64,000 nucleotides of DNA from Anaerolineae bacterium. Its GTDB lineage: Bacteria > Chloroflexota > Anaerolineae > Caldilineales > Caldilineaceae. The translations under genes were made by a program, and so were the position numbers. The stretch spans positions 62,001 to 126,000 of the forward strand of contig JAUIHI010000014.1 of the NCBI GenBank assembly GCA_030432295.1, written 5' to 3'. The notes under the pieces were generated by a model. That model worked only from the letters and a program-made list of their open reading frames with translations, had not been told where the DNA came from and did not search any database. How positions within the stretch are numbered: the first letter of the stretch is position 1; each line of letters starts with the position of its first letter. This document shows positions 1-64,000 of the stretch, piece after piece.

Positions 1-2
1 GG

Positions 3-209
3 CCGGTGTCAGGCAGTCTACCCGGTGCGGGCAGTGGAGTGGACGAGAATCACTCGCTCTTCCTGCCGATGGTGGGGCAGGGGCAGGCGACTGAACTGAC
101 AGCACCGACGGAGCCTCCCCCCACGGAAACAGAACCGCCGGCAGAGGCAGACCCACCGGCAGACGCAGAGGGCAGTGAGAAGATTCTGCTGCCGCTGGTC
201 AATCGGTAA
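3..209 (+). CDS. C-terminal end of a secreted/surface protein (5' truncated)
   Basis: The frame is open to the left edge of the window, so only the last ~69 codons are present and any start codon inside is incidental. The visible part is a low-complexity, Pro/Thr/Glu/Ala-rich tail of the kind that links extracellular domains. It ends in ILLPLVNR and carries a related LFLPMV motif about 35 residues earlier. The same terminal motif closes the two giant secreted proteins at 28317 and 32487, so this is probably also the tail of an exported protein. Its main domain lies outside the window and the function is unknown. A hairpin terminator follows directly. Confidence 0.6.
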   Translation, partial: PVSGSLPGAGSGVDENHSLFLPMVGQGQATELTAPTEPPPTETEPPAEADPPADAEGSEKILLPLVNR

Positions 210-216
210 TCGAAGC

Positions 217-258
217 AAAAAAATAGGGCCGACCCAAATGGGTCGGCCCTATTTTTTT
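217..258. terminator. Intrinsic terminator, A/T-flanked on both sides
   Basis: A perfect 19-bp inverted repeat (217-235 with 240-258) with a GC core (GGGCCGACCC), a 4-nt loop, an A-run before it and a T-run after it. It lies 8 bp past the stop of the truncated gene and could work in either direction. Confidence 0.85.
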
Positions 259-373
259 GCACAATCTGTCGGTGCAGCCTGGAATGGGAGGAGATTTTTG
301 GCGTTCGCATCTCTTTTTTTCTACTGGTATACTGTCATTGTCGTTTCCCACCCCTAACCCCAGGAGAACCCCA

Positions 374-1540
374 ATGGCAGATCCAATCATCACAAAATTT
401 GAAGTACACCAGTGGAAGTCCAGCCTGAAAGATATGGGCTACGACTACAACGGCTTCAATCTGGTCTATGAGCCGGGCGGCAGCGCGCCCACGGGCGGCT
501 ACATTCTGAAGGTCTTCACAGACCAGGGCATTGTGGGCGAATATGCCGGGGGCAGCGCGCTCGACTACGCGTCCCTGGCCCGCTTCGCCCCCTATCTGAT
601 CGGCAAGAGCGCGCTGGAACGGGAACGCATCTATACGGATGTGAACCGCGCCCTGCGTCAGGTGGCCCGCATCGGTCTGGCCCCGGTGGACATCGCGCTG
701 TGGGACATCGCTGGCAAGCTCTACAACACGCCCATCTACAAACTGCTCGGCGGCTACAAAGAGAGTGTGCCCTGCTACGCCAGTACCTACCACGGCGATC
801 ACCAGCCCGGCGGCCTCTCCACACCCGAAGCCTTTGCCGACTTTGCCGAGCAGTGCCTGGAACTGGGCTATCCCGCCTTCAAAATCCACGGCTGGGGCCG
901 TGCGCCCATCCCCCAGGAGATCGCCAATGTCCACGCGGTGGGCCAGCGGGTTGGCGGCAAGATGGACCTGATGCTGGACCCGGCCTGCGAGTATCACACC
1001 TTTGGCGATGCCCTGAAAGTGGGCTGGGCCTGCGATGAAGAGCGCTTCTTCTGGTACGAGGACTCCTTCCGGGACGGGGGCACTTCCCAGTTTGCCCACC
1101 GCAAGCTGAAAGAACTGATCCGAACACCCCTGCTCCAGACCGAGCACATCCGATCCTTGGAACCCCACATCGATTTTGTGGTCAACGGCGCGACAGACTT
1201 TGTGCGGGGGGATGTGGGCTACGACGGCATCACCGGTGTGATGAAGATTGCCCACGCCTGCGAAGGGTTGGGTGTGGACATCGAATTCCACGGCCCCGGC
1301 CCGGCCCAGCGCCAGTGTATGGCAGCCATCCGCAACACCAACTACTACGAGATGGGCCTGCTCCATCCCAAAGCCCCGGCCAGCCACGAGCCGGAGCTTT
1401 TCCTGGATTATGCGGACGATCTGACCGCCATCGACAGCAAAGGCCACGTGCCGATTCCCCAGGGGCCGGGGCTGGGTGTGCAGATCAACTGGGAGTGGGT
1501 CGAGAAAAACCGGGTGGGCGTGGTAGAATATGGGGGCTAA
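374..1540 (+). CDS. Enolase-superfamily (mandelate racemase/muconate lactonizing) enzyme, probable sugar-acid dehydratase
   Basis: A 388-residue protein, the usual length for the mandelate racemase group. The start at 374 is chosen because AGGAG lies 8 bases upstream and the protein then begins with the normal capping-domain strand. The barrel carries a K170-x-H172 acid/base motif (FKIHGWG), carboxylate metal ligands in the right order (D202 in LMLDPACEY, E229 in WYEDSF, E257 in LQTEHI), then a catalytic Asp region (RGDVGYD, 279-284) and H306 in EFHGPG. Such enzymes abstract the alpha proton of a sugar acid and lose water to give a 2-keto-3-deoxy acid, using Mg2+ in the cytosol. The next gene is a DapA-family lyase, the typical partner that cleaves such products. 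The exact substrate cannot be read from the sequence. Confidence 0.85.
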   Translation: MADPIITKFEVHQWKSSLKDMGYDYNGFNLVYEPGGSAPTGGYILKVFTDQGIVGEYAGGSALDYASLARFAPYLIGKSALERERIYTDVNRALRQVARIGLAPVDIALWDIAGKLYNTPIYKLLGGYKESVPCYASTYHGDHQPGGLSTPEAFADFAEQCLELGYPAFKIHGWGRAPIPQEIANVHAVGQRVGGKMDLMLDPACEYHTFGDALKVGWACDEERFFWYEDSFRDGGTSQFAHRKLKELIRTPLLQTEHIRSLEPHIDFVVNGATDFVRGDVGYDGITGVMKIAHACEGLGVDIEFHGPGPAQRQCMAAIRNTNYYEMGLLHPKAPASHEPELFLDYADDLTAIDSKGHVPIPQGPGLGVQINWEWVEKNRVGVVEYGG

Positions 1541-1648
1541 TGCGTGAAAAGTGATGCGTGAAACGTGAAAAGCGATTGCGTACTTGCGCGTGTATTGGCT
1601 GACCCCTATTGTTGAAAGCAAAATCTGACACCAGTGAAGGAGAACCCA

Positions 1649-2605
1649 ATGACCCTTGCCATCCGCCCCCAACTGAGCACCGAAGCCGTGCTGGCCGCGC
1701 TGGAAGGTGTGACCGCCATCCCGGTGGTCCCCTATCGCAACGGGGAGATCGACTACGCCGGCCACGCCAAGAATGTGCGATATCTGATGGCCTCCAATAG
1801 CCAGGACGACAACCGGCCCCGCGTCATCTCCATCGCCGGGACCAGTCCGGTGCATCACATGGGCATCGCCGAGCAGGTGAAGCTCGTGGATGCGACGACC
1901 CGGGCAATGGGCAACGAAGGCGTCTATATGGCCGGGATCGTGCCCAATCCCCTGGCCGACGCCAAGAGCCTGATCGCTGAATTGGCGACGATTCAGCGCC
2001 CGCCCGACTGCTATCTGATTATGCCCCTGAGCGGCGTCTATGACCCCGCGGGCATCTACAACGAGTATATGGCCCTGGGCGAAGAGATGGGCGACCGCTT
2101 CGGTGCGCGCTTTATCTACTACTTCAAACAGGCCAAAGAGATGGATTCGGTGGTCAAGCTCTTCCGGGATTCCGAGGAGTGGATCGGCGTGAAGGTGGGG
2201 ACGGGGATTGAGGATGTGAATCCTCTGCTGAAGGGTGTGGGCGACAACGGGCTGATCATCTGGGGCATCGGCGACCGTAGCACCGAGGCAGCCAAGCTGG
2301 GCACAAAAGGCCACACCTCAGGCATCGCCGTTGCCTATGCGAAGGCATCCGACGCCATCAACAATGCGCAGCGGGCCGGTGACTTCGGCGAATCCTCCCG
2401 CGTCGAGAAGGCCATCAGCGGCCTGGAGGACATCCGCTTCCGCAACAACCGGGTCTACAACTACTCGGCGGTGGTGGAAGCCATGCACCTGAGCGGCTTC
2501 AGCGACATCGACGGCGGCGAGGGCGCGCCCTTCAACCCGCGGGTTCCGGCAGAAGTGGCCGCGGAAGTTGCACGGGCAATTGCAGGTCTGGCCGAGTGGC
2601 ACTAA
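1649..2605 (+). CDS. DapA/N-acetylneuraminate lyase-family aldolase or dehydratase
   Basis: A 318-residue TIM-barrel protein of the class I aldolase DHDPS/NAL family. The start at 1649 is preceded by AAGGAG at 1637-1642; an in-frame GTG just upstream would overlap that ribosome binding site. The Schiff-base lysine is K182 in WIGVKVGTG, and a Tyr pair in FIYYFKQ (157-158) fits the catalytic tyrosine. IAGTSPVHHMG replaces the usual GTTGE loop, so true dihydrodipicolinate synthase activity is unlikely. Following an enolase-superfamily dehydratase, it more likely acts on a 2-keto-3-deoxy sugar acid (aldol cleavage or dehydration). The ~108-bp gap to the upstream gene has only short direct repeats (GTGAAAAG, GCGTGAAA), and the two genes probably form one operon. 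Confidence 0.85.
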   Translation: MTLAIRPQLSTEAVLAALEGVTAIPVVPYRNGEIDYAGHAKNVRYLMASNSQDDNRPRVISIAGTSPVHHMGIAEQVKLVDATTRAMGNEGVYMAGIVPNPLADAKSLIAELATIQRPPDCYLIMPLSGVYDPAGIYNEYMALGEEMGDRFGARFIYYFKQAKEMDSVVKLFRDSEEWIGVKVGTGIEDVNPLLKGVGDNGLIIWGIGDRSTEAAKLGTKGHTSGIAVAYAKASDAINNAQRAGDFGESSRVEKAISGLEDIRFRNNRVYNYSAVVEAMHLSGFSDIDGGEGAPFNPRVPAEVAAEVARAIAGLAEWH

Positions 2606-2610
2606 AAAAG

Positions 2611-2670
2611 TGATGCTGGGGTGATGAGATGATGTGGGACGGTCCCCATCATCTCATCACCCCAGCATCA
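2611..2670. repeat. Near-perfect 60-bp palindrome between convergent genes
   Basis: The 24-base arms 2611-2634 and 2647-2670 are exact inverted copies; inside them GGGAC and GTCCC pair again, so nearly the whole element folds. The arms are built of GATGATG/GGTGATGAG-like short repeats. It lies between two genes whose 3' ends face each other and could terminate both, although no T-run follows. Confidence 0.85.
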
Positions 2671-2679
2671 ACCGCATCA

Positions 2680-3042
2680 TCAGCAAATCTCCGCATCGGA
2701 CGCCAAAGTGTCCGCCAGCAGTTGCTTCACCACCGCAAAGTCGATCCGCTTCGGGCTTGTATAGCGGATGCAGCCCTTGCCCAGATTGATCCCCGCCAGG
2801 CTAGGCCGGTGTTTGTCCAGCACTTCTTGCTTCAAAATATAAAGAGAAATGTAGCTCTTCTGGCTGGCAAAAGCCACCTCCACAGTGCCCCCTTTGCTGT
2901 AGCTGGGCATCCCGTATTCCATACTTTCCTCATAGCCATCCAGCGTCTCCACACACAACGCCCGCAGTTGGGTCAACGCTTCCAGCCGCTTGGCGGGAAC
3001 TTCCGTCAGGTAGTCGGATACTGTTTTTGCGTCACTTTGCAT
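2680..3042 (-). CDS. DUF1801/YdhG-like domain protein
   Basis: A small cytosolic protein of 120 residues. The start at 3042 is preferred over an upstream one because an AAAGGTGAAG ribosome binding site precedes it. It shows the pattern of the DUF1801 (YdhG/frataxin-like fold) family: a helical start (VSDYLTEVPAKRLEALTQLR), then the signature YGMPSYS, strands VEVAFASQKSYISLYIL, and a terminal GKGCIRYTSPKRID segment. Members have been linked to iron handling, but the biochemical role is uncertain. It runs convergent to the sugar-acid operon, separated by a 60-bp palindrome. Confidence 0.8.
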   Translation of the reverse strand: MQSDAKTVSDYLTEVPAKRLEALTQLRALCVETLDGYEESMEYGMPSYSKGGTVEVAFASQKSYISLYILKQEVLDKHRPSLAGINLGKGCIRYTSPKRIDFAVVKQLLADTLASDAEIC

Positions 3043-3065
3043 TTGCTTCACCTTTCGTAAATCTA

Positions 3066-3142
3066 AGCCACTGATAAACACTGATGAACGCTGATAACCG
3101 CATTTCCATCAGCGTTCATCAGTGGCTCTCCTTTAGGGCCAC
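3066..3142. repeat. Dispersed palindrome with ~10-bp-phased CACTGATRAA units
   Basis: The left side has units such as CACTGATAAA, CACTGATGAA and CGCTGATAAC; the right side has their inverted forms (CATCAGCG, TTCATCAGTGG). A terminal hairpin (GTGGC at 3122 with GGCCAC ending at 3142) reaches the last base of the stop codon of the lipocalin-like gene. Related elements occur at 13680, 41367 and 49291. Confidence 0.8.
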
Positions 3143-3543
3143 TACAGATCCTGGCCCACCCGCTCCCAGAACAGTTCCTGGCGCTGCATCACACCGGCGT
3201 AGAGTCGGCGGGGCGGTGCCAGCACCATTCCCCCATCCTCAAAACGGACCGCTCGCACCTGATCGCTGCCCACACGGCTGGGGTCCGACGAGGCATCGAC
3301 ACGGGTCGAGAGGGTGCTGACGTCGAAAATATAGTTGCCCGCATAGGACATAAACTGGCGCGGCTCGTCGGCTGGCAATTCGGCCCTGCCATCGCAAAGT
3401 ACGCAATACATCCGCCCATCGGCCTGAAAGCAGACGACGCCGTTGGGCTGGGGTCCAAAGGGGGGCGGCTGGCTGTTGCCGTCGTCGTCCACGCCCTTGC
3501 CCCATTTCAGCCGCCAGGTCCCGATGATGCGTTTATCGTTCAT
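3142..3543 (-). CDS. Lipocalin-like domain protein
   Basis: A 133-residue protein with no signal peptide. It opens with RIIGTWRLKWGKG, matching the G-x-W strand that starts the lipocalin-like (Lipocalin_5) barrel. The middle has MSYAGNYIFDVSTL and the end has LAPPRRLYAGVMQRQELFWERV, the usual final beta-strand and helix region of this family. GAGGTGAAAAGAAT precedes the ATG. Such small stand-alone proteins are thought to bind hydrophobic ligands, but none is characterised well enough to name a substrate. Its stop codon touches a dispersed palindromic repeat. Confidence 0.75.
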   Translation of the reverse strand: MNDKRIIGTWRLKWGKGVDDDGNSQPPPFGPQPNGVVCFQADGRMYCVLCDGRAELPADEPRQFMSYAGNYIFDVSTLSTRVDASSDPSRVGSDQVRAVRFEDGGMVLAPPRRLYAGVMQRQELFWERVGQDL

Positions 3544-3658
3544 ATTCTTTTCACCTCGCTATGCAGCCAATGCTTGGACGCCAAATCTTGCCAATCGTTG
3601 CTGGTGGATGCATTGGGGTCTGCGAGACGGTTCTGGTCATTGCCCCCCAATGTAAAAA

Positions 3659-3699
3659 CGATAGAATGACTGATGCCCATTGCGCCAGTCATTCTATCG
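3659..3699. repeat. 14-bp perfect inverted repeat (3659-3672 / 3686-3699)
   Basis: CGATAGAATGACTG pairs with its exact inverted copy across a 13-nt loop. It is in the 227-bp gap between the VWA gene end and the lipocalin start. It could be a weak terminator of the VWA gene; no T-run is attached. Confidence 0.6.
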
Positions 3700-3770
3700 C
3701 CTTCCTTCCACTTGGTCAATCGGATACTCAGCCTTCGCCCGGTGTCGCCGTCCGCCGTCCGCGGTCGCTT

Positions 3771-5102
3771 TTATTGCCGACTCCCCTGGGGCAGCTTCGC
3801 CAGCTCCTCCCGCACCAGCCGCACCACCAGCCGGTCCAGGGTGTCCACCGAATAGTTGTCCACGTCGTGGGTGGTCTCTGTGCCGGGACCGCTGGTGGAA
3901 TCGCTGCCGTCCTCGTAGGTGAGGAAGACGAACTTGCCGCCGGTGAACTGGGCCATCTGCCGGAAGATGTACTCGCCCTGCTCGTCCAGGCCACTGGCCC
4001 CCACCGGGAAGATTTTCACGCCCATCCCCACCGCATCGATCATATCCGTGTCGTAGGCAAAGCGCTCCTGATAGTCCAGGTGGGGCGGGGCGTCCGCCAC
4101 CAGAATCACCAGCCGCACTGCATCCTCGCCGGTCCAGTCGGAATTGTGCAGGGCCGTGTGCAGGGCTTCGCTGAGGGCTTCGGGATAGTCGCCGCCGCCG
4201 TCCGCCCGCAGCCGGGAAAGCTGCTTCTGGAAGAGGTTGAGATGGCTGGTGAACTCCTCGGCCTTGACCACATAGGCGTCGCCCCGGTCCCGGTAGGAGA
4301 CCAGACTGTAGCGCACGCTGGGCTGTTCGGGCAGGCCGTCGATCTGGCTGGCAATCTCGGCGATGGAATTAGTCAGCTTCTCAATTTCATCCGACATCGA
4401 ACCGGTGGCATCGACCAGAAAGAGTAGGTCCAGTTGGGTGCGGCCCGCGGCGGGCGGGTCGATAAGGGTAATCGTCCAGCGGCTCTCCTGGCGGGAGAAT
4501 TGCTGGCGTTGGGCCACATAGCCTTTACTGGCCGTAACAAAAAAGGTCTGGGTGCGTGGGCTGACATCCAGCGCACGGGGGTGGAAGAAGAGACGTCCGC
4601 CTGCATCCGTGCGGCCAGTGAAGATGACCTGCTGCTGGTCACCGTAGACTTCGACCGTAGCGTCGTGGACCGGCTCGTTGTTCTCATCCCACACCTGCAC
4701 AGCAATGCGCTCGCTGATATCCCGCTCATTCACCCACAGATAGTCGTGGCGCGCCCGGTAGTCGAGATAGTCGTTCCACTGCTCGTTGTCGTCCACCACA
4801 CCGGCTGTCACCGGCTGGACAGGGCGCTGATTATCGTAGGGCACAGGCGTCGGGCCGCGGTGGGAAGAGGGCGCAGATGATGCATCTGTTGCTGGTGCGG
4901 CAGAGGCCGGTCCACTGGATGGACGGACGCTTTCGGCCTCAGGAGCCGCGGCCGCGGGTGCTTCAACGGCTGCCGATTCACCGACGCCGGATGCAGCAGG
5001 TGCAGATGCAGGGGCAGCCATCGGGGCCGCGCATCCACTGAAAAGAATCGCAACAATCAAAAGTAGCACGTGCGCACGAAGGGATTTCGGCTGGCTCTGC
5101 AT
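3771..5102 (-). CDS. VWA-domain lipoprotein
   Basis: A 443-residue predicted lipoprotein. Residues 8-23 are a hydrophobic signal ending in the lipobox LFSGC, with Cys24 as the lipidated residue. Residues 25-90 are an Ala/Pro/Ser linker. About 130-215 looks like a carboxypeptidase-regulatory/Big-like beta domain (IAVQVWDENNEPVHDATVEV). From ~223 to 420 lies a von Willebrand A domain with an intact MIDAS start, D231-x-T-G-S-M. AAGGAG lies 7 bases before the ATG. It probably sits on the outer face of the membrane and binds a partner protein in a metal-dependent way. No operon partner is visible. Confidence 0.85.
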   Translation of the reverse strand: MQSQPKSLRAHVLLLIVAILFSGCAAPMAAPASAPAASGVGESAAVEAPAAAAPEAESVRPSSGPASAAPATDASSAPSSHRGPTPVPYDNQRPVQPVTAGVVDDNEQWNDYLDYRARHDYLWVNERDISERIAVQVWDENNEPVHDATVEVYGDQQQVIFTGRTDAGGRLFFHPRALDVSPRTQTFFVTASKGYVAQRQQFSRQESRWTITLIDPPAAGRTQLDLLFLVDATGSMSDEIEKLTNSIAEIASQIDGLPEQPSVRYSLVSYRDRGDAYVVKAEEFTSHLNLFQKQLSRLRADGGGDYPEALSEALHTALHNSDWTGEDAVRLVILVADAPPHLDYQERFAYDTDMIDAVGMGVKIFPVGASGLDEQGEYIFRQMAQFTGGKFVFLTYEDGSDSTSGPGTETTHDVDNYSVDTLDRLVVRLVREELAKLPQGSRQ

Positions 5103-5193
5103 GGGAACTCTCCTTGTGAATGGTGGCCGGTTGGCCGCTGTGAAACGATGTCCACAGCATCCCAGATTTCCCGTGCATTGCCAGGGCCAGATG

Positions 5194-5223
5194 TGTTACA
5201 CAAGTGTTGCATTGCGTGTAACA
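5194..5223. promoter_or_regulatory. Possible operator: TGTTACAC-N14-GTGTAACA
   Basis: A perfect 8-bp inverted repeat about 90 bp upstream of the VWA lipoprotein start, in the short gap shared with the MFS gene's 3' end. The symmetry and position suit a repressor or activator site; no regulator can be assigned. Confidence 0.35.
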
Positions 5224-5310
5224 GGGGTACGTTAGGGCAAAATTCGGTTAGATGGGTCGATTTTTCAACTGGTTGCGTGCTTCGTGCTGCGTAAGAAAGG
5301 CCGGGCGATC

Positions 5311-6561
5311 TCAGGTTTCACGTTTCGACTTTCCTTTCCAAAGTATGGGCCATACTGCCGCCACCACCAGCGTCAATAATGCCGACAGGCCGGCCTGCAT
5401 CCCAACCGTCCACGGCGCGCCGATGCGCTCGGCCAGCAGACCCGTCTGCAATTCACCGGGCAGCCCCGCGCCTTGGGTCAGGACGACCGTACTCAGCGCC
5501 CGGCCCCGCATCTCGTCGCTGGCCGTTGTGAGAAGAATTGTGGCGCGCAGGGTGTGGAAGCCCGCCTGTCCCAGCCCAGCCACAAAGAGCATTGCCCAGG
5601 AGAGGGCAAAAGAGGGCGAGGCGGCAAAGACGACCAGCGCCACACACTCCACCAGCGCGCCGACGGTAAAGAGCAGGCCGATGCTGGCGAAGGGGCGCAG
5701 GCGCAGGACGACGTATAGCCCCACAAATGTGCCCAGGCTGTAGCCGCTGGTGAGCAATCCCAGCCCCACCGGTCCCCAGCCCAGCACATCCCTGGCAAAG
5801 ACGGGCAGCAGGCTCATTGACGGGAAAATCAACACATTGAGGGTGATAGAAATAAGGGTCACGGCCAGGAGGGTCGGGTTGTCCGTCACATAGCGTACCC
5901 CTTCGCCCAGGCTGGCCCACAGGGATTGGCCACCGACAGCGACTGTACGGGCCACCTCCTGGCGGGAGAAGAGCCAGAGGATCGCCAGATTCACGCCAGT
6001 CAGCGCCAGCATCACGCCGATGCTCAGCCCCGGCCCGTAACGCTCCAGCAGCCAGCCCGCGGCGTAGGCGCCGATGCTGCCCACCAGCCCCTGGGTGAAG
6101 CTCTCGACCAGCATCGCATCCGCGGTCTGTTCCCGCCCCACCAAATCCGGGGTCAGGGCTGTACGCGCGGGCATATCCACTGTCCAGGCCGCGCCGATGG
6201 CAAAGGCGGCCACCGTCACCTGCCAGGCAGCCAGCTGATCCCCGGCCAGGAGGATCAGCACCCCAGCGCAGGAGAGGAAGATACAGCCTTGGGTCACCAG
6301 CAGGGTCGTGCGCCGTCCCAGCCTATCGCCGATGGGACCGGCAAAGCTGCCCAGAATCAGTTGCGCGGCCCGTCGCCAGAAGGTGAGCATCGCCACGGCC
6401 AGGGCCGAGTCGGTCATATCCAGCACCAGCACCCCAGCCACGACTGTCCACATAGAGAGTGTCTGCCACCAGAGCGCGCTGCTCCACAGCAGGCGGCGGT
6501 AGGCGGGGAAGGTGAGGGGTACGAGGACGGCGGGGAGGCGGGGGGAAGGGGATTGGGTCAT
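5311..6561 (-). CDS. MFS transporter (EntS/MFS_3-like)
   Basis: A 416-residue integral membrane protein with about 12 hydrophobic segments. The loop GPIGDRLGRRTTLL matches the conserved MFS motif between helices 2 and 3, and the start LTFPAYRRLLWSSALWWQ resembles the enterobactin-exporter/tetronasin subgroup. It probably exports a small molecule across the cytoplasmic membrane; the substrate is unknown. No clear Shine-Dalgarno precedes the ATG, so the start is the least certain part. Two other MFS proteins in the window (15658, 39872) are from different subgroups. Confidence 0.85.
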   Translation of the reverse strand: MTQSPSPRLPAVLVPLTFPAYRRLLWSSALWWQTLSMWTVVAGVLVLDMTDSALAVAMLTFWRRAAQLILGSFAGPIGDRLGRRTTLLVTQGCIFLSCAGVLILLAGDQLAAWQVTVAAFAIGAAWTVDMPARTALTPDLVGREQTADAMLVESFTQGLVGSIGAYAAGWLLERYGPGLSIGVMLALTGVNLAILWLFSRQEVARTVAVGGQSLWASLGEGVRYVTDNPTLLAVTLISITLNVLIFPSMSLLPVFARDVLGWGPVGLGLLTSGYSLGTFVGLYVVLRLRPFASIGLLFTVGALVECVALVVFAASPSFALSWAMLFVAGLGQAGFHTLRATILLTTASDEMRGRALSTVVLTQGAGLPGELQTGLLAERIGAPWTVGMQAGLSALLTLVVAAVWPILWKGKSKRET

Positions 6562-7000
6562 TGGGTGATTTCGATAGTGGAGGATTGGAGTTCAGCAGAG
6601 ACCAGCGCCGGTTGTCGTTGCCCCTCACCACCCCCTAGCCAATGGGTGGAAGGTCGGTTGTTGGCGGGACGCCCCCTCCCCTCCCAGAGATGGCGATAGT
6701 TCGTCAGTGGCGTTGGCTGCGCTGGGAGAGGAGGGGGTTGGGCACGATTAGTGCATTTCGTCATCGACGCCTGCGCACCCACCGACGCCCGGTTCGTTAT
6801 CGACAGACACCCCTCCCCCAGCCCGACCAACACCCCCCACCCGCCAACGCCCTGACAGGGAGAGTGGCCGGGAGTAAGCGCAACAACCCTCACTCCCCAA
6901 TCCCCATAGCGCACCTTCTCCTCCGGCGTCAACTCCAGTGGGTTGAGCTACCCTGATCGAACTCATATTCCAGAAGCAGTACACGCACGTAGTTCACTAT
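6562..7000. other. 439-bp gap with C/A-rich low complexity; possible gene remnant
   Basis: No convincing gene. On the minus strand near 6945-6880 there is coding-like sequence (LLEYEFDQG in one frame, ELTPEEKVRYGDWG in the next) separated by a stop/frameshift, which could be the relic of a short gene. The rest is rich in CCCCTCC/GGGAGGGG tracts, with the ends of the flanking minus-strand genes on either side. Confidence 0.35.
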
Positions 7001-9412
7001 CTATCCCTCCAATACCAACAAAGGGAGCGAAATGATAAAAGTGGTACCCTCGCCGACAACACTAAAACAACGAATGTCACCCCGGTGTCGGCGAAAGATC
7101 AGTCGACAACCGAATAGTCCACCGCCACGGAGCGCGCTCGATCGGTCCTTTGTACTGAAGCCTAAATCAAAGATACGCGAAAGCAGGTCGGGGGGGATGC
7201 CGGGTCCAGTGTCTACAACACTCACTTTGATCTGACGCTCTTCAATTTGATAACTTAGCGCCAATGTTCCCTCTCCCCGCATCGCCTCACACCCATTCTC
7301 AATAACTGACTGGAAGGCATCGCAAAGTATCTCCTGGTTTCCAGATATCCACAGCGCATGTTTCCAAAGCGGCGGTTTAAACTGAATATTCCCGCTAGGC
7401 AACACCAGTTGACAGGCTTGCTCCACCACGCAGCGTAGATCTAATTGCATAAAAGGTATGTGTCCTAGCCCTGTAATTGCTGTTAGTTTTTCGACCAATC
7501 CGAAGATACTGGCAATACGACGCTGAATCCGATCCAATGCAGTTAACCTGTCAGAGGATAGATCGGTGTCATCACGACGGGCAATATCCAGATTATAGGG
7601 AATATCCCCAATCGCGTTCGAAAGTCGGTGGCTAATGACAAAAGCCACTTCTTGCAGTTCCATTATCCGATCCAACTCCCGCTGGTAGGCTGCTTCCTTC
7701 TCTTTTTCTGTTGCTCGAATATGGGTTTCACTGGCCTCGATCAATCCCATCAACGAATCGCTGGCCCCGCCAACTTCCTGGCTATCGGGCTGGGCCAGCC
7801 AGCGCAAAGCTCCGTCCAGTTCCACCGGGTCGAGCAGACCGCCTGCCCGTTCCAGTTCTTCCCAGCGCTGGGCCGTGGACTCCAGCCGTCGCCGGGTCTG
7901 TTCGGCGGTACGGCGTTCGCCGATCCAGCCGCGCAGCAGCGCCCAGCCGCCGATGAGGGCCTCGTGGGCGATGTCCACCCGGCGTGTCGTCTCACCTTCA
8001 CCCCCGCTGGCGGTGAGCAGGCGGCGGTCGATGAGTGTCTGCAATGTGCTGGCAAAGAGGGCTGGGTCGTCGCCTGTCGCGCGCAGGTCGGTTTCGGCCA
8101 CCTGGCGGCGGGTGTCAGCCCGCCCCTCGCCAAACTGGATCAGGCGCAAAAAGATGCGCCGAGCAATCGGCTGGGCGGTCGTGGGCAGATTACTGTAGAC
8201 CACACTGGCCCGGCGGTCGATGGCAATTTGCAGACCGTTGCGCTCGCCCTCGGCCATGCCCGCGTAGGCCGCGGCGGGCAGGTAGCGCCGGGCCACTCCC
8301 TGCCAGAGCAGACGCAGACACTCCTGCACCAGAGGCAACGCCCCCTTTTCCCCCGCGGCGTCGCCGGTTAGCCGCTCCACCAGCAGGGGATCGACACTCA
8401 CCTCCACCTGGGCCGCGGGCTGCACAATCGCCGCGGCCAGTTCGGCCCGTCCCAGGGGTGGCAGGTCGAGCCGATTGGCCCCGATGGCAGGCCAGAGAGT
8501 GCAATCCATCAGTTCCGGGTAGAAGTCAGCGCGCACGGTGAGCAGAATGTGCAGATTGGGCTGGCCGATGAGGGCTTGCAGGGCATCGAGGAAGGGTTGG
8601 ATTTGGGCAGGATCGGATTGGGTGAAGAGTTCCTCGAATTGGTCGATGAAGAGGAGGGTGCGATTTCCCGGTAGAGGCGCGGACTGTAGAGACGCAAAAT
8701 TTTGCGTCTCTACGCCCAGGGCGGTTAGCGGTTTTGCGCCGGGACGCAGGGTGCAGATGTCCCAACCGCCGCTTCCGAATTGGCGGGAACGGCCCAGGGC
8801 GGGGATGACGCCGGCGTAGACGAGGGAGGATTTGCCGCTGCCCGATGGCCCGATGACGCAGAGGAAGGGGTGCAGGCGCAGGCGCTTGACCGCGTCGGCG
8901 ATCTCCCGGTCCCGGCCAAAGAAGAGGCTTTCCTGCTCGGTCGTAAAGGGGGTCATACCGGGATAGGGGCAGTCGGGAACTTCCTGGGCCGGGGCCAGGG
9001 GCGCATCAAGCAGCCGGGCGATCTTTTCCAGCGCGGCGGGCCAGCGTTCCGGTGTGGTGGCGTCCACCTCTACCTGATGTTTGAGGCGCAGGGGCAGTTC
9101 GACGGGTTGCAGAATCAGCGGCACAACCGGCCAGCTTCCCTCCCGGTTGCCGTGAAAGGTCGCGAGCAGATCGACAAATTCGCCGAAGCGGTCGCCTGTC
9201 CAGGCCGGGCTGAGGACGAGGACGACGTAGCGGCTCTGCACGACAGCCCGCTCGTACTCCTTCAGTAGGGGCACACCGGGCCGGAACTCCTCCTGTGTCA
9301 GGACGTTCAACCCGGATGCGCGTAGGGCATCGAGCAGATAGCCGTCCACCCAGGCTTCATCAGCCGGGGCGTAGGAGAGAAAGATGTCGTAGACGGGCGG
9401 TGATTGGGTCAT
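7001..9412 (-). CDS. TIR - STAND NTPase - histidine-kinase fusion protein
   Basis: An 803-residue cytosolic protein. Residues 7-135 form a TIR-like domain (YDIFLSYAPADEAWV; a Glu in GEFVDLL is a candidate NADase residue). The linker CPYPGMTPFTTEQESLFFGR (148-167) is typical of nSTAND1 ATPases. Walker A is GPSGSGKSS (188-196), Walker B LLFIDQFEE (253-261), and a helical STAND module runs to ~540. Residues 560-585 are a charged coiled coil. The C-terminus is a histidine-kinase core: a phospho-acceptor-like FVISHRLSNAIGDI (His595), N-box IENGCEAM (N706), D-box DTGPGIPP (734-741), F-box FDLGFSTK and G-box GGGLFG. STAND proteins usually carry WD40 or TPR repeats here, so the kinase tail is unusual. 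A role in sensing and triggering a cell-death or defence response is inferred. Confidence 0.85.
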   Translation of the reverse strand: MTQSPPVYDIFLSYAPADEAWVDGYLLDALRASGLNVLTQEEFRPGVPLLKEYERAVVQSRYVVLVLSPAWTGDRFGEFVDLLATFHGNREGSWPVVPLILQPVELPLRLKHQVEVDATTPERWPAALEKIARLLDAPLAPAQEVPDCPYPGMTPFTTEQESLFFGRDREIADAVKRLRLHPFLCVIGPSGSGKSSLVYAGVIPALGRSRQFGSGGWDICTLRPGAKPLTALGVETQNFASLQSAPLPGNRTLLFIDQFEELFTQSDPAQIQPFLDALQALIGQPNLHILLTVRADFYPELMDCTLWPAIGANRLDLPPLGRAELAAAIVQPAAQVEVSVDPLLVERLTGDAAGEKGALPLVQECLRLLWQGVARRYLPAAAYAGMAEGERNGLQIAIDRRASVVYSNLPTTAQPIARRIFLRLIQFGEGRADTRRQVAETDLRATGDDPALFASTLQTLIDRRLLTASGGEGETTRRVDIAHEALIGGWALLRGWIGERRTAEQTRRRLESTAQRWEELERAGGLLDPVELDGALRWLAQPDSQEVGGASDSLMGLIEASETHIRATEKEKEAAYQRELDRIMELQEVAFVISHRLSNAIGDIPYNLDIARRDDTDLSSDRLTALDRIQRRIASIFGLVEKLTAITGLGHIPFMQLDLRCVVEQACQLVLPSGNIQFKPPLWKHALWISGNQEILCDAFQSVIENGCEAMRGEGTLALSYQIEERQIKVSVVDTGPGIPPDLLSRIFDLGFSTKDRSSALRGGGLFGCRLIFRRHRGDIRCFSVVGEGTTFIISLPLLVLEG

Positions 9413-9483
9413 GGCAGGTCGGCGTGGGCTGGTGGCGGGACGGTCTAGCAGTCAGACAGTTTTGATTGGGATTAGCGACGCCA

Positions 9484-9557
9484 GTTGAGCCTGTCGAAAC
9501 CCAGGAGCGGGTCAACGAGAGATCGCCGTCTGAGCCGCTGGTTTCGACAAGCTCAAC
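9484..9557. repeat. Inverted repeat of the TTCGACAAGCTCAAC type
   Basis: 18-bp arms (9484-9501 and 9540-9557) with one mismatch, sharing TTGAGCYTGTCGAAACC. This sequence is widely dispersed in bacterial genomes as an intergenic hairpin. It lies ~75 bp upstream of the TIR-STAND start. Confidence 0.7.
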
Positions 9558-9705
9558 CGACGCTCTCTGACTGCATTGATACGATCTGTGCTCCTGGGCA
9601 GCAAGTCAGGCAGTCACTGTCGCCATCATACAGCTTTCTGACGTGGGGAGCAAGCGGAGGAAACAGGACAGATTACGGAAACTGTCGAGTGCCGATCAGG
9701 CAGTT

Positions 9706-9859
9706 CCCATGCAAGCCCCGTTCAGGGGGCGTCGCTCGATAGCCCGGTCGCTTTAGGGCCGGGCGGCGTACGGCCTCCAAAACGGGGCGGGAGTTCGATT
9801 CCGGGAATCGGCCAGAAAAGTAGGCAGGCCGCGAGAATTCGTGGCCGATTCCCGGAATC
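9706..9859. repeat. Nested structured intergenic element ending in an 18-bp perfect hairpin
   Basis: GCCCCGTT near 9716 pairs with AACGGGGC near 9781, and inside it GCCCGG pairs with CCGGGC. Immediately after, 9797-9814 and 9842-9859 are exact inverted copies (GATTCCGGGAATCGGCCA). The rest of the 9413-9869 gap holds no gene that I can see. This could be a structured RNA, a transposon end or the terminator of the gene at 9870. Confidence 0.5.
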
Positions 9860-9869
9860 AGGTGTTCGC

Positions 9870-11951
9870 TCAACAGCTATCCGACAGCCAGATGATGGTT
9901 ATCCGATCTACCCGGGCCGACTGGCCGATGTTCTTGACCATAATTTCAAAGCCGTAGCCGTTGGAGGCTCGGCCCGGCCAGCAGAAGGTGTATTCGCCGG
10001 GCAGGTTCAGCCGCTGCTTGCCAAAGGAGAAGTTCTCCTGGGCTGGGCCGTAGTCGGTCGCGCCCGCATCCACTGGACCACTCCCTTCCAGCCGCACCCG
10101 GTAGAGTCCGTTTAAGATGTTGGGATAGTCCCCCGACCGGCAGTAGGGGCCGTAGACCAGCCGCTGGTCAAAGGCGCAGTTGTCGCCAAAGCCGCAATCC
10201 GTGCGGAAACGGCTGCACAGTTGGTTGCTGCTGCGGGGGTCGCCGTCGTAGAGGACGAAGGGACTTTGGGCGCCGCCGCCGTTGGAGCCACCGCGTAGAT
10301 CAACTGTAAAATCGGTACTCCAGTTTCCCGTGTCACCGCTGTTTTTCAGGAAGACCGTCACCTGTATGTTGTAGCTTCCCTTTTCAATCTGAATACCCGT
10401 ACTGGGCCATTTGGCCCCGGGGCTGAGGGTGAGCACATTGCAGTTGGGTTCACCGCCGCCAAAGGAGCAGTAGCCCGCGACATTTTCCCGCTGGGTGTGG
10501 ACCGTGCGGAAGTCGCCAAACTGCTCCTGAATCTCAAACTCCACGTGATCGATACCGTCGCCGTCCCGGTTGCCTTCGTCGGGGTCCCAGACAAAGGCAC
10601 GGAAATAGAGGCTGCGGCTGAAAGACGGATTGTCGGACGAGCCGGTGAACATCGAAATGTCAGCCACCAGCGAGCCATTCAGACCCGCACCGCCTCCACC
10701 GCCGATGCCGATCTCTGTGGGCGGGGTGGGGATGCGGGCGATGGGCGCGGTAGTCGGCGTAGACGTGGGCGTTGCTGTGGCGGGCCGTGTGGGCGTGGGT
10801 GGGATTACCCCCAGCCGCAGGCTGGAGACGGCTTTCGAGCAGACCACATATTGGGTGGCCCCACTCACCCAGCCGTTGAGTCCGGTGTCCGGGTCTTCGA
10901 TCTGCACCCACGTGGATGTGGCGTTGCGGGCCACCATTTCCACAACCGTTCCCCGGCGCAGTGAGCCGATGGGCGGCGTATATTCTGTGCCGGGGCCGTA
11001 GCGCACGTTGAGGGTGGAGGATTGGACCTCACAGGTGTCTGCGGAGGCAACGGGTGTCCTGGTGGGGGTCCGGGTCCGGGTAGGCGTTCGGGAAGGGGTC
11101 CGAGTCCGTGTGGGGGTGCGGGTCGCGCTCCCGGACGAGCGGACTGTGCGGGTAGCCGTCGGTGTTCGGGTAGCCGTTGGCCGGCTAGACCCGGCAGCGG
11201 AGCCGTCGCCCGCAGCCAGATCGAACGACAGGCTATAGGCGCCCGCGTCCAGCCGGGTGGCCCCAGAGACCAGAATTGTATAGTTGCCGGAGGCAGGCAG
11301 GACGAAATCGGCGATCTCGGCGTCGCTGGAACGCCCGCTGTTGTCGTCGTAGGCCAGAAGCTCATCGTCGCCGCTGCGGTAGAGTTCCACATAGGCGTCG
11401 AAGTCATCGCTGATGGCCTGGACCGTCACCACATCCCCCGCGCAGCCCCGAAAGCCCCAGGCCGCAAGCTGGCGTGTACGGATCGTGCTAGTCATTGTGG
11501 CGCCGGGCGCGATCAGCCCGTCCACATCCTCCTGTTTGGCCGAGCCGCTGGTGTCGAGAGTCAATTCGTAGAGACCCCGATCCGTGCGCCGTCGGGCTGC
11601 GGCGATGAGCAGATAGCTTCCCGAATCTTCCACCACAAAGCCGTCGATCTGGGCGTTGTCGTCTGCGCCGTCGGCCTCGACCAGCGGCTTCACTCCGTCG
11701 GTGGCGTAGAGTTCCAGATAGGGGGTGAATTTGTCGCTCTGCATCGTAACAGTAATGGCGTTGCCCGCGCAGGCGGTGAAGAGCCATTCGTCGCCGGCAG
11801 CGTTCTTAATATCGCCGCTGGCAGGCAGACCCGCAGTCAGAATCATCGGCTCCTGTGCCTGGGCCGATAGCCGGGTCATCCCCCACAGGAGCAACCCACC
11901 CAGCAAGGCGGTCAGCAACAGAGCAATTGAGCGTGTTGGTCTGATTGTCAT
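9870..11951 (-). CDS. Secreted PPC-domain/SH3b protein with Thr-Pro-Arg linkers
   Basis: 693 residues. An N-terminal signal peptide (hydrophobic 8-25, ALLLTALLGGLLLWGM) is followed by two bacterial pre-peptidase C-terminal-like (PPC) beta domains (~35-130 and ~140-250; both have YLELY/YVELY and GSYLL/GNYTIL strands). Then comes a low-complexity TPTRTRTPT linker, an SH3b domain (~310-375; STLNVRYGPG, GWVSG), a second Pro/Thr linker, and a novel ~250-residue C-terminal beta-rich domain with several cysteines that may form disulfides. Its ATG overlaps the stop of the upstream TPR gene (ATGA), so translation is coupled. PPC and SH3b domains suggest binding to cell-wall or surface ligands outside the membrane. 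Confidence 0.85.
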   Translation of the reverse strand: MTIRPTRSIALLLTALLGGLLLWGMTRLSAQAQEPMILTAGLPASGDIKNAAGDEWLFTACAGNAITVTMQSDKFTPYLELYATDGVKPLVEADGADDNAQIDGFVVEDSGSYLLIAAARRRTDRGLYELTLDTSGSAKQEDVDGLIAPGATMTSTIRTRQLAAWGFRGCAGDVVTVQAISDDFDAYVELYRSGDDELLAYDDNSGRSSDAEIADFVLPASGNYTILVSGATRLDAGAYSLSFDLAAGDGSAAGSSRPTATRTPTATRTVRSSGSATRTPTRTRTPSRTPTRTRTPTRTPVASADTCEVQSSTLNVRYGPGTEYTPPIGSLRRGTVVEMVARNATSTWVQIEDPDTGLNGWVSGATQYVVCSKAVSSLRLGVIPPTPTRPATATPTSTPTTAPIARIPTPPTEIGIGGGGGAGLNGSLVADISMFTGSSDNPSFSRSLYFRAFVWDPDEGNRDGDGIDHVEFEIQEQFGDFRTVHTQRENVAGYCSFGGGEPNCNVLTLSPGAKWPSTGIQIEKGSYNIQVTVFLKNSGDTGNWSTDFTVDLRGGSNGGGAQSPFVLYDGDPRSSNQLCSRFRTDCGFGDNCAFDQRLVYGPYCRSGDYPNILNGLYRVRLEGSGPVDAGATDYGPAQENFSFGKQRLNLPGEYTFCWPGRASNGYGFEIMVKNIGQSARVDRITIIWLSDSC

Positions 11952-13651
11952 TCTCCGTTTCCTTCCTCTTCAAGCGCCTGCTTTGCTGTCTCGGCGCTAT
12001 CGCGATAGGGCACACAACTGCATTCCAGGACTTTCTTCTGAAAGACCGGATAGCCGAGGGTGGCCTCTTTCTGGTCGATACAGGCCTGATACGCCCAGAC
12101 AGTATCGCCCAACAGGGCGATTGTGCGCGCTCTGGCGGCTGCGGCCTCGTCTGCTTTGCCCGCTTCTGTAGCCAGGAAATCATCCACCGAGGCCAGATGG
12201 GCCTGCAAACGGTAGGTCAGCCCCAGCCCCATCTGGGACCAGGCAAAATAGACCGGCGACTCCTCCACCGGGAAGGCGGTCACGGCTGTTTGCAATTGCC
12301 CCGCTGCGCTGGACAGGGCCTGACCAGCCGGTTCGTACTGCTGCTCAAAAATGCGGGCCAACCCTAACACCCGGTAGGCCAGCCCCAAATTCATATGCAC
12401 ATATGGCTCAATCGGCGGCCAGAAGGAGGTGGGAGCGAGCCGGGCAGCCGCTTCCAGATAGGCCACTGCCTGCTGGGCGTCGGCAGCCGCGCCTTCCAGT
12501 GTCTCCGCCGCGGCTTCGATATTTTTGACAGACGTGCAGGCCGCTTCCTCCGCGCTCAGCTCCCGTCCTTGCACGAAGTAGAGTTGCGCCCGGTCCATAT
12601 AAGTCAGGCCAAGCAGTGCATAGCCGTTCACATAGTCCGGGTTGATGGCAATGGCCGTCTCTCCGGCCCGGATGGCCTCTTCAAATTCTCTGGAGAAAAG
12701 CGCGGCCCGCCCTAGAAAGAAGTAGAGTATCTCCTTGCCGTCGGCCGCGGGCCAATTGGTTAGCCGCTGCTCGGCTTCCTGCAGAATTTTCAGGGCCGTT
12801 TCCGGCTGATTGGCAAAGTCGTAGGAGAAGGCCTGGGTCAGCCAAAAGACCACCCCACTGCGCAGGTTGAGAGCGGGGGTCATCTGGAGTTTGGCCGTGG
12901 ATTCGTGGCGGGGATCGTCCAGGGGCACATCGGCGGCAATCGTCGCGCCCATCTGGTGGCTGCCCGTGGCCGCGTCCGGTTCGTCGGCAATGGCCGGGGA
13001 ATTGTAATAGAACTCCAGCACCAGCCCTTCCGGGGAGCCGTCGGGGGTCAAATAGCCGTAGATGACGATATTGGCGTTGATGCGTCGGGCCAGGGCCGCG
13101 GCCGCGTCCGAGCGTTCTTTGGGCGTTGGGCCTTCGATCACCCCAAAATGGACATTCTTCTCGCCCTGCTCGGCTGGCATTGTGTCGTGCCAGATCAGCA
13201 CGTCACTGACGGGTGTGCGGCTAGCTTCGCCCGGAGAAGCGCTTCTGATCCCTTCGTATTGGGTGGTCAGTTCCTCATACATCGCCGCGCTCAGGTCGGC
13301 GCCGAGGGCCGAACTTTTCATCTCTCCGTTTTGGAGCAGCCCAAAATCGGCCACAGCGATGTTCAGGCTACCCCGCATCTGCCACGGGTTCCACATCGGC
13401 TCGGCCAGGGGATAGAGAAAATAGCCAGCAATGACCAGCACCGCCAGGGCAATCACCAGCACATACGGCGTGATGTTGCGACCACCCACATTGAGCTGGA
13501 AGATATTCTTGCCCACGGCCACATTCTGGCTGCCCTCGCCCACCTGGGCGATGACCACATCCCGCCGGGCCAGGTCGCGTACCCGCTGCCACTGGGCACG
13601 CAGCCAATTCTGTTGCTCCGGGCCGTTCGATTGCGGGCTGTTCTCGCTCAT
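11948..13651 (-). CDS. Membrane-anchored TPR protein with adaptor motif
   Basis: 567 residues. Residues 1-60 are cytosolic and contain VGEGSQNVAVGKNI (37-50), almost identical to a motif in the adjacent CHAT protease. A single transmembrane helix follows (~62-81, YVLVIALAVLVIAGYFLY). Next is an alpha/beta domain (NIAVADFG...VIYGYLT) reminiscent of FlgO/CsgG-like folds, then TPR-type helices from ~270 (ALKILQEAEQRL, AIRAGETAIAINPDYVNGYALLG) to the end. The stop overlaps the start of the secreted PPC/SH3b gene by four bases. It probably links a cytosolic partner to the outside of the cell; the functional link to the CHAT protease is inferred from the motif and gene order. Confidence 0.85.
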   Translation of the reverse strand: MSENSPQSNGPEQQNWLRAQWQRVRDLARRDVVIAQVGEGSQNVAVGKNIFQLNVGGRNITPYVLVIALAVLVIAGYFLYPLAEPMWNPWQMRGSLNIAVADFGLLQNGEMKSSALGADLSAAMYEELTTQYEGIRSASPGEASRTPVSDVLIWHDTMPAEQGEKNVHFGVIEGPTPKERSDAAAALARRINANIVIYGYLTPDGSPEGLVLEFYYNSPAIADEPDAATGSHQMGATIAADVPLDDPRHESTAKLQMTPALNLRSGVVFWLTQAFSYDFANQPETALKILQEAEQRLTNWPAADGKEILYFFLGRAALFSREFEEAIRAGETAIAINPDYVNGYALLGLTYMDRAQLYFVQGRELSAEEAACTSVKNIEAAAETLEGAAADAQQAVAYLEAAARLAPTSFWPPIEPYVHMNLGLAYRVLGLARIFEQQYEPAGQALSSAAGQLQTAVTAFPVEESPVYFAWSQMGLGLTYRLQAHLASVDDFLATEAGKADEAAAARARTIALLGDTVWAYQACIDQKEATLGYPVFQKKVLECSCVPYRDSAETAKQALEEEGNGE

Positions 13652-13679
13652 TGTTTGTCGCTATCTGTATCAGAAAGGA

Positions 13680-13829
13680 GCCACTGATGAACACTGATAA
13701 ACGCGGATGGGTACAGACTCGATATAGGGCCAGCGCTGGTCAAAGCTGAGCAGTCATCAAAATCTGCGTCTGCTATCAGAGTTCATCAGTGTGCATCAGT
13801 GGCTCAAATGGCTCTTGCGGTAGAGCCAC
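13680..13829. repeat. Palindromic ~10-bp-phased repeat element abutting the CHAT gene end
   Basis: CACTGATGAACACTGATAAACGCGG on the left is mirrored by TTCATCAGTG/GCATCAGTGG units at 13781-13800. The terminal hairpin GTGGCTC (13799-13805) with GAGCCAC (13823-13829) overlaps the last codons and the stop of the CHAT gene, so the repeat encodes its final residues. Confidence 0.8.
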
Positions 13830-15420
13830 CAAAGCGCTTGCGCAGCCATTCCACCGCTCTCTCACCGGCCCGGCCCACCACACGACCGACCGCAGGTGTG
13901 GCGAAGAGACCAGTCAATACTTCGGCCAGTTCGGGCAGATTGTCCAGCAGCCAGTCGCCGATTTGGGTGATGGTGCTGGCGCTGGGGGTTTCGCTCTCGT
14001 CCACTTTGGAGAGTTCACCCCGCAACAGTTGCAGTTGAAACTGGGCCATCTGGGCCTTCATCCCGTCGATCTGCCCCTGTTTAGCCGCCAGCGCAGCCTC
14101 GACCCCGGCCAACTGTTGACCGATAATCTCTTTGTCGTCGGGGGTCGGCTCGCCCAGCATTTCGTAGACTGTCTGGGTGATATTCTTGCCGACCGCCACA
14201 TTTTTGGACCCCGCGCCCACATTGGCGATGATAAAGTCACCGCCGCCGAAGTCGGAGACATTGATGCCCCCCACGGACGCATTCTGATCCCCAACTTTAT
14301 TCCACCACGGCTCTTGTTTTTTTTCAGCCACAGCCTCACCCTCATTCTCTGTTTGTAGTGAAAAGAGTCGTCCCTCTTCGCAGCGGATGAAAAGCGCGGG
14401 TGTGGCCCACTCCTGATTCCCGGCGGTGGAGAGGGCGATTCTGGCCTGGGCCAGGGCTGCCTCCACGGGGTAGTCCGCGGCCACAGCCTCGTAGAAAGCG
14501 CCTGCCAGCAGCGACGCCGCGCCATCCGAAATTTCCCGCTGCATGGCAATGGCGGCGGGGATGCCCTGCTGCACAAGGGTCTGGGCCACACCGCTGAAGA
14601 CGTCGGCCTGGGAGCCGATGGCCCCTTCACAGGCATTGAGAAAGACCAGGCGCAGGGAGCGGTGGTTGCGCAGGAGCGTTGCCACATCCGACGCCGCCAC
14701 CAGCGACGCGTGGCCGTCGTTGTCAGCGAAGACCATCCCGCCCGTCTCGCTCTGCCCGTCGTAAAGGCCGTGGCCGACAAAATGCAGAATGTGCGCTGGT
14801 TCCTGGAGCAGCCTTCGGCGCAGCCCGTCCAGGGTGGACGATGCCAGCCGCTCCAGCACCAGACCGCCGGACGCCTGCAACGGGGCCAGGGCTTCGCTCA
14901 GCCCAGCCCACTCCTGTTCCACATCCAGCCCCTCCATATCCGCCGGACTGACCAGCACAGCCAGCATCCGCAGGGGCGGCTGCACGTGCAGGACCTCCGG
15001 TTCGGGCAGATTCAGGGCCAGATAGCGCACGAGTTGGGTGCGTTCGTCCAGGGCCAGAAAGAGCCGGGCCCCGGCATCGTAGAGCAGTTCCCAGGGTAGG
15101 GCCGCCAGTTCGGGGGTTCGATTCAGGCGCAGATTGAGGCGCAGGCCGTCGCCGTCGTCGATGCGGGCCATGCTGCTGTGCAGGGCAGTCCCGATGGGTC
15201 CAGAAAAGAGGGCGCCGAAGAGGGCCGCGCCCAGCCAGCGCACCTGTTCGGCGTCCGGGTGGCCGCTCTGCCAACCATCGATGTCCGCCTGGGTCAGGGG
15301 CAAGGCGAAGGCATCCTCGGCCTGACCGACCGGCGAGCGCAGCACTTCCACCCGGTAGCCGCCCCGGTCGTCATAGGCAAAGGAGATGTCAAAAGGGCGG
15401 TAATGACCGGTGAAAGGCAT
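13804..15420 (-). CDS. CHAT-domain caspase-like protease with C-terminal adaptor motif
   Basis: 538 residues from the ATG at 15420, chosen because the protein then begins like its paralogue at 17153 (a beta-rich N-domain, GGYRVEVLRSPVG). The CHAT (caspase HetF-associated with TPRs) fold carries the catalytic pair: His217 in HFVGHGLYD and Cys264 in FLNACEGA. The start of the CHAT core is marked by ELAALPWELLYD. After the protease, residues ~375-415 hold glycine-rich strands ending in VGAGSKNVAVGKNI, shared with the membrane TPR protein encoded next. A predicted coiled coil (~420-475) and a helical tail follow. It is probably a cytosolic cysteine protease activated by a partner. The last residues (GGSTARAI) come from a dispersed repeat. 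Confidence 0.88.
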   Translation of the reverse strand: MPFTGHYRPFDISFAYDDRGGYRVEVLRSPVGQAEDAFALPLTQADIDGWQSGHPDAEQVRWLGAALFGALFSGPIGTALHSSMARIDDGDGLRLNLRLNRTPELAALPWELLYDAGARLFLALDERTQLVRYLALNLPEPEVLHVQPPLRMLAVLVSPADMEGLDVEQEWAGLSEALAPLQASGGLVLERLASSTLDGLRRRLLQEPAHILHFVGHGLYDGQSETGGMVFADNDGHASLVAASDVATLLRNHRSLRLVFLNACEGAIGSQADVFSGVAQTLVQQGIPAAIAMQREISDGAASLLAGAFYEAVAADYPVEAALAQARIALSTAGNQEWATPALFIRCEEGRLFSLQTENEGEAVAEKKQEPWWNKVGDQNASVGGINVSDFGGGDFIIANVGAGSKNVAVGKNITQTVYEMLGEPTPDDKEIIGQQLAGVEAALAAKQGQIDGMKAQMAQFQLQLLRGELSKVDESETPSASTITQIGDWLLDNLPELAEVLTGLFATPAVGRVVGRAGERAVEWLRKRFGGSTARAI

Positions 15421-15657
15421 TGGGCGGTAGTCCCCTGAAATGTGCGGCGAACAGCCGATAGCGGATAGTGACAGCGTAACACACTCCGGGCACGGAGACA
15501 ACCGGTGCAAAAGTGGGCCATTGGCCAAACGAGTGCTTGTACATCAACCCACACCTGGCTGGTGAAAGCGTTCCACCTTCCGCTTTGACGATCCATCGCG
15601 TCCGGGTCTACAATGGGTGGCGGTATCGAACCAATCACTCCACCCAGCGAGAACCCT

Positions 15658-16923
15658 ATGGCTGCAACTGTTGTGAGTACGTCTGTCCAGCGGCGCACGG
15701 TCGCCACTCTTTTCACCACCCAAAGCCTCTTCAGCGCGGCCACTATCGCCGCCTTTACCCTGACTTCGATTGTGGCCGCGGACCTGAGCGGCCACGACAG
15801 TTGGGCCGGGGTGCCCGCCACTGTGCTGATGCTGGGCCGAGCCGCGGCGGCCTATCCCATCGGCGCGCTGATGGATCGGGCGGGTCGCCGGGCGGGATTC
15901 ACCCTGGGTTTTGCCACGGCTATCGCGGGTCTGCTGCTCAGCGCATTTGCCATCGACTGGGGTTCCTTCCTCTTCTTCTGCGCCGGTTCTGTGCTGATCG
16001 GTGTGGGGCGCTCGGCCAGCGAGCAGAGCCGTTTTGCTGCCTCAGAGGTCTTCCCCCAGAGCCAGCGGGCCAGAGTGATTGGCATTCTCGTCTTTGCGGG
16101 CACAATCGGTTCGGTGGGTGGCCCGCTGCTGGTAGCCCCTGCCACCAGCCTGGCCGCGTCCGTCGGATTCCCCTCAGATGCCGGGCCGTATCTGATCGGA
16201 ACCGGGCTGATGGTGGTAGCCTTGGCCGTCGTCTTTAGCCTGCTGCGCCCGGACCCCAAAGCCCTGGGCGCGCTGATGGAAAGCCAGGAGGCAGCCCTGC
16301 GCCCGGCGGGGACGGTCAGAAGCACACGCAGCCTGCGCCAGATTTTGAGCCAAGAGACTGTGCTAGTGGCCCTGGCCGCGATGATTATCGGCCAACTGGT
16401 GATGACGCTGCTGATGGTTATCACCCCCCTCTATATGCGCCACCACGAACACAGCACCGGGGCCATTTCCGGTGTGATTATGGCCCACACCCTGGGGATG
16501 TTTGGCCTCTCCGCCCTGACCGGCTGGCTGATCGACAAGCTGGGCAGGGCGCCGATGATTGTGGTGGGTGCACTGGTGCTGGTGGTCTCAGCCCTGTTGG
16601 CTCCCATTTCCACGGACGTTCCTTTGCTGGCGACCTCTCTCTTTCTGCTGGGGCTGGGCTGGAATTTTACATTTATTGCAGGTTCGTCCCTACTCTCCGA
16701 TGCGCTGGAAAGCCACGAGCGGGGCCGGGTGCAGGGGACCAGCGAGGCGCTGGTGGCCCTGGCCTCCGGCGTGGGCAGCCTGGGCACAGGGGGGGTCTTT
16801 GCGGTGGGGGGAATGGGTGCGGTGGCCGCGGTAGGGCTGGCCTTTTCCCTGGCGCTGATTGGCTGGGCCTTTTGGATTGGGCGACGCCAGAATCGGGTGG
16901 TGGCCGGGGAGTCGGCGGACTGA
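15658..16923 (+). CDS. MFS transporter
   Basis: 421 residues from the ATG at 15658, with ~12 hydrophobic segments. The MFS loop motif appears as GALMDRAGRRAGFTLG and, in the second half, as WLIDKLGRAPMIVVG. The domain order (MFS_1 with six-plus-six helices and a long central loop SLLRPDPKALGALMESQEAALRP) is normal. It is probably a proton-driven exporter; the substrate is unknown. It is flanked by the two CHAT genes but reads away from the first, and has no obvious functional tie to them. Confidence 0.85.
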   Translation: MAATVVSTSVQRRTVATLFTTQSLFSAATIAAFTLTSIVAADLSGHDSWAGVPATVLMLGRAAAAYPIGALMDRAGRRAGFTLGFATAIAGLLLSAFAIDWGSFLFFCAGSVLIGVGRSASEQSRFAASEVFPQSQRARVIGILVFAGTIGSVGGPLLVAPATSLAASVGFPSDAGPYLIGTGLMVVALAVVFSLLRPDPKALGALMESQEAALRPAGTVRSTRSLRQILSQETVLVALAAMIIGQLVMTLLMVITPLYMRHHEHSTGAISGVIMAHTLGMFGLSALTGWLIDKLGRAPMIVVGALVLVVSALLAPISTDVPLLATSLFLLGLGWNFTFIAGSSLLSDALESHERGRVQGTSEALVALASGVGSLGTGGVFAVGGMGAVAAVGLAFSLALIGWAFWIGRRQNRVVAGESAD

Positions 16924-16934
16924 CGGGGGGAGGC

Positions 16935-17059
16935 GGTTCTCGCGCCCATCGCTCCGCGTGGGTGCGGCTTTGAGACGCTCCGCGTCCGCTGCTGGACGAC
17001 ACTGGCTGTTGGGGGCGCGGAGCGTCCGGATCGCATTCCACGCGGGAGCGTAGGAATGA
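16935..17059. repeat. Dispersed hairpin repeat of the 'ACGCTCCGCGTGGGAATG' type
   Basis: Contains ATCGCTCCGCGTGGGTGCG, GACGCTCCGCGTCC, GCGCGGAGCGTCCGG and GCATTCCACGCGGGAGCG, which pair in nested fashion. The pattern matches an interspersed GTTCCCACGCTCCGCGTGGG repeat seen in many cyanobacteria, planctomycetes and Chloroflexota. It fills the gap before the CHAT-FGE gene. Confidence 0.7.
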
Positions 17060-17152
17060 GTATATTCCACTTTTGGCTTGCCGCGCCTGCCCACCCTATG
17101 CTATCATTCCCCAGCAATCCAACCGTCATCTTCCTCACTCGCGCCGCCTACT

Positions 17153-19136
17153 ATGCCCAACTACCTGACCTACCTGGACTTTGAGATCGACGTGCGCGCC
17201 GACGACGTGAACGGTGGCTACACTGTCGCCGTTGTCAGTTCGCCCGCGGGGGAAGAACGGGCCGTCGCCTTTCTGCCCTTCGGCGAATTGGAACTGAAGA
17301 ACCGCCTGCTGGAATTGCAAAACGCGCTGCTCCGTTCCGGCGGCGTGCGTCGTCGGGGGCTGACCGTCCACGAACAGACCGTCCAGAACTTTGGCAAAGA
17401 ACTCTTCGACTTTCTGTTGCCCGGCGAAGTGCGCAGCCTCTACCGCACGAGCCGGGGCAAGGCCGTGGCCGGGGGACAAGGACTACGCCTGAAACTGCGC
17501 ATCAGGTCCCGCCGGCCCTGGCCGCCCTGCCCTGGGAATTTCTCTTCGATTCCGCCCACAACGAATATCTCTGCCTCTCCACCCAGACGCCTCTGGTGCG
17601 CTATTTAGAACTGGCCCACCCGCCCCAGATTCTGGCCGTGACCCCACCCCTGCGCATTCTGGGGCTGATCGCCAGCCCGGAGGGACTGGACAGACTGGAC
17701 GTGGAACTGGAGAAGCAGCGGGTGGAGAAGGCACTGGCCGATCTGCTGGCCGACGGGCTGATCGAACTGCACTGGCTGGAGGGCCAGACCCGGCGGGACC
17801 TGCAGCGGGCCATGCGGCGTGGCCCCTGGCACATCTTTCACTACATCGGCCACGGCGGTTTTGACCCCATCCACCAGGAAGGATTGCTCTTTCTGGCCGA
17901 CGCCGCGGGCCAGGCCGAGGCCCTCACCGCCCGTCAGCTCGCTACGATTCTGGGCGATCATTCCTCCCTGCGCACAGTCTTTCTCAACGCCTGTGAGGGA
18001 GCGGCCAGCAGCCAGACCGACCTCTTCTCCGGCACAGCCGCCACACTGATGCGCCGGGGCATCCCCGCGGTGCTGGCTATGCAGTACGCCATCACCGACC
18101 GGGCCGCCATCGAATTCACCACCACCCTCTACGAGAGCCTGGCCGATGGCTACCCGGTGAACGCGGCTGTGACCGAAGCCCGCAAAGCCATCTCCCTGGC
18201 TGTCAACCATTCGGTGGAGTGGGGCACGCCGGTGCTGCATATGCGCGCGCCGGATGGACAGATATTTGAACTGCAAGGCGGAGGGGAAGGCAAAAGGCAA
18301 AACGGAGAAGGCAAAAGTGGTAGTGGCGTTGTGCCGGTTGTGGAGGTGGTTCGAGTACCCGCGGAAGTAGCGACGGTGCGGGCGTCAGTTGTGACGCCCC
18401 CAGCACCCCAATCGCCCATCCAAATCGATTGGGTGACGATCCCCGCCGGGGAATTTTTGATGGGCAGCGACCAGGCCAAGGATTCGATGGCATACGACGA
18501 TGAATTGCCCCAGCACCGGGTCTATCTGCCCGAATACCGCATCAGCCGCACGCCGGTGACAAACAGCCAGTATTTACATTTTGTCGAGGCAAAAGACAAC
18601 CAATACTGGCGCGTTGGAATGACGGCAAGATTCCGAATGGCAAGGAAGATCACCCGGTCGTCACTGTCTCCTGGCACGACGCCCAGGCTTTTTGCAGATG
18701 GGTTGGGGCGCGCTTGCCCACGGAAGCGGAGTGGGAAAAGGCGGCACGGGGCACGGATGGGCGCATTTGGCCCTGGGGCAATGAATTTCCGACCGTTAGC
18801 CACGGCAACTTTGACCGCAATGTTGGCTCGACAACGCCGGTCGAGATGTACCCCGCGGGGGCCAGCCCCTACGGAGTGCTGGATATGGCGGGTAACGTTT
18901 GGGAGTGGACGCAAAGTCTGTGGGGGAAAAATTCCCAGGAACCGGAGTACGGCTATCCCTACCGGTCAGGTGATGGACGTGAGAACCTACAGGCCACCGA
19001 CGACGTTCGTCGTGTGTTGCGTGGGGGGGCGTTCGTCGTCGACCATTCCGACGTGCGTTGCGCCTGTCGGAACAAGCTCTACCCGGACTTCTGGAGAGGG
19101 TACTTCGGGTTTCGTCTCTTTTCCCCCGGCAGTTGA
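17153..19136 (+). pseudogene. CHAT protease-FGE-sulfatase (C-type lectin fold) fusion, split by two frameshifts
   Basis: Read with two one-base corrections it gives ~661 residues. The first frame runs from ATG 17153 to ~17502 (N-domain like that of the CHAT gene at 13804). The CHAT core continues in a second frame (PALAALPWEFLFDS; His in HYIGHGGFD, Cys in FLNACEGA) to ~18618. A third frame completes an FGE/SUMF1 domain (DWVTIPAGEFLMGS...LPTEAEWEKAARG...GNVWEWTQ) to 19136. Restoring one C near 17503 and one A near 18619 recovers family-like sequence at both breaks. FGE domains use a C-type lectin fold for ligand display; CHAT is the protease effector. If the breaks are real the gene is dead; if they are sequencing errors it is an intact sensor-protease fusion. 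The tail resembles a DGR variable region. Confidence 0.8.
19020..19136 (+). other. Candidate DGR variable region at the end of the FGE domain
   Basis: From RGG (19020) to GFR (19107) the scaffold positions match FGE domains while the intervening codons are almost all NNY: TTC GTC GTC GAC CAT TCC GAC, TGC GCC TGT, CTC TAC, GAC TTC, TAC TTC. That is what adenine-directed mutation of AAY codons in a DGR template would give. No template repeat or reverse transcriptase was seen in this window. Confidence 0.5.
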
Positions 19137-19249
19137 TCCTCTGTCCTCTGTTTTTCTCTGGTCTCTGGCAAACGATGGCACTCTGTGCTTTTGCCCGGCT
19201 GCCGCGCAGCCAAGCCGGGCGGGGGTCTGGGGGCGCTGCCCCAGTGCGC

Positions 19250-19275
19250 ATCGCCGTCAGGCGATCTATTTTTTT
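19250..19275 (+). terminator. Intrinsic terminator after the CHAT-FGE gene
   Basis: ATCGCC (19250-19255) and GGCGAT (19260-19265) flank a GTCA loop, followed by CTA and a run of T to 19275. Confidence 0.65.
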
Positions 19276-19301
19276 TAGATAGAACAGCCCCGCTCGTCGG
19301 C

Positions 19302-19346
19302 CCAAGTCCCCGGCACTTTCCGAAGTGCCGGGGACTTGGTATTTTT
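19302..19346 (+). terminator. 17-bp perfect hairpin terminator
   Basis: CCAAGTCCCCGGCACTT (19302-19318) pairs with its exact inverse (19323-19339) over a TCCG loop; TATTTTT follows. It separates the CHAT-FGE gene from the aldolase gene. Confidence 0.75.
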
Positions 19347-19429
19347 GCAGTTCGCACTGTTTCCGCACCCGTGCTACACTATCCCCCTATCTCCCCATCC
19401 CACACAAATCAGACGAAAGGCTATCAGCA

Positions 19430-20323
19430 ATGGCAAAACGGATCAACAAATGTATCGAACTGCTGGAGCAGGGCCAGCCCATATACGCCACCCATCCCTC
19501 CCAACTGAGCTACGAGGCAGGACTGAAAGACGCCAAAACCTGGGCAGATATGCTTCTCCTGGACTTTGAGCATCACCCCTTTGATACAGTCGGGCTGACC
19601 GCCTATATGCGCGGGCTGCGGGACGGCGGCCCCACGGCCAGCGGCCATCTGACCCCGACAGTCGTCTGCACCCTGCCCTCCAACGCCATTACCCCGGAAG
19701 AGGTGCGCTACAACGCCTGGCAGGCCCGCCACGTCCTCACCGCGGGCGTCCACGGCATTCTCCACACCCACACCCGCACGGCAGAATCGGTGAAAGCGTT
19801 TGTGCAGATCACCCGCTACCCCTTCCAGTCTCTGGGCCGGGATGTGATCGGCGAAGGTCTGCGCGGTGCGGGCGGCCAGAAACCGGCCAACGACATCTGG
19901 GGCCTCTCCACCGCGGAATACGCGGCCGTGGCCGACCCCTGGCCCCTGAATCCGAAGGGGGAATTGCTGCTAGGCCTGAAAATTGAGGACCGTCACTGTC
20001 TGCCCAATGTGGACGCCATCGCGGCTGTCCCAGGCATCGGTTTCGCCGAGTGGGGTCCGGGCGATATGGGCATGTCCTTCGACGAACCCGACGCCCACGA
20101 CCCGCCCTATCCCCAGGTGATGAACGAGGCCCGCAGCACAATCAAAGCAGCGCTGGATGCCCGGGGCATCGCCTTCTACTCCAGTTGGGCCGACCCCAGC
20201 CTGACAATGGAGCAGCGGCTCGACTACTCTCTCGACGTGCTGGGGGTGAAAATGATGGGCGCTCCCAACAAAGAGTGGGCGGACTACGGACGCAAGCGCA
20301 CAGGCCGCACAATGCCGGTGTAG
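19430..20323 (+). CDS. HpcH/HpaI-family aldolase
   Basis: 297 residues from the ATG at 19430, which has GAAAGG about 10 bases upstream; the long in-frame extension before it is not protein-like. The HpcH/HpaI (class II pyruvate aldolase/citrate-lyase beta-like) TIM-barrel pattern is visible: ADMLLLDFEHHPFD near the start, the metal-ligand region LGLKIEDRHCLPNVDAIAAVPGIGFAEWGPGDMGMS, and a late SSWADPS. Such enzymes reversibly cleave 4-hydroxy-2-keto acids to pyruvate and an aldehyde with a divalent metal. With the sugar-acid dehydratase at 374 and the Gfo/Idh/MocA gene at 37416 it may serve sugar-acid breakdown, but these genes are far apart. Confidence 0.82.
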   Translation: MAKRINKCIELLEQGQPIYATHPSQLSYEAGLKDAKTWADMLLLDFEHHPFDTVGLTAYMRGLRDGGPTASGHLTPTVVCTLPSNAITPEEVRYNAWQARHVLTAGVHGILHTHTRTAESVKAFVQITRYPFQSLGRDVIGEGLRGAGGQKPANDIWGLSTAEYAAVADPWPLNPKGELLLGLKIEDRHCLPNVDAIAAVPGIGFAEWGPGDMGMSFDEPDAHDPPYPQVMNEARSTIKAALDARGIAFYSSWADPSLTMEQRLDYSLDVLGVKMMGAPNKEWADYGRKRTGRTMPV

Positions 20324-20330
20324 ATATGGG

Positions 20331-20401
20331 TTTGTATACACGGATCAAAAGGAACACGGATTTTGGATTGATCCGTGTTCCTTTTGATCCGTGTATACAA
20401 A
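20331..20401. repeat. 31-bp perfect inverted repeat between convergent genes
   Basis: 20331-20361 and 20371-20401 are exact inverse copies with a 9-nt loop; units like CACGGATCAAAAGG and ACACGGAT recur inside. It lies between the stop of the aldolase and the end of the minus-strand membrane gene, so it could terminate both. Confidence 0.85.
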
Positions 20402-20440
20402 AATATTAACTGCCGTGGCGCACCCATACGCCTGCATTTT

Positions 20441-21430
20441 TCAGACAGCCAGCGCCTGCTTCTCCTGCCCCGCCCGCATCCCCGACGCGTGCAGCCAGAC
20501 GCCCAGCACGCCCAGCGCCATCACCCCAAACAGCCCCGCGTAGGCGGCCCAGGTAAGCCCATCCGGCGCGATGACCGACTGTCCCCGCAGGGCCTGCCAG
20601 GTGAGCAGAACCGTCAACCCCAGATAGCCAGCCCCCGCCAGATGGACCAGCGCGGTCCGGTGGCCCTCTGCGAAAAGTCCGCGCCACCGTCGCCGGGAGA
20701 GCAGCCACGCCACCAGGGGCAGAACCTGCATCCCATGCAGCCCCAGGAAGTGACCGGCGCGCAGGTCGCCGCCTTCTGTGCTCCACCCCAGAAAGGGCAG
20801 CCCCGGCCCGCCATCCGCCACACCCACGCTATGGGCGCCGATGGCGTTCACTGTTTCGCCTGCTTCCAGCGCCGCCAATTGGGTGGGCGTCGGCGCAGGC
20901 ATCAGATTGCCTACGCCCATCCCGGCAAAGGCGATAATCGCACCCCAACGCAGCGCCCAGGTAAAGGAACGATCCGGCAGCTTCTGGAAGATCAGCCAGA
21001 TCACCAGCAGCAAATTGAGCAGCGTCAGGAGGAAAATGAATCCACCCATCACTGAAAAGACGGCTGCATCAAAAGCTGTCGTGCTGTTGAAGTGGCTGGG
21101 CACACCCCGCACCACCTGCATCGTAATCAGCCCCGTCTCCACCAGCAGCGCCACGCCGACGCCTGTGGCGACAAAACCGATCCAGCGCGGTCCCCGCTGC
21201 ACGTGGGATAAAAACCAGCCAAAGGTTGCCAGGTAGATAGCCCCGGACAGGGCAAATTTGGTCGGTTTGATCCAGGCCATCATCCCGGTGATGACCTGAG
21301 GATCGAGAAAAATGAGCGCCCCAGCCACAGGAAGCAGGGCCAGATGGAGCAGAGCGGCCAGAGTCAGGGTGGGATTGAAGGCCCAGCCCCGGGCAACGGC
21401 AGAACGAATGGATGGGAAAAGCAATCGCAT
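20441..21430 (-). CDS. Polytopic membrane protein of unknown function
   Basis: 329 residues from the ATG at 21430, preceded by AGGAGA. At least eight hydrophobic segments are visible (LTLAALLHLALLPVAGALIF, FALSGAIYLATFGWFL, WIGFVATGVGVALLVETGLI, VMGGFIFLLTLLNLLLVIW and others). A loop GAHSVGVADGGPGLPFLGWSTEGGD and histidines in GHFLGLHGMQVLP sit between helices; paired histidines of this kind could bind haem or metal, but I do not recognise a named family. It lies downstream of a disrupted ABA4-like gene and a TetR gene on the same strand, probably as one unit under the TetR regulator. Confidence 0.75.
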   Translation of the reverse strand: MRLLFPSIRSAVARGWAFNPTLTLAALLHLALLPVAGALIFLDPQVITGMMAWIKPTKFALSGAIYLATFGWFLSHVQRGPRWIGFVATGVGVALLVETGLITMQVVRGVPSHFNSTTAFDAAVFSVMGGFIFLLTLLNLLLVIWLIFQKLPDRSFTWALRWGAIIAFAGMGVGNLMPAPTPTQLAALEAGETVNAIGAHSVGVADGGPGLPFLGWSTEGGDLRAGHFLGLHGMQVLPLVAWLLSRRRWRGLFAEGHRTALVHLAGAGYLGLTVLLTWQALRGQSVIAPDGLTWAAYAGLFGVMALGVLGVWLHASGMRAGQEKQALAV

Positions 21431-21494
21431 GGGTAGAGTCTCCTGAAAAGTAAAAGTTTTTGAAAGAAGCGCATACCAGTTCACGCACAACGCA

Positions 21495-21844
21495 CTACGC
21501 AACAGTCGGTTGGGAAGCAAAACGCCTTACCATCAAATAGAGCAGCAGCCCCAACGGACCAAACATCAGCACGAAAAAGAGAGCGGGCGAGACCAGCCAG
21601 GGGCTGATGCCCCGCCGCTGGGCAGCCCCAGCAGACCGGCAATCCCGTCCAGAGATGGGTTCGCCAATGCGGGAAACAGTTGCCCAATTCCCGGCAGCAC
21701 CAGCGCCGCGTAGAGCAGGGCGGGCGGCACGACAATCCACAACGAGCCGACAATCCGTTGGGTCCACCGCCAGCGGGGTAGCAGAATCATCAGCGCCCAG
21801 AAGGGCATCACCAGCAGATTGCTGATCTGGAAAAGTTGCTCCAT
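21495..21844 (-). pseudogene. ABA4-like (DUF4281) membrane protein, internally deleted and frameshifted
   Basis: AAAGGAG precedes the ATG at 21844. The first ~80 codons read as an ABA4-like protein (EQLFQISNLLVMPFWALMILLP, then LLYAALVLPGIGQLFPAL, LDGIAGLLGLPSGG). The family's end appears in another frame (GISPWLVSPALFFVLMFGPLGLLLYLMVR). The middle of the family, a W-x-H-x-L-x-x-D-L-F-x-G-R-W segment of ~25 residues, is missing, and the two halves meet near 21610-21625. An internal deletion that also shifted the frame explains this. Intact homologues are ~140-residue, four-helix membrane proteins. A sequencing error alone would not remove the motif. Confidence 0.7.
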
Positions 21845-21918
21845 ACAAAACTCCTTTGGGTGTGAAGGGCACAGACAAATTGGATGTAAAAGGATAACCA
21901 GCGAACAAAAATCGTTTA

Positions 21919-21933
21919 TTGAACAATGTTCGG
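21919..21933. promoter_or_regulatory. Candidate TetR-family operator upstream of the ABA4-like gene
   Basis: TTGAACAATGTTCGG; its inner GAACA-A-TGTTC is a perfect palindrome. It closely matches the site at 22699-22713 next to the TetR gene, 75 bp upstream of the ABA4-like start. Confidence 0.5.
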
Positions 21934-22054
21934 CAACAGATAAAAAAATAGAGACAAGCCAGCCTGCATCTGTTGAACCCGCTTGGTTTGGGCAGGTTCA
22001 ACCCGCATTGCTCCTGACAACTTTGCAGAAGCAAAAGTGCTTGTGCGCTGACTC

Positions 22055-22675
22055 TTACCCCAAACTCGTCAGACCCCGGCCAAAATTCAACAGCACTTCT
22101 TCATCTGCCGCGTCGAAGTCCATCGGGTAGCCCTGAAGATGCGTTACCCGCAGCATCGCCAGCCCGTGGACAGTCGCCCAGGCAGCGTAGGCCATCGTCA
22201 GGACATCGAAACCGGTCCGATCCAGGAAAACACCTTCAGTCACACCCCGGCGTATAGCATCCAACAATAGGCCAAAAGCCGAACCATCGCCGTTCTGCGT
22301 GGCAATATCTTCCGCGCTTTCGGCCTGAGAAGGGCTGGAAAACATCAGCAGAAAATAGTCGGGCTGCTCGATGGCAAAGCGGATATAGGCGTGACCGATG
22401 GCCCGCAGATAGTCGGCGGGGGGCAACGCTCTGTCCACCACATCCATATACGCGAAGAGTTGCTGATTGCCCCCCTCGCAGACAGCGCTGATAATCTCCT
22501 CTTTACCACCAAAATACTCGTAGAGTCCCGCAGGGCTGTAATCGATGCGCTGGGCAATCGCGCGCATAGAAAGTCCGTCGGTGCCCGTTTCCTGGATAAT
22601 CTTCTGGGCCGCTTCCAGAATAGCTTCCCGTGTGCGGGCCTGTCGTCGTTCTTTGGGTGAAGAAGTAGCAGTCAT
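22055..22675 (-). CDS. TetR/AcrR-family transcriptional regulator
   Basis: 206 residues from the ATG at 22675. The N-terminal helix-turn-helix is standard: RQARTREAILEAAQKIIQETGTDGLSMRAIAQRIDYSPAGLYEYFGGKEEI (about 12-62). The ligand domain has the C-terminal pattern of the WHG group (IRFAIEQPDYFLLMFS, AYAAWATVHGLAML). It sits upstream of the ABA4-like and polytopic membrane genes on the same strand and divergent from glnS. Two near-identical palindromes (22699 and 21919) bracket the gene and are likely its own binding sites, giving autoregulation and control of the downstream membrane genes. The inducer is unknown. Confidence 0.88.
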   Translation of the reverse strand: MTATSSPKERRQARTREAILEAAQKIIQETGTDGLSMRAIAQRIDYSPAGLYEYFGGKEEIISAVCEGGNQQLFAYMDVVDRALPPADYLRAIGHAYIRFAIEQPDYFLLMFSSPSQAESAEDIATQNGDGSAFGLLLDAIRRGVTEGVFLDRTGFDVLTMAYAAWATVHGLAMLRVTHLQGYPMDFDAADEEVLLNFGRGLTSLG

Positions 22676-22698
22676 CAAAGTCGAATCCCCATTGTTTT

Positions 22699-22713
22699 CC
22701 GAACACTGTCCGG
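22699..22713. promoter_or_regulatory. Candidate TetR-family operator at the regulator's own promoter
   Basis: CCGAACACTGTCCGG, a 7+1+7 palindrome with one mismatch, 24 bp upstream of the TetR start. Together with 21919-21933 it gives a consensus CCGAACA-N-TGTTCGG. Confidence 0.5.
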
Positions 22714-22874
22714 GATTATAACATCGTTTTTATGGCCTGTCAAGTACTTTCTGGTCCGAAATGGAGGAATGTTGTCATTTTTTTGCTTTCTGCGCGAAAT
22801 GACTTTATAGTAGGCAGACTGAAAAGCAAGTAACCCAACCGGCATCTACCGTTTGAACAGGATAGGAACGTACA

Positions 22875-24569
22875 GTGGATAGTTCAAAAAAAGTGACAGA
22901 AGAAGAAGTCTTTGAGTCTGTAGATTTTATTCGGGCCGCGGTGGCCGAGGATACGGCATCGGGCCGTTTTGATGGCCGGGTGCAGACCCGCTTTCCCCCG
23001 GAGCCGAATGGCTATCTGCACATCGGCCATGTGAAGGCGATTGCGATTGACTACGGCATCGCTAAGGATTACAACGGCGTCTTCAACCTGCGCTTCGACG
23101 ACACCAACCCGGAGAAGGAAGAGCAGGAGTATGTGGACGGCCAGATTGCCGATATGCAGTGGCTGGGCTTTGAACCGGACAATATCTACTACGCCTCGGA
23201 CTACTTTGACCAGTTATACGACTGGGCGGTGGAACTGATCGAGCAGGGGCTGGCCTATGTGGACGATCTGAGCGCGGAGGAGATGCGGGCCTATCGGGGC
23301 ACGCTGACCGAGCCGGGGCGCAACAGCCCCTATCGGGATCGCCCGATTGCAGAGAATCTGGACCTCTTGGCCCGGATGAAGGCGGGCGAGTTCCCTGACG
23401 GGGCAAAGGTGCTGCGGGCCAAAATCGATATGGCATCGGGCAATATCAACCTGCGCGACCCGGCGATGTATCGCATCCGCCACGCCGAACACCAGCGGGC
23501 CGGCGACAAATGGTGCATCTATCCGATGTACGACTGGGCCCACGGCCAGTCCGATTCGATTGAGGGCGTCACCCATTCCCTCTGCTCCCTGGAATACGAG
23601 GATCATCGCCCGCTCTACGACTGGTTCCTGGACCGGCTGGAGATATTCCACCCACGCCAGATCGAATTTGCCCGACTCTTTATGACCCATACTGTTCTGA
23701 GCAAACGGGTGCTGATCCGGCTGGTCAACGACGGGATTGTACAGGGCTGGGACGATCCCCGAATGCCGACGGTTGTGGGGATGCGCCGCCGGGGTGTGCC
23801 CGCCGCGGCCATCCGGGATTTTGTGGATCGGGTGGGGGTGGCCAAGGCCAACAGCACAGTGGATATCGCGCTGCTGGATTTCTACATCCGCCAGGAGTTG
23901 AACCTGACCGCGCCCCGGGTGATGGGTGTGCTGGAACCGCTAAAGGTAGTGATCACCAACTATCCGGCGGGGCAGGTGGAGTGGCTGGAAGCGGTCAACA
24001 ACCCGGAGGACGAGTCCGCAGGAACACGCCAGCTTCCCTTCAGCCGGGAACTCTACATCGACCGGGACGACTTCCAGGAAGTGCCCCACAGAAAATTCTT
24101 CCGTCTGGCTCCCGGCCAGGAGGTGCGTCTGCGCTACGGCTATTTCATCACCTGCACGGATGTGGTGAAGGATGCCAGCGGCGAGATTGTGGAACTCCAC
24201 TGCACCTATGACCCGGAGACGAAGGGGGGCTACGCGCCGGACGGACGGCGGGTGAAGGGGACGATCCACTGGCTTTCCGCGGCCCACGCCCTGAACGCCG
24301 AAGTGCGTATGTACGACCGTCTCTTTGCCGCGGAGGACCCAGGCAGTTTCGACGATTTCCGCGAGGCGCTCAACCCGAATTCCTTGACAATCATTCCCAG
24401 CGCCAAAGTGGAGCCATCTCTGGCCGAGGCTGGGCCTGGCACGGTTGTCCAGTTCGAGCGCAAGGGCTACTTCTGTGTGGACAGCAAAGATTCCAGCCCG
24501 GATGCACTGGTCTTCAACCAGACTATCGGGCTGCGGGATTCCTGGGCGAAAATTCAGGGCAAAAAATGA
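22875..24569 (+). CDS. glnS: Glutaminyl-tRNA synthetase
   Basis: 564 residues; the start is GTG at 22875. It charges tRNA-Gln with glutamine in the cytosol, a class Ib synthetase. HIGH is present as GYLHIGH (47-52 region) after FPPEPNG, and the KMSKS loop as VLSKR (274-278). The anticodon-binding beta-barrels are evident in the C-terminal half ([42 protein letters not shown]). [18 protein letters not shown] and [17 protein letters not shown] are typical of GlnRS rather than GluRS. Length fits the bacterial GlnRS norm (~550). A strong terminator follows. Having GlnRS implies that the GatCAB route is not the only source of Gln-tRNA. Confidence 0.97.
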
Positions 24570-24582
24570 TGATTTCGATAGC

Positions 24583-24622
24583 AAAAAGCGGCCACGACGT
24601 TCTCCGTCGTGGCCGCTTTTTT
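24583..24622 (+). terminator. Intrinsic terminator of glnS
   Basis: AAAAAGCGGCCACGACG pairs with CGTCGTGGCCGCTTTTT around a short loop, ending in a T-run, 14 bp after the glnS stop. Confidence 0.9.
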
Positions 24623-24694
24623 GTTGCTTGTTGCGCTTGTCAGCCTGTGGTAGAGTAATCGGAGGCTCTGACATAAAAAAGCGAGGAGGCATCA

Positions 24695-25030
24695 ATGGAC
24701 GAAACCGGAACCATCACAATCGTCGCCACCGAGACTGCCCAATCCAAAAGCCTGACCCGGGGCGGCCTGCCCGAAGCTGCCATCCGCCAGACGGTGGACA
24801 AGGCGATTTCTGTGGAAGCACTCTCGGCCAGCTTCAACAATTTCATCAATGGGCTGCGCAAAGTGTTGAATGTGGAGCAGGCGTCCGTGGGCGATCTGGT
24901 GCTGGACGAAATCACTTTCAGTGTGGAGATCGGCGCCAACGGCGAGTTCAAACTGCTGGGCACAGGCATCAGCGCCAACGCGGGCAGCAGCCTGACCTTT
25001 ACCCTGCGCCGCAAAAGCGAAGTTCAATAG
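24695..25030 (+). CDS. Pepco-like effector-associated domain protein
   Basis: 111 residues, with a good AGGAGG ahead of the ATG. The layout is a short beta start (TITIVATET), a helix (AISVEALSASFNNFINGLRKVLN), then strands LDEITFSVEIGANGEFKLLG and a glycine-rich close LTFTLRRK. This matches the peptidase-coupled 'Pepco' type of effector-associated domain, proposed to act as an adaptor in bacterial conflict systems where it is encoded beside caspase- or trypsin-like peptidases. Here the next gene, 80 bp downstream, is a caspase-like peptidase, which fits. The family assignment is by pattern and context, so moderate. Confidence 0.6.
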   Translation: MDETGTITIVATETAQSKSLTRGGLPEAAIRQTVDKAISVEALSASFNNFINGLRKVLNVEQASVGDLVLDEITFSVEIGANGEFKLLGTGISANAGSSLTFTLRRKSEVQ

Positions 25031-25110
25031 TCGGTGTTGGGCATTTTGTAGAGCGGTCATCCCTACGAAATATCCAATACCCAATATCTTCTATTGCAAG
25101 GAGGCGAAAA

Positions 25111-26046
25111 ATGTCCAAGCGTGCATTGCTGATCGGAATCAATCAGTTTACCCGGCCCGAATGGCTCTTGCGGGGCTGTGTCAACGATGTGCAGTCCCTG
25201 TCCCAACTGCTCAAAGACCACTACAGCTATCAGAGCGGCGAAATTTACACGATTTTTGACAAAGACGCCACGGCCCAAAACATTCGGGACGGGCTATCCT
25301 GGCTCTTCAGCGACTACGCCGGGGATGGCAAAGATGTCCGTTACCTCCACTTCTCCAGCCACGGCACACAGGTAGCATCCAACGGGGAGAACGACGGAGA
25401 AGACGACCAACTGGACGAGGTGATCGTTCCCTATGACCACGACTGGGACAAACCCTTCACGGACGATCAGTTGCGGGAGACCTTTGCCACTATTCCCGAC
25501 GGGGTGAATTTCACTTTTGTGGCCGACTGTTGTCACAGCGGCAGCATCAACAAAGACCTCTTCCCGGCGGAGATGGACGTGCGCCCCCGGCGGATCGAAC
25601 CGCCTGCGGAGATGACCGCGCGTATTCAGGCCCTGAACGATGCCCGCATCAGCGCAGAAGCCCAGTGGGTCGAGGCTGAATATAGCCGGGCCTTGGCTGG
25701 TCTCTCCTTTAGCGAGCGACGGGTGAAAGAACGGGGATTGAAGGAGCAACTCAAAGCCCTCTTCTTCAAAGAGAAACAGAAGTCTGTGGATGCCGAGCGC
25801 CACGTTCTGCTGGCCGCCTGCGAGGATGTGCAGACCGCAGCCGATGCCTTTATTGAGGGCAGCTATCGGGGCGCGTTTAGCTGGTCTCTGGGCAAGGCCA
25901 TTGCCGAATCCAACGGCAACATCACCTACGGCGATCTCCACGCACTGTCGGTGAAGGCGCTGAAGGCAGGCGGCTACACCCAGAATCCCCAACTGGCCTG
26001 CGGCGAGGAACGGCGGAATCTGTCTTTTCTGAGTCCGCTGGCATAA
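25111..26046 (+). CDS. Caspase-like peptidase (family C14, metacaspase type)
   Basis: 311 residues from the ATG at 25111, with AAGGAGG 6 bases upstream. The caspase p20-like fold starts RALLIGINQF and contains the catalytic His in YLHFSSHGTQ and Cys in VADCCHSGS, with acidic residues around (NDGEDDQLDE) that form the metacaspase Ca2+/basic P1 pocket. A helical charged insertion (~170-240, MTARIQALNDARISAEAQWVEAEYSRAL) follows, then the small-subunit-like strands (HVLLAACEDVQTAADAF, GAFSWSLGKAI). Metacaspases cleave after Lys/Arg. It is probably co-transcribed with the Pepco-like gene, which may hold or activate it. A perfect terminator follows. Confidence 0.9.
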   Translation: MSKRALLIGINQFTRPEWLLRGCVNDVQSLSQLLKDHYSYQSGEIYTIFDKDATAQNIRDGLSWLFSDYAGDGKDVRYLHFSSHGTQVASNGENDGEDDQLDEVIVPYDHDWDKPFTDDQLRETFATIPDGVNFTFVADCCHSGSINKDLFPAEMDVRPRRIEPPAEMTARIQALNDARISAEAQWVEAEYSRALAGLSFSERRVKERGLKEQLKALFFKEKQKSVDAERHVLLAACEDVQTAADAFIEGSYRGAFSWSLGKAIAESNGNITYGDLHALSVKALKAGGYTQNPQLACGEERRNLSFLSPLA

Positions 26047-26053
26047 GCTGCGC

Positions 26054-26097
26054 AAAAAAGAGCTGCCAGGTTTTTGAAAACCTGGCAGCTCTTTTTT
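26054..26097 (+). terminator. Intrinsic terminator of the caspase operon
   Basis: A 21-bp perfect hairpin (26054-26074 with 26077-26097; core GAGCTGCCAGG) flanked by an A-run and a T-run, 8 bp after the caspase stop. Confidence 0.95.
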
Positions 26098-26282
26098 GTT
26101 TACCGGCTGATGGCAGGTAAGAAAACCCGATGCTCGTCCGTAGCGGTGGTGAAGCCCACTATCAGCGGAGCGGACAATTGATTCCCTGCCCAGTCTGTGG
26201 TCATTGTCGTCTCGTCCAAGCGCTCTTGGCAAAATCCAGGCCATGCGCATGACAAGGGGAAGTTTGGCCAGGGGAATGGTCT

Positions 26283-28091
26283 TTAGTACATGGCTTCGAT
26301 CAGGTGGGCGTATTTCTCCATGACTGCCCGGCGTCGGGTTTTTTGCGAGGGAGTGATTTCGCCCCCTTCTTGGGTCAAGGGCGCGGGCAACAAAGTAAAG
26401 GCTTTCACCTGCTCAAACGGGGCCAGCTCCTTGGCATAGTGGTCGATGTGGGCGCGATAGAAGGCCACAATCTTGGGATCTTTGACCAACGTCTCCCGAG
26501 TGCGCCAGGTGATCCCCTGCCCCGCTGCGTGCTCTTCCAGGGCGGCGAAATTCGGCACGATCAGGACGCTGATGTACTTGCGCCGATCTCCAATCGCAAT
26601 CGATTGTTCGATGAAATAATCCTGGGCCAAGACGGTTTCAATATGTTGGGGCGCCACGTTCTTGCCGCCGGATGTAATGATCAGATCCTTGATGCGATCT
26701 GTAATGCGCAGAAAACCCTCCTCATCAAACTCGCCCACATCCCCGCTGCGGAACCAGCCATCGACAAAGGCGGCGGCAGTGGCCCCAGGCTTCTTGTAAT
26801 AGCCCTGGGTGACGCTGGGGCTTTTGATCAGAATTTCGCCATCATCGGCGATCTTCACCTGGCAATCCACAATCGGCCGCCCCACTGTGCCGAATTTGAA
26901 CGCTTTGGGCGTGTTGCAGGTGACCATAGGGGAGGTCTCGGTCAGGCCATAGCCCTCACAGATCAACAGCCCTGCGGCGAAGAAGAACTCCTCGATGGAA
27001 GGGGCCAGGGGCGCACCGCCGGCGGAGAAGAACTTCTTATCCCCGCCCACGATCGCCCGAATCTTGGCAAGCACCAGCCGATCCGCCAGGCTATGTTGCA
27101 ACGCCAGCCCCATCCCCACGGCGCGATCTTCCTTGCACCGACGCTGATAGTCTAAGCCCACACCCAACGCCCAATAGAAGAGCCGCTTTTTCAGCCCGGA
27201 CCCCTCTTCCAGGCCATGATGGGCGGCGGCATAGATCTTCTCATAGAGGCGGGGCACGCTGACCATCACCGTGGGCTTCACCGCCTGCATGGCCACGATC
27301 ACCGTCTTGGGATCATCCAGATAGTAGTTTTCCGCGCCCGTGTGGAAGATATAATAGGACCAGCTTCGCTCGTAGACGTGGCTGAGGGGCAAGAAGCAGA
27401 GGGAGCGGTCGCCAGGGCCAACGTGAAATTGCCCGCGCAGGGCCTTGAACTGGTGCAACAGGTTGGCATGGGTCAGCATCACCCCCTTGGGTTCGCCCGT
27501 CGTGCCGGAGGTATAGATGATGGTCGCCAGCTCGTTTTCGTCCGCATCAGCCGCGGCCAGACAGGCGTCCAGGGCTGCATCCAGGGCCATGTCCGCGCCC
27601 AAGTGGAGGAATTGGCCAAAGTGGAGGTCCGGCGCGTGGAGGGGCATCTCTTCCTCTGCCCGCCCTTCATCAAACACAACCAGGGCGCGTAGACTGGGAG
27701 AACGCTCCGCTCCCGCCCCAATTTTGGCATAGGCTGCCTGATCCCCCACAAAGAGCAGGGTCATGTCCGTCTCGTCGATGATGTAGGCGGCCTGCTGACG
27801 CGTGTTGGTGGCATAGATGGGCACGGGAATGGCGCGCACACTGAGGATGCCAAAATCGGCCAGGGTCCATTCCGGACAGTTGGGGGCGAAGATGCCGATG
27901 CGGTCCCCAGGCTGCACGCCCAAGGAAAGTAGAGCCCGGGCGATGGTGCGGATGCGTTTGTACATCTCGGCATAGGAGATCGGGCTGGAATGGGGGCCTT
28001 TCCCGCTGGCGTAGTAGGCATTCATCGCCGGTCGGTCGGCATACTTCTGGGCGCTTTGGGCGATCATCGTCGCCAGGTGCTGAAAGGTCAT
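26283..28091 (-). CDS. Long-chain acyl-CoA synthetase (AMP-forming)
   Basis: 602 residues from the ATG at 28091; the longer open frame upstream is Cys/Pro-rich and not protein-like. An ANL-superfamily enzyme that activates a fatty acid with ATP and CoA. The AMP/ATP P-loop is YTSGTTGEPKG (193-203). Further marks are GYGLTETSPM (A5), GWFRSGDVGEFDEEGFLRITDRIKDLIITSGGKNVAPQ (A7-A10) and FFSAGGAPLAPSIEEFFFAAG, typical of the FAA1/FadD15-like bacterial group. It acts at the membrane or cytosol. No other fatty-acid gene is nearby. A 22-bp hairpin lies between it and the next gene upstream. Confidence 0.93.
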   Translation of the reverse strand: MTFQHLATMIAQSAQKYADRPAMNAYYASGKGPHSSPISYAEMYKRIRTIARALLSLGVQPGDRIGIFAPNCPEWTLADFGILSVRAIPVPIYATNTRQQAAYIIDETDMTLLFVGDQAAYAKIGAGAERSPSLRALVVFDEGRAEEEMPLHAPDLHFGQFLHLGADMALDAALDACLAAADADENELATIIYTSGTTGEPKGVMLTHANLLHQFKALRGQFHVGPGDRSLCFLPLSHVYERSWSYYIFHTGAENYYLDDPKTVIVAMQAVKPTVMVSVPRLYEKIYAAAHHGLEEGSGLKKRLFYWALGVGLDYQRRCKEDRAVGMGLALQHSLADRLVLAKIRAIVGGDKKFFSAGGAPLAPSIEEFFFAAGLLICEGYGLTETSPMVTCNTPKAFKFGTVGRPIVDCQVKIADDGEILIKSPSVTQGYYKKPGATAAAFVDGWFRSGDVGEFDEEGFLRITDRIKDLIITSGGKNVAPQHIETVLAQDYFIEQSIAIGDRRKYISVLIVPNFAALEEHAAGQGITWRTRETLVKDPKIVAFYRAHIDHYAKELAPFEQVKAFTLLPAPLTQEGGEITPSQKTRRRAVMEKYAHLIEAMY

Positions 28092-28249
28092 AGGGCTTCG
28101 TCTGTCTCCACACGGTGGACAAAAAAATGGGCATGTCATCAGGAACATGATCCTGAGATCTGAGCAGTCCTCAAGATCATATCATAGATTCAGGCTTTGG
28201 TGAACGTTTACGCAATGGGCAAAAACAGAGTGGGTGCGCCTCCGACACC

Positions 28250-28307
28250 ACAGAGGGGGCGGGTGACAGATTTTCAATAGATCTGTCACCCGCCCCCTCT
28301 GTTTTTT
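28250..28307 (+). terminator. 22-bp perfect hairpin with T-run
   Basis: 28250-28271 and 28281-28302 are exact inverse copies (ACAGAGGGGGCGGGTGACAG core), 9-nt loop, then TTTTTT. It sits just past the 3' end of the minus-strand GLUG/LRR gene. The T-run suits plus-strand termination; on the minus strand the hairpin may protect the transcript end. Confidence 0.75.
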
Positions 28308-28316
28308 CGCCGACGA

Positions 28317-31300
28317 TTACCGCAGCACCAGGGGTAGATAGATCTCCTGGACCGGTGCCAACACCAGATCCAGATCCGTCACCGCCGGGGGCACACCCAC
28401 CACCGGGCTGGTCAGGGGAGCGTAGTCCGGGGCCGTCACCCGCACATACCAGCACCCCTCAGAGACATCCCAGCCGTAGTAGCCGATCTCGTTGGTCTGC
28501 TGCTGGGCGATCTGCGGGGAGATGGGTGCCAGATCCGGGTTGACAATCATGCCCAGTGTGGTGGGGGCTGGCTGGCTCCAGGCCGCGCCCGGGGCCTTGG
28601 ACAGATTGGACTCGCAGGTGTTGGGCCGGGTGTCCGTGGGGCCGGTGCGGGGCAGCCAGCCCGGCACCTTGTAGAGAGTCACTGTGGCCCCCACCACGGG
28701 CTGGCCGCTCTGGGCATCGGTGATGATGCCGCTGGGATCGTAGAGAGTGACCCGGCCCACCGGCGTCTCCTGGGCAACCGCCTCACATTTATACGAGACC
28801 GCAAGGGTGGCCGCCACCACGTCCGCGGCTGGGATGGTGGCCTGATAGAGGTCACTCCCGCTCCCGGTCATGGGATAGTTCGTCCCCGGCGGGGTCATCA
28901 CCAACATCACATCCGTCGGCATTGTGCCGCCTGTGCAGGTGACCGGCAAAGTGATGGCGATGGGCGTTCGTGCGCCTCGCCATTGTGTGATGTTGACCGT
29001 ACCGTCCGGGCTGAAGGTCACGGTGCCGCCGGTCTCCACGCCAACCGTCGGGGGCACGGGCAGACGCAGCACCGCGTCCACGCCCGTGCGCACCTGGCCC
29101 AGGGTAACCGTCACCGGCGTGGACTGCTCCCGAAAGAAGTTGTCGTCGTAATACTGGGAGGCATACTGGCCCGCGGGATCCACAAAGTGGACCCGATAGT
29201 CGATGTCCTGACCCAGGCCACCGAACGCGTACCCCCCATCCGGGCCAGTGAGGGTGCTGGCAACCGCCAGCCATGTCTGCCCCTGCTCCCCCTGCCCCTC
29301 CCCGGCCAGGGGACGGTAGAGGGCGACCTGGATGCCAGGGGCAGCTCCCCCTGTGGCCAGGGTGGCCTGTCCGCTGATCCCGCCAGCGGGTTGACCGCAG
29401 ATCAGCCCGGTGCCCGCATACTCAATCCCGGCCAGCCATGTGGCCACTGGCCCGGTGGCTGGCGCACACCAGCCCGTGTCGTAGAAGGTGAAGGGGCTGG
29501 TGAAGAACCAGTCGCCCACGCCCAGAGCTGGCAGATTGGTGAGGAATTGGGGCACTTCGCCAATCAGAGGGTTGCCGTGCAGGTGCAGATACTGCAACTC
29601 GGCCAGGTTGCCCAGTTCTTGCGGTAGACTGGTGAGTTGATTGCCGTCCACATAGAGTTCCGTCAGCGCTGAGAGAGAACCGATCTGGGTCGGCAGTCCG
29701 GTCAGCAAGTTGTTGGACAGGCCGAACCACCGCACCTTGGAGAGCGCGCCGATGGTGGACGGCAAGTTGGTCAGTTGATTGTTGGCCAGACCCAGACCGG
29801 TCAAGGCCGTCAAATTTCCGATTTCGGATGGAACGCTGGTCAATTGGTTTCTGTCCAAGTTGAGCCAGGTCAGGGCGGTCAGATTGCCAATTTGGGGCGG
29901 CAGACTGGTCAATTGATTGTTGCTCAAGGTGAGCGAGGCCAGGGCCGTGAGGTTGCTGATCTCCGGAGGCAAAGCGCCCGCCAATCGATTTTCGTACAAC
30001 GACAACCAGTTGACCCGACCTCCGCTGCACGAAACCCCATACCACTTACACGGGGTGTTGGTTTGCAACCAGTCTGTCTTGTTGGTCCAGTCCTCCCCGC
30101 CCGTGGCGGTATAGAGGGTCACTAATCCCTGGCACTCGGCTGTGGGGATCTCGGTCACATCCCCACAACTGAATCCAGTTGCGCCCCGGGGCTCCAGATA
30201 GGGATAGCCGTCGTTGCGGGTGCCCGCCACATCTTCTTTCCAGATGTCCTGGAAATCCCACTCCACATAGGTGTCTGCGGCGTGGGGAGAGGTCATCTGG
30301 GCGGTAGTTCGGCCCACTACCCCGTCACCGCCGGCACTGGTAAGCTGGCCGGAGGTCTGGGTATCCCAGTAACAGTCAGACACAGAGGTGCCCGCACCCT
30401 GGCCGATGAAGCCCCCCACGTTGTCGCCGGTTCCGCTCACCGGTCCGGTGCTGTAGGATCGTTCTACCTTCCCGGTCTTGATCTGCCCGATCAATCCGCC
30501 CGCACTCTCCCCGCTGCTGACTGCGGCCCGGCTGTAATTGTCAGATATGATTGGGGTGTTTATGCTCACGTATCCCACCAACCCGCCGACCTGTTGCGTG
30601 CCTTGGACGCTGCCTGCGCTGTAGCTATGGCGGATCTCTCCACCGTTAATCGCACCGAACAGGCCGCCTGTGGCTGCACCACCCTCCACTGTGGCCGTCA
30701 CCGCCACCCTGTGCAGAATGCTGAGGTTCATGGCCCCAGCCAGCCCGCCCACATCCTGCCCCGGCGCGCCGTTGATTGCCCCGGTGACGGTGAGCTTCTC
30801 AATCAGGCTGTCGAACCCAATCACGCCGGCCAGTGTGCCGCTGTGGGAGCGGGTTTGCAGGTTCACATCTTGCAGGTGGAGATTGAACAACTGCGCCTCG
30901 CTGACTGTCCCAAAAAGTCCCTGATGGGACGAGTTGGGGCGATTGATAGCCAAGTTATGAAGGGTATGCCCGCCGCCGTCAAAATTGCCGGTGAAGGGGG
31001 TTGCCGTATCCCCAATCGGCGACCAACCCCGACCATAGTCCCAGACCACCGTGTCGGCCAGATCCACATCTGTGGTGAGCCAATAGCTGGCGTCCAGGTT
31101 CTGGCGCATGGCGTTCAGTTCGTGGATATTGGTGATCAGATAGGGGTCTTGCATGGAGCCGTTGCCCGCTAGATCGGCCAGATCCACGGGCTGGGGCTGG
31201 GCGTATCTGTCCAGATTCTGGAAGACCGGATAGCCACTGCCTGCGTCCATCGCCCACAGGGCAGCGAAGTTGAAACGAGGATAGGTGGCCTGCTGCTGCA

Positions 31301-32318
31301 TCTGGGCGGTAGTTCTTCCCATCACCCCGTCGCCGCCTGAGCTGGTGAGCTGGCCGGAGGTCTGGGTATCCCAGTAACAATCAGACACAGACGTGCCCGC
31401 CCCCTGGCCGATGAAGCCACCCACGTTGTCGCCCGCGCCGCTCACCGGCCCGGCGCTGTAGGATCGCTCGACGATGCCGCCGTACAGATATCCGAACAGA
31501 CCGCCCGCACTCCCCCCGCTGCTGACTGCGGCCCGACTGTAGCTGTCGGATATGATCGATGTGTTGGTGCCGCCCACGTATCCCACCAATCCACCGACCT
31601 GTTGCGTGCCCTGGACGCTGCCCGCGCTGTGGCTATGGCGGATCTCTCCGCCGTTAATCACACCGAACAGGCCGCCTGTGGCTGCGCCTCCCTGCACCGT
31701 GGCCGTCACCGCCACCCTGTGCAGAATGCTGAGGTTCATGGCCCCAGCCAGCCCGCCCACATCCTGCCCTGGTGCGCCGTTGATCGCCCCGGTGACAGTG
31801 ACCTTCTCAATCAGGCTGTCGAACCCAATCACGCCGGCCAATGCGCCACTGTGGGAGCGGGTTCGCAGGTTCACATCTTGCAGGTGGAGATTGAACAACT
31901 GCGCCTCGCTGACTGTCCCAAAAAGCCCCTGATGGGAAGAGTTGGGGCGGTTGATGGTCAAGTTGCGAATGGCATGCCCGCTGCCATCAAAACTGCCCGT
32001 GAAGGGGGTTGCCGTATCTCCAATCGGCGACCACCCCCCGCCCCCATTCCACGGATCGACGCCCAGATCGATGTCCGCCGTCTGCCGAAAATAGGCGTCC
32101 AGGTGATCACGAATACTGTTTAGGTGTGCCGCCGTGGCCACCAGATACGGATCTGCTTCGGTCCCAGATCCACCGGCAAAGGCTTGGGCCGCGTCAACAC
32201 TTAGCGTAGCCTGAGATCCTACGGCTACCAACGTCAAACAGAGAATACCGAGACAGATCAGGAAGGTACGCCCCAGAGACAGGCCAAACCTTCGTCGAGA
32301 AAAACACCAGGATTTCAT
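28317..32318 (-). CDS. Giant secreted GLUG-repeat/LRR protein
   Basis: 1333 residues. A signal peptide (hydrophobic ~15-33) ends near Ala43-Ala46. Two GLUG-type beta-repeat blocks follow (about 47-370 and 385-720), with repeated signatures like VGGLVGYV, TGGLFG, YSAGSVQG and YWDTQTSG. The blocks are the product of a recent ~1-kb internal duplication. Next is a leucine-rich repeat array (~754-933; LTALTWLNLDRNQLTSVPSEIG and kin), then Ig-like/CNA-B-type beta domains (GGISGQATLATGGAAPGIQVALYR; GIITDAQSGQPVVGATVTLYKV). It ends in EIYLPLVLR. GLUG and LRR regions usually mediate adhesion or surface binding. It is probably displayed outside the cell and has no enzymatic motif that I can see. Confidence 0.88.
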   Translation of the reverse strand: MKSWCFSRRRFGLSLGRTFLICLGILCLTLVAVGSQATLSVDAAQAFAGGSGTEADPYLVATAAHLNSIRDHLDAYFRQTADIDLGVDPWNGGGGWSPIGDTATPFTGSFDGSGHAIRNLTINRPNSSHQGLFGTVSEAQLFNLHLQDVNLRTRSHSGALAGVIGFDSLIEKVTVTGAINGAPGQDVGGLAGAMNLSILHRVAVTATVQGGAATGGLFGVINGGEIRHSHSAGSVQGTQQVGGLVGYVGGTNTSIISDSYSRAAVSSGGSAGGLFGYLYGGIVERSYSAGPVSGAGDNVGGFIGQGAGTSVSDCYWDTQTSGQLTSSGGDGVMGRTTAQMQQQATYPRFNFAALWAMDAGSGYPVFQNLDRYAQPQPVDLADLAGNGSMQDPYLITNIHELNAMRQNLDASYWLTTDVDLADTVVWDYGRGWSPIGDTATPFTGNFDGGGHTLHNLAINRPNSSHQGLFGTVSEAQLFNLHLQDVNLQTRSHSGTLAGVIGFDSLIEKLTVTGAINGAPGQDVGGLAGAMNLSILHRVAVTATVEGGAATGGLFGAINGGEIRHSYSAGSVQGTQQVGGLVGYVSINTPIISDNYSRAAVSSGESAGGLIGQIKTGKVERSYSTGPVSGTGDNVGGFIGQGAGTSVSDCYWDTQTSGQLTSAGGDGVVGRTTAQMTSPHAADTYVEWDFQDIWKEDVAGTRNDGYPYLEPRGATGFSCGDVTEIPTAECQGLVTLYTATGGEDWTNKTDWLQTNTPCKWYGVSCSGGRVNWLSLYENRLAGALPPEISNLTALASLTLSNNQLTSLPPQIGNLTALTWLNLDRNQLTSVPSEIGNLTALTGLGLANNQLTNLPSTIGALSKVRWFGLSNNLLTGLPTQIGSLSALTELYVDGNQLTSLPQELGNLAELQYLHLHGNPLIGEVPQFLTNLPALGVGDWFFTSPFTFYDTGWCAPATGPVATWLAGIEYAGTGLICGQPAGGISGQATLATGGAAPGIQVALYRPLAGEGQGEQGQTWLAVASTLTGPDGGYAFGGLGQDIDYRVHFVDPAGQYASQYYDDNFFREQSTPVTVTLGQVRTGVDAVLRLPVPPTVGVETGGTVTFSPDGTVNITQWRGARTPIAITLPVTCTGGTMPTDVMLVMTPPGTNYPMTGSGSDLYQATIPAADVVAATLAVSYKCEAVAQETPVGRVTLYDPSGIITDAQSGQPVVGATVTLYKVPGWLPRTGPTDTRPNTCESNLSKAPGAAWSQPAPTTLGMIVNPDLAPISPQIAQQQTNEIGYYGWDVSEGCWYVRVTAPDYAPLTSPVVGVPPAVTDLDLVLAPVQEIYLPLVLR
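30296..31029. repeat. Internal tandem duplication, copy A
   Basis: Copy A of a ~1.0-kb-period duplication inside the GLUG gene. It matches 31301-32037 with long exact stretches (for example CTGGCCGGAGGTCTGGGTAT and GAACAACTGCGCCTCGCTGA occur in both), offset 1005-1008 bp. Confidence 0.9.
31301..32037. repeat. Internal tandem duplication, copy B
   Basis: Copy B, the N-terminal one in the protein. Differences from copy A are mostly substitutions plus a few codon-length indels that explain the 3-bp change of offset across the unit. Confidence 0.9.
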
Positions 32319-32406
32319 AAGATGCTCTCCTTTGACTTGACTTGCTTGGAATAGAAACCATTGTCCCGACTAGATTTTTGGGATTTCAGGGAGTCCGCCT
32401 ACCCAA

Positions 32407-32439
32407 ACCTTCCAGGAAGCTTGAAGCTTCCTGGAAGGT
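32407..32439. repeat. 16-bp perfect inverted repeat
   Basis: ACCTTCCAGGAAGCTT (32407-32422) and its inverse (32424-32439) meet with one base between. It lies between the two giant secreted-protein genes and may end the upstream one (minus strand, from 37202). Nested GGGATYT copies flank it at 32389 and 32469. Confidence 0.65.
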
Positions 32440-32486
32440 CGAACCACCGGGGTCGTGTCAACCACCTGAGATCCCAAAGATCCTCC

Positions 32487-35400
32487 TTACCTCCGTACCG
32501 CGGGCAGATAGATATTCGCGCCGCTCTCCTTCCCCACAGTGAAGCGCAGGATATAGGGCTGGCTCAGCCCATTCCCCGCCACATCCGCCACATCCGTACC
32601 CACAGTGACCATGTACTCTCCATCCGCCACCACCACCAGGGGACCGAAGACGATCTGGTTGACCGCCCCGTCAAAGCGCACAGTCCCCGTCACCGGAACA
32701 CCCGCACCATCCGTCAAGGTGACCGTGGCCGTGCTGACCGTGGTCTCGCTCAACGCCTCGGAGACGCCGATGACGATCACGGGCGCATAGACCGGGCCAT
32801 CCGTGTCCGTGTAGACGGGACTGGCCGAGGCGATGACGTCCGTGGCGTCCGCGCCGGGACTGGTCCACACCACAACGGGCGGGGTGGCGTCCCCGGCGGA
32901 CGTGACTTCGATGCTTACTTGGGCCGCCCGGCTGGTGGCCGTGCCGTTGTCCACCCGGAAGCTGAAGCTATCCGGGCCGGTGAAGTTTTCCAGCGGCGTG
33001 TAGGTCAGATCAGGCGCGGTGCCGGAGAGGACACCGCCGTGGGGTGGCTCGACCATCTCGAAGGTTAGGGAGAGTTGGCTGACTTCCTGGCCGGCCAGGG
33101 TGATTGGGAGGGGGGTCATGTAGGCTGTGGACAGGCTTTGGGGGATGGCCACCAGGGGCGAGACCAGGTTGACCCAGGTGTTGGTGGGGGTCTCTTCCGG
33201 CACGCTGGGGAAGAAGACGACCGCCTGGTTTTCGACAACCGTGCCGGAGGCCAAGCCGCCGGTCAGGTTGACCGTGTACGTGATGGTCCCCTGAGAATCC
33301 GCCGCGCCCTTTGGCCCCAACTCGCCCACCATCCAGAAGATCTCTCGGCTGTCGGACAGATAGACGCCCGCTCCGTGCAAATCCAGGGTGGCGGCGTCGA
33401 ACACATCGGCCAGTTTGTTGGTGACATAGACCCCGTAGGCCCGGCCCTGGCCCTCGTTTTCATAGGTCACTGTATAGAGCGCCGTGGCCTCCGGCAACAG
33501 ATCCCCCGCGGGACCGTAGATGGCGTTGGGATCTTTGGCAATGAAAAGCCGCAGATCTCGGCAGCGAGGCTTGCCCCCGGCGGCTGTGGCGCTGCAAGAA
33601 TTGGGATCTTCCGGCTCGGGCATGGATGACGTGACGGTCACCGTGCGGGTTTCCGTGCGCTGCACCAGCCCCTTCTCCTCGCAGTCCACACAGCCCGGCC
33701 CGCCGATGCTGGGCACACAGCGCTGGCCATAGGCGATACAGGTCTTGTAGCCGCCGGGCACCCACGCGCCGACTGCGGCGTTGCAGACCTCTTTGTAACA
33801 ACTGTTGGTCAGGCCACCGAAAATGCCGCCGCCAAGCCAACGCACCTGGCCCTCGGTGCAGCAATATTCGCTGGGGTTGGCCCGGCAGTCCAGATCACAG
33901 TCATAGACCTTCTTGACCGTGCTGCCCACCTCCCACACCGCGCCAGCGATGCTGCCGCCGCCGGTGAAGGGGGCCAGGGCCGTCCACGCCACGATGCGCC
34001 CGGCCTTCTTCTTGATGTATTCCCAGCCCACGATGCTCCAGCGGCAGTTGCGCTTGCAGATGTCCACCGTGCAGCCGGTCGTCGCTTCATCCCCCCCGGG
34101 CAGGGAGACGCTGGCCCCGGCCAGATCCGCCTCCCACGCGCCCCACACACTCTTCTCCCCGGTCAGCAGATCCAGGCGCATGCCGCCCGTGCTGTCTTCG
34201 ATGGTGGCCGATCCAGCGTTGACCGTGTAGATCAGCACATGGCCGCCCTGCATGGCCAGGATGCGGGCGATGCGCAGCCCGCTGTTGACCATCACCGCCT
34301 CTAGCACCACTTCGCCTTCAGTTCGGGTGACATTGGCCGCGGTGTGGAAGCTGAACCCGGCGGTGATGGCCGTGTCATAGGCCGATTGCAGCGCCGGGTT
34401 GGCGGCCAGTTGGTCGTTGAACTGGGTCGGCGTCAGCAGATCCACTGTGGACATCTCGCCGGGCACATAGTCCCGATAAAGCTGGGGATCAAACTCGCCC
34501 ACGTTGTAGTTGTCCGCGGTGAGCAGGGTGATGGTGCTGTCCTGGTAGGTTCGGGGCAGGCCCCAGGCAAAGCGCACGGTGAAGGAGAGGAAACCCTGGG
34601 CGCCCGGAGCCAGATCCCCCAGCTTCCAGAAAAGCTGATCCCGTTCCGGCCAGTAAATACCGCCCCCGCTGCTGGCCACATACTCCCCGGACAGGGGCAA
34701 CTGCACCAACAGCACGGCATTCTGCACGGTCTCGGTCAGGGTGTTGAAGTATTGCACCGCATAGTCCGCGGTCTGGCCGGGGCTGACCAGGGTGGGCGCG
34801 CCTGTGGTCACCAACATCTCGCCAGGGGCCGCTGCGCCCGTGTCCGGCGCGCCCAGCCACGGATAGAAGGTGATGTTATCGCCCACGTTGTCGCCCAGGC
34901 CGGACGGATTTTGCGTGGCATGATAGGGGCCAGAGGCGTCCCCCCACCAGTTGTCCCGGGCATCCAGCACCGGCGCGTCCCAGTTGGCGACCGCTTCCCG
35001 GGTCGTGTCGTGGATGCTGTTGTTGCGAAACACCGGGGGCGTGGTGACATAGTTGTTGAAGTCGAATTGGACCCCTGCTTTATCCGAATGGTGGATTTTA
35101 CAGTTCTGAATCGTGGCCGTGGGCGCGCCGCCGGACAGCCCCCAACGGATATCCAAGAGGGCGGACAAGTTATTGGTGAAGGCGGCCCCGCCGTAGGAGA
35201 TTTCGCAGTGATCCAGGCTGATGGTGGAGCGATCCTTTGCCTCGATGCCAGCCCACCAGCCGGTCTCCTGGGTGGCCCCGGTGAAGACGATCGGTTTCTG
35301 CGCCGTGCCCAGGGCATAGAGCCCCCCCTGATCCTTCACAAGCAGATAGGTGGGCGACCCGTAAATATTCTTGTCGAAGGCCAAGGTCGTGCCGGGCTTG

Positions 35401-37202
35401 ATGGAAAGCAGGCCGTTGGACGACACTTCGATGCTGCCCGTCACCCGCACGGGGATGCCCGCGTCGCCCAGATCCCACTGGCGTCCGCCGCCCAGCGCGC
35501 AACCGGGGATCAGCAACTCGTCCCCGCCGTTGCCTGTGGCGGTCAGGTCTTTGGCCGTGATGGAGCCGTTGCACAACCAACTTATGGCTGCGCCCACGTT
35601 GTCGGTCAGGGTCACGTCCGCCAACACGGGGTTGACATTGTGATTGTCAAAGCTGATGCCTCGCCGGCGGTCGTCATTGGTGCCCAGCACGCCATTTTCG
35701 CTGATGGTCATGTTGCCCAAGGTGGGATTGATGGTGCTGTTGGATGTGTAATCGGCCACGCCCGACCATCCATTGCGGCTGATGCTGCCCCCCTCCCAGT
35801 TGACGGAAAGGCTGCTACTGACTCCAGCCTCCAAATAGACGCCATGTTGGCCGTTATCGGTGACATCAATGTTGGTCAATGTGGGCGCAATGGTGGTGCC
35901 GCTATTTGCCCGCACATAAAGCCCGGTGTGCTTGTTGTGGTGGATATGACAATTGCTCACCTCGGCTTGATCCGTGTTGATCTCCAGACCGCCGTCGCCG
36001 AAGTTGCCGTCGCTGGCATAGCTGATATCGCACTGATCCAGGTGCAGGGTGCTGCCCTGTTTGGCCCACAGGCCCATCCAATATTGGCCTGTATCCCCCG
36101 CTGCGGCCAATTGTGAGGTGAAGGTGATGGGTTGGCTGGCCGTGCCCTGAGCTTCCAGCGCCCCCCCATCCGCGATGGCGATGCCAAAGCTGGCGCGGAA
36201 GTCGAGGACCGTGCCCGGCTGCACGGTCAGTGTGCGGCCCGCGGGCACGGTGAGTTGGCAGAGGGTGTAACCGCAGGTGAAGCCATAGTTTGTGCCGCCC
36301 AGGGTCACATCTTCGGTGATGGTCTCCCGGAAGTTGCCGATGGTCACCTCGTTGCGGGCATTGCCGGAAAAGGTGAGGTCGGCATAGGTGGGCTGCATGT
36401 TGATGGTGGATTGATAGATGGCATACTGATACCGATAGTCATCGCTCGGGTTGGTCTGATCCGCCACCCGCACCTGTTGCAGCACGGGCGTCAACCCTTC
36501 CCCCTCCAAATAGATGCCGTTGTTGGCCCCAGAGATCACCTCGCTGTGGGTCAGGGTGAGTTGGGCGTCGGTCACGTCTACGTGCGCCCGGCTCCAGCCG
36601 TGCAGGGCGCTGTTGAAGGCATACGACGCCCCGCCATAGCGGATGGAGACATGGTCCAGGGTGGCCACGCTATCTGGGGCCAGGAACAGGCCATACCATT
36701 CGCCGGGCGTGCCCACGCTGGGGCCGTCGCCGTTGGTATCGCCCCCGGCGCTGTCGTCGGCCATGCTGGTGAATATAACCGGCTGGTCTGCCGTGCCGGT
36801 TGCGATCAGGCCGCCGTCCACCCGCAGGCCGCAGCCGTTGTCATAGCCGCACTTGCCGCCAAACTTGATCGTCACCCCGCTTTCCAGAGTCAACGTCACC
36901 CCCGCGGGGACCATCACCGAGCAGTTGCTGGCCGTGTAGACCCCGGACGCCCAGGTGGTGTCGGCGGTGATGGGATCGCAGGCGGAGGCTGCGGGCGTGT
37001 CGGTTGTGGCAGACTTCCCAGGCAGGGAGGAAGCAGAGACGGTGAAAGCGGAGAAAGCAAGCAGAAGAACGAGGGGCAACAGAGGGAGAATTGGACGAAA
37101 GGACGCACAGAAACGGCGAACGGATGGCGGATCCCCGCGGCTGGCGTGGGTTGGAAGGCGGGTCGATCCGAGAAAAGCAGTAGCCCGTGGGGTGGGGTTC
37201 AT
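32487..37202 (-). CDS. Giant secreted parallel beta-helix protein with DUF11 and Ig-like domains
   Basis: 1571 residues; AAAGGAG precedes the ATG at 37202. The signal sequence is hydrophobic at ~37-57 (PLLPLVLLLAFSAFTVSA). Residues ~70-770 are right-handed parallel beta-helix repeats (for example VSNCHIHHNKHTGLYVRANS and LDHCEISYGGAAF). Around 790-930 and 1215-1330 lie two DUF11-like beta domains (LVSPGQTADYAVQYFN; LLPEATALYTVTYENEGQGRAYGVYVTN). Between them, ~1065-1205, is a Cys-rich insert with ~18 cysteines (CTVDICKRNCRW, EYCCTEG, GCVDCEEKG), probably disulfide-bonded. The end has cadherin-like and Ig-like beta domains, then NIYLPAVRR. It is an extracellular protein, perhaps binding or cleaving polysaccharide; no catalytic residues are evident. 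Confidence 0.87.
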   Translation of the reverse strand: MNPTPRATAFLGSTRLPTHASRGDPPSVRRFCASFRPILPLLPLVLLLAFSAFTVSASSLPGKSATTDTPAASACDPITADTTWASGVYTASNCSVMVPAGVTLTLESGVTIKFGGKCGYDNGCGLRVDGGLIATGTADQPVIFTSMADDSAGGDTNGDGPSVGTPGEWYGLFLAPDSVATLDHVSIRYGGASYAFNSALHGWSRAHVDVTDAQLTLTHSEVISGANNGIYLEGEGLTPVLQQVRVADQTNPSDDYRYQYAIYQSTINMQPTYADLTFSGNARNEVTIGNFRETITEDVTLGGTNYGFTCGYTLCQLTVPAGRTLTVQPGTVLDFRASFGIAIADGGALEAQGTASQPITFTSQLAAAGDTGQYWMGLWAKQGSTLHLDQCDISYASDGNFGDGGLEINTDQAEVSNCHIHHNKHTGLYVRANSGTTIAPTLTNIDVTDNGQHGVYLEAGVSSSLSVNWEGGSISRNGWSGVADYTSNSTINPTLGNMTISENGVLGTNDDRRRGISFDNHNVNPVLADVTLTDNVGAAISWLCNGSITAKDLTATGNGGDELLIPGCALGGGRQWDLGDAGIPVRVTGSIEVSSNGLLSIKPGTTLAFDKNIYGSPTYLLVKDQGGLYALGTAQKPIVFTGATQETGWWAGIEAKDRSTISLDHCEISYGGAAFTNNLSALLDIRWGLSGGAPTATIQNCKIHHSDKAGVQFDFNNYVTTPPVFRNNSIHDTTREAVANWDAPVLDARDNWWGDASGPYHATQNPSGLGDNVGDNITFYPWLGAPDTGAAAPGEMLVTTGAPTLVSPGQTADYAVQYFNTLTETVQNAVLLVQLPLSGEYVASSGGGIYWPERDQLFWKLGDLAPGAQGFLSFTVRFAWGLPRTYQDSTITLLTADNYNVGEFDPQLYRDYVPGEMSTVDLLTPTQFNDQLAANPALQSAYDTAITAGFSFHTAANVTRTEGEVVLEAVMVNSGLRIARILAMQGGHVLIYTVNAGSATIEDSTGGMRLDLLTGEKSVWGAWEADLAGASVSLPGGDEATTGCTVDICKRNCRWSIVGWEYIKKKAGRIVAWTALAPFTGGGSIAGAVWEVGSTVKKVYDCDLDCRANPSEYCCTEGQVRWLGGGIFGGLTNSCYKEVCNAAVGAWVPGGYKTCIAYGQRCVPSIGGPGCVDCEEKGLVQRTETRTVTVTSSMPEPEDPNSCSATAAGGKPRCRDLRLFIAKDPNAIYGPAGDLLPEATALYTVTYENEGQGRAYGVYVTNKLADVFDAATLDLHGAGVYLSDSREIFWMVGELGPKGAADSQGTITYTVNLTGGLASGTVVENQAVVFFPSVPEETPTNTWVNLVSPLVAIPQSLSTAYMTPLPITLAGQEVSQLSLTFEMVEPPHGGVLSGTAPDLTYTPLENFTGPDSFSFRVDNGTATSRAAQVSIEVTSAGDATPPVVVWTSPGADATDVIASASPVYTDTDGPVYAPVIVIGVSEALSETTVSTATVTLTDGAGVPVTGTVRFDGAVNQIVFGPLVVVADGEYMVTVGTDVADVAGNGLSQPYILRFTVGKESGANIYLPAVRR

Positions 37203-37331
37203 GGCGCAGGCTCCTTTGCCGGGTATAGGAAGTGTGTATGGGGTGCGTCACCGATTCTGACGCGTTGCGTCACACTATACTATACGCCAGGTGGGGAGGG
37301 CGCGGATCGGCCAGTTGGGTAGGTCACACGC

Positions 37332-37369
37332 GCAGGAGTTCGACTTTTTGGAAAAAGTCGAACTCCTGC
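37332..37369. terminator. Bidirectional-type hairpin GCAGGAGTTCGACTTTTT
   Basis: 18-bp perfect arms (37332-37349 and 37352-37369) with a 2-nt GG gap; the stem itself contains the A and T runs. It is 46 bp past the 3' end of the Gfo/Idh gene and upstream of the beta-helix gene start, so it likely ends the plus-strand-facing or a long readthrough transcript. Confidence 0.55.
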
Positions 37370-37415
37370 CATTGCTTGCTCACCCAATAGATTTTGAAGA
37401 GGTAAAACGTCGAAA

Positions 37416-38732
37416 CTACGGGAGCTTCAACAACTCATCTACATCCACCGCCTGGCCTGTGGCGATGGATCTGTTGGCCGCAATCCCCATCAGAATCGAA
37501 GACGCGCCGTCAATGTGGCTGGCCGCCCGGTGAAAGGGGTCTTCCGGCGGGTTGGGATGGAAAATCTGTTCCAGCATCACCCGGTCTCCGCCGCCGTGGC
37601 CGCCCACCCCTTCGGGAATTTCCACGTTATAGGGCTTGCCGTGCATAGGGAAGACCCAGACGTGCTTGCCCCGGGTCAACACTTCCGCTTCTTCGGCCAA
37701 TGACTCCTCCTGACCAGCCACAAATGTGCGGCCCACGGACTCGATCAGTTCCACTTCGATGCGCCCTTTGTCGCCGGTGATAGCCGTGCGGTAGCCCTCC
37801 CAGGGACAATAGGCGATCAGCGAATAGGTCAGAATTGCGCCGTTACGGTAGCGGGCCGTGACGCTCATCGTATCCTCGGCGCTGATGTTGTCCCCGAAAA
37901 CATTGCGGTCGCGCAGATAGCCGCTGTCCTTCTCCGCTTCCAGATAGAGACCGGCCAAGGACGGGTTCTCGTCCAGGCGCAGGGCAAAGGGATCGTTGGC
38001 CGCGGCCTCCACGCCCGTGTAGCGGTCGTAGTCGTAGTGTTCGCCCCGCTCTTCCGCGTTCTTGCGACCGTAAAATTGCAGGTCCCCCATCGCGAAGACC
38101 CGCTTGGGATAGGAGCCGATCCACCAGTTGATCAGATCAAAGTGATGGGTGGCTTTGTGCACCAGCAGCCCGCCGGATTTGTCCTTCTCCCGATGCCAGC
38201 GGCGGAAGTAATCTGCGCCGTGGCGGGTGTCCAACACCCACTCAAAATCCACGGCCCGGGGTCGCCCGATGACGCCGTCCATAATCAGTTCCCGGACTTT
38301 CGTGGCGATAGGCGCGTAGCGGTAATTGAAAGTCACCCGCAGACTGCGCCCGGTGCGTTCAATTGTCTCGAAAATCTGGCGGGCTTTGGCGTCGTCAATC
38401 GTCATCGGTTTTTCGCTGATGGCGTCGCAGCCCAGTTCCATGGCCCGGCAGATGTAGATGTGGTGGGTCGAATCCATCGAAGTGACAATCACCACATCCG
38501 GCTTCGTCTCCGCCACCATCCGGTCGAAATCGTCCGCGTGATAGGTGGGCAAGGGCGGCGCGTCGTGGACATCGGCCAACCGGGCGTTGTGAAAATCCAT
38601 ACGGGTCTGGCTCAGATCGCAGAGCGCGACCATCTCGTTCCACTCCGCGTAGTCCCGGGAAATGGCGTCGATGAACATCTGTGCCCGCCCGCCGGTTCCG
38701 ACGAGTGCGTAGCGTTTTCGTGTGTTGGACAT
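37416..38732 (-). CDS. Gfo/Idh/MocA-family oxidoreductase
   Basis: 438 residues from the ATG at 38732 with GGGAGG upstream. The N-terminal Rossmann fold binds NAD(P): [13 protein letters not shown], with the family's EKPMTID lysine motif (ISEKPMT) in the expected place, and [14 protein letters not shown] in the C-terminal alpha/beta domain supplying the usual catalytic His/Asp. These enzymes oxidise or reduce sugars, inositols and related compounds in the cytosol. The late ...[34 protein letters not shown] tail is typical of dehydrogenases of this class. It has no neighbour in the same pathway, though sugar-acid enzymes occur elsewhere in the window. Confidence 0.9.
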
Positions 38733-38887
38733 TGGGTCCTCCCGTGGTTTGTGGATGGGAATCGTGTCGGGAACTGAGTAAAGTGGCAGAGCCACAAGAA
38801 ATCTTTCGCGGGGACGTGAAGGTGTAGGGGTTGTCCACCGTCTACCGACATTGTACTACAAAAACCAATCATACACCGCTGTGACAC

Positions 38888-39595
38888 CTATTCTCCCTCA
38901 GAACCCACAGCCGCTCTCTCATAAAGCCAGGCCCGGCCCCGTTTGCCCGCGGCCTGAATCTGGCCCATCTCCCGCAGACAGTAGGCCATCTGCCCGGCCA
39001 GCCGACGGGGCAACCGGGTGTGGGCGGCCAATTCGGCTGTGGTAAAAGGCGTGGGCAGGGTCTCCGGCAGCAAGGCCCCAAGCTGGGCAGATTCAGTAAA
39101 GGAATGGCAGGCGACCACTTCCAGCAGCCGCTTTTCGTGGATGATCCAGCCACCCCGCCGCCAGCCCCGCTTGCCCCCTTTGTCGTGGCTGCGCCAGACC
39201 TCTTCCGCCTGGATCAGCAGCACATCCAGCCGGGAATTGGGGTGAGCGAGCAAATGGGGGATGCTCACCAGTTCGCCAAAGACGCTCTCCACCCGGCCCG
39301 CTTTGGGCGATTTGCGGCGGCTGAGAATCTCCCCCTCTTCGCTCACTTTGACAATCCACTTGGCCTGGGCCACAGGATAGACCAGCCGCAGGCGATGGCC
39401 TGTCAGCAGCGCGTCCAGTTTGGCCCGCATCTGGCCGAAATGGGCGGTCTGCACCTCCACCAGTTCGCCATCCGCCCGCACCAGATCGATAACATAGCCC
39501 TCCACCGGGACTTCGGTCTCATCGCCGGGAGCCGCATACCAGTTTTTGACTGCCTCGTGCAAAGGCGATTCGTTCAGGGAACCGATGTGGGACAT
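38888..39595 (-). CDS. Unknown protein, possible PD-(D/E)XK-like domain plus winged helix
   Basis: 235 residues from the ATG at 39595; the preceding open frame looks non-coding. Residues ~30-90 read EGYVIDLVRADGELVEVQTAHFGQMRAKLDALL and LRLVYPVAQAKWIVKVSEEG. The D..E-x-Q spacing resembles PD-(D/E)XK nuclease cores with an E-x-Q variant. The middle holds RRKSPKAGRVESVFGELVSIPHLL. The last ~75 residues look like a winged-helix DNA-binding domain (FTTAELAAHTRLPRRLAGQMAYCLREMGQI, then RGRAWLYER). Nuclease activity and DNA binding are inferences from pattern. No defence genes adjoin it directly. Confidence 0.55.
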   Translation of the reverse strand: MSHIGSLNESPLHEAVKNWYAAPGDETEVPVEGYVIDLVRADGELVEVQTAHFGQMRAKLDALLTGHRLRLVYPVAQAKWIVKVSEEGEILSRRKSPKAGRVESVFGELVSIPHLLAHPNSRLDVLLIQAEEVWRSHDKGGKRGWRRGGWIIHEKRLLEVVACHSFTESAQLGALLPETLPTPFTTAELAAHTRLPRRLAGQMAYCLREMGQIQAAGKRGRAWLYERAAVGSEGE

Positions 39596-39871
39596 TCTAA
39601 CTTCCAATGGGTGTTTGAGGAACGACTGGTACAGCTTGGCGGACACGAACGGGGATGTTTCTGACGCTGTTTCTGACGCAGTGCGCGGTGCGTGTACCAC
39701 TTCACAGACTACACACTACGCGCCACGAAAAGTGCAGGCAAACCTCCGCCCCACTGTACTACCAGCAGACGCTATTGCAAGCGTGTTTTTTCTTCCTTTG
39801 CATTTTACCCCAATTGGTGTACTATAGCTCAATTGTCCGAATTTACTAAACCGCTTTATATCGAGTGAGCC

Positions 39872-41152
39872 ATGCGACGTATTATCTCTCCCCTAACCTC
39901 CTTTTCTCGATATTCCCGGGACGTAAAGCTCCTTCTGACGGCTACCGCCGTTCTCGCTATCAGCTTTTTCGGTGTCACCGCCCTGCTCAAAATTCTCTAC
40001 ATTCTGCGCCTGGGCTATGGGCCGGAATATGTGGGGCTGTTTGGCGCCGCGGGCGCGCTGGGCTATATGGCCATGAGTATGCCCAGCGGCTGGCTGGGCG
40101 ATCGTCTGGGCATCAGCCGCACAATGGCCCTGGGCGCGCTAACAACGACAGCCGGAATGGTAATGTTGCCCCTCTCCGAGGTTGTCCCCCTCTGGGCGCG
40201 GGACAGTTGGCCGATTGCCAGCCAGATCGTCCAGGCCGGCGGCTATGCCCTATTCAGCATCAATTTGGTGCCGGCGCTGATGGGGGCAACCCTGCCAGAG
40301 AACCGCAACAGCGCCTATGCACTGAGCAGCACCCTGCGCAGTCTGGGCACATTTGTGGGGACAGTCGCCGGGGGACTCCTGCCCGGTCTGCTGGTACTCG
40401 TCACAGGCCAGGGGCTGGAAAGCCCGGTTCCCTATCGGCTGGGGCTTTGGATCGGCCCGTTCATCGCGGCCCTGGCAATTGTCCCGCTGCTACGCATCCG
40501 CGAGCCGAAAGTCGTGCGGGATACGACCGCTGTTCCCCTATCCGATTCGTTTCCCTACTTGCCTGTGGGTCTGCTGATCCTCTTTGTCGGTCTGGGGCAG
40601 GCAGCCAGCGCCACCTGTCAATCCTTCTGCAACGCCTATATGGATTCGGACCTGGCCCTCTCGCCGGATCGGATCGGTCTGATTACCGGCGTGGGCCAAT
40701 TTGTGGCGATCTTTGCCCCGATGCTTCTGCCACGTATGGCCCGGATGCGGGGCAACGGCTGGACACTGCTGGTCGTCACATTCGGCGGTGCCCTCGCGGT
40801 GTTGCCGCTGATTCTTTTCTCCGATTGGATAGGGGCCAGCCTGGGCCGGGTTGCCACTCTAGCCCTAGCCGCCATGTGGATGCCCACAATGCAGGTCTAT
40901 CAGATGGAGATGATCGCCCAGCGCTGGCGTTCCCTGGCCTACGGCGCTATCTCTATGGGGATGAGTCTGAGCTTTGCGGCGGTGACGTATGGGGGTGGTT
41001 TGATTGTGGCTGGTTCGAGCTATGCAACTCTCTTCATATTGGGGCTGCTTCTCTCTGCAGGCGGCGCGGGGCTGATGGGTCTGTTCGTGCGCAAGCCGGG
41101 GCTGATCACATCGGAGATGCCGACCCCACAGGCTCTTGCCGCGGGTGATTAG
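39872..41152 (+). CDS. MFS transporter
   Basis: 426 residues with ~12 hydrophobic segments. PSGWLGDRLGISRTMALGAL matches the MFS loop 2-3 signature. The alternative long frame overlapping it, seven bases earlier, is Arg/Gly-rich and has no membrane segments, so it is rejected. The start at 39872 lies in ATGCGACG with a moderate upstream purine stretch (ATCGAGTGAG). It is likely an exporter; the substrate is unknown. The stop is flush with the first arm of a repeat element at 41151. Confidence 0.85.
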   Translation: MRRIISPLTSFSRYSRDVKLLLTATAVLAISFFGVTALLKILYILRLGYGPEYVGLFGAAGALGYMAMSMPSGWLGDRLGISRTMALGALTTTAGMVMLPLSEVVPLWARDSWPIASQIVQAGGYALFSINLVPALMGATLPENRNSAYALSSTLRSLGTFVGTVAGGLLPGLLVLVTGQGLESPVPYRLGLWIGPFIAALAIVPLLRIREPKVVRDTTAVPLSDSFPYLPVGLLILFVGLGQAASATCQSFCNAYMDSDLALSPDRIGLITGVGQFVAIFAPMLLPRMARMRGNGWTLLVVTFGGALAVLPLILFSDWIGASLGRVATLALAAMWMPTMQVYQMEMIAQRWRSLAYGAISMGMSLSFAAVTYGGGLIVAGSSYATLFILGLLLSAGGAGLMGLFVRKPGLITSEMPTPQALAAGD

Positions 41153-41338
41153 AGATTGGGTATTTGGGCGGTTCAATATCTTTACAATTCGGCACGAGGA
41201 ATAGGCACACCCACGTGCCGGTCACAGTAGAGCCACCGCCACACGCGGGCGTGTCCCCCCCTCTCGGTGCGCCCACTCCTCTCGAATTGTAAAGATCATT
41301 CGACGGCGAAATGAACCACGCCCAAATATCCAATATCT
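41151..41338. repeat. ~190-bp MITE-like element with long imperfect terminal inverted repeats
   Basis: Left arm 41151-41191 (AGATTGGGTATTTGGGCG, then ATCTTTACAATTCG) has inverse copies in the right arm: ATCTTTACAATTCG inverted at 41283-41296 and the TATTTGGGCG block inverted near 41318-41330, with a ~12-bp insertion in the right arm. It codes for no protein. It begins exactly at the stop of the MFS gene. Confidence 0.6.
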
Positions 41339-41366
41339 GTTATCTTTCACCGTCCGCGATCAACCA

Positions 41367-41504
41367 GTTGACTCCACTGCAAAAAGGTCAAATTCTCCCG
41401 CAGAGCCGCAGGGGCGCAGAGAACTTCAGGAGAGAAATTCGCTTTTATCAGAGTCCATCAGCGTTTATCAGTGGCTCAAATGACTTTTTGCAGTAGAGTC
41501 ACCA
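41367..41504. repeat. Palindromic element with ~10-bp-phased internal units
   Basis: Terminal arms 41370-41390 (GACTCCACTGCAAAAAGGTCA) and 41481-41500 are near-inverse. Inside are CGCAGAGC/CGCAGGGG units, a GGAGAGAAATTCGC spacer, and TTTATCAGAG TCCATCAGCG TTTATCAGTG. It ends 5 bp before the stop of the minus-strand gene at 41509 and shares its plan with 49291-49413. Confidence 0.85.
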
Positions 41505-41508
41505 GTTG

Positions 41509-42426
41509 TCACTTCGACTCGTCCGGGTGCTCCTGGGGATCGAGCAGGGCCAGCAATCCCAGCAGCCCCATATTGGCGTAGAGCATCGGGGCCAGCAGGG
41601 GCGCGCCGCGCAGAAAACGTTCGATGACAATTGTGTTGCCCGCCACCAGATTGGAGAGCGCGTGCAGGCTTGCCCCCAGCAGGCCGCTGACCAGCAGCAG
41701 GACCATTGCCCCGATGTATGTGTAGAAATCCAGGGGCGTTGGCTCGTCCAGCGCGGCCAGCACCACCGGCGCCACCAGCCCAAAGATACCCACGGCTGTG
41801 GCGAACCAGATCCACGGCGAATGAAAACCGCTACGGGCGTGATCCAGCACACTGCTCACCAGCGCGGCCAGCATACCCATCCCCACCATATAAAGATAGG
41901 CCCGGGTTTTGCTGTAGGGCAAGTGCAGCTTGCGCCCGCCCAGCAGAAGCAGCGTGCCGCTGTTGACCGGTCTCTCTACCCAGGCCGCGCTGATGCCGAG
42001 GAAGCCGACCAGCGCAAAGGCCAGCGGCCCCATCACCGGCGGCGCCCAGATGAGCAGATTGACTGTCAACTGTTCACCAAAGGGTGCGCCAGGCAGGGCG
42101 GCCCGGCGCACGTGATAGTAGGCCCCCAGCACGCCCACGACAATACTGGCGACGAGGGTTAGTGTGCCGATGACCGTCGCCAGGGGGCGATTGCGGATGG
42201 CAAGCAGCCCCGCGGCCAGCAGCAACAGACCGCTGGTGAAGCCAAAGACAATCGGAATCCACTCTCTGGGCACGATTGTCCCGCTGGTCTGGTGGGCCAG
42301 AAGGGTGTCCAGCCCCAGGAAGAGTTCGTTGACAGCCACCATCAGCAGCATCGCCTGATCTCGCGAGACGGGAAGACGGCGGAAGCGTTGCAGGGGGGCT
42401 GGGATGTACTCAGAAAGGCGCAGCAT
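41509..42426 (-). CDS. Membrane partner of the multihaem cytochrome
   Basis: 305 residues, mostly hydrophobic with ~8 membrane segments (MLLMVAVNELFLGLDTLL, VFGFTSGLLLLAAGLLAI, VIGTLTLVASIVVGVLGAYYHV, PVMGPLAFALVGFLGIS and later). The ATG overlaps no gene but begins only 3 bp after the stop of the multihaem cytochrome gene, so the two are co-transcribed and probably form a complex. Several His residues near helix ends (AYYHV, SSVLDHARSGFHSP) could bind haem or quinone. The family is not recognised; a membrane quinone-reactive or anchoring subunit is a reasonable guess. Confidence 0.75.
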   Translation of the reverse strand: MLRLSEYIPAPLQRFRRLPVSRDQAMLLMVAVNELFLGLDTLLAHQTSGTIVPREWIPIVFGFTSGLLLLAAGLLAIRNRPLATVIGTLTLVASIVVGVLGAYYHVRRAALPGAPFGEQLTVNLLIWAPPVMGPLAFALVGFLGISAAWVERPVNSGTLLLLGGRKLHLPYSKTRAYLYMVGMGMLAALVSSVLDHARSGFHSPWIWFATAVGIFGLVAPVVLAALDEPTPLDFYTYIGAMVLLLVSGLLGASLHALSNLVAGNTIVIERFLRGAPLLAPMLYANMGLLGLLALLDPQEHPDESK

Positions 42427-42429
42427 TGG

Positions 42430-43743
42430 CTACTCTCCATCCACAGGCGGCAGGCCGGCCTTCACCAATTTCTCGTCGATCATCTCCCGCAGCTCGGCCA
42501 GGTCCGACAGAATTTCGTACGCGCCGTGCCACTGCACATAATCCGCGCCCTGCATCCAAACACCGAATTTGGCTGTCCGGCCCCAGTGGTGCCAGAGTTC
42601 AAAATAGGTGTAGTCGATAGGTTCATCGAAGGGGGCGTCGGTGAGCAATTGGTTGTCAACCAACGGCTGCATCATTTCGTCGCTCTGTCGCACGAAGGCG
42701 TTGACCGCCTCGGTGGCTGCGTCGGCATCTGTGTAAAACTGGGTGACAAAGTTGTCGTTGTGACACTCCTGGCAGACACTCTGCATCCGCACCTGATTGT
42801 CCTGCCAGGCGGGGCGGCGGTCGCTGATGGGCGAGGCCAGATACCAGGTCAGCCGGTCGCCGCTGTCGTGGGTGGTGCTGCTGGCCCCAAAGCCGCTGAA
42901 GTGGCAGGTGGCGCAGGTGGGAGCGGGGAAGTCTGTGGCGTCCAGAGTGCCCGGCTCCGCGTCCCAGTGCCAGCGGTCGCCGCCAGTAGCATAGGCGATG
43001 CCGTGGGGCGATTCCTGATAGATTTCCCATTGGGGATGGTCCGGGCCGATGTGACAGTTGTTGCAGGTCTCCGGTTTGCGGGCCTGCTCCAGGCTGAACT
43101 CGTGGCGCAGGTGGCATTTTGAGCACTGGCCCACCGAGCCGTCGGCAGCCGGTTTGCCCACATCGTGGCAGGTCTCACAGGCAAATTTGGTGATGGCTTC
43201 GCCTTCCAACGCGTGGAGGGCGTTGCGGGCTTTGCTGGCTTCCGGGTTGGCTCCCCCTTCGGGAATGTTGTGGTAGGCCACCAGTTGCTCATCGGTCAGG
43301 GCTTCTTCGCCGGCATAGGCTACATAGGAGGGCAGCCCGTGACGGCTCTGGTTATACTGGGCGACCTCGGCCTGATGGCAGCTTTGACACATGGCGGTCG
43401 TCGGCTCGTGGAGGACATAGACGCCTTCGTGCTCGATGGCGCCGGGATAATCCGCGGCCACCACGTGACAATTCTCGCAGGTGACATCCGCTGCGGCCAT
43501 CGTGCTGTGGCCGTACTGCTCCACAATGCCAGGGGTGGACTGTCTATGGCAGGTGACACAATTGTTGTCGCTGTTTTCGAGCACATTCACCTTCTCACCC
43601 GATACAGCCGCCGCGGGTTGTCCGGAGCGAGTGATGGCCAAACCTACAAAGGCAAGGGCCAGTACAACTATTGTGGCGGTCAGGCTCAAAATGAGCACCC
43701 GTGCAGAACGGAAGGGATTGGGTGAGGGATTGTCGGTAGACAT
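42430..43743 (-). CDS. Eight-haem cytochrome c, hydroxylamine oxidoreductase-like
   Basis: 437 residues; GGAGG precedes the ATG at 43743. A single N-terminal membrane anchor or uncleaved signal (~16-37, VLILSLTATIVVLALAFVGLAI) is followed by an extracytoplasmic domain with exactly eight CxxCH haem sites, starting at residues 62, 89, 119, 189, 207, 227, 277 and 324. Many distal histidines (YGHSTM, SRHGLPS, HLRHEFS, SPHGIAY) fit bis-His haem ligands. Number and spacing resemble the octahaem HAO-like family, which oxidises hydroxylamine/hydrazine or reduces nitrite. No active-site residue could be confirmed, so substrate and direction are open. It is co-transcribed with a membrane protein. Confidence 0.88.
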   Translation of the reverse strand: MSTDNPSPNPFRSARVLILSLTATIVVLALAFVGLAITRSGQPAAAVSGEKVNVLENSDNNCVTCHRQSTPGIVEQYGHSTMAAADVTCENCHVVAADYPGAIEHEGVYVLHEPTTAMCQSCHQAEVAQYNQSRHGLPSYVAYAGEEALTDEQLVAYHNIPEGGANPEASKARNALHALEGEAITKFACETCHDVGKPAADGSVGQCSKCHLRHEFSLEQARKPETCNNCHIGPDHPQWEIYQESPHGIAYATGGDRWHWDAEPGTLDATDFPAPTCATCHFSGFGASSTTHDSGDRLTWYLASPISDRRPAWQDNQVRMQSVCQECHNDNFVTQFYTDADAATEAVNAFVRQSDEMMQPLVDNQLLTDAPFDEPIDYTYFELWHHWGRTAKFGVWMQGADYVQWHGAYEILSDLAELREMIDEKLVKAGLPPVDGE

Positions 43744-43980
43744 AGGAAACCTCCAAAGGATTACGGGATGTGGGTACAGAAAGATCAGCCGAGCCTTTTC
43801 CAGGCTGATCGGCTGTGCGCTGTCCAAGTGGCAACGGTATTTTATGGAAGAAATCGAGCGGGTTACACCTGACGCTGTCTAACTGTGGGAAGTGGGGTCA
43901 GGTGTAGTGGATAAAGTGTACATGGGGAGTAGGAAATTTGCAAGCAGGATTTTTCTTGGGCCGTTCAAGATTTTAATCTA

Positions 43981-44060
43981 TCCACAGATTTCACAGATGG
44001 ACACAGATTTCAGTCCTGATTCTCGGTTATCTGTGAAAATCCGTGCCATCTGTGAATCGT
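43981..44060. repeat. CACAGATTT/CACAGATGG ~10-bp-phased repeat with inverted copy
   Basis: Units CCACAGATTT, CACAGATGGA and CACAGATTTC follow one another at 10-bp steps; ATCTGTGAAAATCCGTGCCATCTGTGAA is the mirror side. It has the same logic as the CACTGATGAA elements elsewhere but a different core. Confidence 0.8.
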
Positions 44061-44102
44061 TATTTCTTTGGAAAAGCCTGTCAACTGTTCAGCCTTTGAC
44101 AA

Positions 44103-44150
44103 AAAGCCCCCTGCATTTCACGTTGTGAAACGTGAAATGCAGGGGGCTTT
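44103..44150. terminator. 22-bp perfect hairpin with AAAGCCCCC core
   Basis: 44103-44124 and 44129-44150 are exact inverse copies around GTGA. It lies in the gap between the threonine aldolase 3' end and the cytochrome start; no long T-run, so terminator use is likely but not certain. Confidence 0.6.
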
Positions 44151-44320
44151 GGCTTTCCAACTGAATACACTGTCAACAAAGTCTTTGCGAGTAACCCGTT
44201 CACTTGATTTCGATACGCCTCGAAGACTCGGCTACTCAATCAGCGCTCACTCTCCAGAAACTTATTTTACGGCGTACTGAACAGTTGCCATCAGCGCTAG
44301 TCTGATAGTATGGCTTGGAA

Positions 44321-45403
44321 CTATCCGTAGCTCACAACTTTTTTGTCCGTCACCTGCGCGCCCGCTTCCAGCACCGCGCCAAATGCCTCGATTGTGCGGT
44401 CGATATCGGCTTCGCTAATGTGATAGTTGGTCACCGCGCGCAGACGCTTGCCGCCGATGGGGTTGAGGAACACGCCGTGGCTGCGCAGCCCCGCGGAGAG
44501 ATTGGCGGGGGTGATGTCTTCCCGGTCCAGATTGAAGATGACAATATCCGTCTGCACGCTTTCCGGATCGATGGAGACCCCATCCAGCCGATTCAGCCCT
44601 TCGGCCAGGCGGCGGGCATTGGCGTGATCGTCGGCCAGCCGCTCCACCATCTCCGTCATCGCCACAATGCCCGCGGCGGCGATGACACCGGCCTGGCGCA
44701 TCCCGCCACCCACAACTTTGCGCATCCGGCGGGCCTTGCGTATGAACTCTTTATCGCCCACCACCACAGACCCAACCGGCGCGGCCAGCCCTTTGCTCAG
44801 GCAGAGGCTGAGGCTGTCGGCTTCCTTTGCCAGCCGGGCCGGGGAGACATTCAACGCGACCGCCGCATTCCACAGCCGCGCGCCGTCCACGTGGAACTTC
44901 AGCCCGTGCTTGTGGGCCAACTGCCCGGCAGCGTCCATATATTCCACCGGCAATGCCCGCCCGCCGCAGCGGTTATGGGTGTTCTCCACGGCCAGCAACC
45001 GGCTGATGGGGAAGTGTTGGTCGTCGCCTCGGATGGCGTTTTCGATGTCATCGAAGCGCAGTGTGCCGTCGGGCTGGGTGTGCACAGAGCGGGGATGGAC
45101 GCCACCCAAGGCAGCGGAGCCGCCCTGCTCGTAGAGGTAAATGTGGGCCAGGTCCCCCAGAATCACCTCGTCGCCCCGGCCACAGTGGGCCAGCACGGAA
45201 ATCAGATTGCCCATTGTGCCGCTGGGCACGAAAACAGCGGCCTCTTTGCCCAGCATCTCCGCGGCCAGCCCTTCCAGCCGGTTGACCGTTGGGTCTTCGC
45301 CGTAAACGTCATCGCCGACCGGGGCTTTGGCCATTGCCTCCAGCATTGCCGGGGTGGGACGGGTGACGGTGTCCGAGCGCAGATCGATAGCGGGGGATGT
45401 CAT
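44321..45403 (-). CDS. ltaE: Low-specificity L-threonine aldolase
   Basis: 360 residues from the ATG at 45403. A PLP fold-type I enzyme that cleaves L-threonine or L-allo-threonine to glycine and acetaldehyde. IDLRSDTVTRPTPAMLEAMAKAPVGDDVYGEDPTVNRLE at the start is diagnostic. The PLP-binding Asp/Arg is in HVDGARLWNA (171-180) and the Schiff-base lysine is K204 in LCLSKGLAAPVGSV. Length fits the family (~340-360). It is a cytosolic enzyme standing alone between a long repeat region and the kinase gene; the 193-bp gap on its upstream side has no gene. Confidence 0.95.
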   Translation of the reverse strand: MTSPAIDLRSDTVTRPTPAMLEAMAKAPVGDDVYGEDPTVNRLEGLAAEMLGKEAAVFVPSGTMGNLISVLAHCGRGDEVILGDLAHIYLYEQGGSAALGGVHPRSVHTQPDGTLRFDDIENAIRGDDQHFPISRLLAVENTHNRCGGRALPVEYMDAAGQLAHKHGLKFHVDGARLWNAAVALNVSPARLAKEADSLSLCLSKGLAAPVGSVVVGDKEFIRKARRMRKVVGGGMRQAGVIAAAGIVAMTEMVERLADDHANARRLAEGLNRLDGVSIDPESVQTDIVIFNLDREDITPANLSAGLRSHGVFLNPIGGKRLRAVTNYHISEADIDRTIEAFGAVLEAGAQVTDKKVVSYG

Positions 45404-45596
45404 TGGTTGTGTTCCTTCCTGTGATTGGTGAGAAGATGGGTTGTGTGCTGCGTAATGCGTACTGCGTAAGTAGTGGCAGATCAGGCGCAAAGTGGTGCAA
45501 AAATTGCAGGTAAAAAACCTTTTCGCTCTTACGATTTTTCTCCTGACATCGAAAGAATGTCACTGCTTACGCAGTATGCATCACTTTACAGTCGGT

Positions 45597-47654
45597 TCAG
45601 AATCGAAACAACGATTTCAGAAATTCATAGATCACTTCGTCCTGGGCCTGCATATCCCGAATGAGCAGGCCGCCGTCGAAGGTTTGGACAACCCCATCCG
45701 TGACTGTGGCTGGCGCGGTGGCCCAGCCCAATGTGCCACGCAGCACATTATTCTCTGCCCAGAGCTGTCCGATGCCCTCTTCCGGCAGGAAAAGACCGGG
45801 CGAAGGCGGGGTCAGTTCCGGGTTCAGCGGCAGGGGCGACATCCCCTCTTCCCAACGGTCCGGATGCTGCTCCCACTGGCCGTTGCCGGCAAAGCGCACA
45901 TAAATGGCCCGGATGTCGTCCCGGCGCAGCATCAGCCCATTCTGGAAGGGCTGCACGGCAAAAGTGATTGGGCGGCCCTGGTCCGTGGCACAGCCCAGGG
46001 CCTCGATCTTGCCCGGCTGCAAGAGATAATTGTAGAGTTCCTGCATAGCCACGTACTGGCAGGCCACAGCCACTTCCTCTTCCGGCGTGGGTGTGGGCAG
46101 AGGCGGCGTATCCGTTGGCACGACGACCGCGGGTTGGGTCGGGCGCGGGCTGGGCCGGGGACGGGGGATGGATGTCGCGGTCGGCAGTGGTGGCACGGGC
46201 GTCGCCGTAGGGCTGGGCGTGGCGGTCGCCTGGCTCACGGCTGGCGGATTGTCTGTCTCAACAGGCACAACCGCTGTTTCAGTCGGCACAAGACCGATGA
46301 AGCTTTGGGTGGCTGTGGAACGCAAAACAATCGGCTGACTGGTGGCGGTGACGTCTCTTTGCGCGGGGAAGAGACGGGCAAAGGGCGAACCAGAGCCAGC
46401 GCTGATCAACACCACAGCCACCAGAAGCAGCGCCAGAACCCCAACCGCACCGGCCACAAGACGCGGCCAACGGCTCTGTATGGGTTGGGAGCGGGCGGCG
46501 ACGGGCTGAACCCGCGGCGGTGGCGATGGCGCTACGGATGGCAGGGGCGCGACGCGTGGTGCAACCCCCTGAGTCTCGCTGGCCGTGGTCCGGGACGAGG
46601 CCACAATTACCGTCTCGGTGCGCTGGGGCGGGGCAGCCGGACCCACCGCAGAGAGGCTGGCGAGGGTGAGGGTCGATGTAGCTTCTGCCGGTCCCGCATC
46701 AATGGGCGGCAAACTGCGGCCCGCGGCCAGAGTCAATGCGTCGGCCATTTCCAACGCGCTGGCATAGCGTTCTGCCGGTTCTTTGGCCAGGGTAGAACGC
46801 AGAAGATCCACCACCCGGGGCGGCAACGCGGCCAGAATATCGTCGGGAATTGTCACCGATTCGTAGACGTGGGCGTAGAGAATCTGTGTGGTGGAGCCGA
46901 GAAAGGGCGCGCGCCCCACCAGACAACGATAGAGCACCGCGCCGAGCGAGTAGATGTCGCTCTGGGCGTTTACATCCCGGCGGCCCGCGCACTGCTCCGG
47001 GGCCATATAGGCGGGGGTCCCAATCGTGCGCCCCACATTTGTCAGTTCCGGGGTGTCCAGGGCGCGGGCGATGCCAAAATCCGAGAGAAGGGGAATGACC
47101 GGGTGGTCCAGGGCTTCCAACTGGACACTGCCCGGAGCGCCGGGGCTGGCCGGGCGCAGGAGAATATTGCTGGGCTTCACATCCCGGTGGATGACGCCAG
47201 AGCGGTGGGCTAGGGCCAGGGCCTGGGCGATGGGGGTGAGCAGATTGCAGCTCTCTTCTGCCTGCAATTTGCCCCGCCGTTCCAGCAGCCGGGCCAGGCT
47301 CTCACCTTCGATCAGTTCCATCGCTATGTAGGCCACACCGTCCGCGGGTGCGTCGCCCACTTGCAGGGTGGCGACGATATTGGGGTGACGCAGCGCACCG
47401 GCAGTGCGGGCCTCCTGGCGGAAGCGGGAGCGGGTGGTCTCGTCCGCGCCGGGAAGGAGTACCTTCAGCGCGACGGAACGTCCCTGCACCTGGTCATAGG
47501 CCTGATAGACCGCGGCCGCGCCACCGCTGCCCAGTCGCCGTCCGATCAGATAACGGCCAATCTGCCGTCCGGTCAGATTGGCCGTATCGTAGCGTTCCTC
47601 GGCATTGGGCGAGCCATCCGATTCAAAAAGCGAGCGTTCGTTGGATTCAGACAC
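45597..47654 (-). CDS. Transmembrane Ser/Thr protein kinase with extracellular lectin-like tail
   Basis: 685 residues. A Hanks-type kinase domain fills ~30-315: glycine loop LGSGGAAAVY (41-50), Lys64 in VALKV, HRDVKPSN (156-163), DFGIA (192-196), and APEQCAGRRDVNAQSDIYSLG. The juxtamembrane stretch ends at a single helix (~398-419). The outside part has a Thr/Pro-rich linker and a C-terminal ~150-residue domain with FLPEEGIGQLWAENNVLRGTLGWATAP, common in Chloroflexota secreted proteins and perhaps peptidoglycan- or sugar-binding. Divergent from it, across 119 bp, is an FHA-winged-helix regulator that could be its substrate or reader. Confidence 0.92.
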   Translation of the reverse strand: MSESNERSLFESDGSPNAEERYDTANLTGRQIGRYLIGRRLGSGGAAAVYQAYDQVQGRSVALKVLLPGADETTRSRFRQEARTAGALRHPNIVATLQVGDAPADGVAYIAMELIEGESLARLLERRGKLQAEESCNLLTPIAQALALAHRSGVIHRDVKPSNILLRPASPGAPGSVQLEALDHPVIPLLSDFGIARALDTPELTNVGRTIGTPAYMAPEQCAGRRDVNAQSDIYSLGAVLYRCLVGRAPFLGSTTQILYAHVYESVTIPDDILAALPPRVVDLLRSTLAKEPAERYASALEMADALTLAAGRSLPPIDAGPAEATSTLTLASLSAVGPAAPPQRTETVIVASSRTTASETQGVAPRVAPLPSVAPSPPPRVQPVAARSQPIQSRWPRLVAGAVGVLALLLVAVVLISAGSGSPFARLFPAQRDVTATSQPIVLRSTATQSFIGLVPTETAVVPVETDNPPAVSQATATPSPTATPVPPLPTATSIPRPRPSPRPTQPAVVVPTDTPPLPTPTPEEEVAVACQYVAMQELYNYLLQPGKIEALGCATDQGRPITFAVQPFQNGLMLRRDDIRAIYVRFAGNGQWEQHPDRWEEGMSPLPLNPELTPPSPGLFLPEEGIGQLWAENNVLRGTLGWATAPATVTDGVVQTFDGGLLIRDMQAQDEVIYEFLKSLFRF

Positions 47655-47773
47655 AGGTGAATTTCAGATTGGCTGGCACAGTTGCATTTGGTATGATGCG
47701 TAGATGATTCTAGCACAGCCGCGAGACCGGGCAAAGATACCAGCCAATAGGTAGGGACGAAGGATATACTGTT

Positions 47774-48430
47774 GTGAGCCAATACGGACGACTGATCTGT
47801 CTATCTGGCCCGAATATGGGCAAAGAATATGAGCTGAGCGGCGAAGTGACCGATGTGGGGCGAGCGGCCACGGCCCAGATTGTGCTGGCCGATAGTTTTG
47901 CCAGCCGCCAGCACGCGGAAATCTATTTTGTAGATAACGGCTATCAGATTCGGGATTTAGGCAGCAAAAATGGGGTCTATGTACGGAAGGAACGGCTGGC
48001 AGCCGATGGCCGGGTCTGGCTGAACGACGGGGATGAAGTGCAATTTGCCTCCACCCGTTTCCGTTTCCAGGACCCGTCGGCCACTGTGACCGCGCCAGCG
48101 TTGATGGCTGTGGCTGCGCCGGGCGAGCGCCCCGGTCTGCGGGTGGATATGGCAACCCGCCAAGTCTTTGTGGACGGGGTTGTGCTGGACCCGCCTCTGA
48201 GTGTCAAACAGTTCGACCTACTCTGGTATCTCTACGAAAACCGGGGGCGGGCCGTGAGCAAAGACGAAATCGCCCTCAATGTCTGGTCTGAGAGCGAGGG
48301 GGATACCTACGACGCCAACATCGACCGGATGGTCAGCCGGGTGCGCAACCGCATCGAGCCGGGGGAGAGCGAGGAAGCCCGCTTTATTACGACTGTGCGG
48401 GGGTATGGGTATCAGATGCTGGTGGATTAA
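47774..48430 (+). CDS. FHA-domain winged-helix response-type regulator
   Basis: 218 residues; the start is GTG at 47774. The N-terminal FHA domain (~20-98) has the phosphothreonine-binding marks VGRAATAQIVLADSFASRQHAEIYF and DLGSKNGVYVRKERL. The C-terminal domain (~125-216) is an OmpR/PhoB-type winged helix (PPLSVKQFDLLWYLYENRGRAVSKDEIALNVW, ANIDRMVSRVRNRIE, ITTVRGYGYQML). It lacks a receiver domain, so the DNA binder is controlled by phospho-Thr binding rather than by Asp phosphorylation. It is divergent from a Ser/Thr kinase, which fits a kinase-FHA regulator pair like EmbR-PknH. Confidence 0.92.
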   Translation: MSQYGRLICLSGPNMGKEYELSGEVTDVGRAATAQIVLADSFASRQHAEIYFVDNGYQIRDLGSKNGVYVRKERLAADGRVWLNDGDEVQFASTRFRFQDPSATVTAPALMAVAAPGERPGLRVDMATRQVFVDGVVLDPPLSVKQFDLLWYLYENRGRAVSKDEIALNVWSESEGDTYDANIDRMVSRVRNRIEPGESEEARFITTVRGYGYQMLVD

Positions 48431-48497
48431 CCCAATGACCAATCATCCAATGAACTAATGAACTAATGAACGAGTGGCAGTTGATTGGTTCATTGGG
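48431..48497. repeat. Inverted repeat with internal AATGAACT tandem units
   Basis: CCCAATGACCAATCA (48431-48445) is inverted at 48482-48497 with one bulged base, and the middle has AATGAACTAATGAACTAATGAAC. It begins directly after the FHA regulator's stop. Confidence 0.75.
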
Positions 48498-48656
48498 CCT
48501 CGCGTATCCCCTCTGTAGGCAAATCCACCGACAAACGTAGGCCAACGGTCCGGGTCCCGTCGCAATTTGTTCTGAAAGATTCCTGGTTATTCGGTATGCT
48601 ATTGGCAGCCTGCACCGTCTGTGCAGCCTCCCCTTGTGTATTGAAAGGAGTCGGCG

Positions 48657-49280
48657 ATGAGCCTGGCACTAACCCAATCCTATCCTGCAAACTCTCTGGC
48701 ACTGGAGATGACCGCCACGATCCACGCGGCCCGGGCCGGCGATGAATCCGCTTTTTGTCACCTATGCGAAACATATCAAGCCGCGGCCGAGCGGGTGGCC
48801 CGTCACATTCTGCGCACGGAAGAGGCCGCTGCCGACGCAGTGCAGGACGCGCTGATCAAAGTCTACAAAGCCATCCCAAACTTCGAGGATGGCAATTTCC
48901 GTGCCTGGCTGCTGCGTATCGTCACCAACACCTGCTACGATCACCTGCGCCGCCAGAAACGCCGGCCCGCCATCAGTCTCGACGCGCTGCTGGAAGAATC
49001 ATATACAGAAATGCCCGACACCCGCAGCAGCCACGACCCGGAGCGAATGCTCCTGCGCCGGGAACAGCGTGAGTTTCTGCGCGGTGTCATCAGCGAGCTT
49101 TCGCCCTGGCACAAAGAAGTGGTGGTGCTGGTGGATGTGATGGGCTACGACTACGCCGAAGCCGCCGCGCTGCTAGGGCTGCCCCTGGGCACAGTCAAAT
49201 CCCGTCTGAGCCGGGCACGGGCCAATCTGCGCGATCGCCTGACCGCGGCCAACTATCTCCCCGGCCCTGTGCGTCACTGA
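48657..49280 (+). CDS. ECF-subfamily RNA polymerase sigma factor
   Basis: 207 residues from the ATG at 48657, preceded by AAAGGAG. Sigma region 2 reads FCHLCETYQAAAERVARHILRTEEAAADAVQDALIKVYKAIPNFEDGNFRAWLLRIVTNTCYDHLRRQ (about 33-101). Sigma region 4 reads LLRREQREFLRGVISELSPWHKEVVVLVDVMGYDYAEAAALLGLPLGTVKSRLSRARANLRDRL (about 135-200). No anti-sigma gene follows; the next gene is on the other strand. An alternative internal start at 48708 would remove 17 residues that do not belong to the sigma core. The regulon is unknown. Confidence 0.92.
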   Translation: MSLALTQSYPANSLALEMTATIHAARAGDESAFCHLCETYQAAAERVARHILRTEEAAADAVQDALIKVYKAIPNFEDGNFRAWLLRIVTNTCYDHLRRQKRRPAISLDALLEESYTEMPDTRSSHDPERMLLRREQREFLRGVISELSPWHKEVVVLVDVMGYDYAEAAALLGLPLGTVKSRLSRARANLRDRLTAANYLPGPVRH

Positions 49281-49290
49281 TAGGGAGGAA

Positions 49291-49413
49291 ATGAGCCCAC
49301 TTCAAGAAGCCATTTGAACCACAAAGAACACAAAGGGCACAGAGATTTACGGGAGAAATATCCGCGTTCATCAGTGTTCATCAGTGGCTGGAAGTCCTTT
49401 TGCAGTGGACTCA
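49291..49413. repeat. Complete MITE-like repeat with ~30-bp terminal inverted repeats
   Basis: Left arm 49292-49321 (TGAGCCCACTTCAAGAAGCC) and right arm 49384-49413 (GTGGCTGGAAGTCCTTTTGC) are imperfect inverse copies. Inside: CACAAAGAA/CACAAAGGG/CACAGAG units, a GGAGAAATATCCGC spacer, then GTTCATCAGT GTTCATCAGTGG. The same order of parts occurs at 41367-41504. Confidence 0.85.
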
Positions 49414-49416
49414 GGA

Positions 49417-49504
49417 GATAGAACGCAGATTACGCAGAAACCACAGATTGACGCAGATTTTAATCTGCGCGTATCAGTCCTTTCCGCGTCATCTGCGTTC
49501 TATC
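49417..49504. repeat. ACGCAGATTA-type phased palindrome
   Basis: GATAGAACGCAGA (49417-49429) is exactly inverted at 49492-49504; between them are ACGCAGAAACCACAGATTG and GCAGATTTTAATCTGCGCG units. It is adjacent to the previous element and before the aminotransferase stop. Confidence 0.8.
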
Positions 49505-49526
49505 TTTGCCGTAATCCGTAAACTGT

Positions 49527-50696
49527 TCACCACTCACGAATCACTTCCTCAATCCCCCGCCGCAACTTCTCCACATCGCTTTCGTCGTTGTAAAAACTCG
49601 TCGAAGCCCGCAGCAAATCCGGGTTCGACACCGAGCGAATGAGCACGCCCATTTCGCCCAGCCGGGCGGACGCCTGCACCGGGTCCACGCCGTCGATGTT
49701 GAAACTGGTCAGCCCGGCCTGGGCCGCGGGTGTGTAGACGGTCACGCCGGGGATGGCGGATAGGGTCTCCCGGCAGTGGGCGGTGAGGGCCTGAATGCGT
49801 TCGTAGATGGCGGCGTAGCCCAACCTTTCCAGCCAGCGCAGGCTCGCCAGCATCCCCGCCAGCGCGGGCTTGTAGACCGTCGCCACTTCAAAGCGCTGGG
49901 CTGTCGTACCAGGCAGATAGTTGCCCGAATTGTCCCAGGCGTTGCCATCGCGCAGAGCACGCCCACCGGCAAAAGTCTGCTGGGTATCCGCAATCCGCTC
50001 CCGGCGCACGTAGAGCGCACCCACCCCATCCGGCCCGCACAGCCACTTCTGGCCGGGACATGCGTAGTAGTCCACATCCAGCGCCCGTGCGTCGATGGCA
50101 ATCGCACCCGCGCTCTGTGCCCCGTCCACCGCCAACAGCCCACCCACTGCGTGAACCCGCTCGGCAATTTCGTGCAAGGGCAGCACGACGCCGCTCTTCC
50201 AGGAGACGTGGGAGACCGCCACCAGCCGGGTGCGGGCCGTAATGGCCGCGAGGACTTTCGCCGCGGTCGTGGGGCCGTCGTCGCTGACTTCCACCGGCAC
50301 AACCCGCACCGTCGCCCCGAAGCGTTTGGCCGCCACCAGCACCGGCACGAGACCGCCCGGATGTTCCAGGGAAGTAGTGACAATCTCATCCATCTCCCGA
50401 TACTTCTGACCCCAGACCGCGATATTCATCCCGTCGGTGGTGTGATGGGTCAGGGCGATTTCGTCGTCGTCCGCGCCCAACAGCCGTGCAAAGGCGCTGC
50501 GAAGTTCGGTGGAAATGGCGAGAGATTTCTCGTAGATGCCCGGGCCGATGCGCCCGTCGGCCAGTTGGTTCTGGTTGGCCGCGGCTATGGCTTCCGCGGC
50601 ATAGCGGCTGAGCGGGCCGTTTGTGCCCGCATTCAAATAAGCGTTTGCCTGGGTGGCCGGTGCTTCCCGGCGAACGGTGGCTATATCAATGGGCAT
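49527..50696 (-). CDS. Class V aminotransferase (cysteine desulfurase-like)
   Basis: 389 residues from the ATG at 50696, chosen because the protein then begins with a normal family start (YLNAGTNGPLS). A PLP fold-type I class V enzyme: HHTTDGMNIA near 84-93, LVAVSHVSWKSG (158-169), PLP Asp in AVDGAQS (189-195), Schiff-base Lys217 in CPGQKWLCGP. Family members include cysteine desulfurases, isopenicillin-N epimerase-like and serine-pyruvate aminotransferases. No active-site cysteine loop of a true IscS/SufS could be pointed out, so sulphur mobilisation is not certain. The stop lies among repeats and nothing else is in the operon. Confidence 0.88.
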   Translation of the reverse strand: MPIDIATVRREAPATQANAYLNAGTNGPLSRYAAEAIAAANQNQLADGRIGPGIYEKSLAISTELRSAFARLLGADDDEIALTHHTTDGMNIAVWGQKYREMDEIVTTSLEHPGGLVPVLVAAKRFGATVRVVPVEVSDDGPTTAAKVLAAITARTRLVAVSHVSWKSGVVLPLHEIAERVHAVGGLLAVDGAQSAGAIAIDARALDVDYYACPGQKWLCGPDGVGALYVRRERIADTQQTFAGGRALRDGNAWDNSGNYLPGTTAQRFEVATVYKPALAGMLASLRWLERLGYAAIYERIQALTAHCRETLSAIPGVTVYTPAAQAGLTSFNIDGVDPVQASARLGEMGVLIRSVSNPDLLRASTSFYNDESDVEKLRRGIEEVIREW

Positions 50697-50945
50697 CTGG
50701 CTTCTCCTTGGGGAGGGCAGTGGGTGGGTGGGGAAATAAATGAGGAAGATGACGGTTGGTTTGTCGCTCAATGATAGCACAGGGCGGAGAGGGCAGACAA
50801 GCATCAGACAATAGATTTTGAGCGCCGAACGATAGATCGCTGTTCCCTACTTTTCTGCCAACCGGGGCCGTGCTACAATTCCTACGCATCTCTGCCCCTT
50901 TGCACCGTTGCATTGAAATTTCCCGCGCCGTCACGGAGGCACGCC

Positions 50946-52643
50946 ATGTCCACAGCAGCCCGTCTCGTCCTGCTTCACCCGCAACGGGGAAAAGATAGCG
51001 CCTTCGATCTCCAGGCGCAGCAGCTCTCCCTGGGCCGGGCCACGGCCAACGACATCGACCTGCTCGACCCGAAGGTCTCCCGCTTCCACGCCCGGCTGGA
51101 GCGTGACACCGGGGGTGGCTGGGCACTGGTCGATCTGGGATCGGGCAACGGCAGCCACGTCAACGGCCAGCGGGTGGAACGAGCCGATTTGAAATCCGGC
51201 GACGAACTGCGTCTGGGCGACAGCCGCCTGCGTTTCGAGACAGCGCCGGCCTCTTTGCCCGACCAGCAGACAATTATCGACACCCCCGCCCAGCTCGACG
51301 CCACTCTCATCCAGACCCCGTCGCCCGTGCAGATCAACCGGGTGGACGCGCCCCGGCTGGCCGTCTTTAGCCAGGGCGCAGCCTGGGAGGTGACGTTGGG
51401 CGACGGTCTCTCCATCGGGCGCCAGGCGGACAACGGCGTTGTGCTGGCCCAGCCGAATGTGTCGCGCCTGCACGCCTCCATCGAAAGGCGCAGCCAAGGC
51501 GGGCAGGAGGTCTATGTACTGCGGGATCGGGAGAGCGGCAACGGCACGTGGATCGGACAGGAGCGTGTCAACGAACGGGTCCTCTCCCCCGGCGATACCA
51601 TCCGCATCGGCGACGCCCGGCTGGCCTTCAAACCCCCCGTGCAGGACGAACAGCAGACCCTTATTGAAGCACCGCTCAAACGCCAGCGGCGGCCTGTCGT
51701 CTTTGTGCCGGGGATAATGGGTTCCCAACTCTGGCTGGGCAGCGAACGGGTCTGGCCGAATGTGCGCACCCTCTTCACCAACCCGGAGATATTCCGTCTG
51801 CCCGACGACACACCCCTGACCCCCAACGGCATTGTGGACGAAGTGGTGGTCGTGCCCAACCTTATCCGCCAGGAGCAGTACAGCCGGCTGAGCGAATTTC
51901 TAGTGGAAAGTCTGGGCTATACCCGGGGCGTGGACCTGCTGGAATTTGCCTACGATTGGCGGCAGGATGTGCGCGAGTCCGCCCGAAAGTTGGGTGAGGC
52001 CATTGAGGCCTGGGGGGTGACCCCGCCGGTGACAATTATCGGCCACAGCCTGGGAACCCTCGTCACCCGCTATTTTGTGGAGCGGCTGGGGGGCAACCGG
52101 TTGGTGGACAAACTGCTGCTGATGGGCGGTCCCCACCAGGGCACGCCAGAAGCGGTGACGACCCTCGTTTCCGGCCCCAATCTGCTCCCCTTTGGGCTGC
52201 TGGGCGAACGACTGCGCGAGGTGCTGGCGACCTTTCCCACGGCCTATCAGATTCTGCCCCGCTACGCCTGTGTGCAGGACGAATCCAGCCAGCCGGTGGA
52301 CATCTACGCCAACCCCCTCTGGCTGCCCGATGAACGGCGTCCCCTGCTGGCTCTGGCCCAGGAATTTCAGAACGAACTGGCCTATGCACCGCCCAGCGTG
52401 CCAACCGTCTGCATCTTTGGCTATGCGCAAAAGACTCTCACCGACTTACACATTCGCCGGGGTCCCGCGGGCGGCTGGCAAAATCTCGACTTGAAGCGCT
52501 TGGAGGAAGGGGACAATTCCGTGCCCCAGGCCAGCGCTGTGCTCCCCGGCGCGGATGTCCATCCCGTGCAGCAGCATCACGGCTCTTTATATGTGGACAG
52601 CGATGTACGCATGCGGCTAACGGTAGAATTGACGTGGCGGTGA
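50946..52643 (+). CDS. FHA-FHA-lipase (LCAT-like alpha/beta hydrolase) fusion
   Basis: 565 residues from the ATG at 50946 with GGAGG upstream. Two FHA domains come first (~25-98 and ~152-228): LSLGRATANDIDLLDPKVSRFHARL with GSGNGSHVNG, and LSIGRQADNGVVLAQPNVSRLHASI with SGNGTWIG. Each has the Gly-Arg, Ser-Arg-x-His and Ser-Gly-Asn-Gly marks needed for phospho-Thr binding. The last ~315 residues are an LCAT-type lipase/acyltransferase: PVVFVPGIMGSQLWLG (oxyanion region), LLEFAYDWRQD, nucleophile Ser368 in GHSLG, and a late QQHHGSLYVD that may supply the catalytic His. No signal peptide is visible, so it acts in the cytosol on lipids or acyl esters under kinase control. This pairing is unusual. 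Confidence 0.9.
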   Translation: MSTAARLVLLHPQRGKDSAFDLQAQQLSLGRATANDIDLLDPKVSRFHARLERDTGGGWALVDLGSGNGSHVNGQRVERADLKSGDELRLGDSRLRFETAPASLPDQQTIIDTPAQLDATLIQTPSPVQINRVDAPRLAVFSQGAAWEVTLGDGLSIGRQADNGVVLAQPNVSRLHASIERRSQGGQEVYVLRDRESGNGTWIGQERVNERVLSPGDTIRIGDARLAFKPPVQDEQQTLIEAPLKRQRRPVVFVPGIMGSQLWLGSERVWPNVRTLFTNPEIFRLPDDTPLTPNGIVDEVVVVPNLIRQEQYSRLSEFLVESLGYTRGVDLLEFAYDWRQDVRESARKLGEAIEAWGVTPPVTIIGHSLGTLVTRYFVERLGGNRLVDKLLLMGGPHQGTPEAVTTLVSGPNLLPFGLLGERLREVLATFPTAYQILPRYACVQDESSQPVDIYANPLWLPDERRPLLALAQEFQNELAYAPPSVPTVCIFGYAQKTLTDLHIRRGPAGGWQNLDLKRLEEGDNSVPQASAVLPGADVHPVQQHHGSLYVDSDVRMRLTVELTWR

Positions 52644-52650
52644 GTACGCC

Positions 52651-52731
52651 CCGGATTGAAATCCGGTCTCATAGCTCAAGTCGGCTGAAGCCGACTCCAC
52701 CCAACAACATTTGAGTCCACTTCAGTGGACT
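52651..52731. repeat. Three short hairpins in tandem with TGAA/TTCA cores
   Basis: CCGGATTGAAATCCGG (52651-52666), AGTCGGCTGAAGCCGACT (52679-52696) and AGTCCACTTCAGTGGACT (52714-52731) are each self-inverse around a TGAA or TTCA centre. Such hairpins recur between genes in many bacteria. They fill the gap between the FHA-lipase and the kinase-TPR gene and may end the former. Confidence 0.8.
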
Positions 52732-52782
52732 TCCACTTTCAGATGGCAATTCATTGCCAAGCCACAACCAACCAACACACCC

Positions 52783-55700
52783 ATGAACCCAACAATTCCC
52801 GACTACACAATCACCCGGCTCCTCGGCCAGGGCGGAATGGCCGAAGTCTATGCAGGGTTGGACCCGGAGTTGGACCGGCCTGTCGCCATCAAACTCATCC
52901 ACCCCCGGCTGGCCGTGGACGCGCAGTTCGAGGAGCGCTTCCGCCGGGAGGCCCGGCTGGTGGCGAGCCTGCGCCATCCCCACATCGTCCAGGTCTACGA
53001 CTATCAGGTGACCGACAACGGCCCGGTGATGGTGATGGAGTTTCTTCCCGGCGGCTCCCTGAAAGAGCGGCTGGATGATCTGCGCGGCCAGGGCCAACGG
53101 CTGCCCCTGGCCGAAGCCGCCCGCATCACCGGCGCCCTGGCCTCGGCTCTGGACTACGCCCACCGCCAGGGCGCGGTCCACCGGGATGTGAAACCGGCCA
53201 ACGTCCTCTTCGACCGGGAGGGCGCGCCCGTCCTGGCTGATTTCGGCATTGCCCGCATTCTGGACGACGAGAGCGGTCTGACCCAGCCGGGCACGCTTAT
53301 CGGCACGCCGGCCTACCTTTCCCCAGAGCAGGCCGCGGGGGAAGTGGTCGGCCCGGCCAGCGATCTTTACAGCCTGGGCATCGTGCTATACGAAATGGTC
53401 ACAGGCGCGCCTCCCTTTCAGGGCACGACGACGGCCATCCTCACCGGCCACGCCAGCGCCCCGCCCCCTCCGGCGGCCAGCCGGGTGGTGGGTCTGCCCG
53501 CCGCGGTGGATGAGATTCTGCGTCGGGCGTTGGCAAAATCGCCCGCTGACCGCTTCCCCAGCGGCGCGGCCCTGGCCCAGGCATTGCGCAACGCCATCGG
53601 TGCTGCCATCGGCGAGACCGGTGTCGCCGCGCCTCTGACCGACCAGCCGACACTCATCGAAGCCCCGCAGACGACACCCGGCGCAACGCCCGCGCCGACT
53701 GCAACGCAACCTGCCCCCCAGCCCGCCAGCACCAGCCAGAATGACGACCCGATGGCCCAACTGGCCGAAAAGCTGGATGTTCTCTCTCCCCTCATCGGCC
53801 ACTCCATCCCCGACGCCTATCGGGACGGGCGTAGCCGTCTGGCAACGACACTGGGGCTGGTCGGCCTACTCTTTGCTGCCCTCAAATTTCTCACTGACTT
53901 TTTGGATCTGGCCCAGAAAGCCTGGCGGCCCGTTGGCCTCGCCCTGCAAAGTCTGCCTGTGCTGGTGGGCCTGCTGTTGCTGACCGGTGCGGGAGCCGCG
54001 CTGGTTTCTCTGCGTCGTCCCAACCGGATGCTCAACCGGCAGCGGGCGCTGGGACTCTTTGTCGGCCTGGCCCTAGCCGCCCTGCTCTGGAGCGGCTGGA
54101 CAGTAGCCCAGTGGCTGCGCCCCCCGGACAAGCTGATCGTCGCCATCGGCGAATTCGAGCGTTTCAGCAGCCGGGTGGGCAACCCCGCAGGGGACCTCTT
54201 TGTGGCGATGGAGCGGGCCTTTGCCCCCTTGCAGGAGCGGGTCAGTGTTCAGCGCACCTACCGCTCTTATACCAGCGCGGCCGAAGCCAAAGCCGACGGG
54301 GTGGCCCGGGGCGCAGTGGCCCTGCTTTGGGGCAGCTACAGCGATGACGGCGTTACCGTCTATATGGAGGCGATGGAGCCGCCCACCCAGGCCGAAATCG
54401 GCGGCGTATCCCTCTCTCTCCAGAAATTCTCCGGGCTGGCGGAGCGCATCGGACTGGGGCGGGCTGCCCCCTCGGATGCACTGAACCGTTTCCAGCGGGA
54501 ACCCCTCTACATCCCGGATCGGGTCTCCTTTGCCGCAGCCGAGACAGAGCAGATGACCGCCGCGGCCGCCTTTGTGCTGGGCGTCAGCTTTCAACTGGCC
54601 GGCGATAGAGAGAGCGCACTGGCTTTGCTCGATCAGGCGGTGGCCGGGATGGGGGACGGGGAGAGCGGGCTGGTCGGTGGCGAGATGCTCTACTTCCAGC
54701 GGGGGGTGCTGCGCTGGGAGGAAGGCCGCCAGGACGAGGCCATCGCCGATATGGAGCAGGCCGTCGCCCTGGCCCCGGACTATTACCCCCCCCGCTACAA
54801 TCTGGCGATCTTCTATGCCAGCGGTTGCCCCACACCGGCCCGCATCGAACAGGCCGTTGCCCAGGCGGAAGAGGCGGCCCAGATTCGGCCCAACGACGAC
54901 ACCCATCACAATCTGCTGGCGTCGCTCTATTTGCAGGCCGGGCGCACTGGGGATGCCCTGGCCCTGCTCGAACAGAGTGGCGCGGCAGCCCCCACCACTG
55001 CCGAGGAGTATCTCTTCCTGGCCCAGCTCTACACAGGGCTGCGGGAAACGGACAAAGCCGCCGAAGCTGTGGAGCAGGTGCTGGCTCTGCTCGCCGCCCA
55101 GCCCAATCACAGCATTCAAGAGCAGTTGATGCTGGGCACCGCTTATCTCCTGGGCGAACGCTATACGGAAGCCCTGGCCGCGTTCCAGCCCGTCACCGAA
55201 GCCGAGCCGGAGAACCCGGATGGCTGGCAGGGCTTGGGCGACGCCCACTTTTGGCGGGAGGAATGGGCTGCCGCGCAGAGTGCTTATGCAAAAGTGGTGG
55301 CGCTGACGCCGGAGAGTGGGGACGGCTATCTGCTTCTGGGCCTGACCGCCTCGGCAGCCGGGGATCGCTCCGCCGCGGCGTCTGCGCTGGCCCAAGCCGC
55401 CGAACGCACGGCCTGCGATCCCACAGCGGCCCTTCTGCTGGGCGGGGAATATGTGTTGCAGGACGAATACACCCAGGCCATTGCCTCCTTTCAAAAAGTA
55501 TTGGCCCTGGACCCGGAGAATGGGAATGCCCTCTATCTCCTGGGCAGCGTCTATATTTTACAGGAGGATTGGGAGCAAGCGGAAGACGCCTATACCAGAG
55601 CCGCGGCCATCCAGCCGGACGATCCGTCGATTCTGCACGGGCTGGCGCGTACGCTTTCGGCCCAGGGCAAGGCAGTGGAGTCGGAAGGGCCGTGGCGGCG

Positions 55701-57063
55701 CTACACCGAACTGGTGCCCGATGACAGTGAGGCGTGGCAATTTCTGGCCCTAGCCCTGCTCTTTCAGGGGCGCAACGACGAAGCCGCCGCCGCGGCCCGC
55801 CAGGGGTTGGCCGTCGCCGAGGGCGGGGAGTTGTACGTCTCTTTGGGGATGGCCCTGGACGGCCTGGGAGAGAACGACGACGCGCGGGCAGCCTATCGGG
55901 ACGCTCTGGCTCTGGACCCGGAGAATGGGGGGGCATACCGGGGCATTGGGGAGATCAGCCGCCGGATCGGCGCGCTGGACGAAGCCATTGCCGCCTATGC
56001 GGAAGCCGCCCGGCTGAGCGGTGTTGCTTTGGATTTCATCGCCCTGGCCGCGCTCTATCAGCAGGTGGGCCAGATCGATGCGGGTCTGGCCGCCATCGCC
56101 GCGGCCCTGTCCACCGAGCCGGACAACAGCGACGCGCTCCTGCGCGCTGGTCTGCTGGAGCGGGATGCGGGCAATCTGACTGCAGCGGAAGGCTATTTTC
56201 AGCGTTCGGCCACTCTGCGCCCCGACGATCCCCTGCCCCTGCTGGGGCTGGTGCAGGTGGGTTATCAGCAGTGCCGGCTCTCCAGCGCGGGCCAGGCCGC
56301 GCGTCAGATGGTCGAACGAAACCCGGCAGCCTTCTTTCGGGGGACGCTTGCCTCCATCTATCTGGCCCAGGGGCGGGACAACGAAGCCCTGGCAATTGTG
56401 GATGAATTGCGGGCCAGCCCACCTGACGATGCGGAAGCGCACGGGGCCGCGGCCCGCCTGCTCCTCCGTCTGGACCGGCTGGACGAGGCCCTGGCCGAGT
56501 TCCAGTTGGCCGCCGACGCGACCGGGGCTACCAGCCCCAGCGCCGGGCTGATCTCCTATGAGTTGGGTGGGTTGTATCTGCTGCTGGGCCAGCCGCTGCC
56601 AGGGAGCAGTGAATACAGCCGCGCCCTGGCCCTGCGCCCTGGCCTGATTCCGGCCCAGGCGGGGCTGGGGGATGTGGCGCTCTGGCAGGGCGACGCAGCC
56701 AGGGCGGCGGATATCTACGCGGATGCGCTGGCCGCGCTGCCACTCTATCGCCCCCTGACGGATCAGGAAGATTACGAAGCCTTTGCCGGGATCACCCAGG
56801 GCAAGCAGGCCCTGGCCCTGGCCCGATTGGGCCGGGGCGAAGAGGCGGCAGAGATGCAGGCAGCGGCCATTGCCCAACTCAACCAATTGGTCGCGTCTCT
56901 GCCCCAAAGCCCCACCGCTCACTTTTCCCTGGCCCTTCTGCATCTGCTGGCCGAAGACGCAGTCGCTGCGGACAGTGCCTTTGCCCAGGCGGTCCAGTGC
57001 GACGCCTCTCTGACAGTTGTGCGGGAGCAGACGGAAAAAATCCTGGCAGAGTTGCAGGATTGA
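52783..57063 (+). CDS. Transmembrane Ser/Thr kinase with long extracellular/peripheral TPR array
   Basis: 1426 residues from the ATG at 52783; the 24-codon extension before it is not kinase-like. Kinase domain ~8-270: LGQGGMAEVY (14-23), Lys37 in VAIKL, HRDVKPAN (133-140), DFGIA (153-157), GTPAYLSPEQAAGEVVGPASDLYSLG. After a Pro/Thr linker, two or three membrane helices lie at ~345-450 (TLGLVGLLFAALKFLTDFLD, LPVLVGLLLLTGAGAALVSL, LGLFVGLALAALLWSGWTVA). The rest, ~600-1426, is an extended TPR superhelix (repeats such as AIASFQKVLALDPENGNALYLLGSVYI). TPRs usually capture partner proteins. It follows the FHA-lipase, whose FHA domains may read its phosphorylation. Confidence 0.92.
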   Translation: MNPTIPDYTITRLLGQGGMAEVYAGLDPELDRPVAIKLIHPRLAVDAQFEERFRREARLVASLRHPHIVQVYDYQVTDNGPVMVMEFLPGGSLKERLDDLRGQGQRLPLAEAARITGALASALDYAHRQGAVHRDVKPANVLFDREGAPVLADFGIARILDDESGLTQPGTLIGTPAYLSPEQAAGEVVGPASDLYSLGIVLYEMVTGAPPFQGTTTAILTGHASAPPPPAASRVVGLPAAVDEILRRALAKSPADRFPSGAALAQALRNAIGAAIGETGVAAPLTDQPTLIEAPQTTPGATPAPTATQPAPQPASTSQNDDPMAQLAEKLDVLSPLIGHSIPDAYRDGRSRLATTLGLVGLLFAALKFLTDFLDLAQKAWRPVGLALQSLPVLVGLLLLTGAGAALVSLRRPNRMLNRQRALGLFVGLALAALLWSGWTVAQWLRPPDKLIVAIGEFERFSSRVGNPAGDLFVAMERAFAPLQERVSVQRTYRSYTSAAEAKADGVARGAVALLWGSYSDDGVTVYMEAMEPPTQAEIGGVSLSLQKFSGLAERIGLGRAAPSDALNRFQREPLYIPDRVSFAAAETEQMTAAAAFVLGVSFQLAGDRESALALLDQAVAGMGDGESGLVGGEMLYFQRGVLRWEEGRQDEAIADMEQAVALAPDYYPPRYNLAIFYASGCPTPARIEQAVAQAEEAAQIRPNDDTHHNLLASLYLQAGRTGDALALLEQSGAAAPTTAEEYLFLAQLYTGLRETDKAAEAVEQVLALLAAQPNHSIQEQLMLGTAYLLGERYTEALAAFQPVTEAEPENPDGWQGLGDAHFWREEWAAAQSAYAKVVALTPESGDGYLLLGLTASAAGDRSAAASALAQAAERTACDPTAALLLGGEYVLQDEYTQAIASFQKVLALDPENGNALYLLGSVYILQEDWEQAEDAYTRAAAIQPDDPSILHGLARTLSAQGKAVESEGPWRRYTELVPDDSEAWQFLALALLFQGRNDEAAAAARQGLAVAEGGELYVSLGMALDGLGENDDARAAYRDALALDPENGGAYRGIGEISRRIGALDEAIAAYAEAARLSGVALDFIALAALYQQVGQIDAGLAAIAAALSTEPDNSDALLRAGLLERDAGNLTAAEGYFQRSATLRPDDPLPLLGLVQVGYQQCRLSSAGQAARQMVERNPAAFFRGTLASIYLAQGRDNEALAIVDELRASPPDDAEAHGAAARLLLRLDRLDEALAEFQLAADATGATSPSAGLISYELGGLYLLLGQPLPGSSEYSRALALRPGLIPAQAGLGDVALWQGDAARAADIYADALAALPLYRPLTDQEDYEAFAGITQGKQALALARLGRGEEAAEMQAAAIAQLNQLVASLPQSPTAHFSLALLHLLAEDAVAADSAFAQAVQCDASLTVVREQTEKILAELQD

Positions 57064-57081
57064 ATCAATCGCGCAAACGAC

Positions 57082-57110
57082 TTGACGAACTCGCCCAAAT
57101 CGTGTAGAGT
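57082..57110 (+). promoter_or_regulatory. Candidate sigma-70-type promoter of gltBD
   Basis: TTGACG (57082-57087) and TAGAGT (57105-57110) are separated by 17 bp, about 215 bp before the gltB ATG. The leader between them and gltB holds no gene and no recognised riboswitch. Confidence 0.4.
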
Positions 57111-57326
57111 ACTCGCTACTATCTGTGCAAAATGGAACAATCGAGGCAGAGCCGTTCCTGCGGCACCCCATTTATCCCCAATCTGCCCGATTCCAACAAG
57201 CGACAACGACGTCAACTGGTCTGTGCCGACCCAAACGCAAGTATTTATTTTGTAGAAATTGTCGGTCACTGTTGCCGGTAATTGACCGCTGCTGAAATGC
57301 GGCGGCCACAGTAAGGAGACGTCGCA

Positions 57327-60300
57327 ATGTTCGCAGAAAAAACACCTGCCGAGCCTCATCAATCTAAACTTCCCGTTGGCCTTCCCAAAAAGCAGGGACT
57401 CTACGATCCATCCTTCGAGAAGGATGCCTGTGGTGTGGGCTTTGTAGTCAACATCAAAGGCAAAAAATCCCACGAAATCGTCAGCCAGGCCCTGACCGTT
57501 CTGCTCAATCTGGACCACCGGGGCGCACGGGGTGCGGAAGCCAACACTGGCGACGGTGCGGGCATCCTGCTCCAAATCCCCGATGGCTTCTTCCGCAGCC
57601 CCAATGCTGGTCTGGATTTCACACTGCCCGCAGCCGGTCATTATGGTGTGGGGATGATTTTTATGTCCCAGGACGAGCAGGAGCAGCGGGAATGCAAAGA
57701 GCGCTTCGAGGAATTCGTGCGGGAAGAGGGCCAGCACTTTCTTGGCTGGCGCAAAGTTCCCACCGACAACACCGGTCTGGGCGCAACCGCGCGGATGGGT
57801 GAACCTACCGTCTTTCAGGCTTTTGTGGGCCGAAATTTTGCCACGCTGGCCGACGACGATATGGCCTTTGAGCGCAAACTCTATGTCATCCGCAAACGGG
57901 CCGAGCACGCTATCCGCTATGCGGATTTCCCTGGCGGTGACCGCTTCTACGTCGCCAGCTTCTCCAGCCGCACGATTGTCTATAAGGGAATGTTGCTGCC
58001 GGAACAGGTTCCCAGCTTTTTCACAGACCTGTCGGACGAAAATCTGGAGAGCGCGCTGGCGGTGGTCCATTCCCGCTTCAGCACCAACACTTTCCCCAGT
58101 TGGGAACGGGCACACCCCTACCGCTACGTCATCCACAACGGCGAGATCAACACCCTGCGCGGCAATGTGAACTGGATGTACGCCCGCCAGTCCACATTGG
58201 AATCGGACCTTTTCGGCGACGATCTGGCCAAAACGATGCCGGTCATCAACCCGGATGGCAGCGACACTGCAATGTTCGACGAGACGCTGGAATTCCTGCA
58301 TCTGGCCGGGCGGCCCCTGCACCACGCGGTGATGATGATGATCCCCGAGCCGTGGTCGGGCCACGCCACAATGAGCGAGAGCAAAAAGGCCTTCTACGAA
58401 TATCACAGCACGCTGATGGAACCCTGGGACGGCCCGGCCTCCATCGGCTTCACCGACGGTACTGTCGTCGGTGCGGTGCTGGACCGCAACGGCCTGCGCC
58501 CCTCCCGCTATTATGTGACGAAGGACGATCTGGTGGTGATGGCGTCGGAGGTGGGCGTGCTGGACATCCCCGCCGACCGCATCCTCTACAAATCCCGGCT
58601 GCAACCGGGGCGGATGTTCCTGGTGGACACAGCCCAGGGACGCATTATCGCCGACGAGGAGATCAAAGAGAGCCTGGCCGCGGAACACCCCTATCGGGAG
58701 TGGCTGGACAACAATCTGGTCCACCTGGACAATCTGCCCGAACCACCCCAGGTGGCCGAGCCGGATCACCGCACGGTTGTCCAGCGCCAGTTGGCCTTTG
58801 GCTACAACTACGAGACCCTGCGGGTGATCGTCGGGCCGATGTCGAAGGACGGCGTGGAGGCTCTGGGCGCGATGGGCAACGACGCGGCTCTGGCCGTCCT
58901 CTCTGACCAGCCCCAACTGCTCTACAACTATTTCAAGCAGCTTTTCGCCCAGGTCACCAATCCGCCCCTGGACGGCATCCGGGAAGAGTTGGTGACGGCC
59001 TCCGATGTCTATATGGGCACGGAATTAAATCTGCTCGACACGAAGCCCGCCAATGCCCGGCAGATCAAAATCAAAGCGCCGATTCTGACCAACAAAGAGT
59101 TGGCAAAGATCCGTTATCTGGACGGGCCGGACTTCAAATCTCGCACAATCCCCGCCCTCTTCCGGGTGGACGAAGGCACGGCCGGACTGGAAAGCGCGTT
59201 GGAGCAGATGTACGAAGCCGCGCGTCAGGCCATCGCCGACGGGGTGAATGTGCTGATCCTCTCGGACCGGGGCATCGACCGCTTCAATGCGCCGATTCCT
59301 GCCCTGCTGGCTGTCTCCGGTCTGCACCATTTCCTGATCCGGGAGGAACTGCGCACACAGGTGGCGCTGATTCTCGAATCTGGCGAACCCCGCGAAGTTC
59401 ATCACTTCTCGCTGCTCGTCGGCTACGGTGCCACCGCGGTCAACCCCTATCTGGCCTACGAAACCATCGGCGATATGGTGCGCCAGGGGATGCTCACCGA
59501 CACCGACGAATACACTGCCACCAAACAGTACATCAAAGCGGCTACGAAGGGCGTGATGAAAGTGCTGTCGAAGATGGGCATCTCGACGATGCAGAGCTAC
59601 TGTGGCGCGCAGATATTCGAGGCGTTGGGGCTGAGCAGCGAAGTGATCGACAAATACTTCACCTGGACGCCGAGTCGGGTGGAAGGCATCGGGCTGGCCG
59701 AAATCTACCAGGAAGTGGAGATGCGCCATCGCAAAGCCTTCCCGGAGCGCCAGTTGAACGGCCACGTGCTCCCTGCTGGTGGCGACTATCAGTGGCGCAA
59801 GGATGGGGAGGTCCATCTCTTCAATCCCCAGACGATTCACTTCTTGCAGCGTGCCACACGCGCCAACGACTACAAAGCCTTCAAAGAATATAGCCGGCTG
59901 GTCAACGACCAGTCCCAGAAGATGGCGACCCTGCGCAGCCTGCTGGAATTCAAATTCCCGGAGCAGGGCATTCCCATCGAGGAAGTGGAACCGGCAGAGG
60001 AGATTGTCAAGCGATTCAAGACCGGCGCGATGAGCTACGGCTCGATCAGCAAAGAAGCCCACGAGTCTCTGGCGATTGCCATGAACCGGCTGGGCGGCAA
60101 GAGCAACACCGGCGAAGGCGGCGAGGACAACGAGCGCTACACGCCAATGGCGAACGGCGATTCCAAGAACAGCGCCATCAAACAGGTGGCTTCGGGCCGC
60201 TTTGGTGTCACCAGCGAATATCTGGTCAACGCCCAGGAGTTGCAGATCAAAATGGCGCAAGGGGCCAAGCCCGGCGAGGGCGGCCAGTTGCCTGGACGCA

Positions 60301-61970
60301 AAGTCTACCCGTGGATTGCCCGGGTGCGCTATAGCACCCCCGGCGTGGGGCTGATTTCCCCGCCCCCCCATCACGACATCTATTCGATTGAAGATTTAGC
60401 CGAACTGATCCACGACCTGAAGAACGCCAACCATCACGCCCGCATCAATGTGAAGCTGGTGTCCGAGGTCGGCGTGGGTACGATTGCTGCGGGTGTGGCC
60501 AAGGGTCACGCGGATGTCATCCTCATCAGCGGCCACGACGGCGGCACAGGCGCTTCGCCCCAGACCAGCATCAAACACGCGGGGCTGCCCTGGGAGTTGG
60601 GTCTGGCTGAAACCCACCAGACGCTTGTGTTGAACAATCTGCGCAGCCGTGTGGTGGTGGAGACCGACGGTCAGCTCAAGACGGGCCGTGACCTGGCGAT
60701 TGCAGCACTGCTGGGCGCAGAGGAATACGGCTTTGCCACCAGTCCGCTGGTCGCGCTGGGCTGTATTATGATGCGGGTCTGCCATCTGGACACCTGCCCG
60801 GTGGGTGTGGCTACCCAAAACCCGGAACTGCGCAAGAAGTTCACGGGCGATCCCCAGCATGTGGTCAACTTTATGCTCTTTATCGCCGAAGAATTGCGCG
60901 AGATTATGGCAAAGCTCGGCTTCCGCACCCTGAACGAGATGATCGGGCACACGGAAGTGCTGGAACCCCGCAAGGCGGTGGATCACTGGAAGGCCAAAGG
61001 TATCGACCTGGCCCCCATCCTCTACCAGCCCGATGCGCCCGCCGAAGTGGGCCGCTACTGCCAGATCGCCCAGGATCACGGCCTGGACAAGGCCCTGGAC
61101 AACACGACCCTCCTGGAAATCTGCCGCCCGGCCCTGGAAAATCGGGAACCGGTGACGGCGGTTGTGCCCATCCGCAACATCAACCGGGTGGTGGGTACGA
61201 TTGTGGGCAGCGAAGTCACCCGTCGCCATGGCCGGGAGGGGCTGCCGGAGGACACGATTCTGCTGCGCTTCCAGGGGTCCGCGGGCCAGAGCTTTGGCGC
61301 ATTTGTGCCCAAAGGTATGACGCTGGTACTGGAAGGCGACGGCAACGACTATTTCGGCAAGGGGCTGTCCGGCGGCAAGCTCATCGCCCACCCGCTGGAT
61401 GAAGCTACTTTTGTGGCCGAAGAAAATATTATCATCGGCAATGTGGCGCTCTACGGTGCTACCAGCGGTGAGGCCTACATCCGCGGCAAAGCGGGCGAAC
61501 GTTTCGCCGTGCGCAACAGCGGTGCCCACACAGTAGTGGAAGGTGTGGGCGATCACGCCTGTGAATATATGACCGGTGGCCGGGTGGTTGTGCTTGGCGC
61601 AACCGGGCGCAACTTTGCAGCGGGTATGTCCGGCGGTATCGCTTATGTGCTGGACGAGACCGGCGACTTTGCCACCCGCTGCAACCAGGAGATGGCGGGG
61701 CTACACCCGCTGACCGATCCAGCAGAGATTGCCGAAGTGGAGCAGATGATTCGCCGCCACGGCGAGTACACTGCCAGCCCGGTGGCTGCTCGTGTGCTGG
61801 GCGATTGGCCGTCTATGGTCGCCAAATTCGTCAAAGTGCTGCCCAGCGACTACGAGCGTATGCTGGACGCCATCGCCGAAGTCGAGGCCGAAGGGATCAC
61901 CGGCGAAGAGGCGTTGATCGTCGCCTTCGAGCGCAACAAGAACGACGCGGCCCGGGTGAGCGGCAACTAA
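57327..61970 (+). CDS. gltB: Glutamate synthase large subunit
   Basis: 1547 residues, the standard length of the alpha subunit. It makes glutamate from glutamine and 2-oxoglutarate. The N-terminal class II amidotransferase starts, after a ~34-residue propeptide, at Cys35 in [11 protein letters not shown]; the ATG at 57327 has AAGGAGACG ahead. The central synthase barrel has [31 protein letters not shown], the FMN loop region ([33 protein letters not shown]), and the 3Fe-4S cluster cysteines in [20 protein letters not shown]. The C-terminal GXGXG beta-helix ([23 protein letters not shown]) closes the enzyme. gltD follows after ~140 bp. Together they assimilate ammonia with glutamine synthetase. 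Confidence 0.97.
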
Positions 61971-61998
61971 ATTAAAGAAAGTTTCGCGGCGGCGTGAC

Positions 61999-62052
61999 AA
62001 GATGACAAAATGACAAGATGACTGGGTGACTTCGATATCACTTTGTCATCTT
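61999..62052. repeat. Short palindrome with TGACAAGATGAC units between gltB and gltD
   Basis: AAGATGACAAA (61999-62009) is inverted at 62042-62052 (TTTGTCATCTT); GATGACA/TGACAAGATGAC repeats lie inside. It may act as an attenuator or RNA-stability element in the gltBD message. Confidence 0.5.
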
Positions 62053-62110
62053 CTCATCCGGTCAGCCGGTCATCTGCCGCGGTTCAACACATCGCGGAGA
62101 ATTTTGAACA

Positions 62111-63616
62111 ATGGGGAAACCGACCGGATTTATGGAATTTGAGCGGCAGTTGGCGCCGGAGCGCCCGCCGCTGGAGCGCATTCAGGACTGGGGCGAGTTT
62201 CACTTGCACACGTCCACAGATTTCCTGCAAACCCAGGGCGCACGCTGCATGGACTGCGGCATCCCGTTCTGCCATACGGGCTCGCTCATCAGCGGGATGG
62301 CATCGGGCTGCCCCGTCAACAATCTGATTCCAGAGTGGAACGATCTGGTCTTCCGTGGCCTGTGGCGGGATGCGCTGGACAGGCTGCACGCCACCAACAA
62401 CTTCCCGGAATTCACCGGGCGGGTCTGCCCCGCGCCCTGCGAAGGCTCCTGCACGTTGGGGATTATCGAGCCGCCGGTCGCCATCAAAAGCATCGAATGT
62501 GCGATTATCGATCACGGCTTTGAAGAGGGCTGGGTCACGCCCCATCTGCCTGAGAAGCGCACGGGCAAGAGCGTGGCTATCGTCGGCTCCGGCCCTTCCG
62601 GTCTGGCCGCCGCGGCCCAGCTCAACCTGGCCGGCCACGACGTGACGGTCTACGAGCGGGCTGACCGCATCGGTGGCCTGCTAATGTACGGCATCCCCAA
62701 TATGAAACTGGACAAAGCAACGGTCCAGCGGCGCATCGATCTGATGGCGGCTGAGGGTGTCAAATTTGTTACCAACACCGAAATCGGCAAGGACATCCCG
62801 GCCCAGAAGCTGGTCGATGACTTCGACGCGGTAGTGCTCTGTACGGGCGCGACAAAGCCCCGGGATTTGCCCATCGAAGGACGCAATCTGAAGGGCATCC
62901 ACATGGCTATGGAGTTCCTGCACGGGAACACCAAACACTTGCTCGACCAGAATGAGGGGCCGGTGGAAGGTGAGGGCTTCAGCTACCCATTCATCAATGC
63001 CGAGGGCAAGGATGTGATTGTCATCGGTGGCGGTGACACGGGCAATGACTGCCTGGGCACGTCCATGCGCCACAACTGCAATTCGGTGAATATGTTCGAG
63101 ATTCTGCCCCAGCCCCCGGCGGAGCGGGCCGCGGACAATCCCTGGCCCGAATGGCCGAAGATTCACCGCATCGACTACGGCCACGCAGAAGTCGCAGCCA
63201 AACAGGGCGCAGACCCCCGCACTTTTGAGATCAGCACCAAGAAATTTGTGGGCGACGAAGAGGGCAACGTCAAAGAGTTGCACACAGTGATGATCCGCTG
63301 GGAGAAGGACGCCAACGGGCGCTTCCAACTCATCGAAATCCCCGGCACGGAGAAAGTCTGGCCCGCACAGTTGGTGCTGCTGGCTATGGGCTTCCTGGGG
63401 CCAGAGGATACGATTCTGGAGCAGTTGGGCGTGGAACGGGATCCCCGCTCCAACGCCAAAGCCGAATACGGCAGCTTTGCGACGAGCGTGCCCGGCGTCT
63501 TTGCCGCTGGCGATATACGCCGGGGCCAGAGTCTGGTTGTCTGGGCCATCAACGAAGGCCGGGCAGCGGCCCGCGAGTGCGACCGCTTCCTGATGGGCGA
63601 GACGGCGTTGCCGTAG
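62111..63616 (+). CDS. gltD: Glutamate synthase small subunit (NADPH-dependent)
   Basis: 501 residues. It passes electrons from NAD(P)H through FAD and 4Fe-4S clusters to gltB. The N-terminal cluster cysteines appear in [30 protein letters not shown] and [12 protein letters not shown]. The FAD-binding GxGxxG is [17 protein letters not shown] (~155-172), and the NAD(P)H site is [22 protein letters not shown]. The ATG at 62111 gives [13 protein letters not shown], the usual family start. It follows gltB, separated by a palindrome. Length (about 490 in relatives) is normal. Confidence 0.96.
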
Positions 63617-63852
63617 GGTGAGTAAGCAGTGAGCAGTCATCAGTTGTGCTGCGGCCCGACTGTTCACCGATAACTGATTACTGAACACCACCGCCGGGCG
63701 GCTGCCATCAGTGCCCGGCGTGTGTTATCCAGAGACTTCCCCACAAATCGACGAAATGGGCAATTGGCGGTATAATTTTTGCACCGATGAGGTTGTGCAA
63801 TCCGACGTGCACTGTGGAAAGCAGCATCGATATCCGAAGGTTAAGGCTGCAA
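63617..63852. other. Non-coding gap after gltD
   Basis: No gene seen. GC-rich until ~63740 (CCGCCGGGCGGCTGCC hairpin-like run near 63692-63712, possibly the gltD terminator), then increasingly AT-rich. Confidence 0.4.
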
Positions 63853-64000
63853 ATGCAGAGAGGAGTTAGTGGCTCTGCAACTGTGATTAATCAGATAAAC
63901 CAACTACTTGAGCTGTGTCACCTACCGTGTAATTGGAAAGCAATATTCATTATGGCAGCAATGGGAATAAAACAATTCAGATATAATGTAGAATTTAATG
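63853..64000 (+). CDS. Possible start of an AT-rich gene running off the right edge
   Basis: From ATG 63853 the frame is open to the end of the window (49 codons: MQRGVSGSATVINQINQLLE then LCHLPCNWKA...). The purine-rich GAAGGTTAAGG lies ~12-23 bases upstream. GC content is far below that of its neighbours, which suggests a recently acquired gene or only random sequence. No family can be recognised from so little. Confidence 0.3.
   Translation, partial: MQRGVSGSATVINQINQLLELCHLPCNWKAIFIMAAMGIKQFRYNVEFN

What the first reader, a model, noticed from the sequence alone, without database searches (positions are those of the whole stretch)
7001..9412. TIR-STAND ATPase fused to a histidine-kinase module
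TIR and STAND NTPase modules normally end in sensor repeats such as WD40 or TPR. Here the sensor position is taken by a complete-looking histidine-kinase core (phospho-acceptor-like H595, N, D, F and G boxes). The protein may link an NAD-cleaving TIR to two-component signalling, or the ATPase may regulate TIR activity by a new route.
Basis: partly seen in the sequence, partly recalled or inferred. Interest (0 to 1): 0.78.

Follow-up and report, generated by a model that had tools for sequence, protein, structure and literature searches.

The report
Immune-type receptor with swapped-in kinase tail
A bacterial receptor-like protein of a kind linked to immunity has recently had its sensor tail replaced by the kinase end of another signalling protein; both parents and the scar can be identified, but this is a single case and nothing shows yet that the hybrid works.

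Summary
The 803-aa ORF at 7001-9412 (-) carries TIR (10-131), nSTAND1 (149-523, E 1e-98) and a histidine-kinase core (HATPase_c 692-798, E 2e-17; DHp-like hairpin with H595; predicted fold matches WalK, HK853 and ZraS). It is not an established architecture but a recent chimera. A same-genus genome has the syntenic ortholog (86% identical over residues 1-586) with a transmembrane helix and WD40 tail. In the window a low-GC block of about 0.77 kb (6944-7711) replaces the WD40 region. It holds the end of a histidine-kinase gene and the first ~12 codons of the response-regulator gene behind it; the last 54 nt of the WD40 gene survive just downstream. The donor type is a rare operon: AAA-like ATPase / AAA-GAF-HK / REC-TCAD9. 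No intact donor kinase, REC-TCAD9 or WD40 remainder was found in the genome, and no second fusion elsewhere. The TIR has Val80 where the catalytic glutamate should be, so NAD cleavage is unlikely. A link to two-component signalling is possible but unsupported: the cognate regulator is only a stub. An assembly error is unlikely (two non-homologous joins needed) but not excluded. Interest is modest.

The parts
7001..9412 (-). Chimeric gene: TIR - nSTAND1 - coiled coil - histidine-kinase core, 803 aa
9020..9385 (-). TIR domain (residues 10-131); Val80 (codon 9173-9175) at the catalytic-glutamate position
7844..8968 (-). nSTAND1 NTPase (residues 149-523), Walker A at 191 and Walker B at 253
6944..7711 (.). 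Swapped-in block: 49% GC (6944-7700) against 66% in the TIR-STAND part; replaces about 2.65 kb of the ortholog (L077 2976-5630). 5' break about 7640-7711, 3' break about 6944-6962
7466..7654 (-). DHp-like helical hairpin (residues about 587-649) with phospho-acceptor candidate H595 (codon 7628-7630)
7019..7339 (-). HATPase_c / CA domain (residues 692-798) with N, G1, F and G2 boxes
6929..6997 (-). Stub of a response-regulator gene (GTG start, MNYVRVLLLEYEFDQGSSTHWS*); homologous to the start of REC-TCAD9 'MHYARILLLEDEPD' in L078; donor homology ends about 6963
   Evidence: sequence
6890..6943 (-). 54-nt remnant of the 3' end of the WD40 gene, 89% identical to the last 53 nt of the ortholog including its stop
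5311..6561 (-). MFS transporter gene, syntenic neighbour also found beside the WD40-tailed ortholog in L077

Best explanation
The gene is a recent, lineage-specific chimera. Its ancestor was a TIR-nSTAND1-transmembrane-WD40 receptor. Illegitimate recombination replaced the TM/WD40 region with a horizontally acquired, lower-GC fragment: the 3' end of the histidine kinase of an AAA-GAF-HK / REC-TCAD9 operon plus the first ~12 codons of its response-regulator gene. The break lies in the coiled-coil stretch after nSTAND1, so the reading frame and probably the helix run on into the DHp hairpin. Likely working (inferred): nSTAND1 stays the ATP-driven oligomerisation switch, the DHp coiled coil imposes dimerisation, and the CA domain can bind ATP and perhaps phosphorylate H595. 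The TIR acts as an assembly or adaptor domain, not as an NADase. With the WD40 sensor, the TM helix and the cognate response regulator all gone, the protein most likely lacks its original input and has no dedicated phosphorelay output: it is either a fusion not yet weeded out or a rewired receptor whose new input is unknown, the former more likely. Shown: domains, parentage, junctions, loss of partner genes, loss of the TIR glutamate. Inferred: all activities.
For: Ortholog in G405 (same genus): 86% identity over 1-586, frame 1498 aa, TIR-nSTAND1-WD40; nt match 7714-9427, then 6890-6943 to its last 53 nt, then the MFS gene. TM-like peak (KD19 3.0) at residue 604 of the ortholog, none that strong in the window protein. 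Tail: 58-59% aa identity to the C-terminus of the 940-aa AAA-GAF-HK in G403 and 37% in G419, nt match 6968-7536 running through the kinase stop into the REC start; the next gene there is REC-TCAD9. Composition step (GC3 0.76 to 0.47). In the own genome, listed 100% complete, searches found no donor kinase apart from the tail, no REC-TCAD9 and no WD40 part of this ortholog apart from the remnant and two weak 70-96 nt matches. Remnant: 6 of 54 differences against pS 0.38-0.53 in the gene, P about 1e-5 or less if it had drifted since the split. TIR Val80. Helix 550-614 across the junction, in a low-confidence model.
Against: No reads, second assembly or expression data. The young age means an intact ORF is weak evidence either way on function; a neutral, dying gene and a functional rewired receptor cannot be told apart here. 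The direct donor lineage was not found (best 58-59% aa, with higher GC).
Confidence: 0.75

Rival explanations
1. Functional rewired receptor: the HK core is now the regulatory tail of the STAND switch, its ATP binding or autophosphorylation controlling nSTAND1/TIR assembly, or STAND oligomerisation driving H595 phosphorylation and transfer to an orphan response regulator in trans.
For: All kinase boxes, Walker A/B and the reading frame are intact; in its donor-type operon this kinase core also sits behind an AAA ATPase (plus GAF), so coupling of an ATPase to this DHp is native; the junction lies in a coiled coil.
Against: Young fusion, so an intact frame does not show selection; cognate REC only a stub and no REC-TCAD9 found in the genome; no second genome with the fusion; GAF input modules not carried over.
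Confidence: 0.17
2. Assembly artefact: the contig joins a TIR-nSTAND1-WD40 gene to a fragment of an HK/REC operon from another strain or organism in the sample.
For: Probably a metagenome-assembled genome (61 contigs; close relatives are MAGs); the tail has foreign composition; single occurrence; WD40-like matches lie at two other contig ends, so repeats may break this assembly.
Against: Needs two joins without a shared repeat, both inside non-repetitive sequence, keeping frame at one and leaving a clean 54-nt WD40 end and synteny at the other; neither the rest of the WD40 gene nor the rest of the HK operon was found elsewhere in the assembly.
Confidence: 0.08
3. NAD-consuming TIR receptor gated by two-component signalling.
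For: TIR fold and HK core both present.
Against: Catalytic Glu position is Val80, within a sub-clade that lacks the Glu throughout, while six other TIRs in the same alignment have Glu there; the review PMC7282519 states that all examined prokaryotic TIR NADases need this Glu.
Confidence: 0.04

Closest known systems
TIR-nSTAND1-WD40 receptors (NLR-like STAND proteins; nSTAND1 named in PMC8195603)
   Same: TIR and nSTAND1 in the same order; syntenic ortholog at 86% identity over residues 1-586
   Different: WD40 and TM segment replaced by a histidine-kinase core; TIR lacks the catalytic Glu, as do its close relatives
AAA(AAA_35)-GAF-HK / REC-TCAD9 operons (L078, L079, L129, L131)
   Same: The tail is a homologous DHp-CA core followed by the start of the REC gene
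   Different: AAA, GAF domains and the REC-TCAD9 partner are missing; tail fused to TIR-nSTAND1 instead
Multidomain kinases joining Ser/Thr kinase, GAF and histidine kinase, such as cyanobacterial HstK (PMC2176072)
   Same: Histidine kinase at the C-terminus of a large multidomain protein (similar GAF-PAS-HisKA-HATPase ending in the plasmid protein L108)
   Different: No TIR; GAF/PAS between the modules; long-established families
vWA-MoxR ternary conflict systems (PMC7159879)
   Same: TIR, STAND, REC and APH-like modules mixed in predicted conflict systems
   Different: The authors report no histidine kinases among the vWA-associated effectors; nothing here shows that this gene belongs to such a system, although a vWA-domain protein is encoded nearby at 3771-5102

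Membership tests
Histidine kinase core (HisKA/HATPase_c) | HATPase_c with N, G1, F, G2 boxes | tested here: met
   E 2.2e-17; motifs; fold
Histidine kinase core (HisKA/HATPase_c) | DHp dimerisation hairpin with phospho-acceptor His | tested here: met
   H595 aligned with the phospho-acceptor of 4i5s, hairpin in the AF2 model; Pfam HisKA not hit, so support is from alignment and fold
Histidine kinase core (HisKA/HATPase_c) | Cognate response regulator | tested here: not met
   only a stub at 6929-6997; no REC-TCAD9 found in the genome. An unrelated orphan regulator cannot be excluded
nSTAND1 STAND NTPase | nSTAND1 domain with Walker A and B | tested here: met
   E 1.1e-98
nSTAND1 receptor with sensor tail | C-terminal sensor domain (WD40, TPR, FGE lectin-like) | tested here: not met
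   WD40 present in ortholog L077 and FGE in L080, absent here
TIR NADase | TIR fold | tested here: met
   TIR_2 E 4.5e-15
TIR NADase | Catalytic glutamate of the WxxxE motif | tested here: not met
   Val80
TIR NADase | NAD cleavage | not testable with these tools
   needs biochemistry
Conserved TIR-STAND-HK family | Same order in independent genomes | tested here: not met
   no other case in 400 phylum genomes, 40 relatives and the fetched loci; loci are short and the genome survey is a sample

The most novel reading that the evidence does not exclude
A naturally rewired NLR-like receptor in which a histidine-kinase DHp-CA core took over the sensor/regulatory role of WD40 repeats, so that kinase ATP binding or His phosphorylation gates nSTAND1 and TIR assembly.
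Probability: 0.17. Interest if true: 0.65.

Novelty: new variant of a known kind. Interest (0 to 1): 0.36.

Why it matters
It is a scarred, relatively datable example of how bacterial NLR-like receptors change tails: both parent types are recognisable, the cut is in a coiled-coil linker, and a stub of the donor's next gene and the last bases of the lost sensor gene remain. It supports tail exchange as a route of receptor evolution (relatives here carry WD40 or FGE tails) and warns that a strange domain order in one genome may be a recent accident. It also points to a TIR-nSTAND1 sub-clade whose TIR is probably not an NADase, and to a rare AAA-GAF-HK / REC-TCAD9 operon type.

Tried and rejected
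Viral contigs: no relative of the tail and only two weak nSTAND matches. Plasmids: no record covers 80% of the protein; tail matches are ordinary sensor kinases. Full-length AF2: mean pLDDT 49, so packing of the kinase on the STAND module cannot be judged. The 28-nt palindrome at 8686-8713 was considered as a mobile repeat behind the swap and rejected: single copy in the genome and also in the ortholog. Literature searches found no TIR-STAND-histidine-kinase architecture described; the library is partial, and a search for Detocs gave no primary paper.

Full report
Observation. The ORF at 7001-9412 on the minus strand codes for 803 aa. Pfam gives TIR_2 10-131, nSTAND1 149-523 and HATPase_c 692-798, all above curated cut-offs. 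Pfam HisKA is not hit, but a profile of the tail and its two closest relatives aligns with solved histidine kinases and places H595 on the phospho-acceptor position of 4i5s. An AF2 model of residues 558-803 (pLDDT 79.7) matches histidine kinases over nearly its whole length. The tail is a real DHp-CA core by sequence and predicted fold.

Where the tail came from. Base composition falls from about 66% GC in the TIR-STAND part to 49% in the tail, third-position GC from 0.76 to 0.47. In the same genus, G405 has an 86% identical protein over residues 1-586 that continues as a WD40 protein of 1471 aa, after a strongly hydrophobic segment at residue 604. The nucleotide alignment runs 7714-9427, stops, and resumes at 6890-6943 with the last 53 nt of the WD40 gene, followed by the same MFS gene. 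Between the two anchors the window holds about 0.77 kb in place of about 2.65 kb. That block matches, through the kinase stop codon and into the next gene, an operon in G403: a 940-aa AAA-GAF-HK protein and a REC-TCAD9 protein. The REC gene is cut after about 12 codons and reads into the WD40 remnant, ending at a stop at 6929. The kinase tail is 58-59% identical to the G403 protein. The direct donor was not found and was probably of lower GC.

The 5' junction lies within residues about 568-590. There both parents code for a Glu/Ala-rich helix, so the exact crossover cannot be fixed. The 3' junction lies at about 6944-6962.

Age and selection. TIR and nSTAND1 are under purifying selection against the G405 ortholog (dN/dS 0.09 and 0.15), but most of that history predates the swap. 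The WD40 remnant, non-coding since the swap, differs at 6 of 54 positions, while synonymous sites in the gene differ at 38-53%. Drift since the species split would rarely leave so few (P about 1e-5 or less; 0.01 with the lower rate of the MFS gene). The swap is therefore young, and an intact frame says little about function.

One-off or family. No other gene with both nSTAND1 and the tail appears among 400 phylum genomes searched with the whole protein at E 1e-30, 40 relatives, or the 62 nSTAND1 and 86 kinase ORFs in fetched loci. The class-wide search with the tail profile brought up one clearly related kinase, in G513. This and G438 carry the same operon type; a search of 400 phylum genomes at E 1e-45 found no further copy. 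Limits: loci are often cut 1.5 kb from the match, and the genomes are a sample.

Assembly. A false join would need two breaks in non-repetitive sequence, one in frame, and would be expected to leave pieces elsewhere. Searches of the assembly found neither the rest of the WD40 gene, nor another copy of the kinase, nor REC-TCAD9. The REC-TCAD9 blank is one empty search, and the tool notes that such a blank has no positive control. I put an artefact at about 8%.

TIR. The W/F-x-x-x-E stretch reads F76-G-E-F-V80. Ungapped alignments with TLR chains put V80 on the Glu of WCxxE. In the family alignment the TIR-nSTAND1 proteins of this sub-clade have V, T, L or I there, while six other TIRs in the set, one from the same genome, have Glu. 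All examined prokaryotic TIR NADases require that Glu (PMC7282519). So the TIR is most likely an assembly or adaptor domain. This rests on sequence only.

Mechanism. Shown: domains, parentage, junctions, missing partners, missing TIR Glu. Inferred: nSTAND1 remains an ATP-driven switch; the DHp brings dimerisation; the CA domain binds ATP. In the donor-type operon the same kinase core sits behind an AAA ATPase and GAF domains, so mechanical coupling to an ATPase is plausible, but the GAF inputs did not come along. With sensor, TM helix and regulator gone, I consider a fusion not yet weeded out, or one of slight effect, more likely than a working new receptor (about 0.17 for the latter). The full-length model is too poor to judge packing.

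Comparison. Predicted conflict systems mix TIR, STAND, REC and APH-like domains, but Kaur et al. report no histidine kinases among vWA-associated effectors (PMC7159879), and related work describes receiver domains acting without histidine kinases (PMC8195603). Modular target proteins with nSTAND1, TIR and FGE domains are described in multicellular bacteria (PMC10907252). The present gene is thus a new variant of a known kind, seen once.

Noticed in passing
L078, L079, L129, L131: Rare operon type: AAA-like ATPase, AAA(AAA_35)-GAF-HK, REC-TCAD9 (with an APH-like kinase hit); domains tested by Pfam in L078 only, the others by eye. Possibly an undescribed two-component conflict system.
   Followed up: partly
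window 8686-8713: Perfect 28-nt palindrome GTAGAGACGCAAAATTTTGCGTCTCTAC inside the nSTAND1 coding sequence, identical in the G405 ortholog, single copy in the genome.
   Followed up: partly
L080 4264-6840: Same-genus TIR-nSTAND1 protein with an FGE-sulfatase tail instead of WD40: another tail of the same receptor type.
   Followed up: partly
window 17596-19278: CHAT protease-like domain followed by a partial FGE-sulfatase match (profile 4-76 of 255), possibly truncated; conflict-system type protein in the same window.
   Followed up: no
G000:C58 185228-185323 and G000:C14 34-104: WD40-like matches at contig ends, suggesting that WD40 arrays break this assembly.
   Followed up: no
window 28317-32318: 1333-aa protein with leucine-rich repeats, GLUG motifs and an M26 N-terminal region match.
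   Followed up: no

Follow-up and report, generated by a model that had tools for sequence, protein, structure and literature searches.

Why should a CHAT (caspase-HetF-associated) protease and the membrane protein encoded beside it carry nearly the same short motif? The two genes lie in the window analysed here, a stretch of 64,000 nucleotides from a Litorilinea-like Anaerolineae bacterium of the Caldilineaceae with a 6.7 Mb genome. We think it on balance likely that they belong to a membrane-receptor signalling operon in which a homotypic motif, most likely RHIM/BASS-like, would recruit the CHAT protein to the receptor.

A conserved three-gene operon

Three genes follow one another on the reverse strand, encoding the CHAT protease (13804–15420), a TPR receptor (11948–13651) and a secreted partner (9870–11951), the stop codon of the receptor gene overlapping the start of the secreted-partner gene by 4 bp. 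That these form an operon, as originally predicted, is borne out by relatives: a search for disrupted gene order among them found the order conserved, the retained core being a cytosolic [X-]motif–helical-tail protein, a motif–TM–TPR receptor and a partner that is either secreted or a lipoprotein. Receptor homologues occur in 33 of 120 relatives and in 61 of 396 genomes of the class, these genomes being mostly metagenome assemblies and the counts, like the pairs described below, being hand-curated from ORF calls. The hosts of the operon family are a group of filamentous bacteria. PADLOC finds no described defence gene set at the locus: the CHAT domain gives weak partial matches only (SAVED_CHAT, chat) and the receptor and secreted protein give none. 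No relative was found in the viral contigs searched, leaving a phage origin unsupported.

The CHAT domain (14416–15231, reverse strand; PF12770, E 7.5e-30) has both marks of a CHAT peptidase, the Pfam profile and a His–Cys catalytic dyad (in HILHFVGHG and LNACEG), the dyad residues being present in 14 of the 16 CHATs of the family that were inspected; the gene has an alternative upstream start at TTG 15528. The motif lies C-terminal to CHAT and is followed by a helical-bundle tail of ~120 residues (13825–14178, reverse strand; residues 451–568 of the 574-aa ORF), which the original prediction overlooked and which AlphaFold2 models with a pLDDT of 92–98 over most of its length. Alignment shows this tail to be the part common to CHAT-bearing and CHAT-less partners, and in some relatives Pfam TCAD2 occupies its position; the PDB holds neither a structural match to its fold nor a relative of its sequence. 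A plasmid search with CHAT recovered distant CHATs only, the best of which (Arthrobacter) lacks both motif and tail. CHAT as an obligatory partner was rejected, for the conserved operons L127, L136, L137 and L150 have a motif–tail gene without a protease. Most of CHAT is gone in L041, a close relative, and some partners are EAD7 adaptors in place of CHAT. The motif is thus not CHAT-specific, being found also on adaptors without any protease.

The receptor is a single-pass protein comprising, in order, motif, TM helix, alpha/beta domain and TPR superhelix (Pfam TPR_2, 1.9e-6; AlphaFold2 pTM 0.79), and neither Pfam nor the structure model reveals an NTPase domain in it. The TM helix (residues 61–87; 13391–13471, reverse strand; hydropathy 2.55) begins shortly after the motif and is continuous in the model. 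Lysine and arginine residues are more numerous before the helix than after it in 33 of 38 receptor homologues (p 7.9e-7), and the window receptor has the same excess on the motif side. By the positive-inside rule, the motif is placed on the cytosolic side, as had been proposed, and the ectodomain (alpha/beta plus TPR; 11966–13393, reverse strand) outside. Near the receptor C-terminus, C524 and C546 are invariant in the family.

The secreted partner has a signal peptide-like N-terminal stretch, and its orthologues are mostly lipobox proteins in the same operon position. It had been described as a PPC/SH3b protein. The SH3b domain is indeed matched (SH3_3; 10857–11018, reverse strand; Pfam 5.6e-8), though absent in most relatives, whilst PPC stays below the Pfam cut-off (23.3 versus 25.9 bits). 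PPC/SH3b was rejected as the conserved sensor part, conservation being limited to an unnamed C-terminal domain (residues 439–566; 10254–10637, reverse strand) with an invariant Cys pair in YCxFGGGEPxC. Its operon context suggests that the protein could sense the outside.

A motif that marks protein pairs

The effector-side motif is VGAGSKNVAVGKNI at CHAT residues 401–414 (numbered from ATG 15420) and the receptor-side motif VGEGSQNVAVGKNI at residues 37–50 of the TPR protein; re-alignment confirms the 12 identical residues of 14 first noticed. Both copies are on the reverse strand and are predicted to be disordered: DFIIANVGAGSKNVAVGKNITQTVYEML at 14155–14238 (14-residue core 14179–14220; pLDDT about 48–59) and DVVIAQVGEGSQNVAVGKNIFQLN with its flanks at 13484–13561 (core 13502–13543; pLDDT <50). 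The best local alignment of the two proteins spans 29 columns, 18 of them identical, and scores 83, against a mean of 43 and a maximum of 77 in 500 shuffles (Gumbel P 1.3e-4 with both proteins taken whole and 2.6e-8 when only the receptor N-terminus is used). Five identical positions use synonymous codons, so the sharing is no fresh DNA copy.

Might this be a glycine-rich element of low information that is widespread in Chloroflexota and shared without functional meaning? Related GN-IAIG stretches do precede NB-ARC domains in the class, and a loop of an unrelated aldolase (GAAGVAVGRNIFQ) has the 15-residue motif core by chance. That loop was the foremost hit of a motif profile in the PDB, where the profile recovered chance sequences only and no RHIM structures. 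Against this, a relaxed six-frame DNA pattern matches only the CHAT and receptor genes in the host genome, where the reversed control matches nothing, so that the common repeat which would have undermined the original prediction was not found. A strict pattern across the 396 genomes gives 21 matches versus two for its reversed control, most of them within the receptor operon family and those outside it mostly in chance-like frames. With the motif also missing from a whole class of receptors considered below, we regard this explanation as highly improbable and disfavour it. One relative has an NB-ARC–TPR NLR with the same motif at its N-terminus, indicating that NLRs use it too.

The motif was originally suggested as a possible marker of protein pairs, and so it proves: in 15 of 16 paired loci the best match to the receptor N-terminus among neighbouring genes falls at the motif of the upstream-adjacent partner (P 2e-4 to 5e-9). 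At nine loci where the N-terminus was of another kind or an adjacent partner was missing, neighbouring genes gave no motif match. Both sides of L054, L125, L132 and L133 carry a type-2 motif, IGAGAxVxQxAxGRNIxQ, and in L131 the partners share a different repeat, GGxNISGG...GDxVxGDKI. A change of motif type is thus found in both partners together, and this covariation is significant by permutation (p 5e-5, 21 pairs), although within type-1 pairs alone it is weak (62.8 versus 60.0, p 0.03), too weak to establish specificity for individual pairs. In G004 the motif-bearing CHAT partner is on another contig than the receptor, which suggests that the link between the two outlasts the loss of adjacency.

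These pairings bear on a heterotypic scheme, in which the receptor motif would bind the partner's helical tail and the partner's own motif would serve as an internal autoinhibitory pseudo-ligand. Such a scheme draws on the tail being the motif's constant cytosolic companion, well folded in the model, on the retention of motif and tail together by CHAT-less partners and on the fact that only the effector's motif has a conserved tail behind it. Yet L133 has the type-2 motif on both sides despite a tail of the window type, L131 matches a different shared repeat, and motif agreement in general tracks the partner's motif rather than tail type. We therefore consider the heterotypic scheme quite unlikely and return to homotypic recruitment.

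Motif and fused effectors

In 15 receptors an enzyme (CHAT, TIR or nSTAND1) is fused ahead of the membrane helix, and none of these has the motif; it is present in 29 receptors without a fused enzyme (Fisher 5e-6 for the exclusion). Well supported branches of the receptor tree force at least four switches between motif and fusion. Support is 100/100 for the sister pairing of motif receptor L022 with CHAT-fused L056, and the clade of the window receptor groups with the CHAT-fused L043 (97/81). An nSTAND1-fused version (L176) belongs to a strain in culture, Anaerolinea thermolimosa IMO-1. This exclusion implies that the motif stands in for a covalent bond and, at the level of sequence comparison, shows it doing the job of direct fusion in sister proteins. 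Together with the repeated switches on the tree, it strengthens the proposal that the motif may recruit the protease to the receptor.

The exclusion also weighs on the idea that the motifs make no contact, each docking one common third protein. Docking sequences are often shared among signalling proteins, and the data show only the likeness of two motifs; but a common ligand need not vanish when effector and receptor fuse, and the host genome has no third motif-bearing gene. We find this idea improbable.

Under direct homotypic recruitment, the ectodomain, probably with the secreted or lipoprotein partner, would sense a cue outside the cytoplasmic membrane, and receptor clustering would gather the short cytosolic motifs. 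These may then engage the matching motif of the CHAT protein homotypically, as the sequence covariation supports, with templating most likely of a RHIM/BASS-like cross-beta kind. Recruited CHAT proteases would be switched on by proximity and cleave their substrates. The company of CHAT, TIR, nSTAND and EAD suggests that the outcome is probably defence or cell death. Where CHAT is absent, a motif–tail adaptor with or without EAD7 would substitute and could relay the signal to other EAD-bearing effectors.

Known systems and wider meaning

The original prediction did not recognise the arrangement as a described one. It has a precedent in kind, because short motifs shared by receptor and effector define NLR/BASS amyloid signalosomes; according to PMC7889193 and PMC8086366, which relay Dyrka et al. 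2020, CHAT is recorded as a BASS effector, and such motifs are Gly/Val/Asn/Gln-rich and borne by the receptor and effector of adjacent genes. The window pair likewise has the same short motif on an adjacent-gene effector and receptor. It differs from BASS in that the receptor is not an NLR with an N-terminal motif but a single-pass membrane TPR protein that lacks a nucleotide-binding domain and is accompanied by a secreted partner, and in that the effector-side motif precedes a helical tail. Going by its sequence, this is signalling of the NLR/BASS type with a membrane receptor in the NLR's place.

Whether docking involves amyloid is a further matter. The motif core aligns without gaps with the BASS3 Frankia peptide (p 0.002 versus shuffles), the one short peptide by which the motif is judged to resemble RHIM/BASS3 amyloid-signalling motifs; it does not align in this way with a fungal sigma peptide (p 0.75). 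Docking might instead yield a small beta-hairpin or beta-roll of fixed stoichiometry, leaving the biology otherwise unchanged: all the covariation and exclusion data would suit any homotypic docking, and the Gly/Val-rich repeat character and GDK-type repeats of relatives (L145, L131) suit a beta-solenoid. The ungapped BASS3 match and the placing of the motif at the NB-ARC–TPR N-terminus, the classical site of amyloid signalling motifs, tell against this, and we hold it to be unlikely though worth serious consideration. The fuller amyloid reading, NLR-independent prokaryotic signalling in which a TM receptor and secreted co-sensor would act by cross-beta templating on a caspase-like protease or EAD adaptors, is one we advance tentatively.

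EAD-type systems (PMC7159879, PMC8195603) likewise place interchangeable effectors on a core via homotypic adaptors, and EAD7, EAD1 and TCAD2 are present in relatives, EAD7 or EAD1 on the adaptors or receptors of several. The Pfam search finds no EAD domain in the window operon, whose core is a membrane receptor rather than MoxR–vWA and whose proteins share a short, disordered motif in place of a folded helical domain; a text search of PMC7159879 finds neither CHAT nor TCAD. HetF and TPR-CHAT/Csx29 share the CHAT fold and His–Cys dyad (against the NCBIfam HetF model the CHAT domain gives 2.7e-15, falling far short of that model's cut-off) but not the present layout, which has no TPR in the same chain, a separate membrane partner and no CRISPR or cell-division link.

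In the metazoan death receptor–FADD–caspase-8 pathway, an extracellular sensor, one TM helix and a homotypic cytosolic element lead to a caspase. The parts here run parallel to those of that pathway and of the RHIM necrosome (RHIM: PMC7889193), with an optional adaptor and a caspase-fold protease, so that a signal from outside probably gets to the protease in much the way that caspases are recruited by death receptors in animals; the likeness is one of architecture rather than of demonstrated homology in receptor or adaptor.

A review from the field asks whether signalling amyloids operate in NLR-independent pathways of fungi and bacteria (PMC7889193). With its motif on a membrane receptor and on a relative's NLR, the receptor family is a concrete, testable candidate, and natural motif-free fusions indicate the motif's purpose and act as built-in controls. 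If the NLR-independent amyloid reading is true, the operon would give bacteria an equivalent of death-receptor and RHIM signalling. If the proposed signalling is true, it would offer a simple system for how membrane receptors activate caspase-like proteases, and homotypic-motif immune signalling in multicellular bacteria would extend from cytosolic sensing to the sensing of what lies outside the cell.

A receptor operon with a shared motif

Three consecutive genes on the minus strand of the window encode a CHAT protease (13804-15420; CHAT by Pfam, 7.5e-30), a TPR protein bearing a single membrane helix, here termed the receptor (11948-13651; TPR confirmed by Pfam), and a secreted protein (9870-11951). 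Between the stop of the receptor gene and the start of the gene for the secreted protein there is an overlap of 4 bp. Gene calls here are ORFs, made without recourse to a trained gene finder. The secreted protein had originally been described as PPC/SH3b: Pfam bears out the SH3b domain but leaves PPC under its cut-off. The predicted motif is exactly where it was claimed to be, at residues 401-414 of the CHAT protein and 37-50 of the receptor, with 12 of 14 residues identical, and the best local alignment extends the match to 18 of 29 residues (P 1.3e-4 against shuffled whole proteins, 2.6e-8 for the receptor cytosolic segment). That different codons are used at five of the identical residues argues for selection at the protein level rather than a recent DNA copy. 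A relaxed motif pattern matches only these CHAT and receptor genes, two in all, in the host genome.

Two neighbouring genes deserve mention. Directly downstream lies an unusual fusion of TIR_2, nSTAND1 and a histidine-kinase-type HATPase_c (7001-9412, minus strand); since BLAST gave no full-length copy in the loci of 20 relatives, this gene is probably outside the operon. A second CHAT gene (17078-19278, plus strand), followed by FGE/SUMF1-looking sequence, is spread over two or three frames and is thus probably frameshifted or a pseudogene.

The relatives, mostly draft MAGs, include Litorilinea aerophila MAGs (77-80% identity), other Caldilineaceae and Anaerolineae, and the cultured Anaerolinea thermolimosa. 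The receptor family is present in 61 of 396 genomes of the class (E<=1e-10) and in five of 251 in a phylum-wide sample, three of these five, host included, belonging to the class; within that sample the family is confined almost entirely to the class.

In the AlphaFold2 model of the receptor (mean pLDDT 85) a disordered motif (pLDDT <50) precedes the TM helix (61-87), beyond which the chain folds into an alpha/beta domain and then a TPR superhelix. In the model of the CHAT partner the motif is likewise disordered, and the segment behind it forms, with high confidence, a helical bundle that has no match in PDB. In 33 of 38 homologues lysine and arginine are enriched ahead of the TM helix (p 7.9e-7), placing the motif on the cytosolic side, as predicted, and the TPR domain on the other. 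Invariant cysteines in the ectodomain and the secreted partner, and lipoboxes in most orthologues of the latter, agree with an extracytoplasmic location for both.

Motif and fused effector as alternatives

We annotated some 60 loci (receptor homologues plus flanks) using local profiles for CHAT, ectodomain, tail, motif, secreted C-terminal domain and TIR; locus counts and receptor-partner pairs were curated by hand. The stable core consists of a cytosolic protein built as (X-)motif-helical tail, a motif-TM-ectodomain receptor, and a partner, secreted or a lipoprotein, whose unnamed C-terminal domain is conserved and carries an invariant cysteine pair. In the window, as in loci L044, L046, L048, L057, L049 and L138, X is CHAT; the same holds for L054, where the tail is TCAD2-type (Pfam), and for L125, L131 and L132, whose tails are similar. 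X is absent in L127, L136, L137 and L150, and is an N-terminal EAD7 in L140 and L149; in L134 EAD7 is instead at the C-terminus of the partner; L128, L135 and L148 have the same architecture.

The motif-tail module is more widespread than the receptor-CHAT system, since stand-alone copies (L151, L152, L155, L221) also occur where the genome or contig has no receptor of the family nearby. A weak match of the PADLOC AbiTi profile (4.4e-5) to the motif-tail region of the L149 adaptor (112-191 of 250 aa) hints that AbiT abortive-infection proteins are distant relatives. Two proteins (L205:4992-7730 and L153:6801-9545, both minus strand) combine a pair of Ser/Thr kinase domains, between which EAD7 matches weakly, with a C-terminal motif-tail-type tail; these kinases may employ the same plug.

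Elsewhere in the family a fused domain takes the receptor's cytosolic slot: CHAT in L043, L051, L056, L120, L142 and L157, TIR in L052, L053 and L145, and nSTAND1 in L156, L158, L175, L176, L177 and L181. None of these 15 receptors has the motif, which is present in 29 receptors without a fused enzyme (Fisher 5e-6; the loci are homologous, hence not independent); L145 has a run of GDK repeats in its place. A further fourteen receptors have no fused enzyme and gave no motif match; most of them carry an EAD (L050, L129, L143) or other helical N-terminal domain (L121, L123, L124, L130). On the maximum-likelihood ectodomain tree, slot type requires 14 changes, well supported branches alone forcing at least four of the motif label and at least four of the CHAT-fusion label, and, with 100/100 support, a motif receptor (L022) is sister to a CHAT fusion (L056). 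Given this exclusion and repeated switching, the motif is an exchangeable stand-in for a covalent receptor-effector bond, and we regard the swap as the strongest evidence offered here.

Matching of receptor and partner

When the receptor cytosolic segment was compared with neighbouring genes, the best match was the upstream-adjacent partner in 15 of 16 paired loci, every time at the motif; in the exception, L048, direct comparison with its CHAT scores 62. Nine further loci, in which the N-terminus is an EAD or helical or the adjacent partner is missing, gave no comparable match. Motif type also switches on both sides together: L054, L125, L132 and L133 have IGAGAxVxQxAxGRNIxQ (type 2), whilst both sides of L131 have a GGxNISGG...GDxVxGDKI repeat instead. 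Because L133 combines type 2 motifs on both partners with a window-type tail, matching appears to be motif-motif rather than motif-tail. Across 21 hand-curated pairs, similarity is 62.1 within against 41.9 between pairs (permutation p 5e-5). When type 1 pairs are taken by themselves, similarity within pairs is only slightly higher (p 0.03), and we therefore do not claim one-to-one specificity there. In one relative (G004) a motif-bearing CHAT and its receptor sit on different contigs, so the link is independent of gene adjacency.

Nature of the motif and a possible mechanism

BASS amyloid signalosomes of multicellular bacteria are defined by a short motif common to receptor and adjacent effector, and CHAT is on record as a BASS effector (PMC7889193). 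The window operon resembles them in both respects; its receptor, however, is not an NLR, and so we do not file it as a BASS pair, nor, from PADLOC comparison, as any known defence system. The published BASS3 (RHIM-like) peptide from Frankia, VDLRDAKGVQVGDGNVQINRF (PMC8086366), can be aligned without gaps to the motif core (p 0.002 relative to shuffled versions of the peptide); the archaeal BASS3-like peptide matches weakly (p 0.026) and a fungal sigma peptide does not match (p 0.75). By chance, the short core is also found in an aldolase loop.

One relative with a motif receptor (G016; L047) also encodes an NLR-like protein (L202:451-2658, minus strand; motif, NB-ARC-like P-loop region, TPR) that begins with GDTIRAQIGEQSELIAVGKNITQ, the same motif as that membrane receptor's. 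In NLRs, the N-terminus is where signalling motifs of this kind classically sit. Pfam reports TPRs only; we read the protein as NB-ARC from its P-loop region and similarity to other NB-ARC-like proteins. Together with the BASS3 match, this N-terminal motif is a pointer to, not proof of, a RHIM/BASS-like cross-beta element. Other NB-ARC-like proteins of the class (L238, L245, L249, L257) have different short glycine-rich N-terminal stretches, such as GGNITVGDIVNSEAIAIGDGARAEV, possibly further unclassified signalling motifs.

At the level of sequence, the conserved operon, the shared motif, its exclusion by fused enzymes and the concerted change of motif type are established. As to mechanism, we infer that ectodomain and secreted partner would sense a cue outside the cell, receptors would cluster, and homotypic templating via the motif would activate CHAT by proximity, or the signal would be handed over via EAD7 adaptors to other effectors. 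The family would then operate in the manner of a death receptor that acts through an adaptor or recruits the protease directly, and the outcome may be defence or cell death.

What the first reader, a model, noticed from the sequence alone, without database searches (positions are those of the whole stretch)
19020..19136. DGR-like variable region on the FGE (C-type lectin) domain of a CHAT protease
FGE-sulfatase domains with a C-type lectin fold are known targets of diversity-generating retroelements, which copy a template repeat into the target with mutations at adenines. Between the fixed RGG (19020) and GFR (19107) the residues facing the binding surface are V V D H S D, C, L Y, D F and Y F, and nearly all these codons end in C or T, as expected if AAC/AAT template codons had their first two bases changed. 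Coupling such a sensor to a caspase-like protease fits the hypervariable sensor-effector modules described in multicellular bacteria. No reverse transcriptase or template is in this window, so the DGR would act from elsewhere. An ordinary FGE C-terminus under relaxed constraint is the main alternative.
Basis: partly seen in the sequence, partly recalled or inferred. Interest (0 to 1): 0.85.

Follow-up and report, generated by a model that had tools for sequence, protein, structure and literature searches.

The report
Relic hypervariable tip of bacterial sensor
The end of this broken bacterial gene carries the clear fingerprint of a mutation machine that rewrites sensor proteins, shown by a matching template in a sister species, although the machine itself is not found in this genome.

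Summary
19020-19115 (RGG..GFR) is a genuine DGR-type variable region (VR). Same-genus genomes, however, carry DGRs with FGE targets. Against the template repeat (TR) in G006:C40, the window VR differs at 21 of 30 template adenines but only 6 of 66 other bases. Verified TR/VR pairs show 0-3 non-A differences and dispersed targets in G004 show 3-4. The syntenic CHAT-FGE ortholog in G006 shows 25. The window also has the TR-shared 5' boundary, a VR-type homing end, and a 3' module of CTCTG array plus GC hairpins. That module follows proven DGR targets in this genus and is absent from the TR and from the frozen ortholog. A second orphan VR lies in the same genome (NACHT-FGE, G000:C37).

The CHAT-FGE gene itself carries two frameshifts. 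Best reading: a relic or orphan DGR target, probably no longer active. This is a new member of a known kind. The CTCTG array is an apparently undescribed, testable candidate targeting element.

The parts
17153..17608 (+). N-terminal part of the CHAT-FGE gene, first reading frame (ATG 17153 to stop 17608)
   Evidence: Aligns to G006:C50 ortholog (82% DNA identity 17153-17510), frame lost near 17505
17504..17512 (+). First frameshift: +2 nt relative to the intact ortholog
   Evidence: Alignment with the ortholog
17596..18593 (+). CHAT (caspase-like) domain and start of the FGE domain, second frame; His codon 17851, Cys codon 17992
   Evidence: Pfam CHAT 1.2e-24 and FGE-sulfatase 3e-11; residues located
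18586..18600 (+). Second frameshift: -1 nt relative to the ortholog, at a short A run
   Evidence: Alignment with the ortholog; an assembly error is possible here
18594..19136 (+). C-terminal FGE (C-type-lectin-like) domain, third frame
   Evidence: Pfam FGE-sulfatase 5.1e-28 for 18714-19136; PDB relatives FGE and Treponema DGR variable protein 2y3c
19008..19027 (+). 5' end of the VR tract, CGTCGTGTGTTGCGTGGGGG, shared with the template repeat of G006:C40 while the sequence upstream is not
   Evidence: Alignment of window, G004:C34, G006:C40 VR and TR
19020..19115 (+). DGR-type variable region (RGGAFVVDHSDVRCACRNKLYPDFWRGYFGFR)
   Evidence: 21/30 template A changed, 6/66 non-A changed versus G006:C40 TR
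19107..19136 (+). VR-type homing end (IMH-like) GGGTTTCGTCTCTTTTCCCCCGGCAGTTGA, including the stop codon
   Evidence: Nearly identical in G004 and G006 targets; the TR has CCCACGGC where VRs have CCCCCGGC
19139..19185 (+). CTCTG array: five copies at 19139, 19146, 19156, 19163, 19181
   Evidence: Present after DGR VRs in the genus, not after the TR
19193..19220 (+). GC-rich hairpin GCCCGGCTGCCGCGCAGCCAAGCCGGGC
   Evidence: Conserved in G004:C34 and G006:C40 targets
19227..19244 (+). GC hairpin CTGGGGGCGCTGCCCCAG
   Evidence: Same element in G004 and G005 targets, similar in G001
19250..19277 (+). Hairpin ATCGCCGTCAGGCGAT followed by a T run; terminator-like
   Evidence: Conserved after DGR targets G004, G005, G006a

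Best explanation
19008-19136 is a genuine DGR variable region on the C-terminal FGE (C-type-lectin-like) sensor domain of a CHAT caspase-like protein, with its 3' target module at 19137-19277. In this lineage or in the donor of the domain, a DGR reverse transcriptase copied a template very like the one in sister genome G006:C40 (shown by comparison), randomised its adenines, and the cDNA replaced the VR (inferred from the known DGR mechanism). In the genome at hand no reverse transcriptase and no template are found, and the gene has two frameshifts. The VR is therefore most likely an orphan or relic: past diversification left frozen in a decaying gene. The inferred former role is a variable binding surface that triggers the CHAT protease in a conflict or suicide-type defence.
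For: Template comparison: 21/30 A changed versus 6/66 non-A; 70% of adenines changed is close to the 75% expected from full randomisation. Two of the six non-A differences (GGG and TTC) are shared with G004 targets. In the ranking of FGE C-termini the window groups with proven DGR VRs and the syntenic ortholog does not (6 versus 25 non-A differences). Perfect A-only TR/VR pairs in G005, G006 (two), G054, and near-perfect in G001 and G009, beside RTs carrying the GNLTSQ and YVDD motifs. VR-only 3' module in window and relatives, missing in the frozen ortholog. Absence of RT and TR; the same RT search finds RTs in 26 of 61 genomes including 4 of 6 other genus members. Frameshifts; the 64-kb window is otherwise tiled by long intact frames. 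CHAT-CLec DGR targets and degenerate DGR loci are described in Thiohalocapsa (PMC10907252).
Against: The template used is from another species; the true template is unknown, and four differences (GCG, CAT, AAG, AGA) are not explained by it plus G004-type changes. The assembly has 61 contigs, so a DGR could lie in a gap. One frameshift is at a short A run and could be a sequencing error. No read-level data were available.
Confidence: 0.75

Rival explanations
1. The VR is a live remote target: an RT and template exist in the organism but fell into assembly gaps or sit on an unbinned replicon, and still diversify this gene in trans.
For: Remote or trans VRs are documented (PMC7517822, PMC10907252); G004 (95% complete) also has four VRs of this template type with no matching template found in its assembly; two VRs of different template types are present in the own genome.
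Against: 100% estimated completeness, no RT of any kind, no template for either VR, and two frameshifts in the gene.
Confidence: 0.17
2. The FGE domain with its VR and 3' module was imported by recombination from a DGR-bearing relative, so this lineage need never have owned the DGR. This is a variant of the relic reading, not its opposite.
For: CHAT part is 89% identical to the syntenic G006:C50 gene but the FGE core only 67% and the 3' module 47%; against G004:C34 the values are 68%, 72% and 83%.
Against: A second orphan VR of another template type elsewhere in the genome suggests that DGRs once acted here; the swap may equally have happened in G006.
Confidence: 0.3
3. Ordinary FGE C-terminus under relaxed constraint, with C/T-ending codons by codon usage.
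For: NNY codons are common (background 0.47 in this gene); the NNY count alone is only P of about 0.01.
Against: 6/66 versus 21/30 mismatch split against a foreign template; the syntenic ortholog and conserved FGE families give about 20-32 non-A differences; conserved 5' boundary, homing end and 3' module.
Confidence: 0.03

Closest known systems
DGRs of multicellular bacteria diversifying CLec/FGE sensors of conflict systems (Thiohalocapsa PB-PSB1; Dore et al. 2024, PMC10907252)
   Same: Adenine-specific template-to-VR changes in an FGE/CLec domain; CHAT effector in a DGR target (their DGR 2); degenerate loci lacking RT or template
   Different: Here no RT or template in the assembly; the target gene is frameshifted; the 3' CTCTG array and hairpin set was not mentioned in the passages of that paper I searched
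Same-genus DGR G006:C40 (L155): NACHT / FGE target, RT, template
   Same: Template differs from the window VR at only 6 of 66 non-adenine bases; same VR boundaries and similar 3' module
   Different: Complete DGR with an FGE target of other N-terminal architecture; not in the window genome
Bordetella phage BPP-1 DGR target site (Guo et al. 2011, PMC3240598)
   Same: VR is followed by hairpin-forming repeats beyond the end of TR/VR homology
   Different: BPP-1-type hairpins have 7-10 bp stems, 4-nt GRNA loops and lie 4-34 bp after the VR; here several hairpins lie about 80-150 bp after GFR, with other loops, preceded by a CTCTG array
CHAT-FGE ortholog at the same locus in G006:C50 (L167)
   Same: Same downstream neighbours (aldolase, membrane protein, GlnRS), CHAT 89% identical, same homing-end sequence
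   Different: Intact frame, non-NNY C-terminus, 25 non-A differences to the template, no hairpin module

Membership tests
DGR variable region (target) | Differences from a template concentrated at template adenines | tested here: met
   Against a sister-genome template: 21/30 A versus 6/66 non-A, ranked with controls. The template is from another species.
DGR variable region (target) | VR near the 3' end of a gene, on a C-type-lectin/FGE fold | tested here: met
   FGE-sulfatase 5.1e-28; VR ends 21 bases before the stop codon end
DGR variable region (target) | Homing end (IMH) shared with the template with slight differences | tested here: met
   VR ..TCCCCCGGC versus TR ..TCCCACGGC
DGR variable region (target) | BPP-1-type hairpin after the VR (7-10 bp stem, GRNA loop, 4-34 bp away) | tested here: not met
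   Several hairpins, but other loops and longer distance; proven DGR targets of the genus also deviate, and this feature is described for phage DGRs
Complete DGR in this genome | Reverse transcriptase of DGR type | tested here: not met
   No RVT_1 hit and no hit to a same-genus DGR RT in the own genome
Complete DGR in this genome | Template repeat | tested here: not met
   No near-repeat and no A-only source sequence
Complete DGR in this genome | Accessory protein (Avd or HRDC) | not tested
   Not searched; moot without RT
CHAT peptidase | CHAT domain with His-Cys dyad | tested here: met
   PF12770 1.2e-24; YIGHGG and LNACEG motifs at 17851 and 17992; activity not testable
Active, expressed CHAT-FGE sensor | One open frame joining CHAT and FGE | tested here: not met
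   Two frameshifts
Ongoing DGR diversification | Within-population VR polymorphism | not testable with these tools
   No reads held

The most novel reading that the evidence does not exclude
Targets of Chloroflexota FGE-type DGRs carry, beyond the end of TR/VR homology, a CTCTG-repeat array followed by GC hairpins that acts as an address for retrohoming. It would let one DGR serve many dispersed sensor genes, and losing it (as in G006:C50) would freeze a sensor.
Probability: 0.35. Interest if true: 0.7.

Novelty: new member of a known kind. Interest (0 to 1): 0.5.

Why it matters
It shows that a DGR footprint can be demonstrated in a genome without any DGR by borrowing the template of a sister species. 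It records how such sensors end: one copy of this locus is frozen and intact without the 3' module, the other is frameshifted with a DGR-like VR. The shared CTCTG-plus-hairpin module gives a concrete, testable candidate for how these retroelements recognise dispersed targets.

Tried and rejected
- A near-repeat by DNA search and by an adenine-only degenerate pattern found only the VR itself.
- NNY codon count alone was judged too weak as evidence.
- A bare CTCTG pattern is not specific: a different, common CTCTGCGCCTCTGCG repeat is scattered in these genomes, so the array was scored only in the 160 nt after GFR.
- The CTCTG array is not required for NNY signatures: many 9/9 NNY FGE loci lack it.
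- FGE paralogs L001 and L004 of the own genome do not fit the 32-residue VR; L003 does.
- Structure prediction was not run because the target is not one open frame; surface exposure of the VR residues is inferred from FGE and TvpA homology only.

Full report
Observation. The stretch is as described: RGG at 19020 and GFR at 19107, in the frame that ends at 19136. The domain is FGE-sulfatase (5.1e-28) and the upstream domain is CHAT (1.2e-24). The three pieces of the gene lie in three frames. Alignment with an intact ortholog places a +2 change near 17505 and a -1 change near 18590. The rest of the window is tiled by long intact frames, so a real pseudogene is more likely than a generally poor assembly, although the second shift is at a short A run.

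Own genome. The window is G000:C3:62001-126000 of a 6.72-Mb, 61-contig assembly rated 100% complete. It has no RVT_1 match, no match to a same-genus DGR reverse transcriptase, no near-repeat of the VR, no near-repeat of a sister template other than the VR itself, and no place from which the VR core (19026-19085) could arise by changing adenines only, with up to 3 further mismatches allowed. The search is able to find such RTs: it does so in 26 of 61 genomes, including G001, G004, G005 and G006 of the same genus.

Sister genomes. Beside FGE genes, G005, G006 (twice) and G054 have perfect adenine-only TR/VR pairs (0 non-A mismatches, 11-17 A changes), and G009 and G001 nearly perfect ones with 1 and 3. 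The RTs examined have the DGR-type GNLTSQ motif and YVDD, and three of them match the phage RT family phrog_1423 at about 1e-109 or better. FGE proteins with DGR-type VRs in the genus include NACHT-FGE, trypsin-FGE and CHAT-FGE architectures.

Key test. The TR of G006:C40 and the window VR have the same length without gaps. Of 30 template adenines 21 differ; of 66 other bases 6 differ. Because adenines sit in exposed codons, the Fisher p (2.5e-9) overstates the case; the ranking is the proper control. In it, DGR targets with their own or a sister template have 0-5 non-A differences, the window 6, the syntenic CHAT-FGE ortholog G006:C50 25, and most conserved FGE families 20-32. Eleven of twelve AAC template codons read directly against the window keep the third base C; the exception is AGA at 19095-19097. 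Two of the six differences are shared with the dispersed G004 targets.

Boundaries and 3' module. Sequence common to window, G004:C34, G006:C40 VR and TR begins at 19008 and ends in the homing end, where VRs read CCCCCGGC and the TR CCCACGGC. After the stop, window and relatives share a CTCTG array and GC hairpins ending in a T run; the TR does not have it. Among 59 FGE loci of relatives and of the own genome, all 20 with an array have at least 8/9 NNY codons, against 26 of 39 without (Fisher p = 0.002), and array loci (22, counting distant ones) have more hairpins (mean 2.5 versus 0.7; p = 3e-7). These loci are related to each other, so the p values are not independent evidence. By chance 27 of 6384 overlapping 160-nt stretches of the window carry such an array, and some of those are this one. 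The module differs from the BPP-1 hairpin (PMC3240598) in loop and distance. A full-text search for CTCTG with the DGR term found no relevant paper, within the limits of that library.

Second orphan. The NACHT-FGE gene on G000:C37 has 9/9 NNY codons, an array with hairpins, best template G006:C216 (15/28 A versus 11/68 non-A), and no source sequence in the genome.

Domain swap. Against G006:C50 the CHAT part is 89% identical, the FGE core 67%, the 3' module 47%; against G004:C34 the values are 68%, 72% and 83%. The simplest reading is that the sensor part of this locus was exchanged in one of the two lineages.

Mechanism. Shown: adenine-confined divergence from a sister template, conserved VR boundaries, conserved VR-side module, absence of RT and TR from the assembly, frameshifts. 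Inferred: past mutagenic retrohoming, loss of the DGR (or import of the VR with the domain), and the former role as a variable sensor driving a CHAT protease. Trans-acting and degenerate DGR loci and CHAT-bearing DGR targets are known (PMC10907252), as are remote targets in cyanobacteria (PMC7517822). The finding is therefore a new, probably dead member of a known kind, with one new lead, the CTCTG module.

Noticed in passing
G000:C37:8122-8290 (L003 from 2071): Second orphan DGR-type VR in the same genome, on a NACHT-FGE protein, with CTCTG array and hairpins; no template found.
   Followed up: yes
window 19139-19277; L014, L153-L158, L200, L220, L222, L224: CTCTG array plus GC hairpins plus T run after the stop of DGR targets in this genus, absent from the TR; possible retrohoming address, also contains a terminator-like hairpin.
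   Followed up: partly
L167 (G006:C50) 7381-9400 versus window 17153-19136: FGE domain of the syntenic CHAT-FGE gene is far more divergent than its CHAT domain: sensor-domain exchange at a fixed locus.
   Followed up: partly
G004:C34, C253, C43, C89: Four dispersed VRs of one template type in G004 with no such template found in its assembly.
   Followed up: partly
window 13804-15528: A second, intact CHAT protein (574 aa, minus strand) stands about 1.6 kb upstream of the frameshifted CHAT-FGE gene.
   Followed up: no
window 28320-37232: Two large neighbouring genes with leucine-rich repeats, GLUG/M26 N-terminal repeats, beta-helix and Ig-like domains: probable surface proteins.
   Followed up: no
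L153, L154, L162, L069 shortly after the VR: A short TAGGGCCGAC-like sequence recurs between the VR module and the RT or template; possibly part of the template RNA.
   Followed up: no

Follow-up and report, generated by a model that had tools for sequence, protein, structure and literature searches.

A tandem-FHA, LCAT-type lipase paired with a Ser/Thr kinase in Chloroflexota: a candidate kinase-gated phospholipase

What would place two phosphothreonine readers on a lipase, and is the kinase encoded next to it the writer of the marks that they read? The question is raised by two consecutive genes in a stretch of 64,000 nucleotides, hereafter called the window, from an Anaerolineae bacterium (assembly GCA_030432295.1, contig JAUIHI010000014.1, positions 62,001 to 126,000). 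A first-pass annotation had described an FHA-FHA-lipase beside a giant kinase-TPR protein; this description was borne out by Pfam, by the coordinates of the open reading frames and by the recurrence of the FHA-FHA-LCAT-type lipase architecture across loci L032-L054 (Table 1). Literature searches for FHA-lipase among open-licence papers returned no paper describing one.

Table 1. Features of the lipase and kinase genes, in positions of the window
Feature	Position	Strand	Remarks
FHA-FHA-LCAT-type lipase gene	50946..52643	+	565 aa from ATG 50946; ORF opens at TTG 50913; stop at 52643
FHA domain 1	51027..51218	+	GR, SRxH and NG pThr-binding residues
Stretch between the FHA profile matches	51219..51410	+	includes FHA1-FHA2 linker with the threonines of TIID and TLIQ; pLDDT low in part
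FHA domain 2	51411..51611	+	profile match and residues
Thr238 of QTLIE in FHA2-lipase linker	51657..51659	+	invariant; low-confidence segment
LCAT/LPLA2-like alpha/beta-hydrolase domain	51675..52640	+	Pfam and structure comparison
Nucleophile Ser368 (GHSLG)	52047..52049	+	motif and conservation
Probable catalytic Asp523 (GDNSVP)	52512..52514	+	conservation; model pLDDT below 50 there
Probable catalytic His545 (QHHGSL)	52578..52580	+	conservation
Ser/Thr kinase-TM-TPR gene	52711..57063	+	ORF from TTG; more plausible ATG 52783
Protein kinase domain	52804..53610	+	HRD and DFG present
Juxtamembrane linker with DQPTLIEAP	53611..53838	+	Thr codon 53650-53652
About three predicted TM segments	53839..54102	+	simple hydropathy only
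Predicted extracytoplasmic part: small alpha/beta domain, then TPR repeats	54121..57063	+	Pfam, model

The lipase protein carries two FHA stretches recognised by Pfam (PF00498, 4.4e-37, 126.8 bits against a gathering score of 20.7) and an LCAT match (PF02450, 2.7e-15, 56.9 bits against a gathering score of 21) that covers positions 67-210 of the 392 of the profile. An AlphaFold model spanning 50946-52640 (mean pLDDT 80.9) was compared with known structures using VIA-align; its lipase part adopts the fold of PF02450, as judged from lysosomal phospholipase A2 (4x97; Z 28.2, rmsd 3.4, 307 aligned), and also resembles LCAT (5txf; Z 25.9). The nucleophile Ser368 is conserved in 25/25 lipases, and Asp523 and His545, which we take to be the other triad members from their motif pattern and their conservation, are present in 24/24 sequences reaching those positions; the residues of the expected triad are found on alignment, in keeping with the lipase assignment of the first-pass annotation. 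The main alignment omits L052, in which the lipase and kinase frames are broken, and alignment A1 omits L045, L052 and L054. Sequence and model combined, the domain is probably an LCAT/LPLA2-type acyl hydrolase and may be an active phospholipase. It shares its fold, the PF02450 match and the nucleophile motif with PLA2G15 (lysosomal phospholipase A2) and LCAT, but it is about 21% identical to them, is bacterial and fused to FHA domains, and has no signal peptide that could be seen when the sequence was read by eye.

The residues that bind phosphothreonine (GR, SRxH and NG) are invariant in both FHA domains (25/25), which upholds the earlier claim of two phosphothreonine readers on one lipase. 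FHA2 of the model aligns with GarA (7rj3) with a Z of 17.1. In the linker that joins FHA2 to the lipase domain, Thr238 is present in 25/25 lipases and is followed by a hydrophobic residue at +1 in 25/25 and by D/E at +3 in 21/25; the resulting motif, T-hydrophobic-x-[DE], lies in a segment with pLDDT below 50 in the AlphaFold model. Between FHA1 and FHA2, the linker holds the strict motif in 9/25 lipases against a shuffle mean of 5.1, which is not clearly in excess; of the motif forms, T[ILVM]x[DEN], the looser one, alone was clearly above shuffles. GarA and OdhI are FHA proteins that are switched by Ser/Thr kinases through an N-terminal threonine and that inhibit separate enzymes. The lipase resembles them in its FHA fold (Z about 17) and in a threonine located in a flexible segment beside an FHA domain, a likely switch, but it has two FHA domains and its enzyme is fused.

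The product of the neighbouring gene is a Hanks-type Ser/Thr kinase, as identified by a Pkinase match (1.5e-47, 162.7 bits) and by VAIK, HRDVKPAN and DFG read in the sequence; matches to many TPR families follow. The alpha/beta domain preceding the TPRs was assigned to no family; it was modelled with a mean pLDDT of 69.1, and a structure search with it returned mainly TPR proteins, absences in the Foldseek/VIA searches carrying no evidential weight here.

The pairing of the two genes is conserved. A kinase gene adjoins the FHA-FHA-lipase gene in 26/29 loci and lies on the same strand in 24/29 (L037 among them), so that the "likely writer" proposed to be encoded next is indeed a regular neighbour, in an arrangement of the PknF/Rv1747 kind. 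The 29 loci do not count L007/L080 (on a truncated contig, kinase in two frames), L082, L084, L085, L086, L088 and L089, whose contigs equal in length those of loci already in the set, or L003/L004, whose protein lengths and scores equal or nearly equal those of L032/L033. The genome itself has only 6 kinase matches (and 6 FHA matches) and 41 genomes of the class average about 8.5 kinase matches each; chance adjacency, with a probability therefore well under 1%, was rejected. Across 23 loci, distances between lipases go together with those between kinases (Mantel r 0.81). The FHA-FHA form was found in 4 of 400 genomes of the phylum, and the module is a patchy accessory of Chloroflexota. The query had no match in phages, which leaves a phage origin without support; 31 plasmid records matched, all below 60% identity, and the ten of them that were listed are 25-29% identical to the lipase part.

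Near-identical motifs are found in the two partners: QQTLIEAP in the lipase and DQPTLIEAP in the kinase. In the juxtamembrane linkers of the kinases neighbouring a lipase gene, T-x-[ILVM]-[DE] occurs 30 times in 1914 aa and in 19/22 linkers, compared with 3 times in 1965 aa and in 2/30 linkers of control kinases, the motif having been defined after most linkers were seen and the control linkers not being length-matched one by one. Shuffled kinase linkers gave a mean of 2.3 motifs. The excess holds with one member per cluster, the 22 kinases forming only 3 to 9 clusters. Three linkers lack the strict motif, and those of L040, L042 and L051 carry four copies each; two of three kinases outside the motif definition carry it. 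The linker set omits W_31 and L053_2, which are not beside an FHA-FHA-lipase gene; among the controls L125, the kinase under study, was omitted and L105 gave two kinases, hence 30 linkers from 29 loci. Against the possibility of a chance motif in Thr/Pro-rich linkers, the excess survives the shuffles, the control kinases and the one-per-cluster count, although few clades are independent. The pT+3 rule of FHA domains includes a pTxxD class, as described in PMC6468809. At the level of sequence, what appears to be new here is the invariant T238 motif of the lipase linker together with its near-identical counterpart in the kinase linker. Combined, the kinase-linker motif and the related conserved threonine motif of the lipase linker point to juxtamembrane docking.

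The closest known arrangement is that of Rv1747 and PknF of Mycobacterium tuberculosis, in which two FHA domains in tandem, with a linker between them, are fused to a membrane-acting effector and a Ser/Thr kinase gene is adjacent. PknF is described as phosphorylating threonines of Rv1747 in vitro (PMC3908365, PMC9312465), and their interaction as requiring both FHA domains (PMC3908365). The likeness is one of arrangement only: Pfam found no ABC domain in the lipase protein, which is thus not a member of the Rv1747 (FHA-ABC exporter) type. Its effector is an LCAT-type lipase instead of an ABC exporter, no transmembrane segment was recognised in it, and the kinase, unlike PknF, bears TPR or other ectodomains. 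Docking on a kinase has a precedent in the phosphorylated juxtamembrane domain of PknB with FhaA (PMC12077195).

For what was observed, from the gene content and the architecture to the conserved residues, the pairing of the genes, the motif enrichment and the related lipase-linker threonines, the reading that we prefer, with a probability of about 0.6, is a kinase-gated intracellular phospholipase that docks onto its partner kinase and is switched by it in a PknF/Rv1747-like manner, with lipid hydrolysis as output. The membrane kinase would sense an outside cue through its TPR ectodomain (another ectodomain in relatives) and phosphorylate itself at T-x-[IV]-[DE] threonines of the juxtamembrane linker. 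There the lipase, a cytoplasmic protein, would dock through one FHA domain and then be phosphorylated at the related threonines of its own linkers, above all T238. FHA-pThr contacts, intra- or intermolecular, would place and switch the acyl hydrolase at the inner leaflet, where it may deacylate phospholipids locally or transfer acyl groups for envelope remodelling; we infer the direction of the switch, the substrate, the physiological role and remodelling instead of damage. On this reading the cell would be modifying its own membrane lipids with an enzyme that is switched by phosphorylation, and the interpretation offered in the first-pass annotation is supported. In four loci an FHA-ABC exporter gene of Rv1747 architecture adjoins the lipase gene or sits one gene away. 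A fuller version, to which we would give slightly less than even odds, is that phosphothreonine readers directly gate the phospholipase, the surface-sensing kinase recruits it to its repeated juxtamembrane T-x-[IV]-[DE] motif, a flip of the linker threonine leads to phospholipid turnover and, in some lineages, the FHA-ABC exporter is read by the same kinase and handles the lipid products.

Known outputs of bacterial kinase-FHA pairs are transcription factors, metabolic inhibitors and exporters, to which a lipase would add membrane lipid turnover; that of EmbR is transcription. To our knowledge, envelope signalling in Chloroflexota has hardly been studied; the pair would provide the phylum with a writer, a reader and an effector that are all defined, and with a short motif common to both proteins, what was a loose guess can be put to the test with peptides. 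With EmbR/PknH (a kinase-FHA pair named in a title cited within PMC4238996) and MupFHA/PknQ, where the FHA protein is described as phosphorylated by the kinase (PMC4238996), the present pair would share phosphorylation of the FHA protein, differing in its predicted output, lipid hydrolysis.

The pair could also work without juxtamembrane recruitment. The kinase would phosphorylate the lipase linker, FHA1 or FHA2 would bind the phosphothreonine of their own linker, in a GarA/OdhI-like closed form or by Rv1747-like clustering, and the kinase-linker motif would be a by-product of autophosphorylation at the substrate consensus. Thr238 is indeed more conserved (25/25) than the kinase-linker motif (19/22), and Rv1747 is described as forming phosphorylation-enhanced condensates through its FHA domains and linker (PMC9312465). 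However, the motif is kept or multiplied in the kinase linkers while the remainder diverges, as docking sites would be, and we hold this alternative to be unlikely. Still less is to be said for co-inheritance by descent of a constitutive housekeeping esterase whose FHA domains bind unrelated phosphoproteins. The tree shows the pair to be largely vertical within clades and L087 retains a lipase without a kinase beside it, but between clades the kinase changes side (upstream in some, downstream in others) and ectodomain, none of nine FHA-less lipase relatives has a kinase in the flanks examined, and most control kinases show no motif excess; such a pseudo-coupling is very improbable.

A role in defence or self-killing, with the kinase sensing infection or damage and releasing a membrane-destroying phospholipase, is rather improbable, though less so than pseudo-coupling. 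It would fit the patchy distribution, the NB-ARC and TPR fused to the kinase of L035, the cyclase-NB-ARC-TPR gene beside the lipase of L047 and the structural similarity to Tle4 (4r1d, Z 26.1 by VIA-align), a type VI secretion effector. The defence label was nevertheless not adopted, PADLOC having given the lipase no family and the kinase matching only kinase-domain models among the best 25 of 32 matches. The neighbours in the window, glutamate synthase subunits downstream (read by eye) and an aminotransferase upstream (Pfam), also speak against it; the FHA-ABC neighbours point to envelope transport, and the correlation of distances is that of a stable, inherited pair.

Between the two genes, the probable ATG of the kinase falls 139 bp past the lipase stop. 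Two palindromes lying there were checked as repeats, both strands being read; the second is unique in the genome.

The FHA-FHA-LCAT-type lipase and the neighbouring Ser/Thr kinase form a pair that is real, conserved and plausible, phosphorylation, binding, activity and role being putative as judged from sequence. The coordinates and domain calls that the first-pass annotation gave for both genes were correct. Two near-perfect palindromes are found between the two genes (window 52680-52731), the second of which is unique to this site genome-wide.

Features of the lipase-kinase region of the window and exporter genes of related loci
Feature	Position	Strand	Remarks
Kinase of second kinase-FHA pair	window 45597-47654	-	divergent from FHA regulator
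FHA + winged-helix regulator	window 47774-48430	+	FHA and Trans_reg_C by Pfam
ECF-type sigma factor	window 48657-49280		after FHA + winged-helix regulator
Class V aminotransferase	upstream of lipase gene		opposite strand to lipase gene
FHA-FHA-LCAT-type lipase	window 50946-52643	+	565 residues from ATG at 50946; two FHA, lipase C-terminal
Ser/Thr kinase	window 52711-57063	+	kinase, linker, about three hydrophobic segments, TPR repeats; likely ATG 52783
Two glutamate synthase subunits	downstream of kinase gene		large ORFs; by-eye reading
FHA(1-3)-ABC exporter	L039:2015-4711		
FHA(1-3)-ABC exporter	L042:934-4215		
FHA(1-3)-ABC exporter	L045:6726-9155		
FHA(1-3)-ABC exporter	L050:2154-4832		

When genome contigs were scanned with the lipase part as query, 26 loci were matched, and an FHA-FHA-lipase is encoded at 23 loci (L032-L054), the L054 copy being cut by the contig end. 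All are labelled Chloroflexota or its subgroups except L050, labelled an actinobacterial assembly. In L052 (5619-9828), FHA, lipase and kinase are spread over several reading frames, reflecting broken genes or sequencing errors. The distribution of the family is patchy: a lipase, with or without FHA, was matched in 10/400 phylum genomes (E<=1e-20) and in 6/46 genomes of the window's order. The FHA-FHA form was observed in four of the ten (the window's own genome, G171, G387 and G392) and no FHA was present within the lipase frame of G071, G187, G209 and G436, fetched with flanks; G120 and G385, whose loci were not so fetched, are outside this tally. In the family of G171, 9/152 genomes match and all nine are FHA-FHA, one cut by a contig end. 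Among 25 aligned lipases, the phosphate-binding residues of FHA1 (R31, S45, R46, H48, N68, G69) and FHA2 (R159, S173, R174, H176, N199, G200) are invariant. The putative catalytic residues are retained: S368 in 25/25, and D523 and H545, together with H539, in the 24/24 long enough to cover them.

An AlphaFold model of the lipase, built with a 23-sequence alignment (mean pLDDT 80.9, pTM 0.78), predicts for residues 247-565 a fold resembling lysosomal phospholipase A2 (4x97; Z 28.2, rmsd 3.4, 307 aligned), lipase Tle4 (4r1d; Z 26.1, rmsd 3.3, 297 aligned) and LCAT (5txf; Z 25.9, rmsd 3.8, 298 aligned). The modelled FHA2 resembles GarA (7rj3; Z 17.1, rmsd 1.9, 100 aligned) and OdhI (4qcj; Z 16.8, rmsd 1.7, 98 aligned). 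Confidence falls below pLDDT 50 in linker segments 102-108 and 234-245 and at 522-525, the segment with the presumed catalytic Asp.

The proposal that a kinase is encoded beside the lipase was borne out in most of 29 loci (the window, L032-L054, L081, L083, L087, L091 and L092): a kinase gene is adjacent in 26, on the same strand in 24 and on the opposite strand in two (L035, L045). It lies two genes away in L053; L050 is undecidable as its contig begins about 300 bases upstream, and L087 has no kinase neighbour, with an ABC permease-like gene (by-eye reading) upstream and an opposite-strand ORF downstream, ahead of the contig end. L036, the nearest relative of L087 in the tree, does have one. 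Kinase matches are few (6 in the window's genome, 350 summed over 41 class genomes) relative to a few thousand genes per genome, so adjacency by chance is expected at less than 1% per locus. No kinase was found in the flanks of nine FHA-less relatives, examined within four genes (L090, L096, L097, L098) or over the whole fetched stretch (L130-L134). The pairing is not a single frozen operon, because the side and ectodomain of the kinase differ between clades: in one set it lies upstream, with different ectodomains, and in the other downstream, often with TPRs. In L035 (8968-12141) the adjoining kinase is fused to NB-ARC and TPR in a STAND-like architecture. Lipase and kinase-domain distances correlate (Mantel r 0.81, 23 loci, 0/5000 permutations), a result that shared ancestry of the pair would produce as well.

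A threonine motif is common to both partners: the window's kinase carries DQPTLIEAP in its juxtamembrane linker and the lipase QQTLIEAP immediately after FHA2. Thr238 of the lipase is invariant (25/25), with a hydrophobic residue at +1 in 25/25 and D or E at +3 in 21/25. The pattern T-x-[ILVM]-[DE], written after the linkers had been inspected, was counted 30 times across the 1914 residues that make up the linkers of 22 neighbouring kinases, against a mean of 2.3 and a maximum of 8 in 2000 composition shuffles. It is present in 19/22 linkers, with four copies each in L040, L042 and L051, and in two of three further kinases (L083 and L091, not L092). Control kinase linkers gave 3 copies in 1965 residues (2/30 linkers); one of these two, L128, itself sits with an FHA reading frame, as do four further loci of the control set's source, including the window's own locus L125, which is not a control. 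Grouping at 50-55%, 60% and 70% identity yields 3, 7 and 9 clusters of the 22 kinases, and the motif is carried by the majority in 3/3, 5/7 and 6/9 of them, respectively. In the FHA1-FHA2 linker the strict motif is not convincing (9/25 versus 5.1 in shuffles), unlike the looser T[ILVM]x[DEN] (19/25 versus 6.1).

According to PMC6468809, pThr is bound by FHA domains, which also read the residue at +3, and pTxxD is favoured by one class; our docking and switch proposal follows from this mode of recognition. The lipase would dock at the kinase linker, T238 and other linker threonines would become phosphorylated, and an FHA-pThr rearrangement could switch, at the inner leaflet, a cytoplasmic acyl hydrolase of the LPLA2/LCAT type. 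The single PP2C match of the genome, far from the locus, could reset the switch.

The closest known system is the M. tuberculosis pair PknF/Rv1747 (PMC3908365, PMC9312465), in which tandem FHA domains and a linker are combined with a membrane effector and the kinase gene is adjacent; this arrangement is shared with the window pair, whose effector would likewise be membrane-acting. The lipase is no member of the Rv1747 exporter family but, we think, may work similarly with a different output. Exporters of Rv1747 architecture adjoin the lipase gene or lie one gene off in four loci (table). A search of open-licence literature found no paper describing an FHA-lipase, and the consulted part of the conflict-system survey PMC7159879 names FHA among effectors without mentioning one. 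The FHA-FHA-lipase with its kinase is a kinase-FHA-effector pair with a new, putative lipase output; this output and the shared motif would chiefly surprise a specialist.

Other kinase-FHA pairs are present in the genome. The pair upstream in the window is one that we take to resemble EmbR/PknH, and in a third (L093, G000:C20:64000-78000; 5209-7098) an FHA protein (-) is divergent from the kinase (+). An LCAT-like region similar to the window lipase is also found with CHAT and subtilase domains in a 1583-aa protein (L130:7260-12011).
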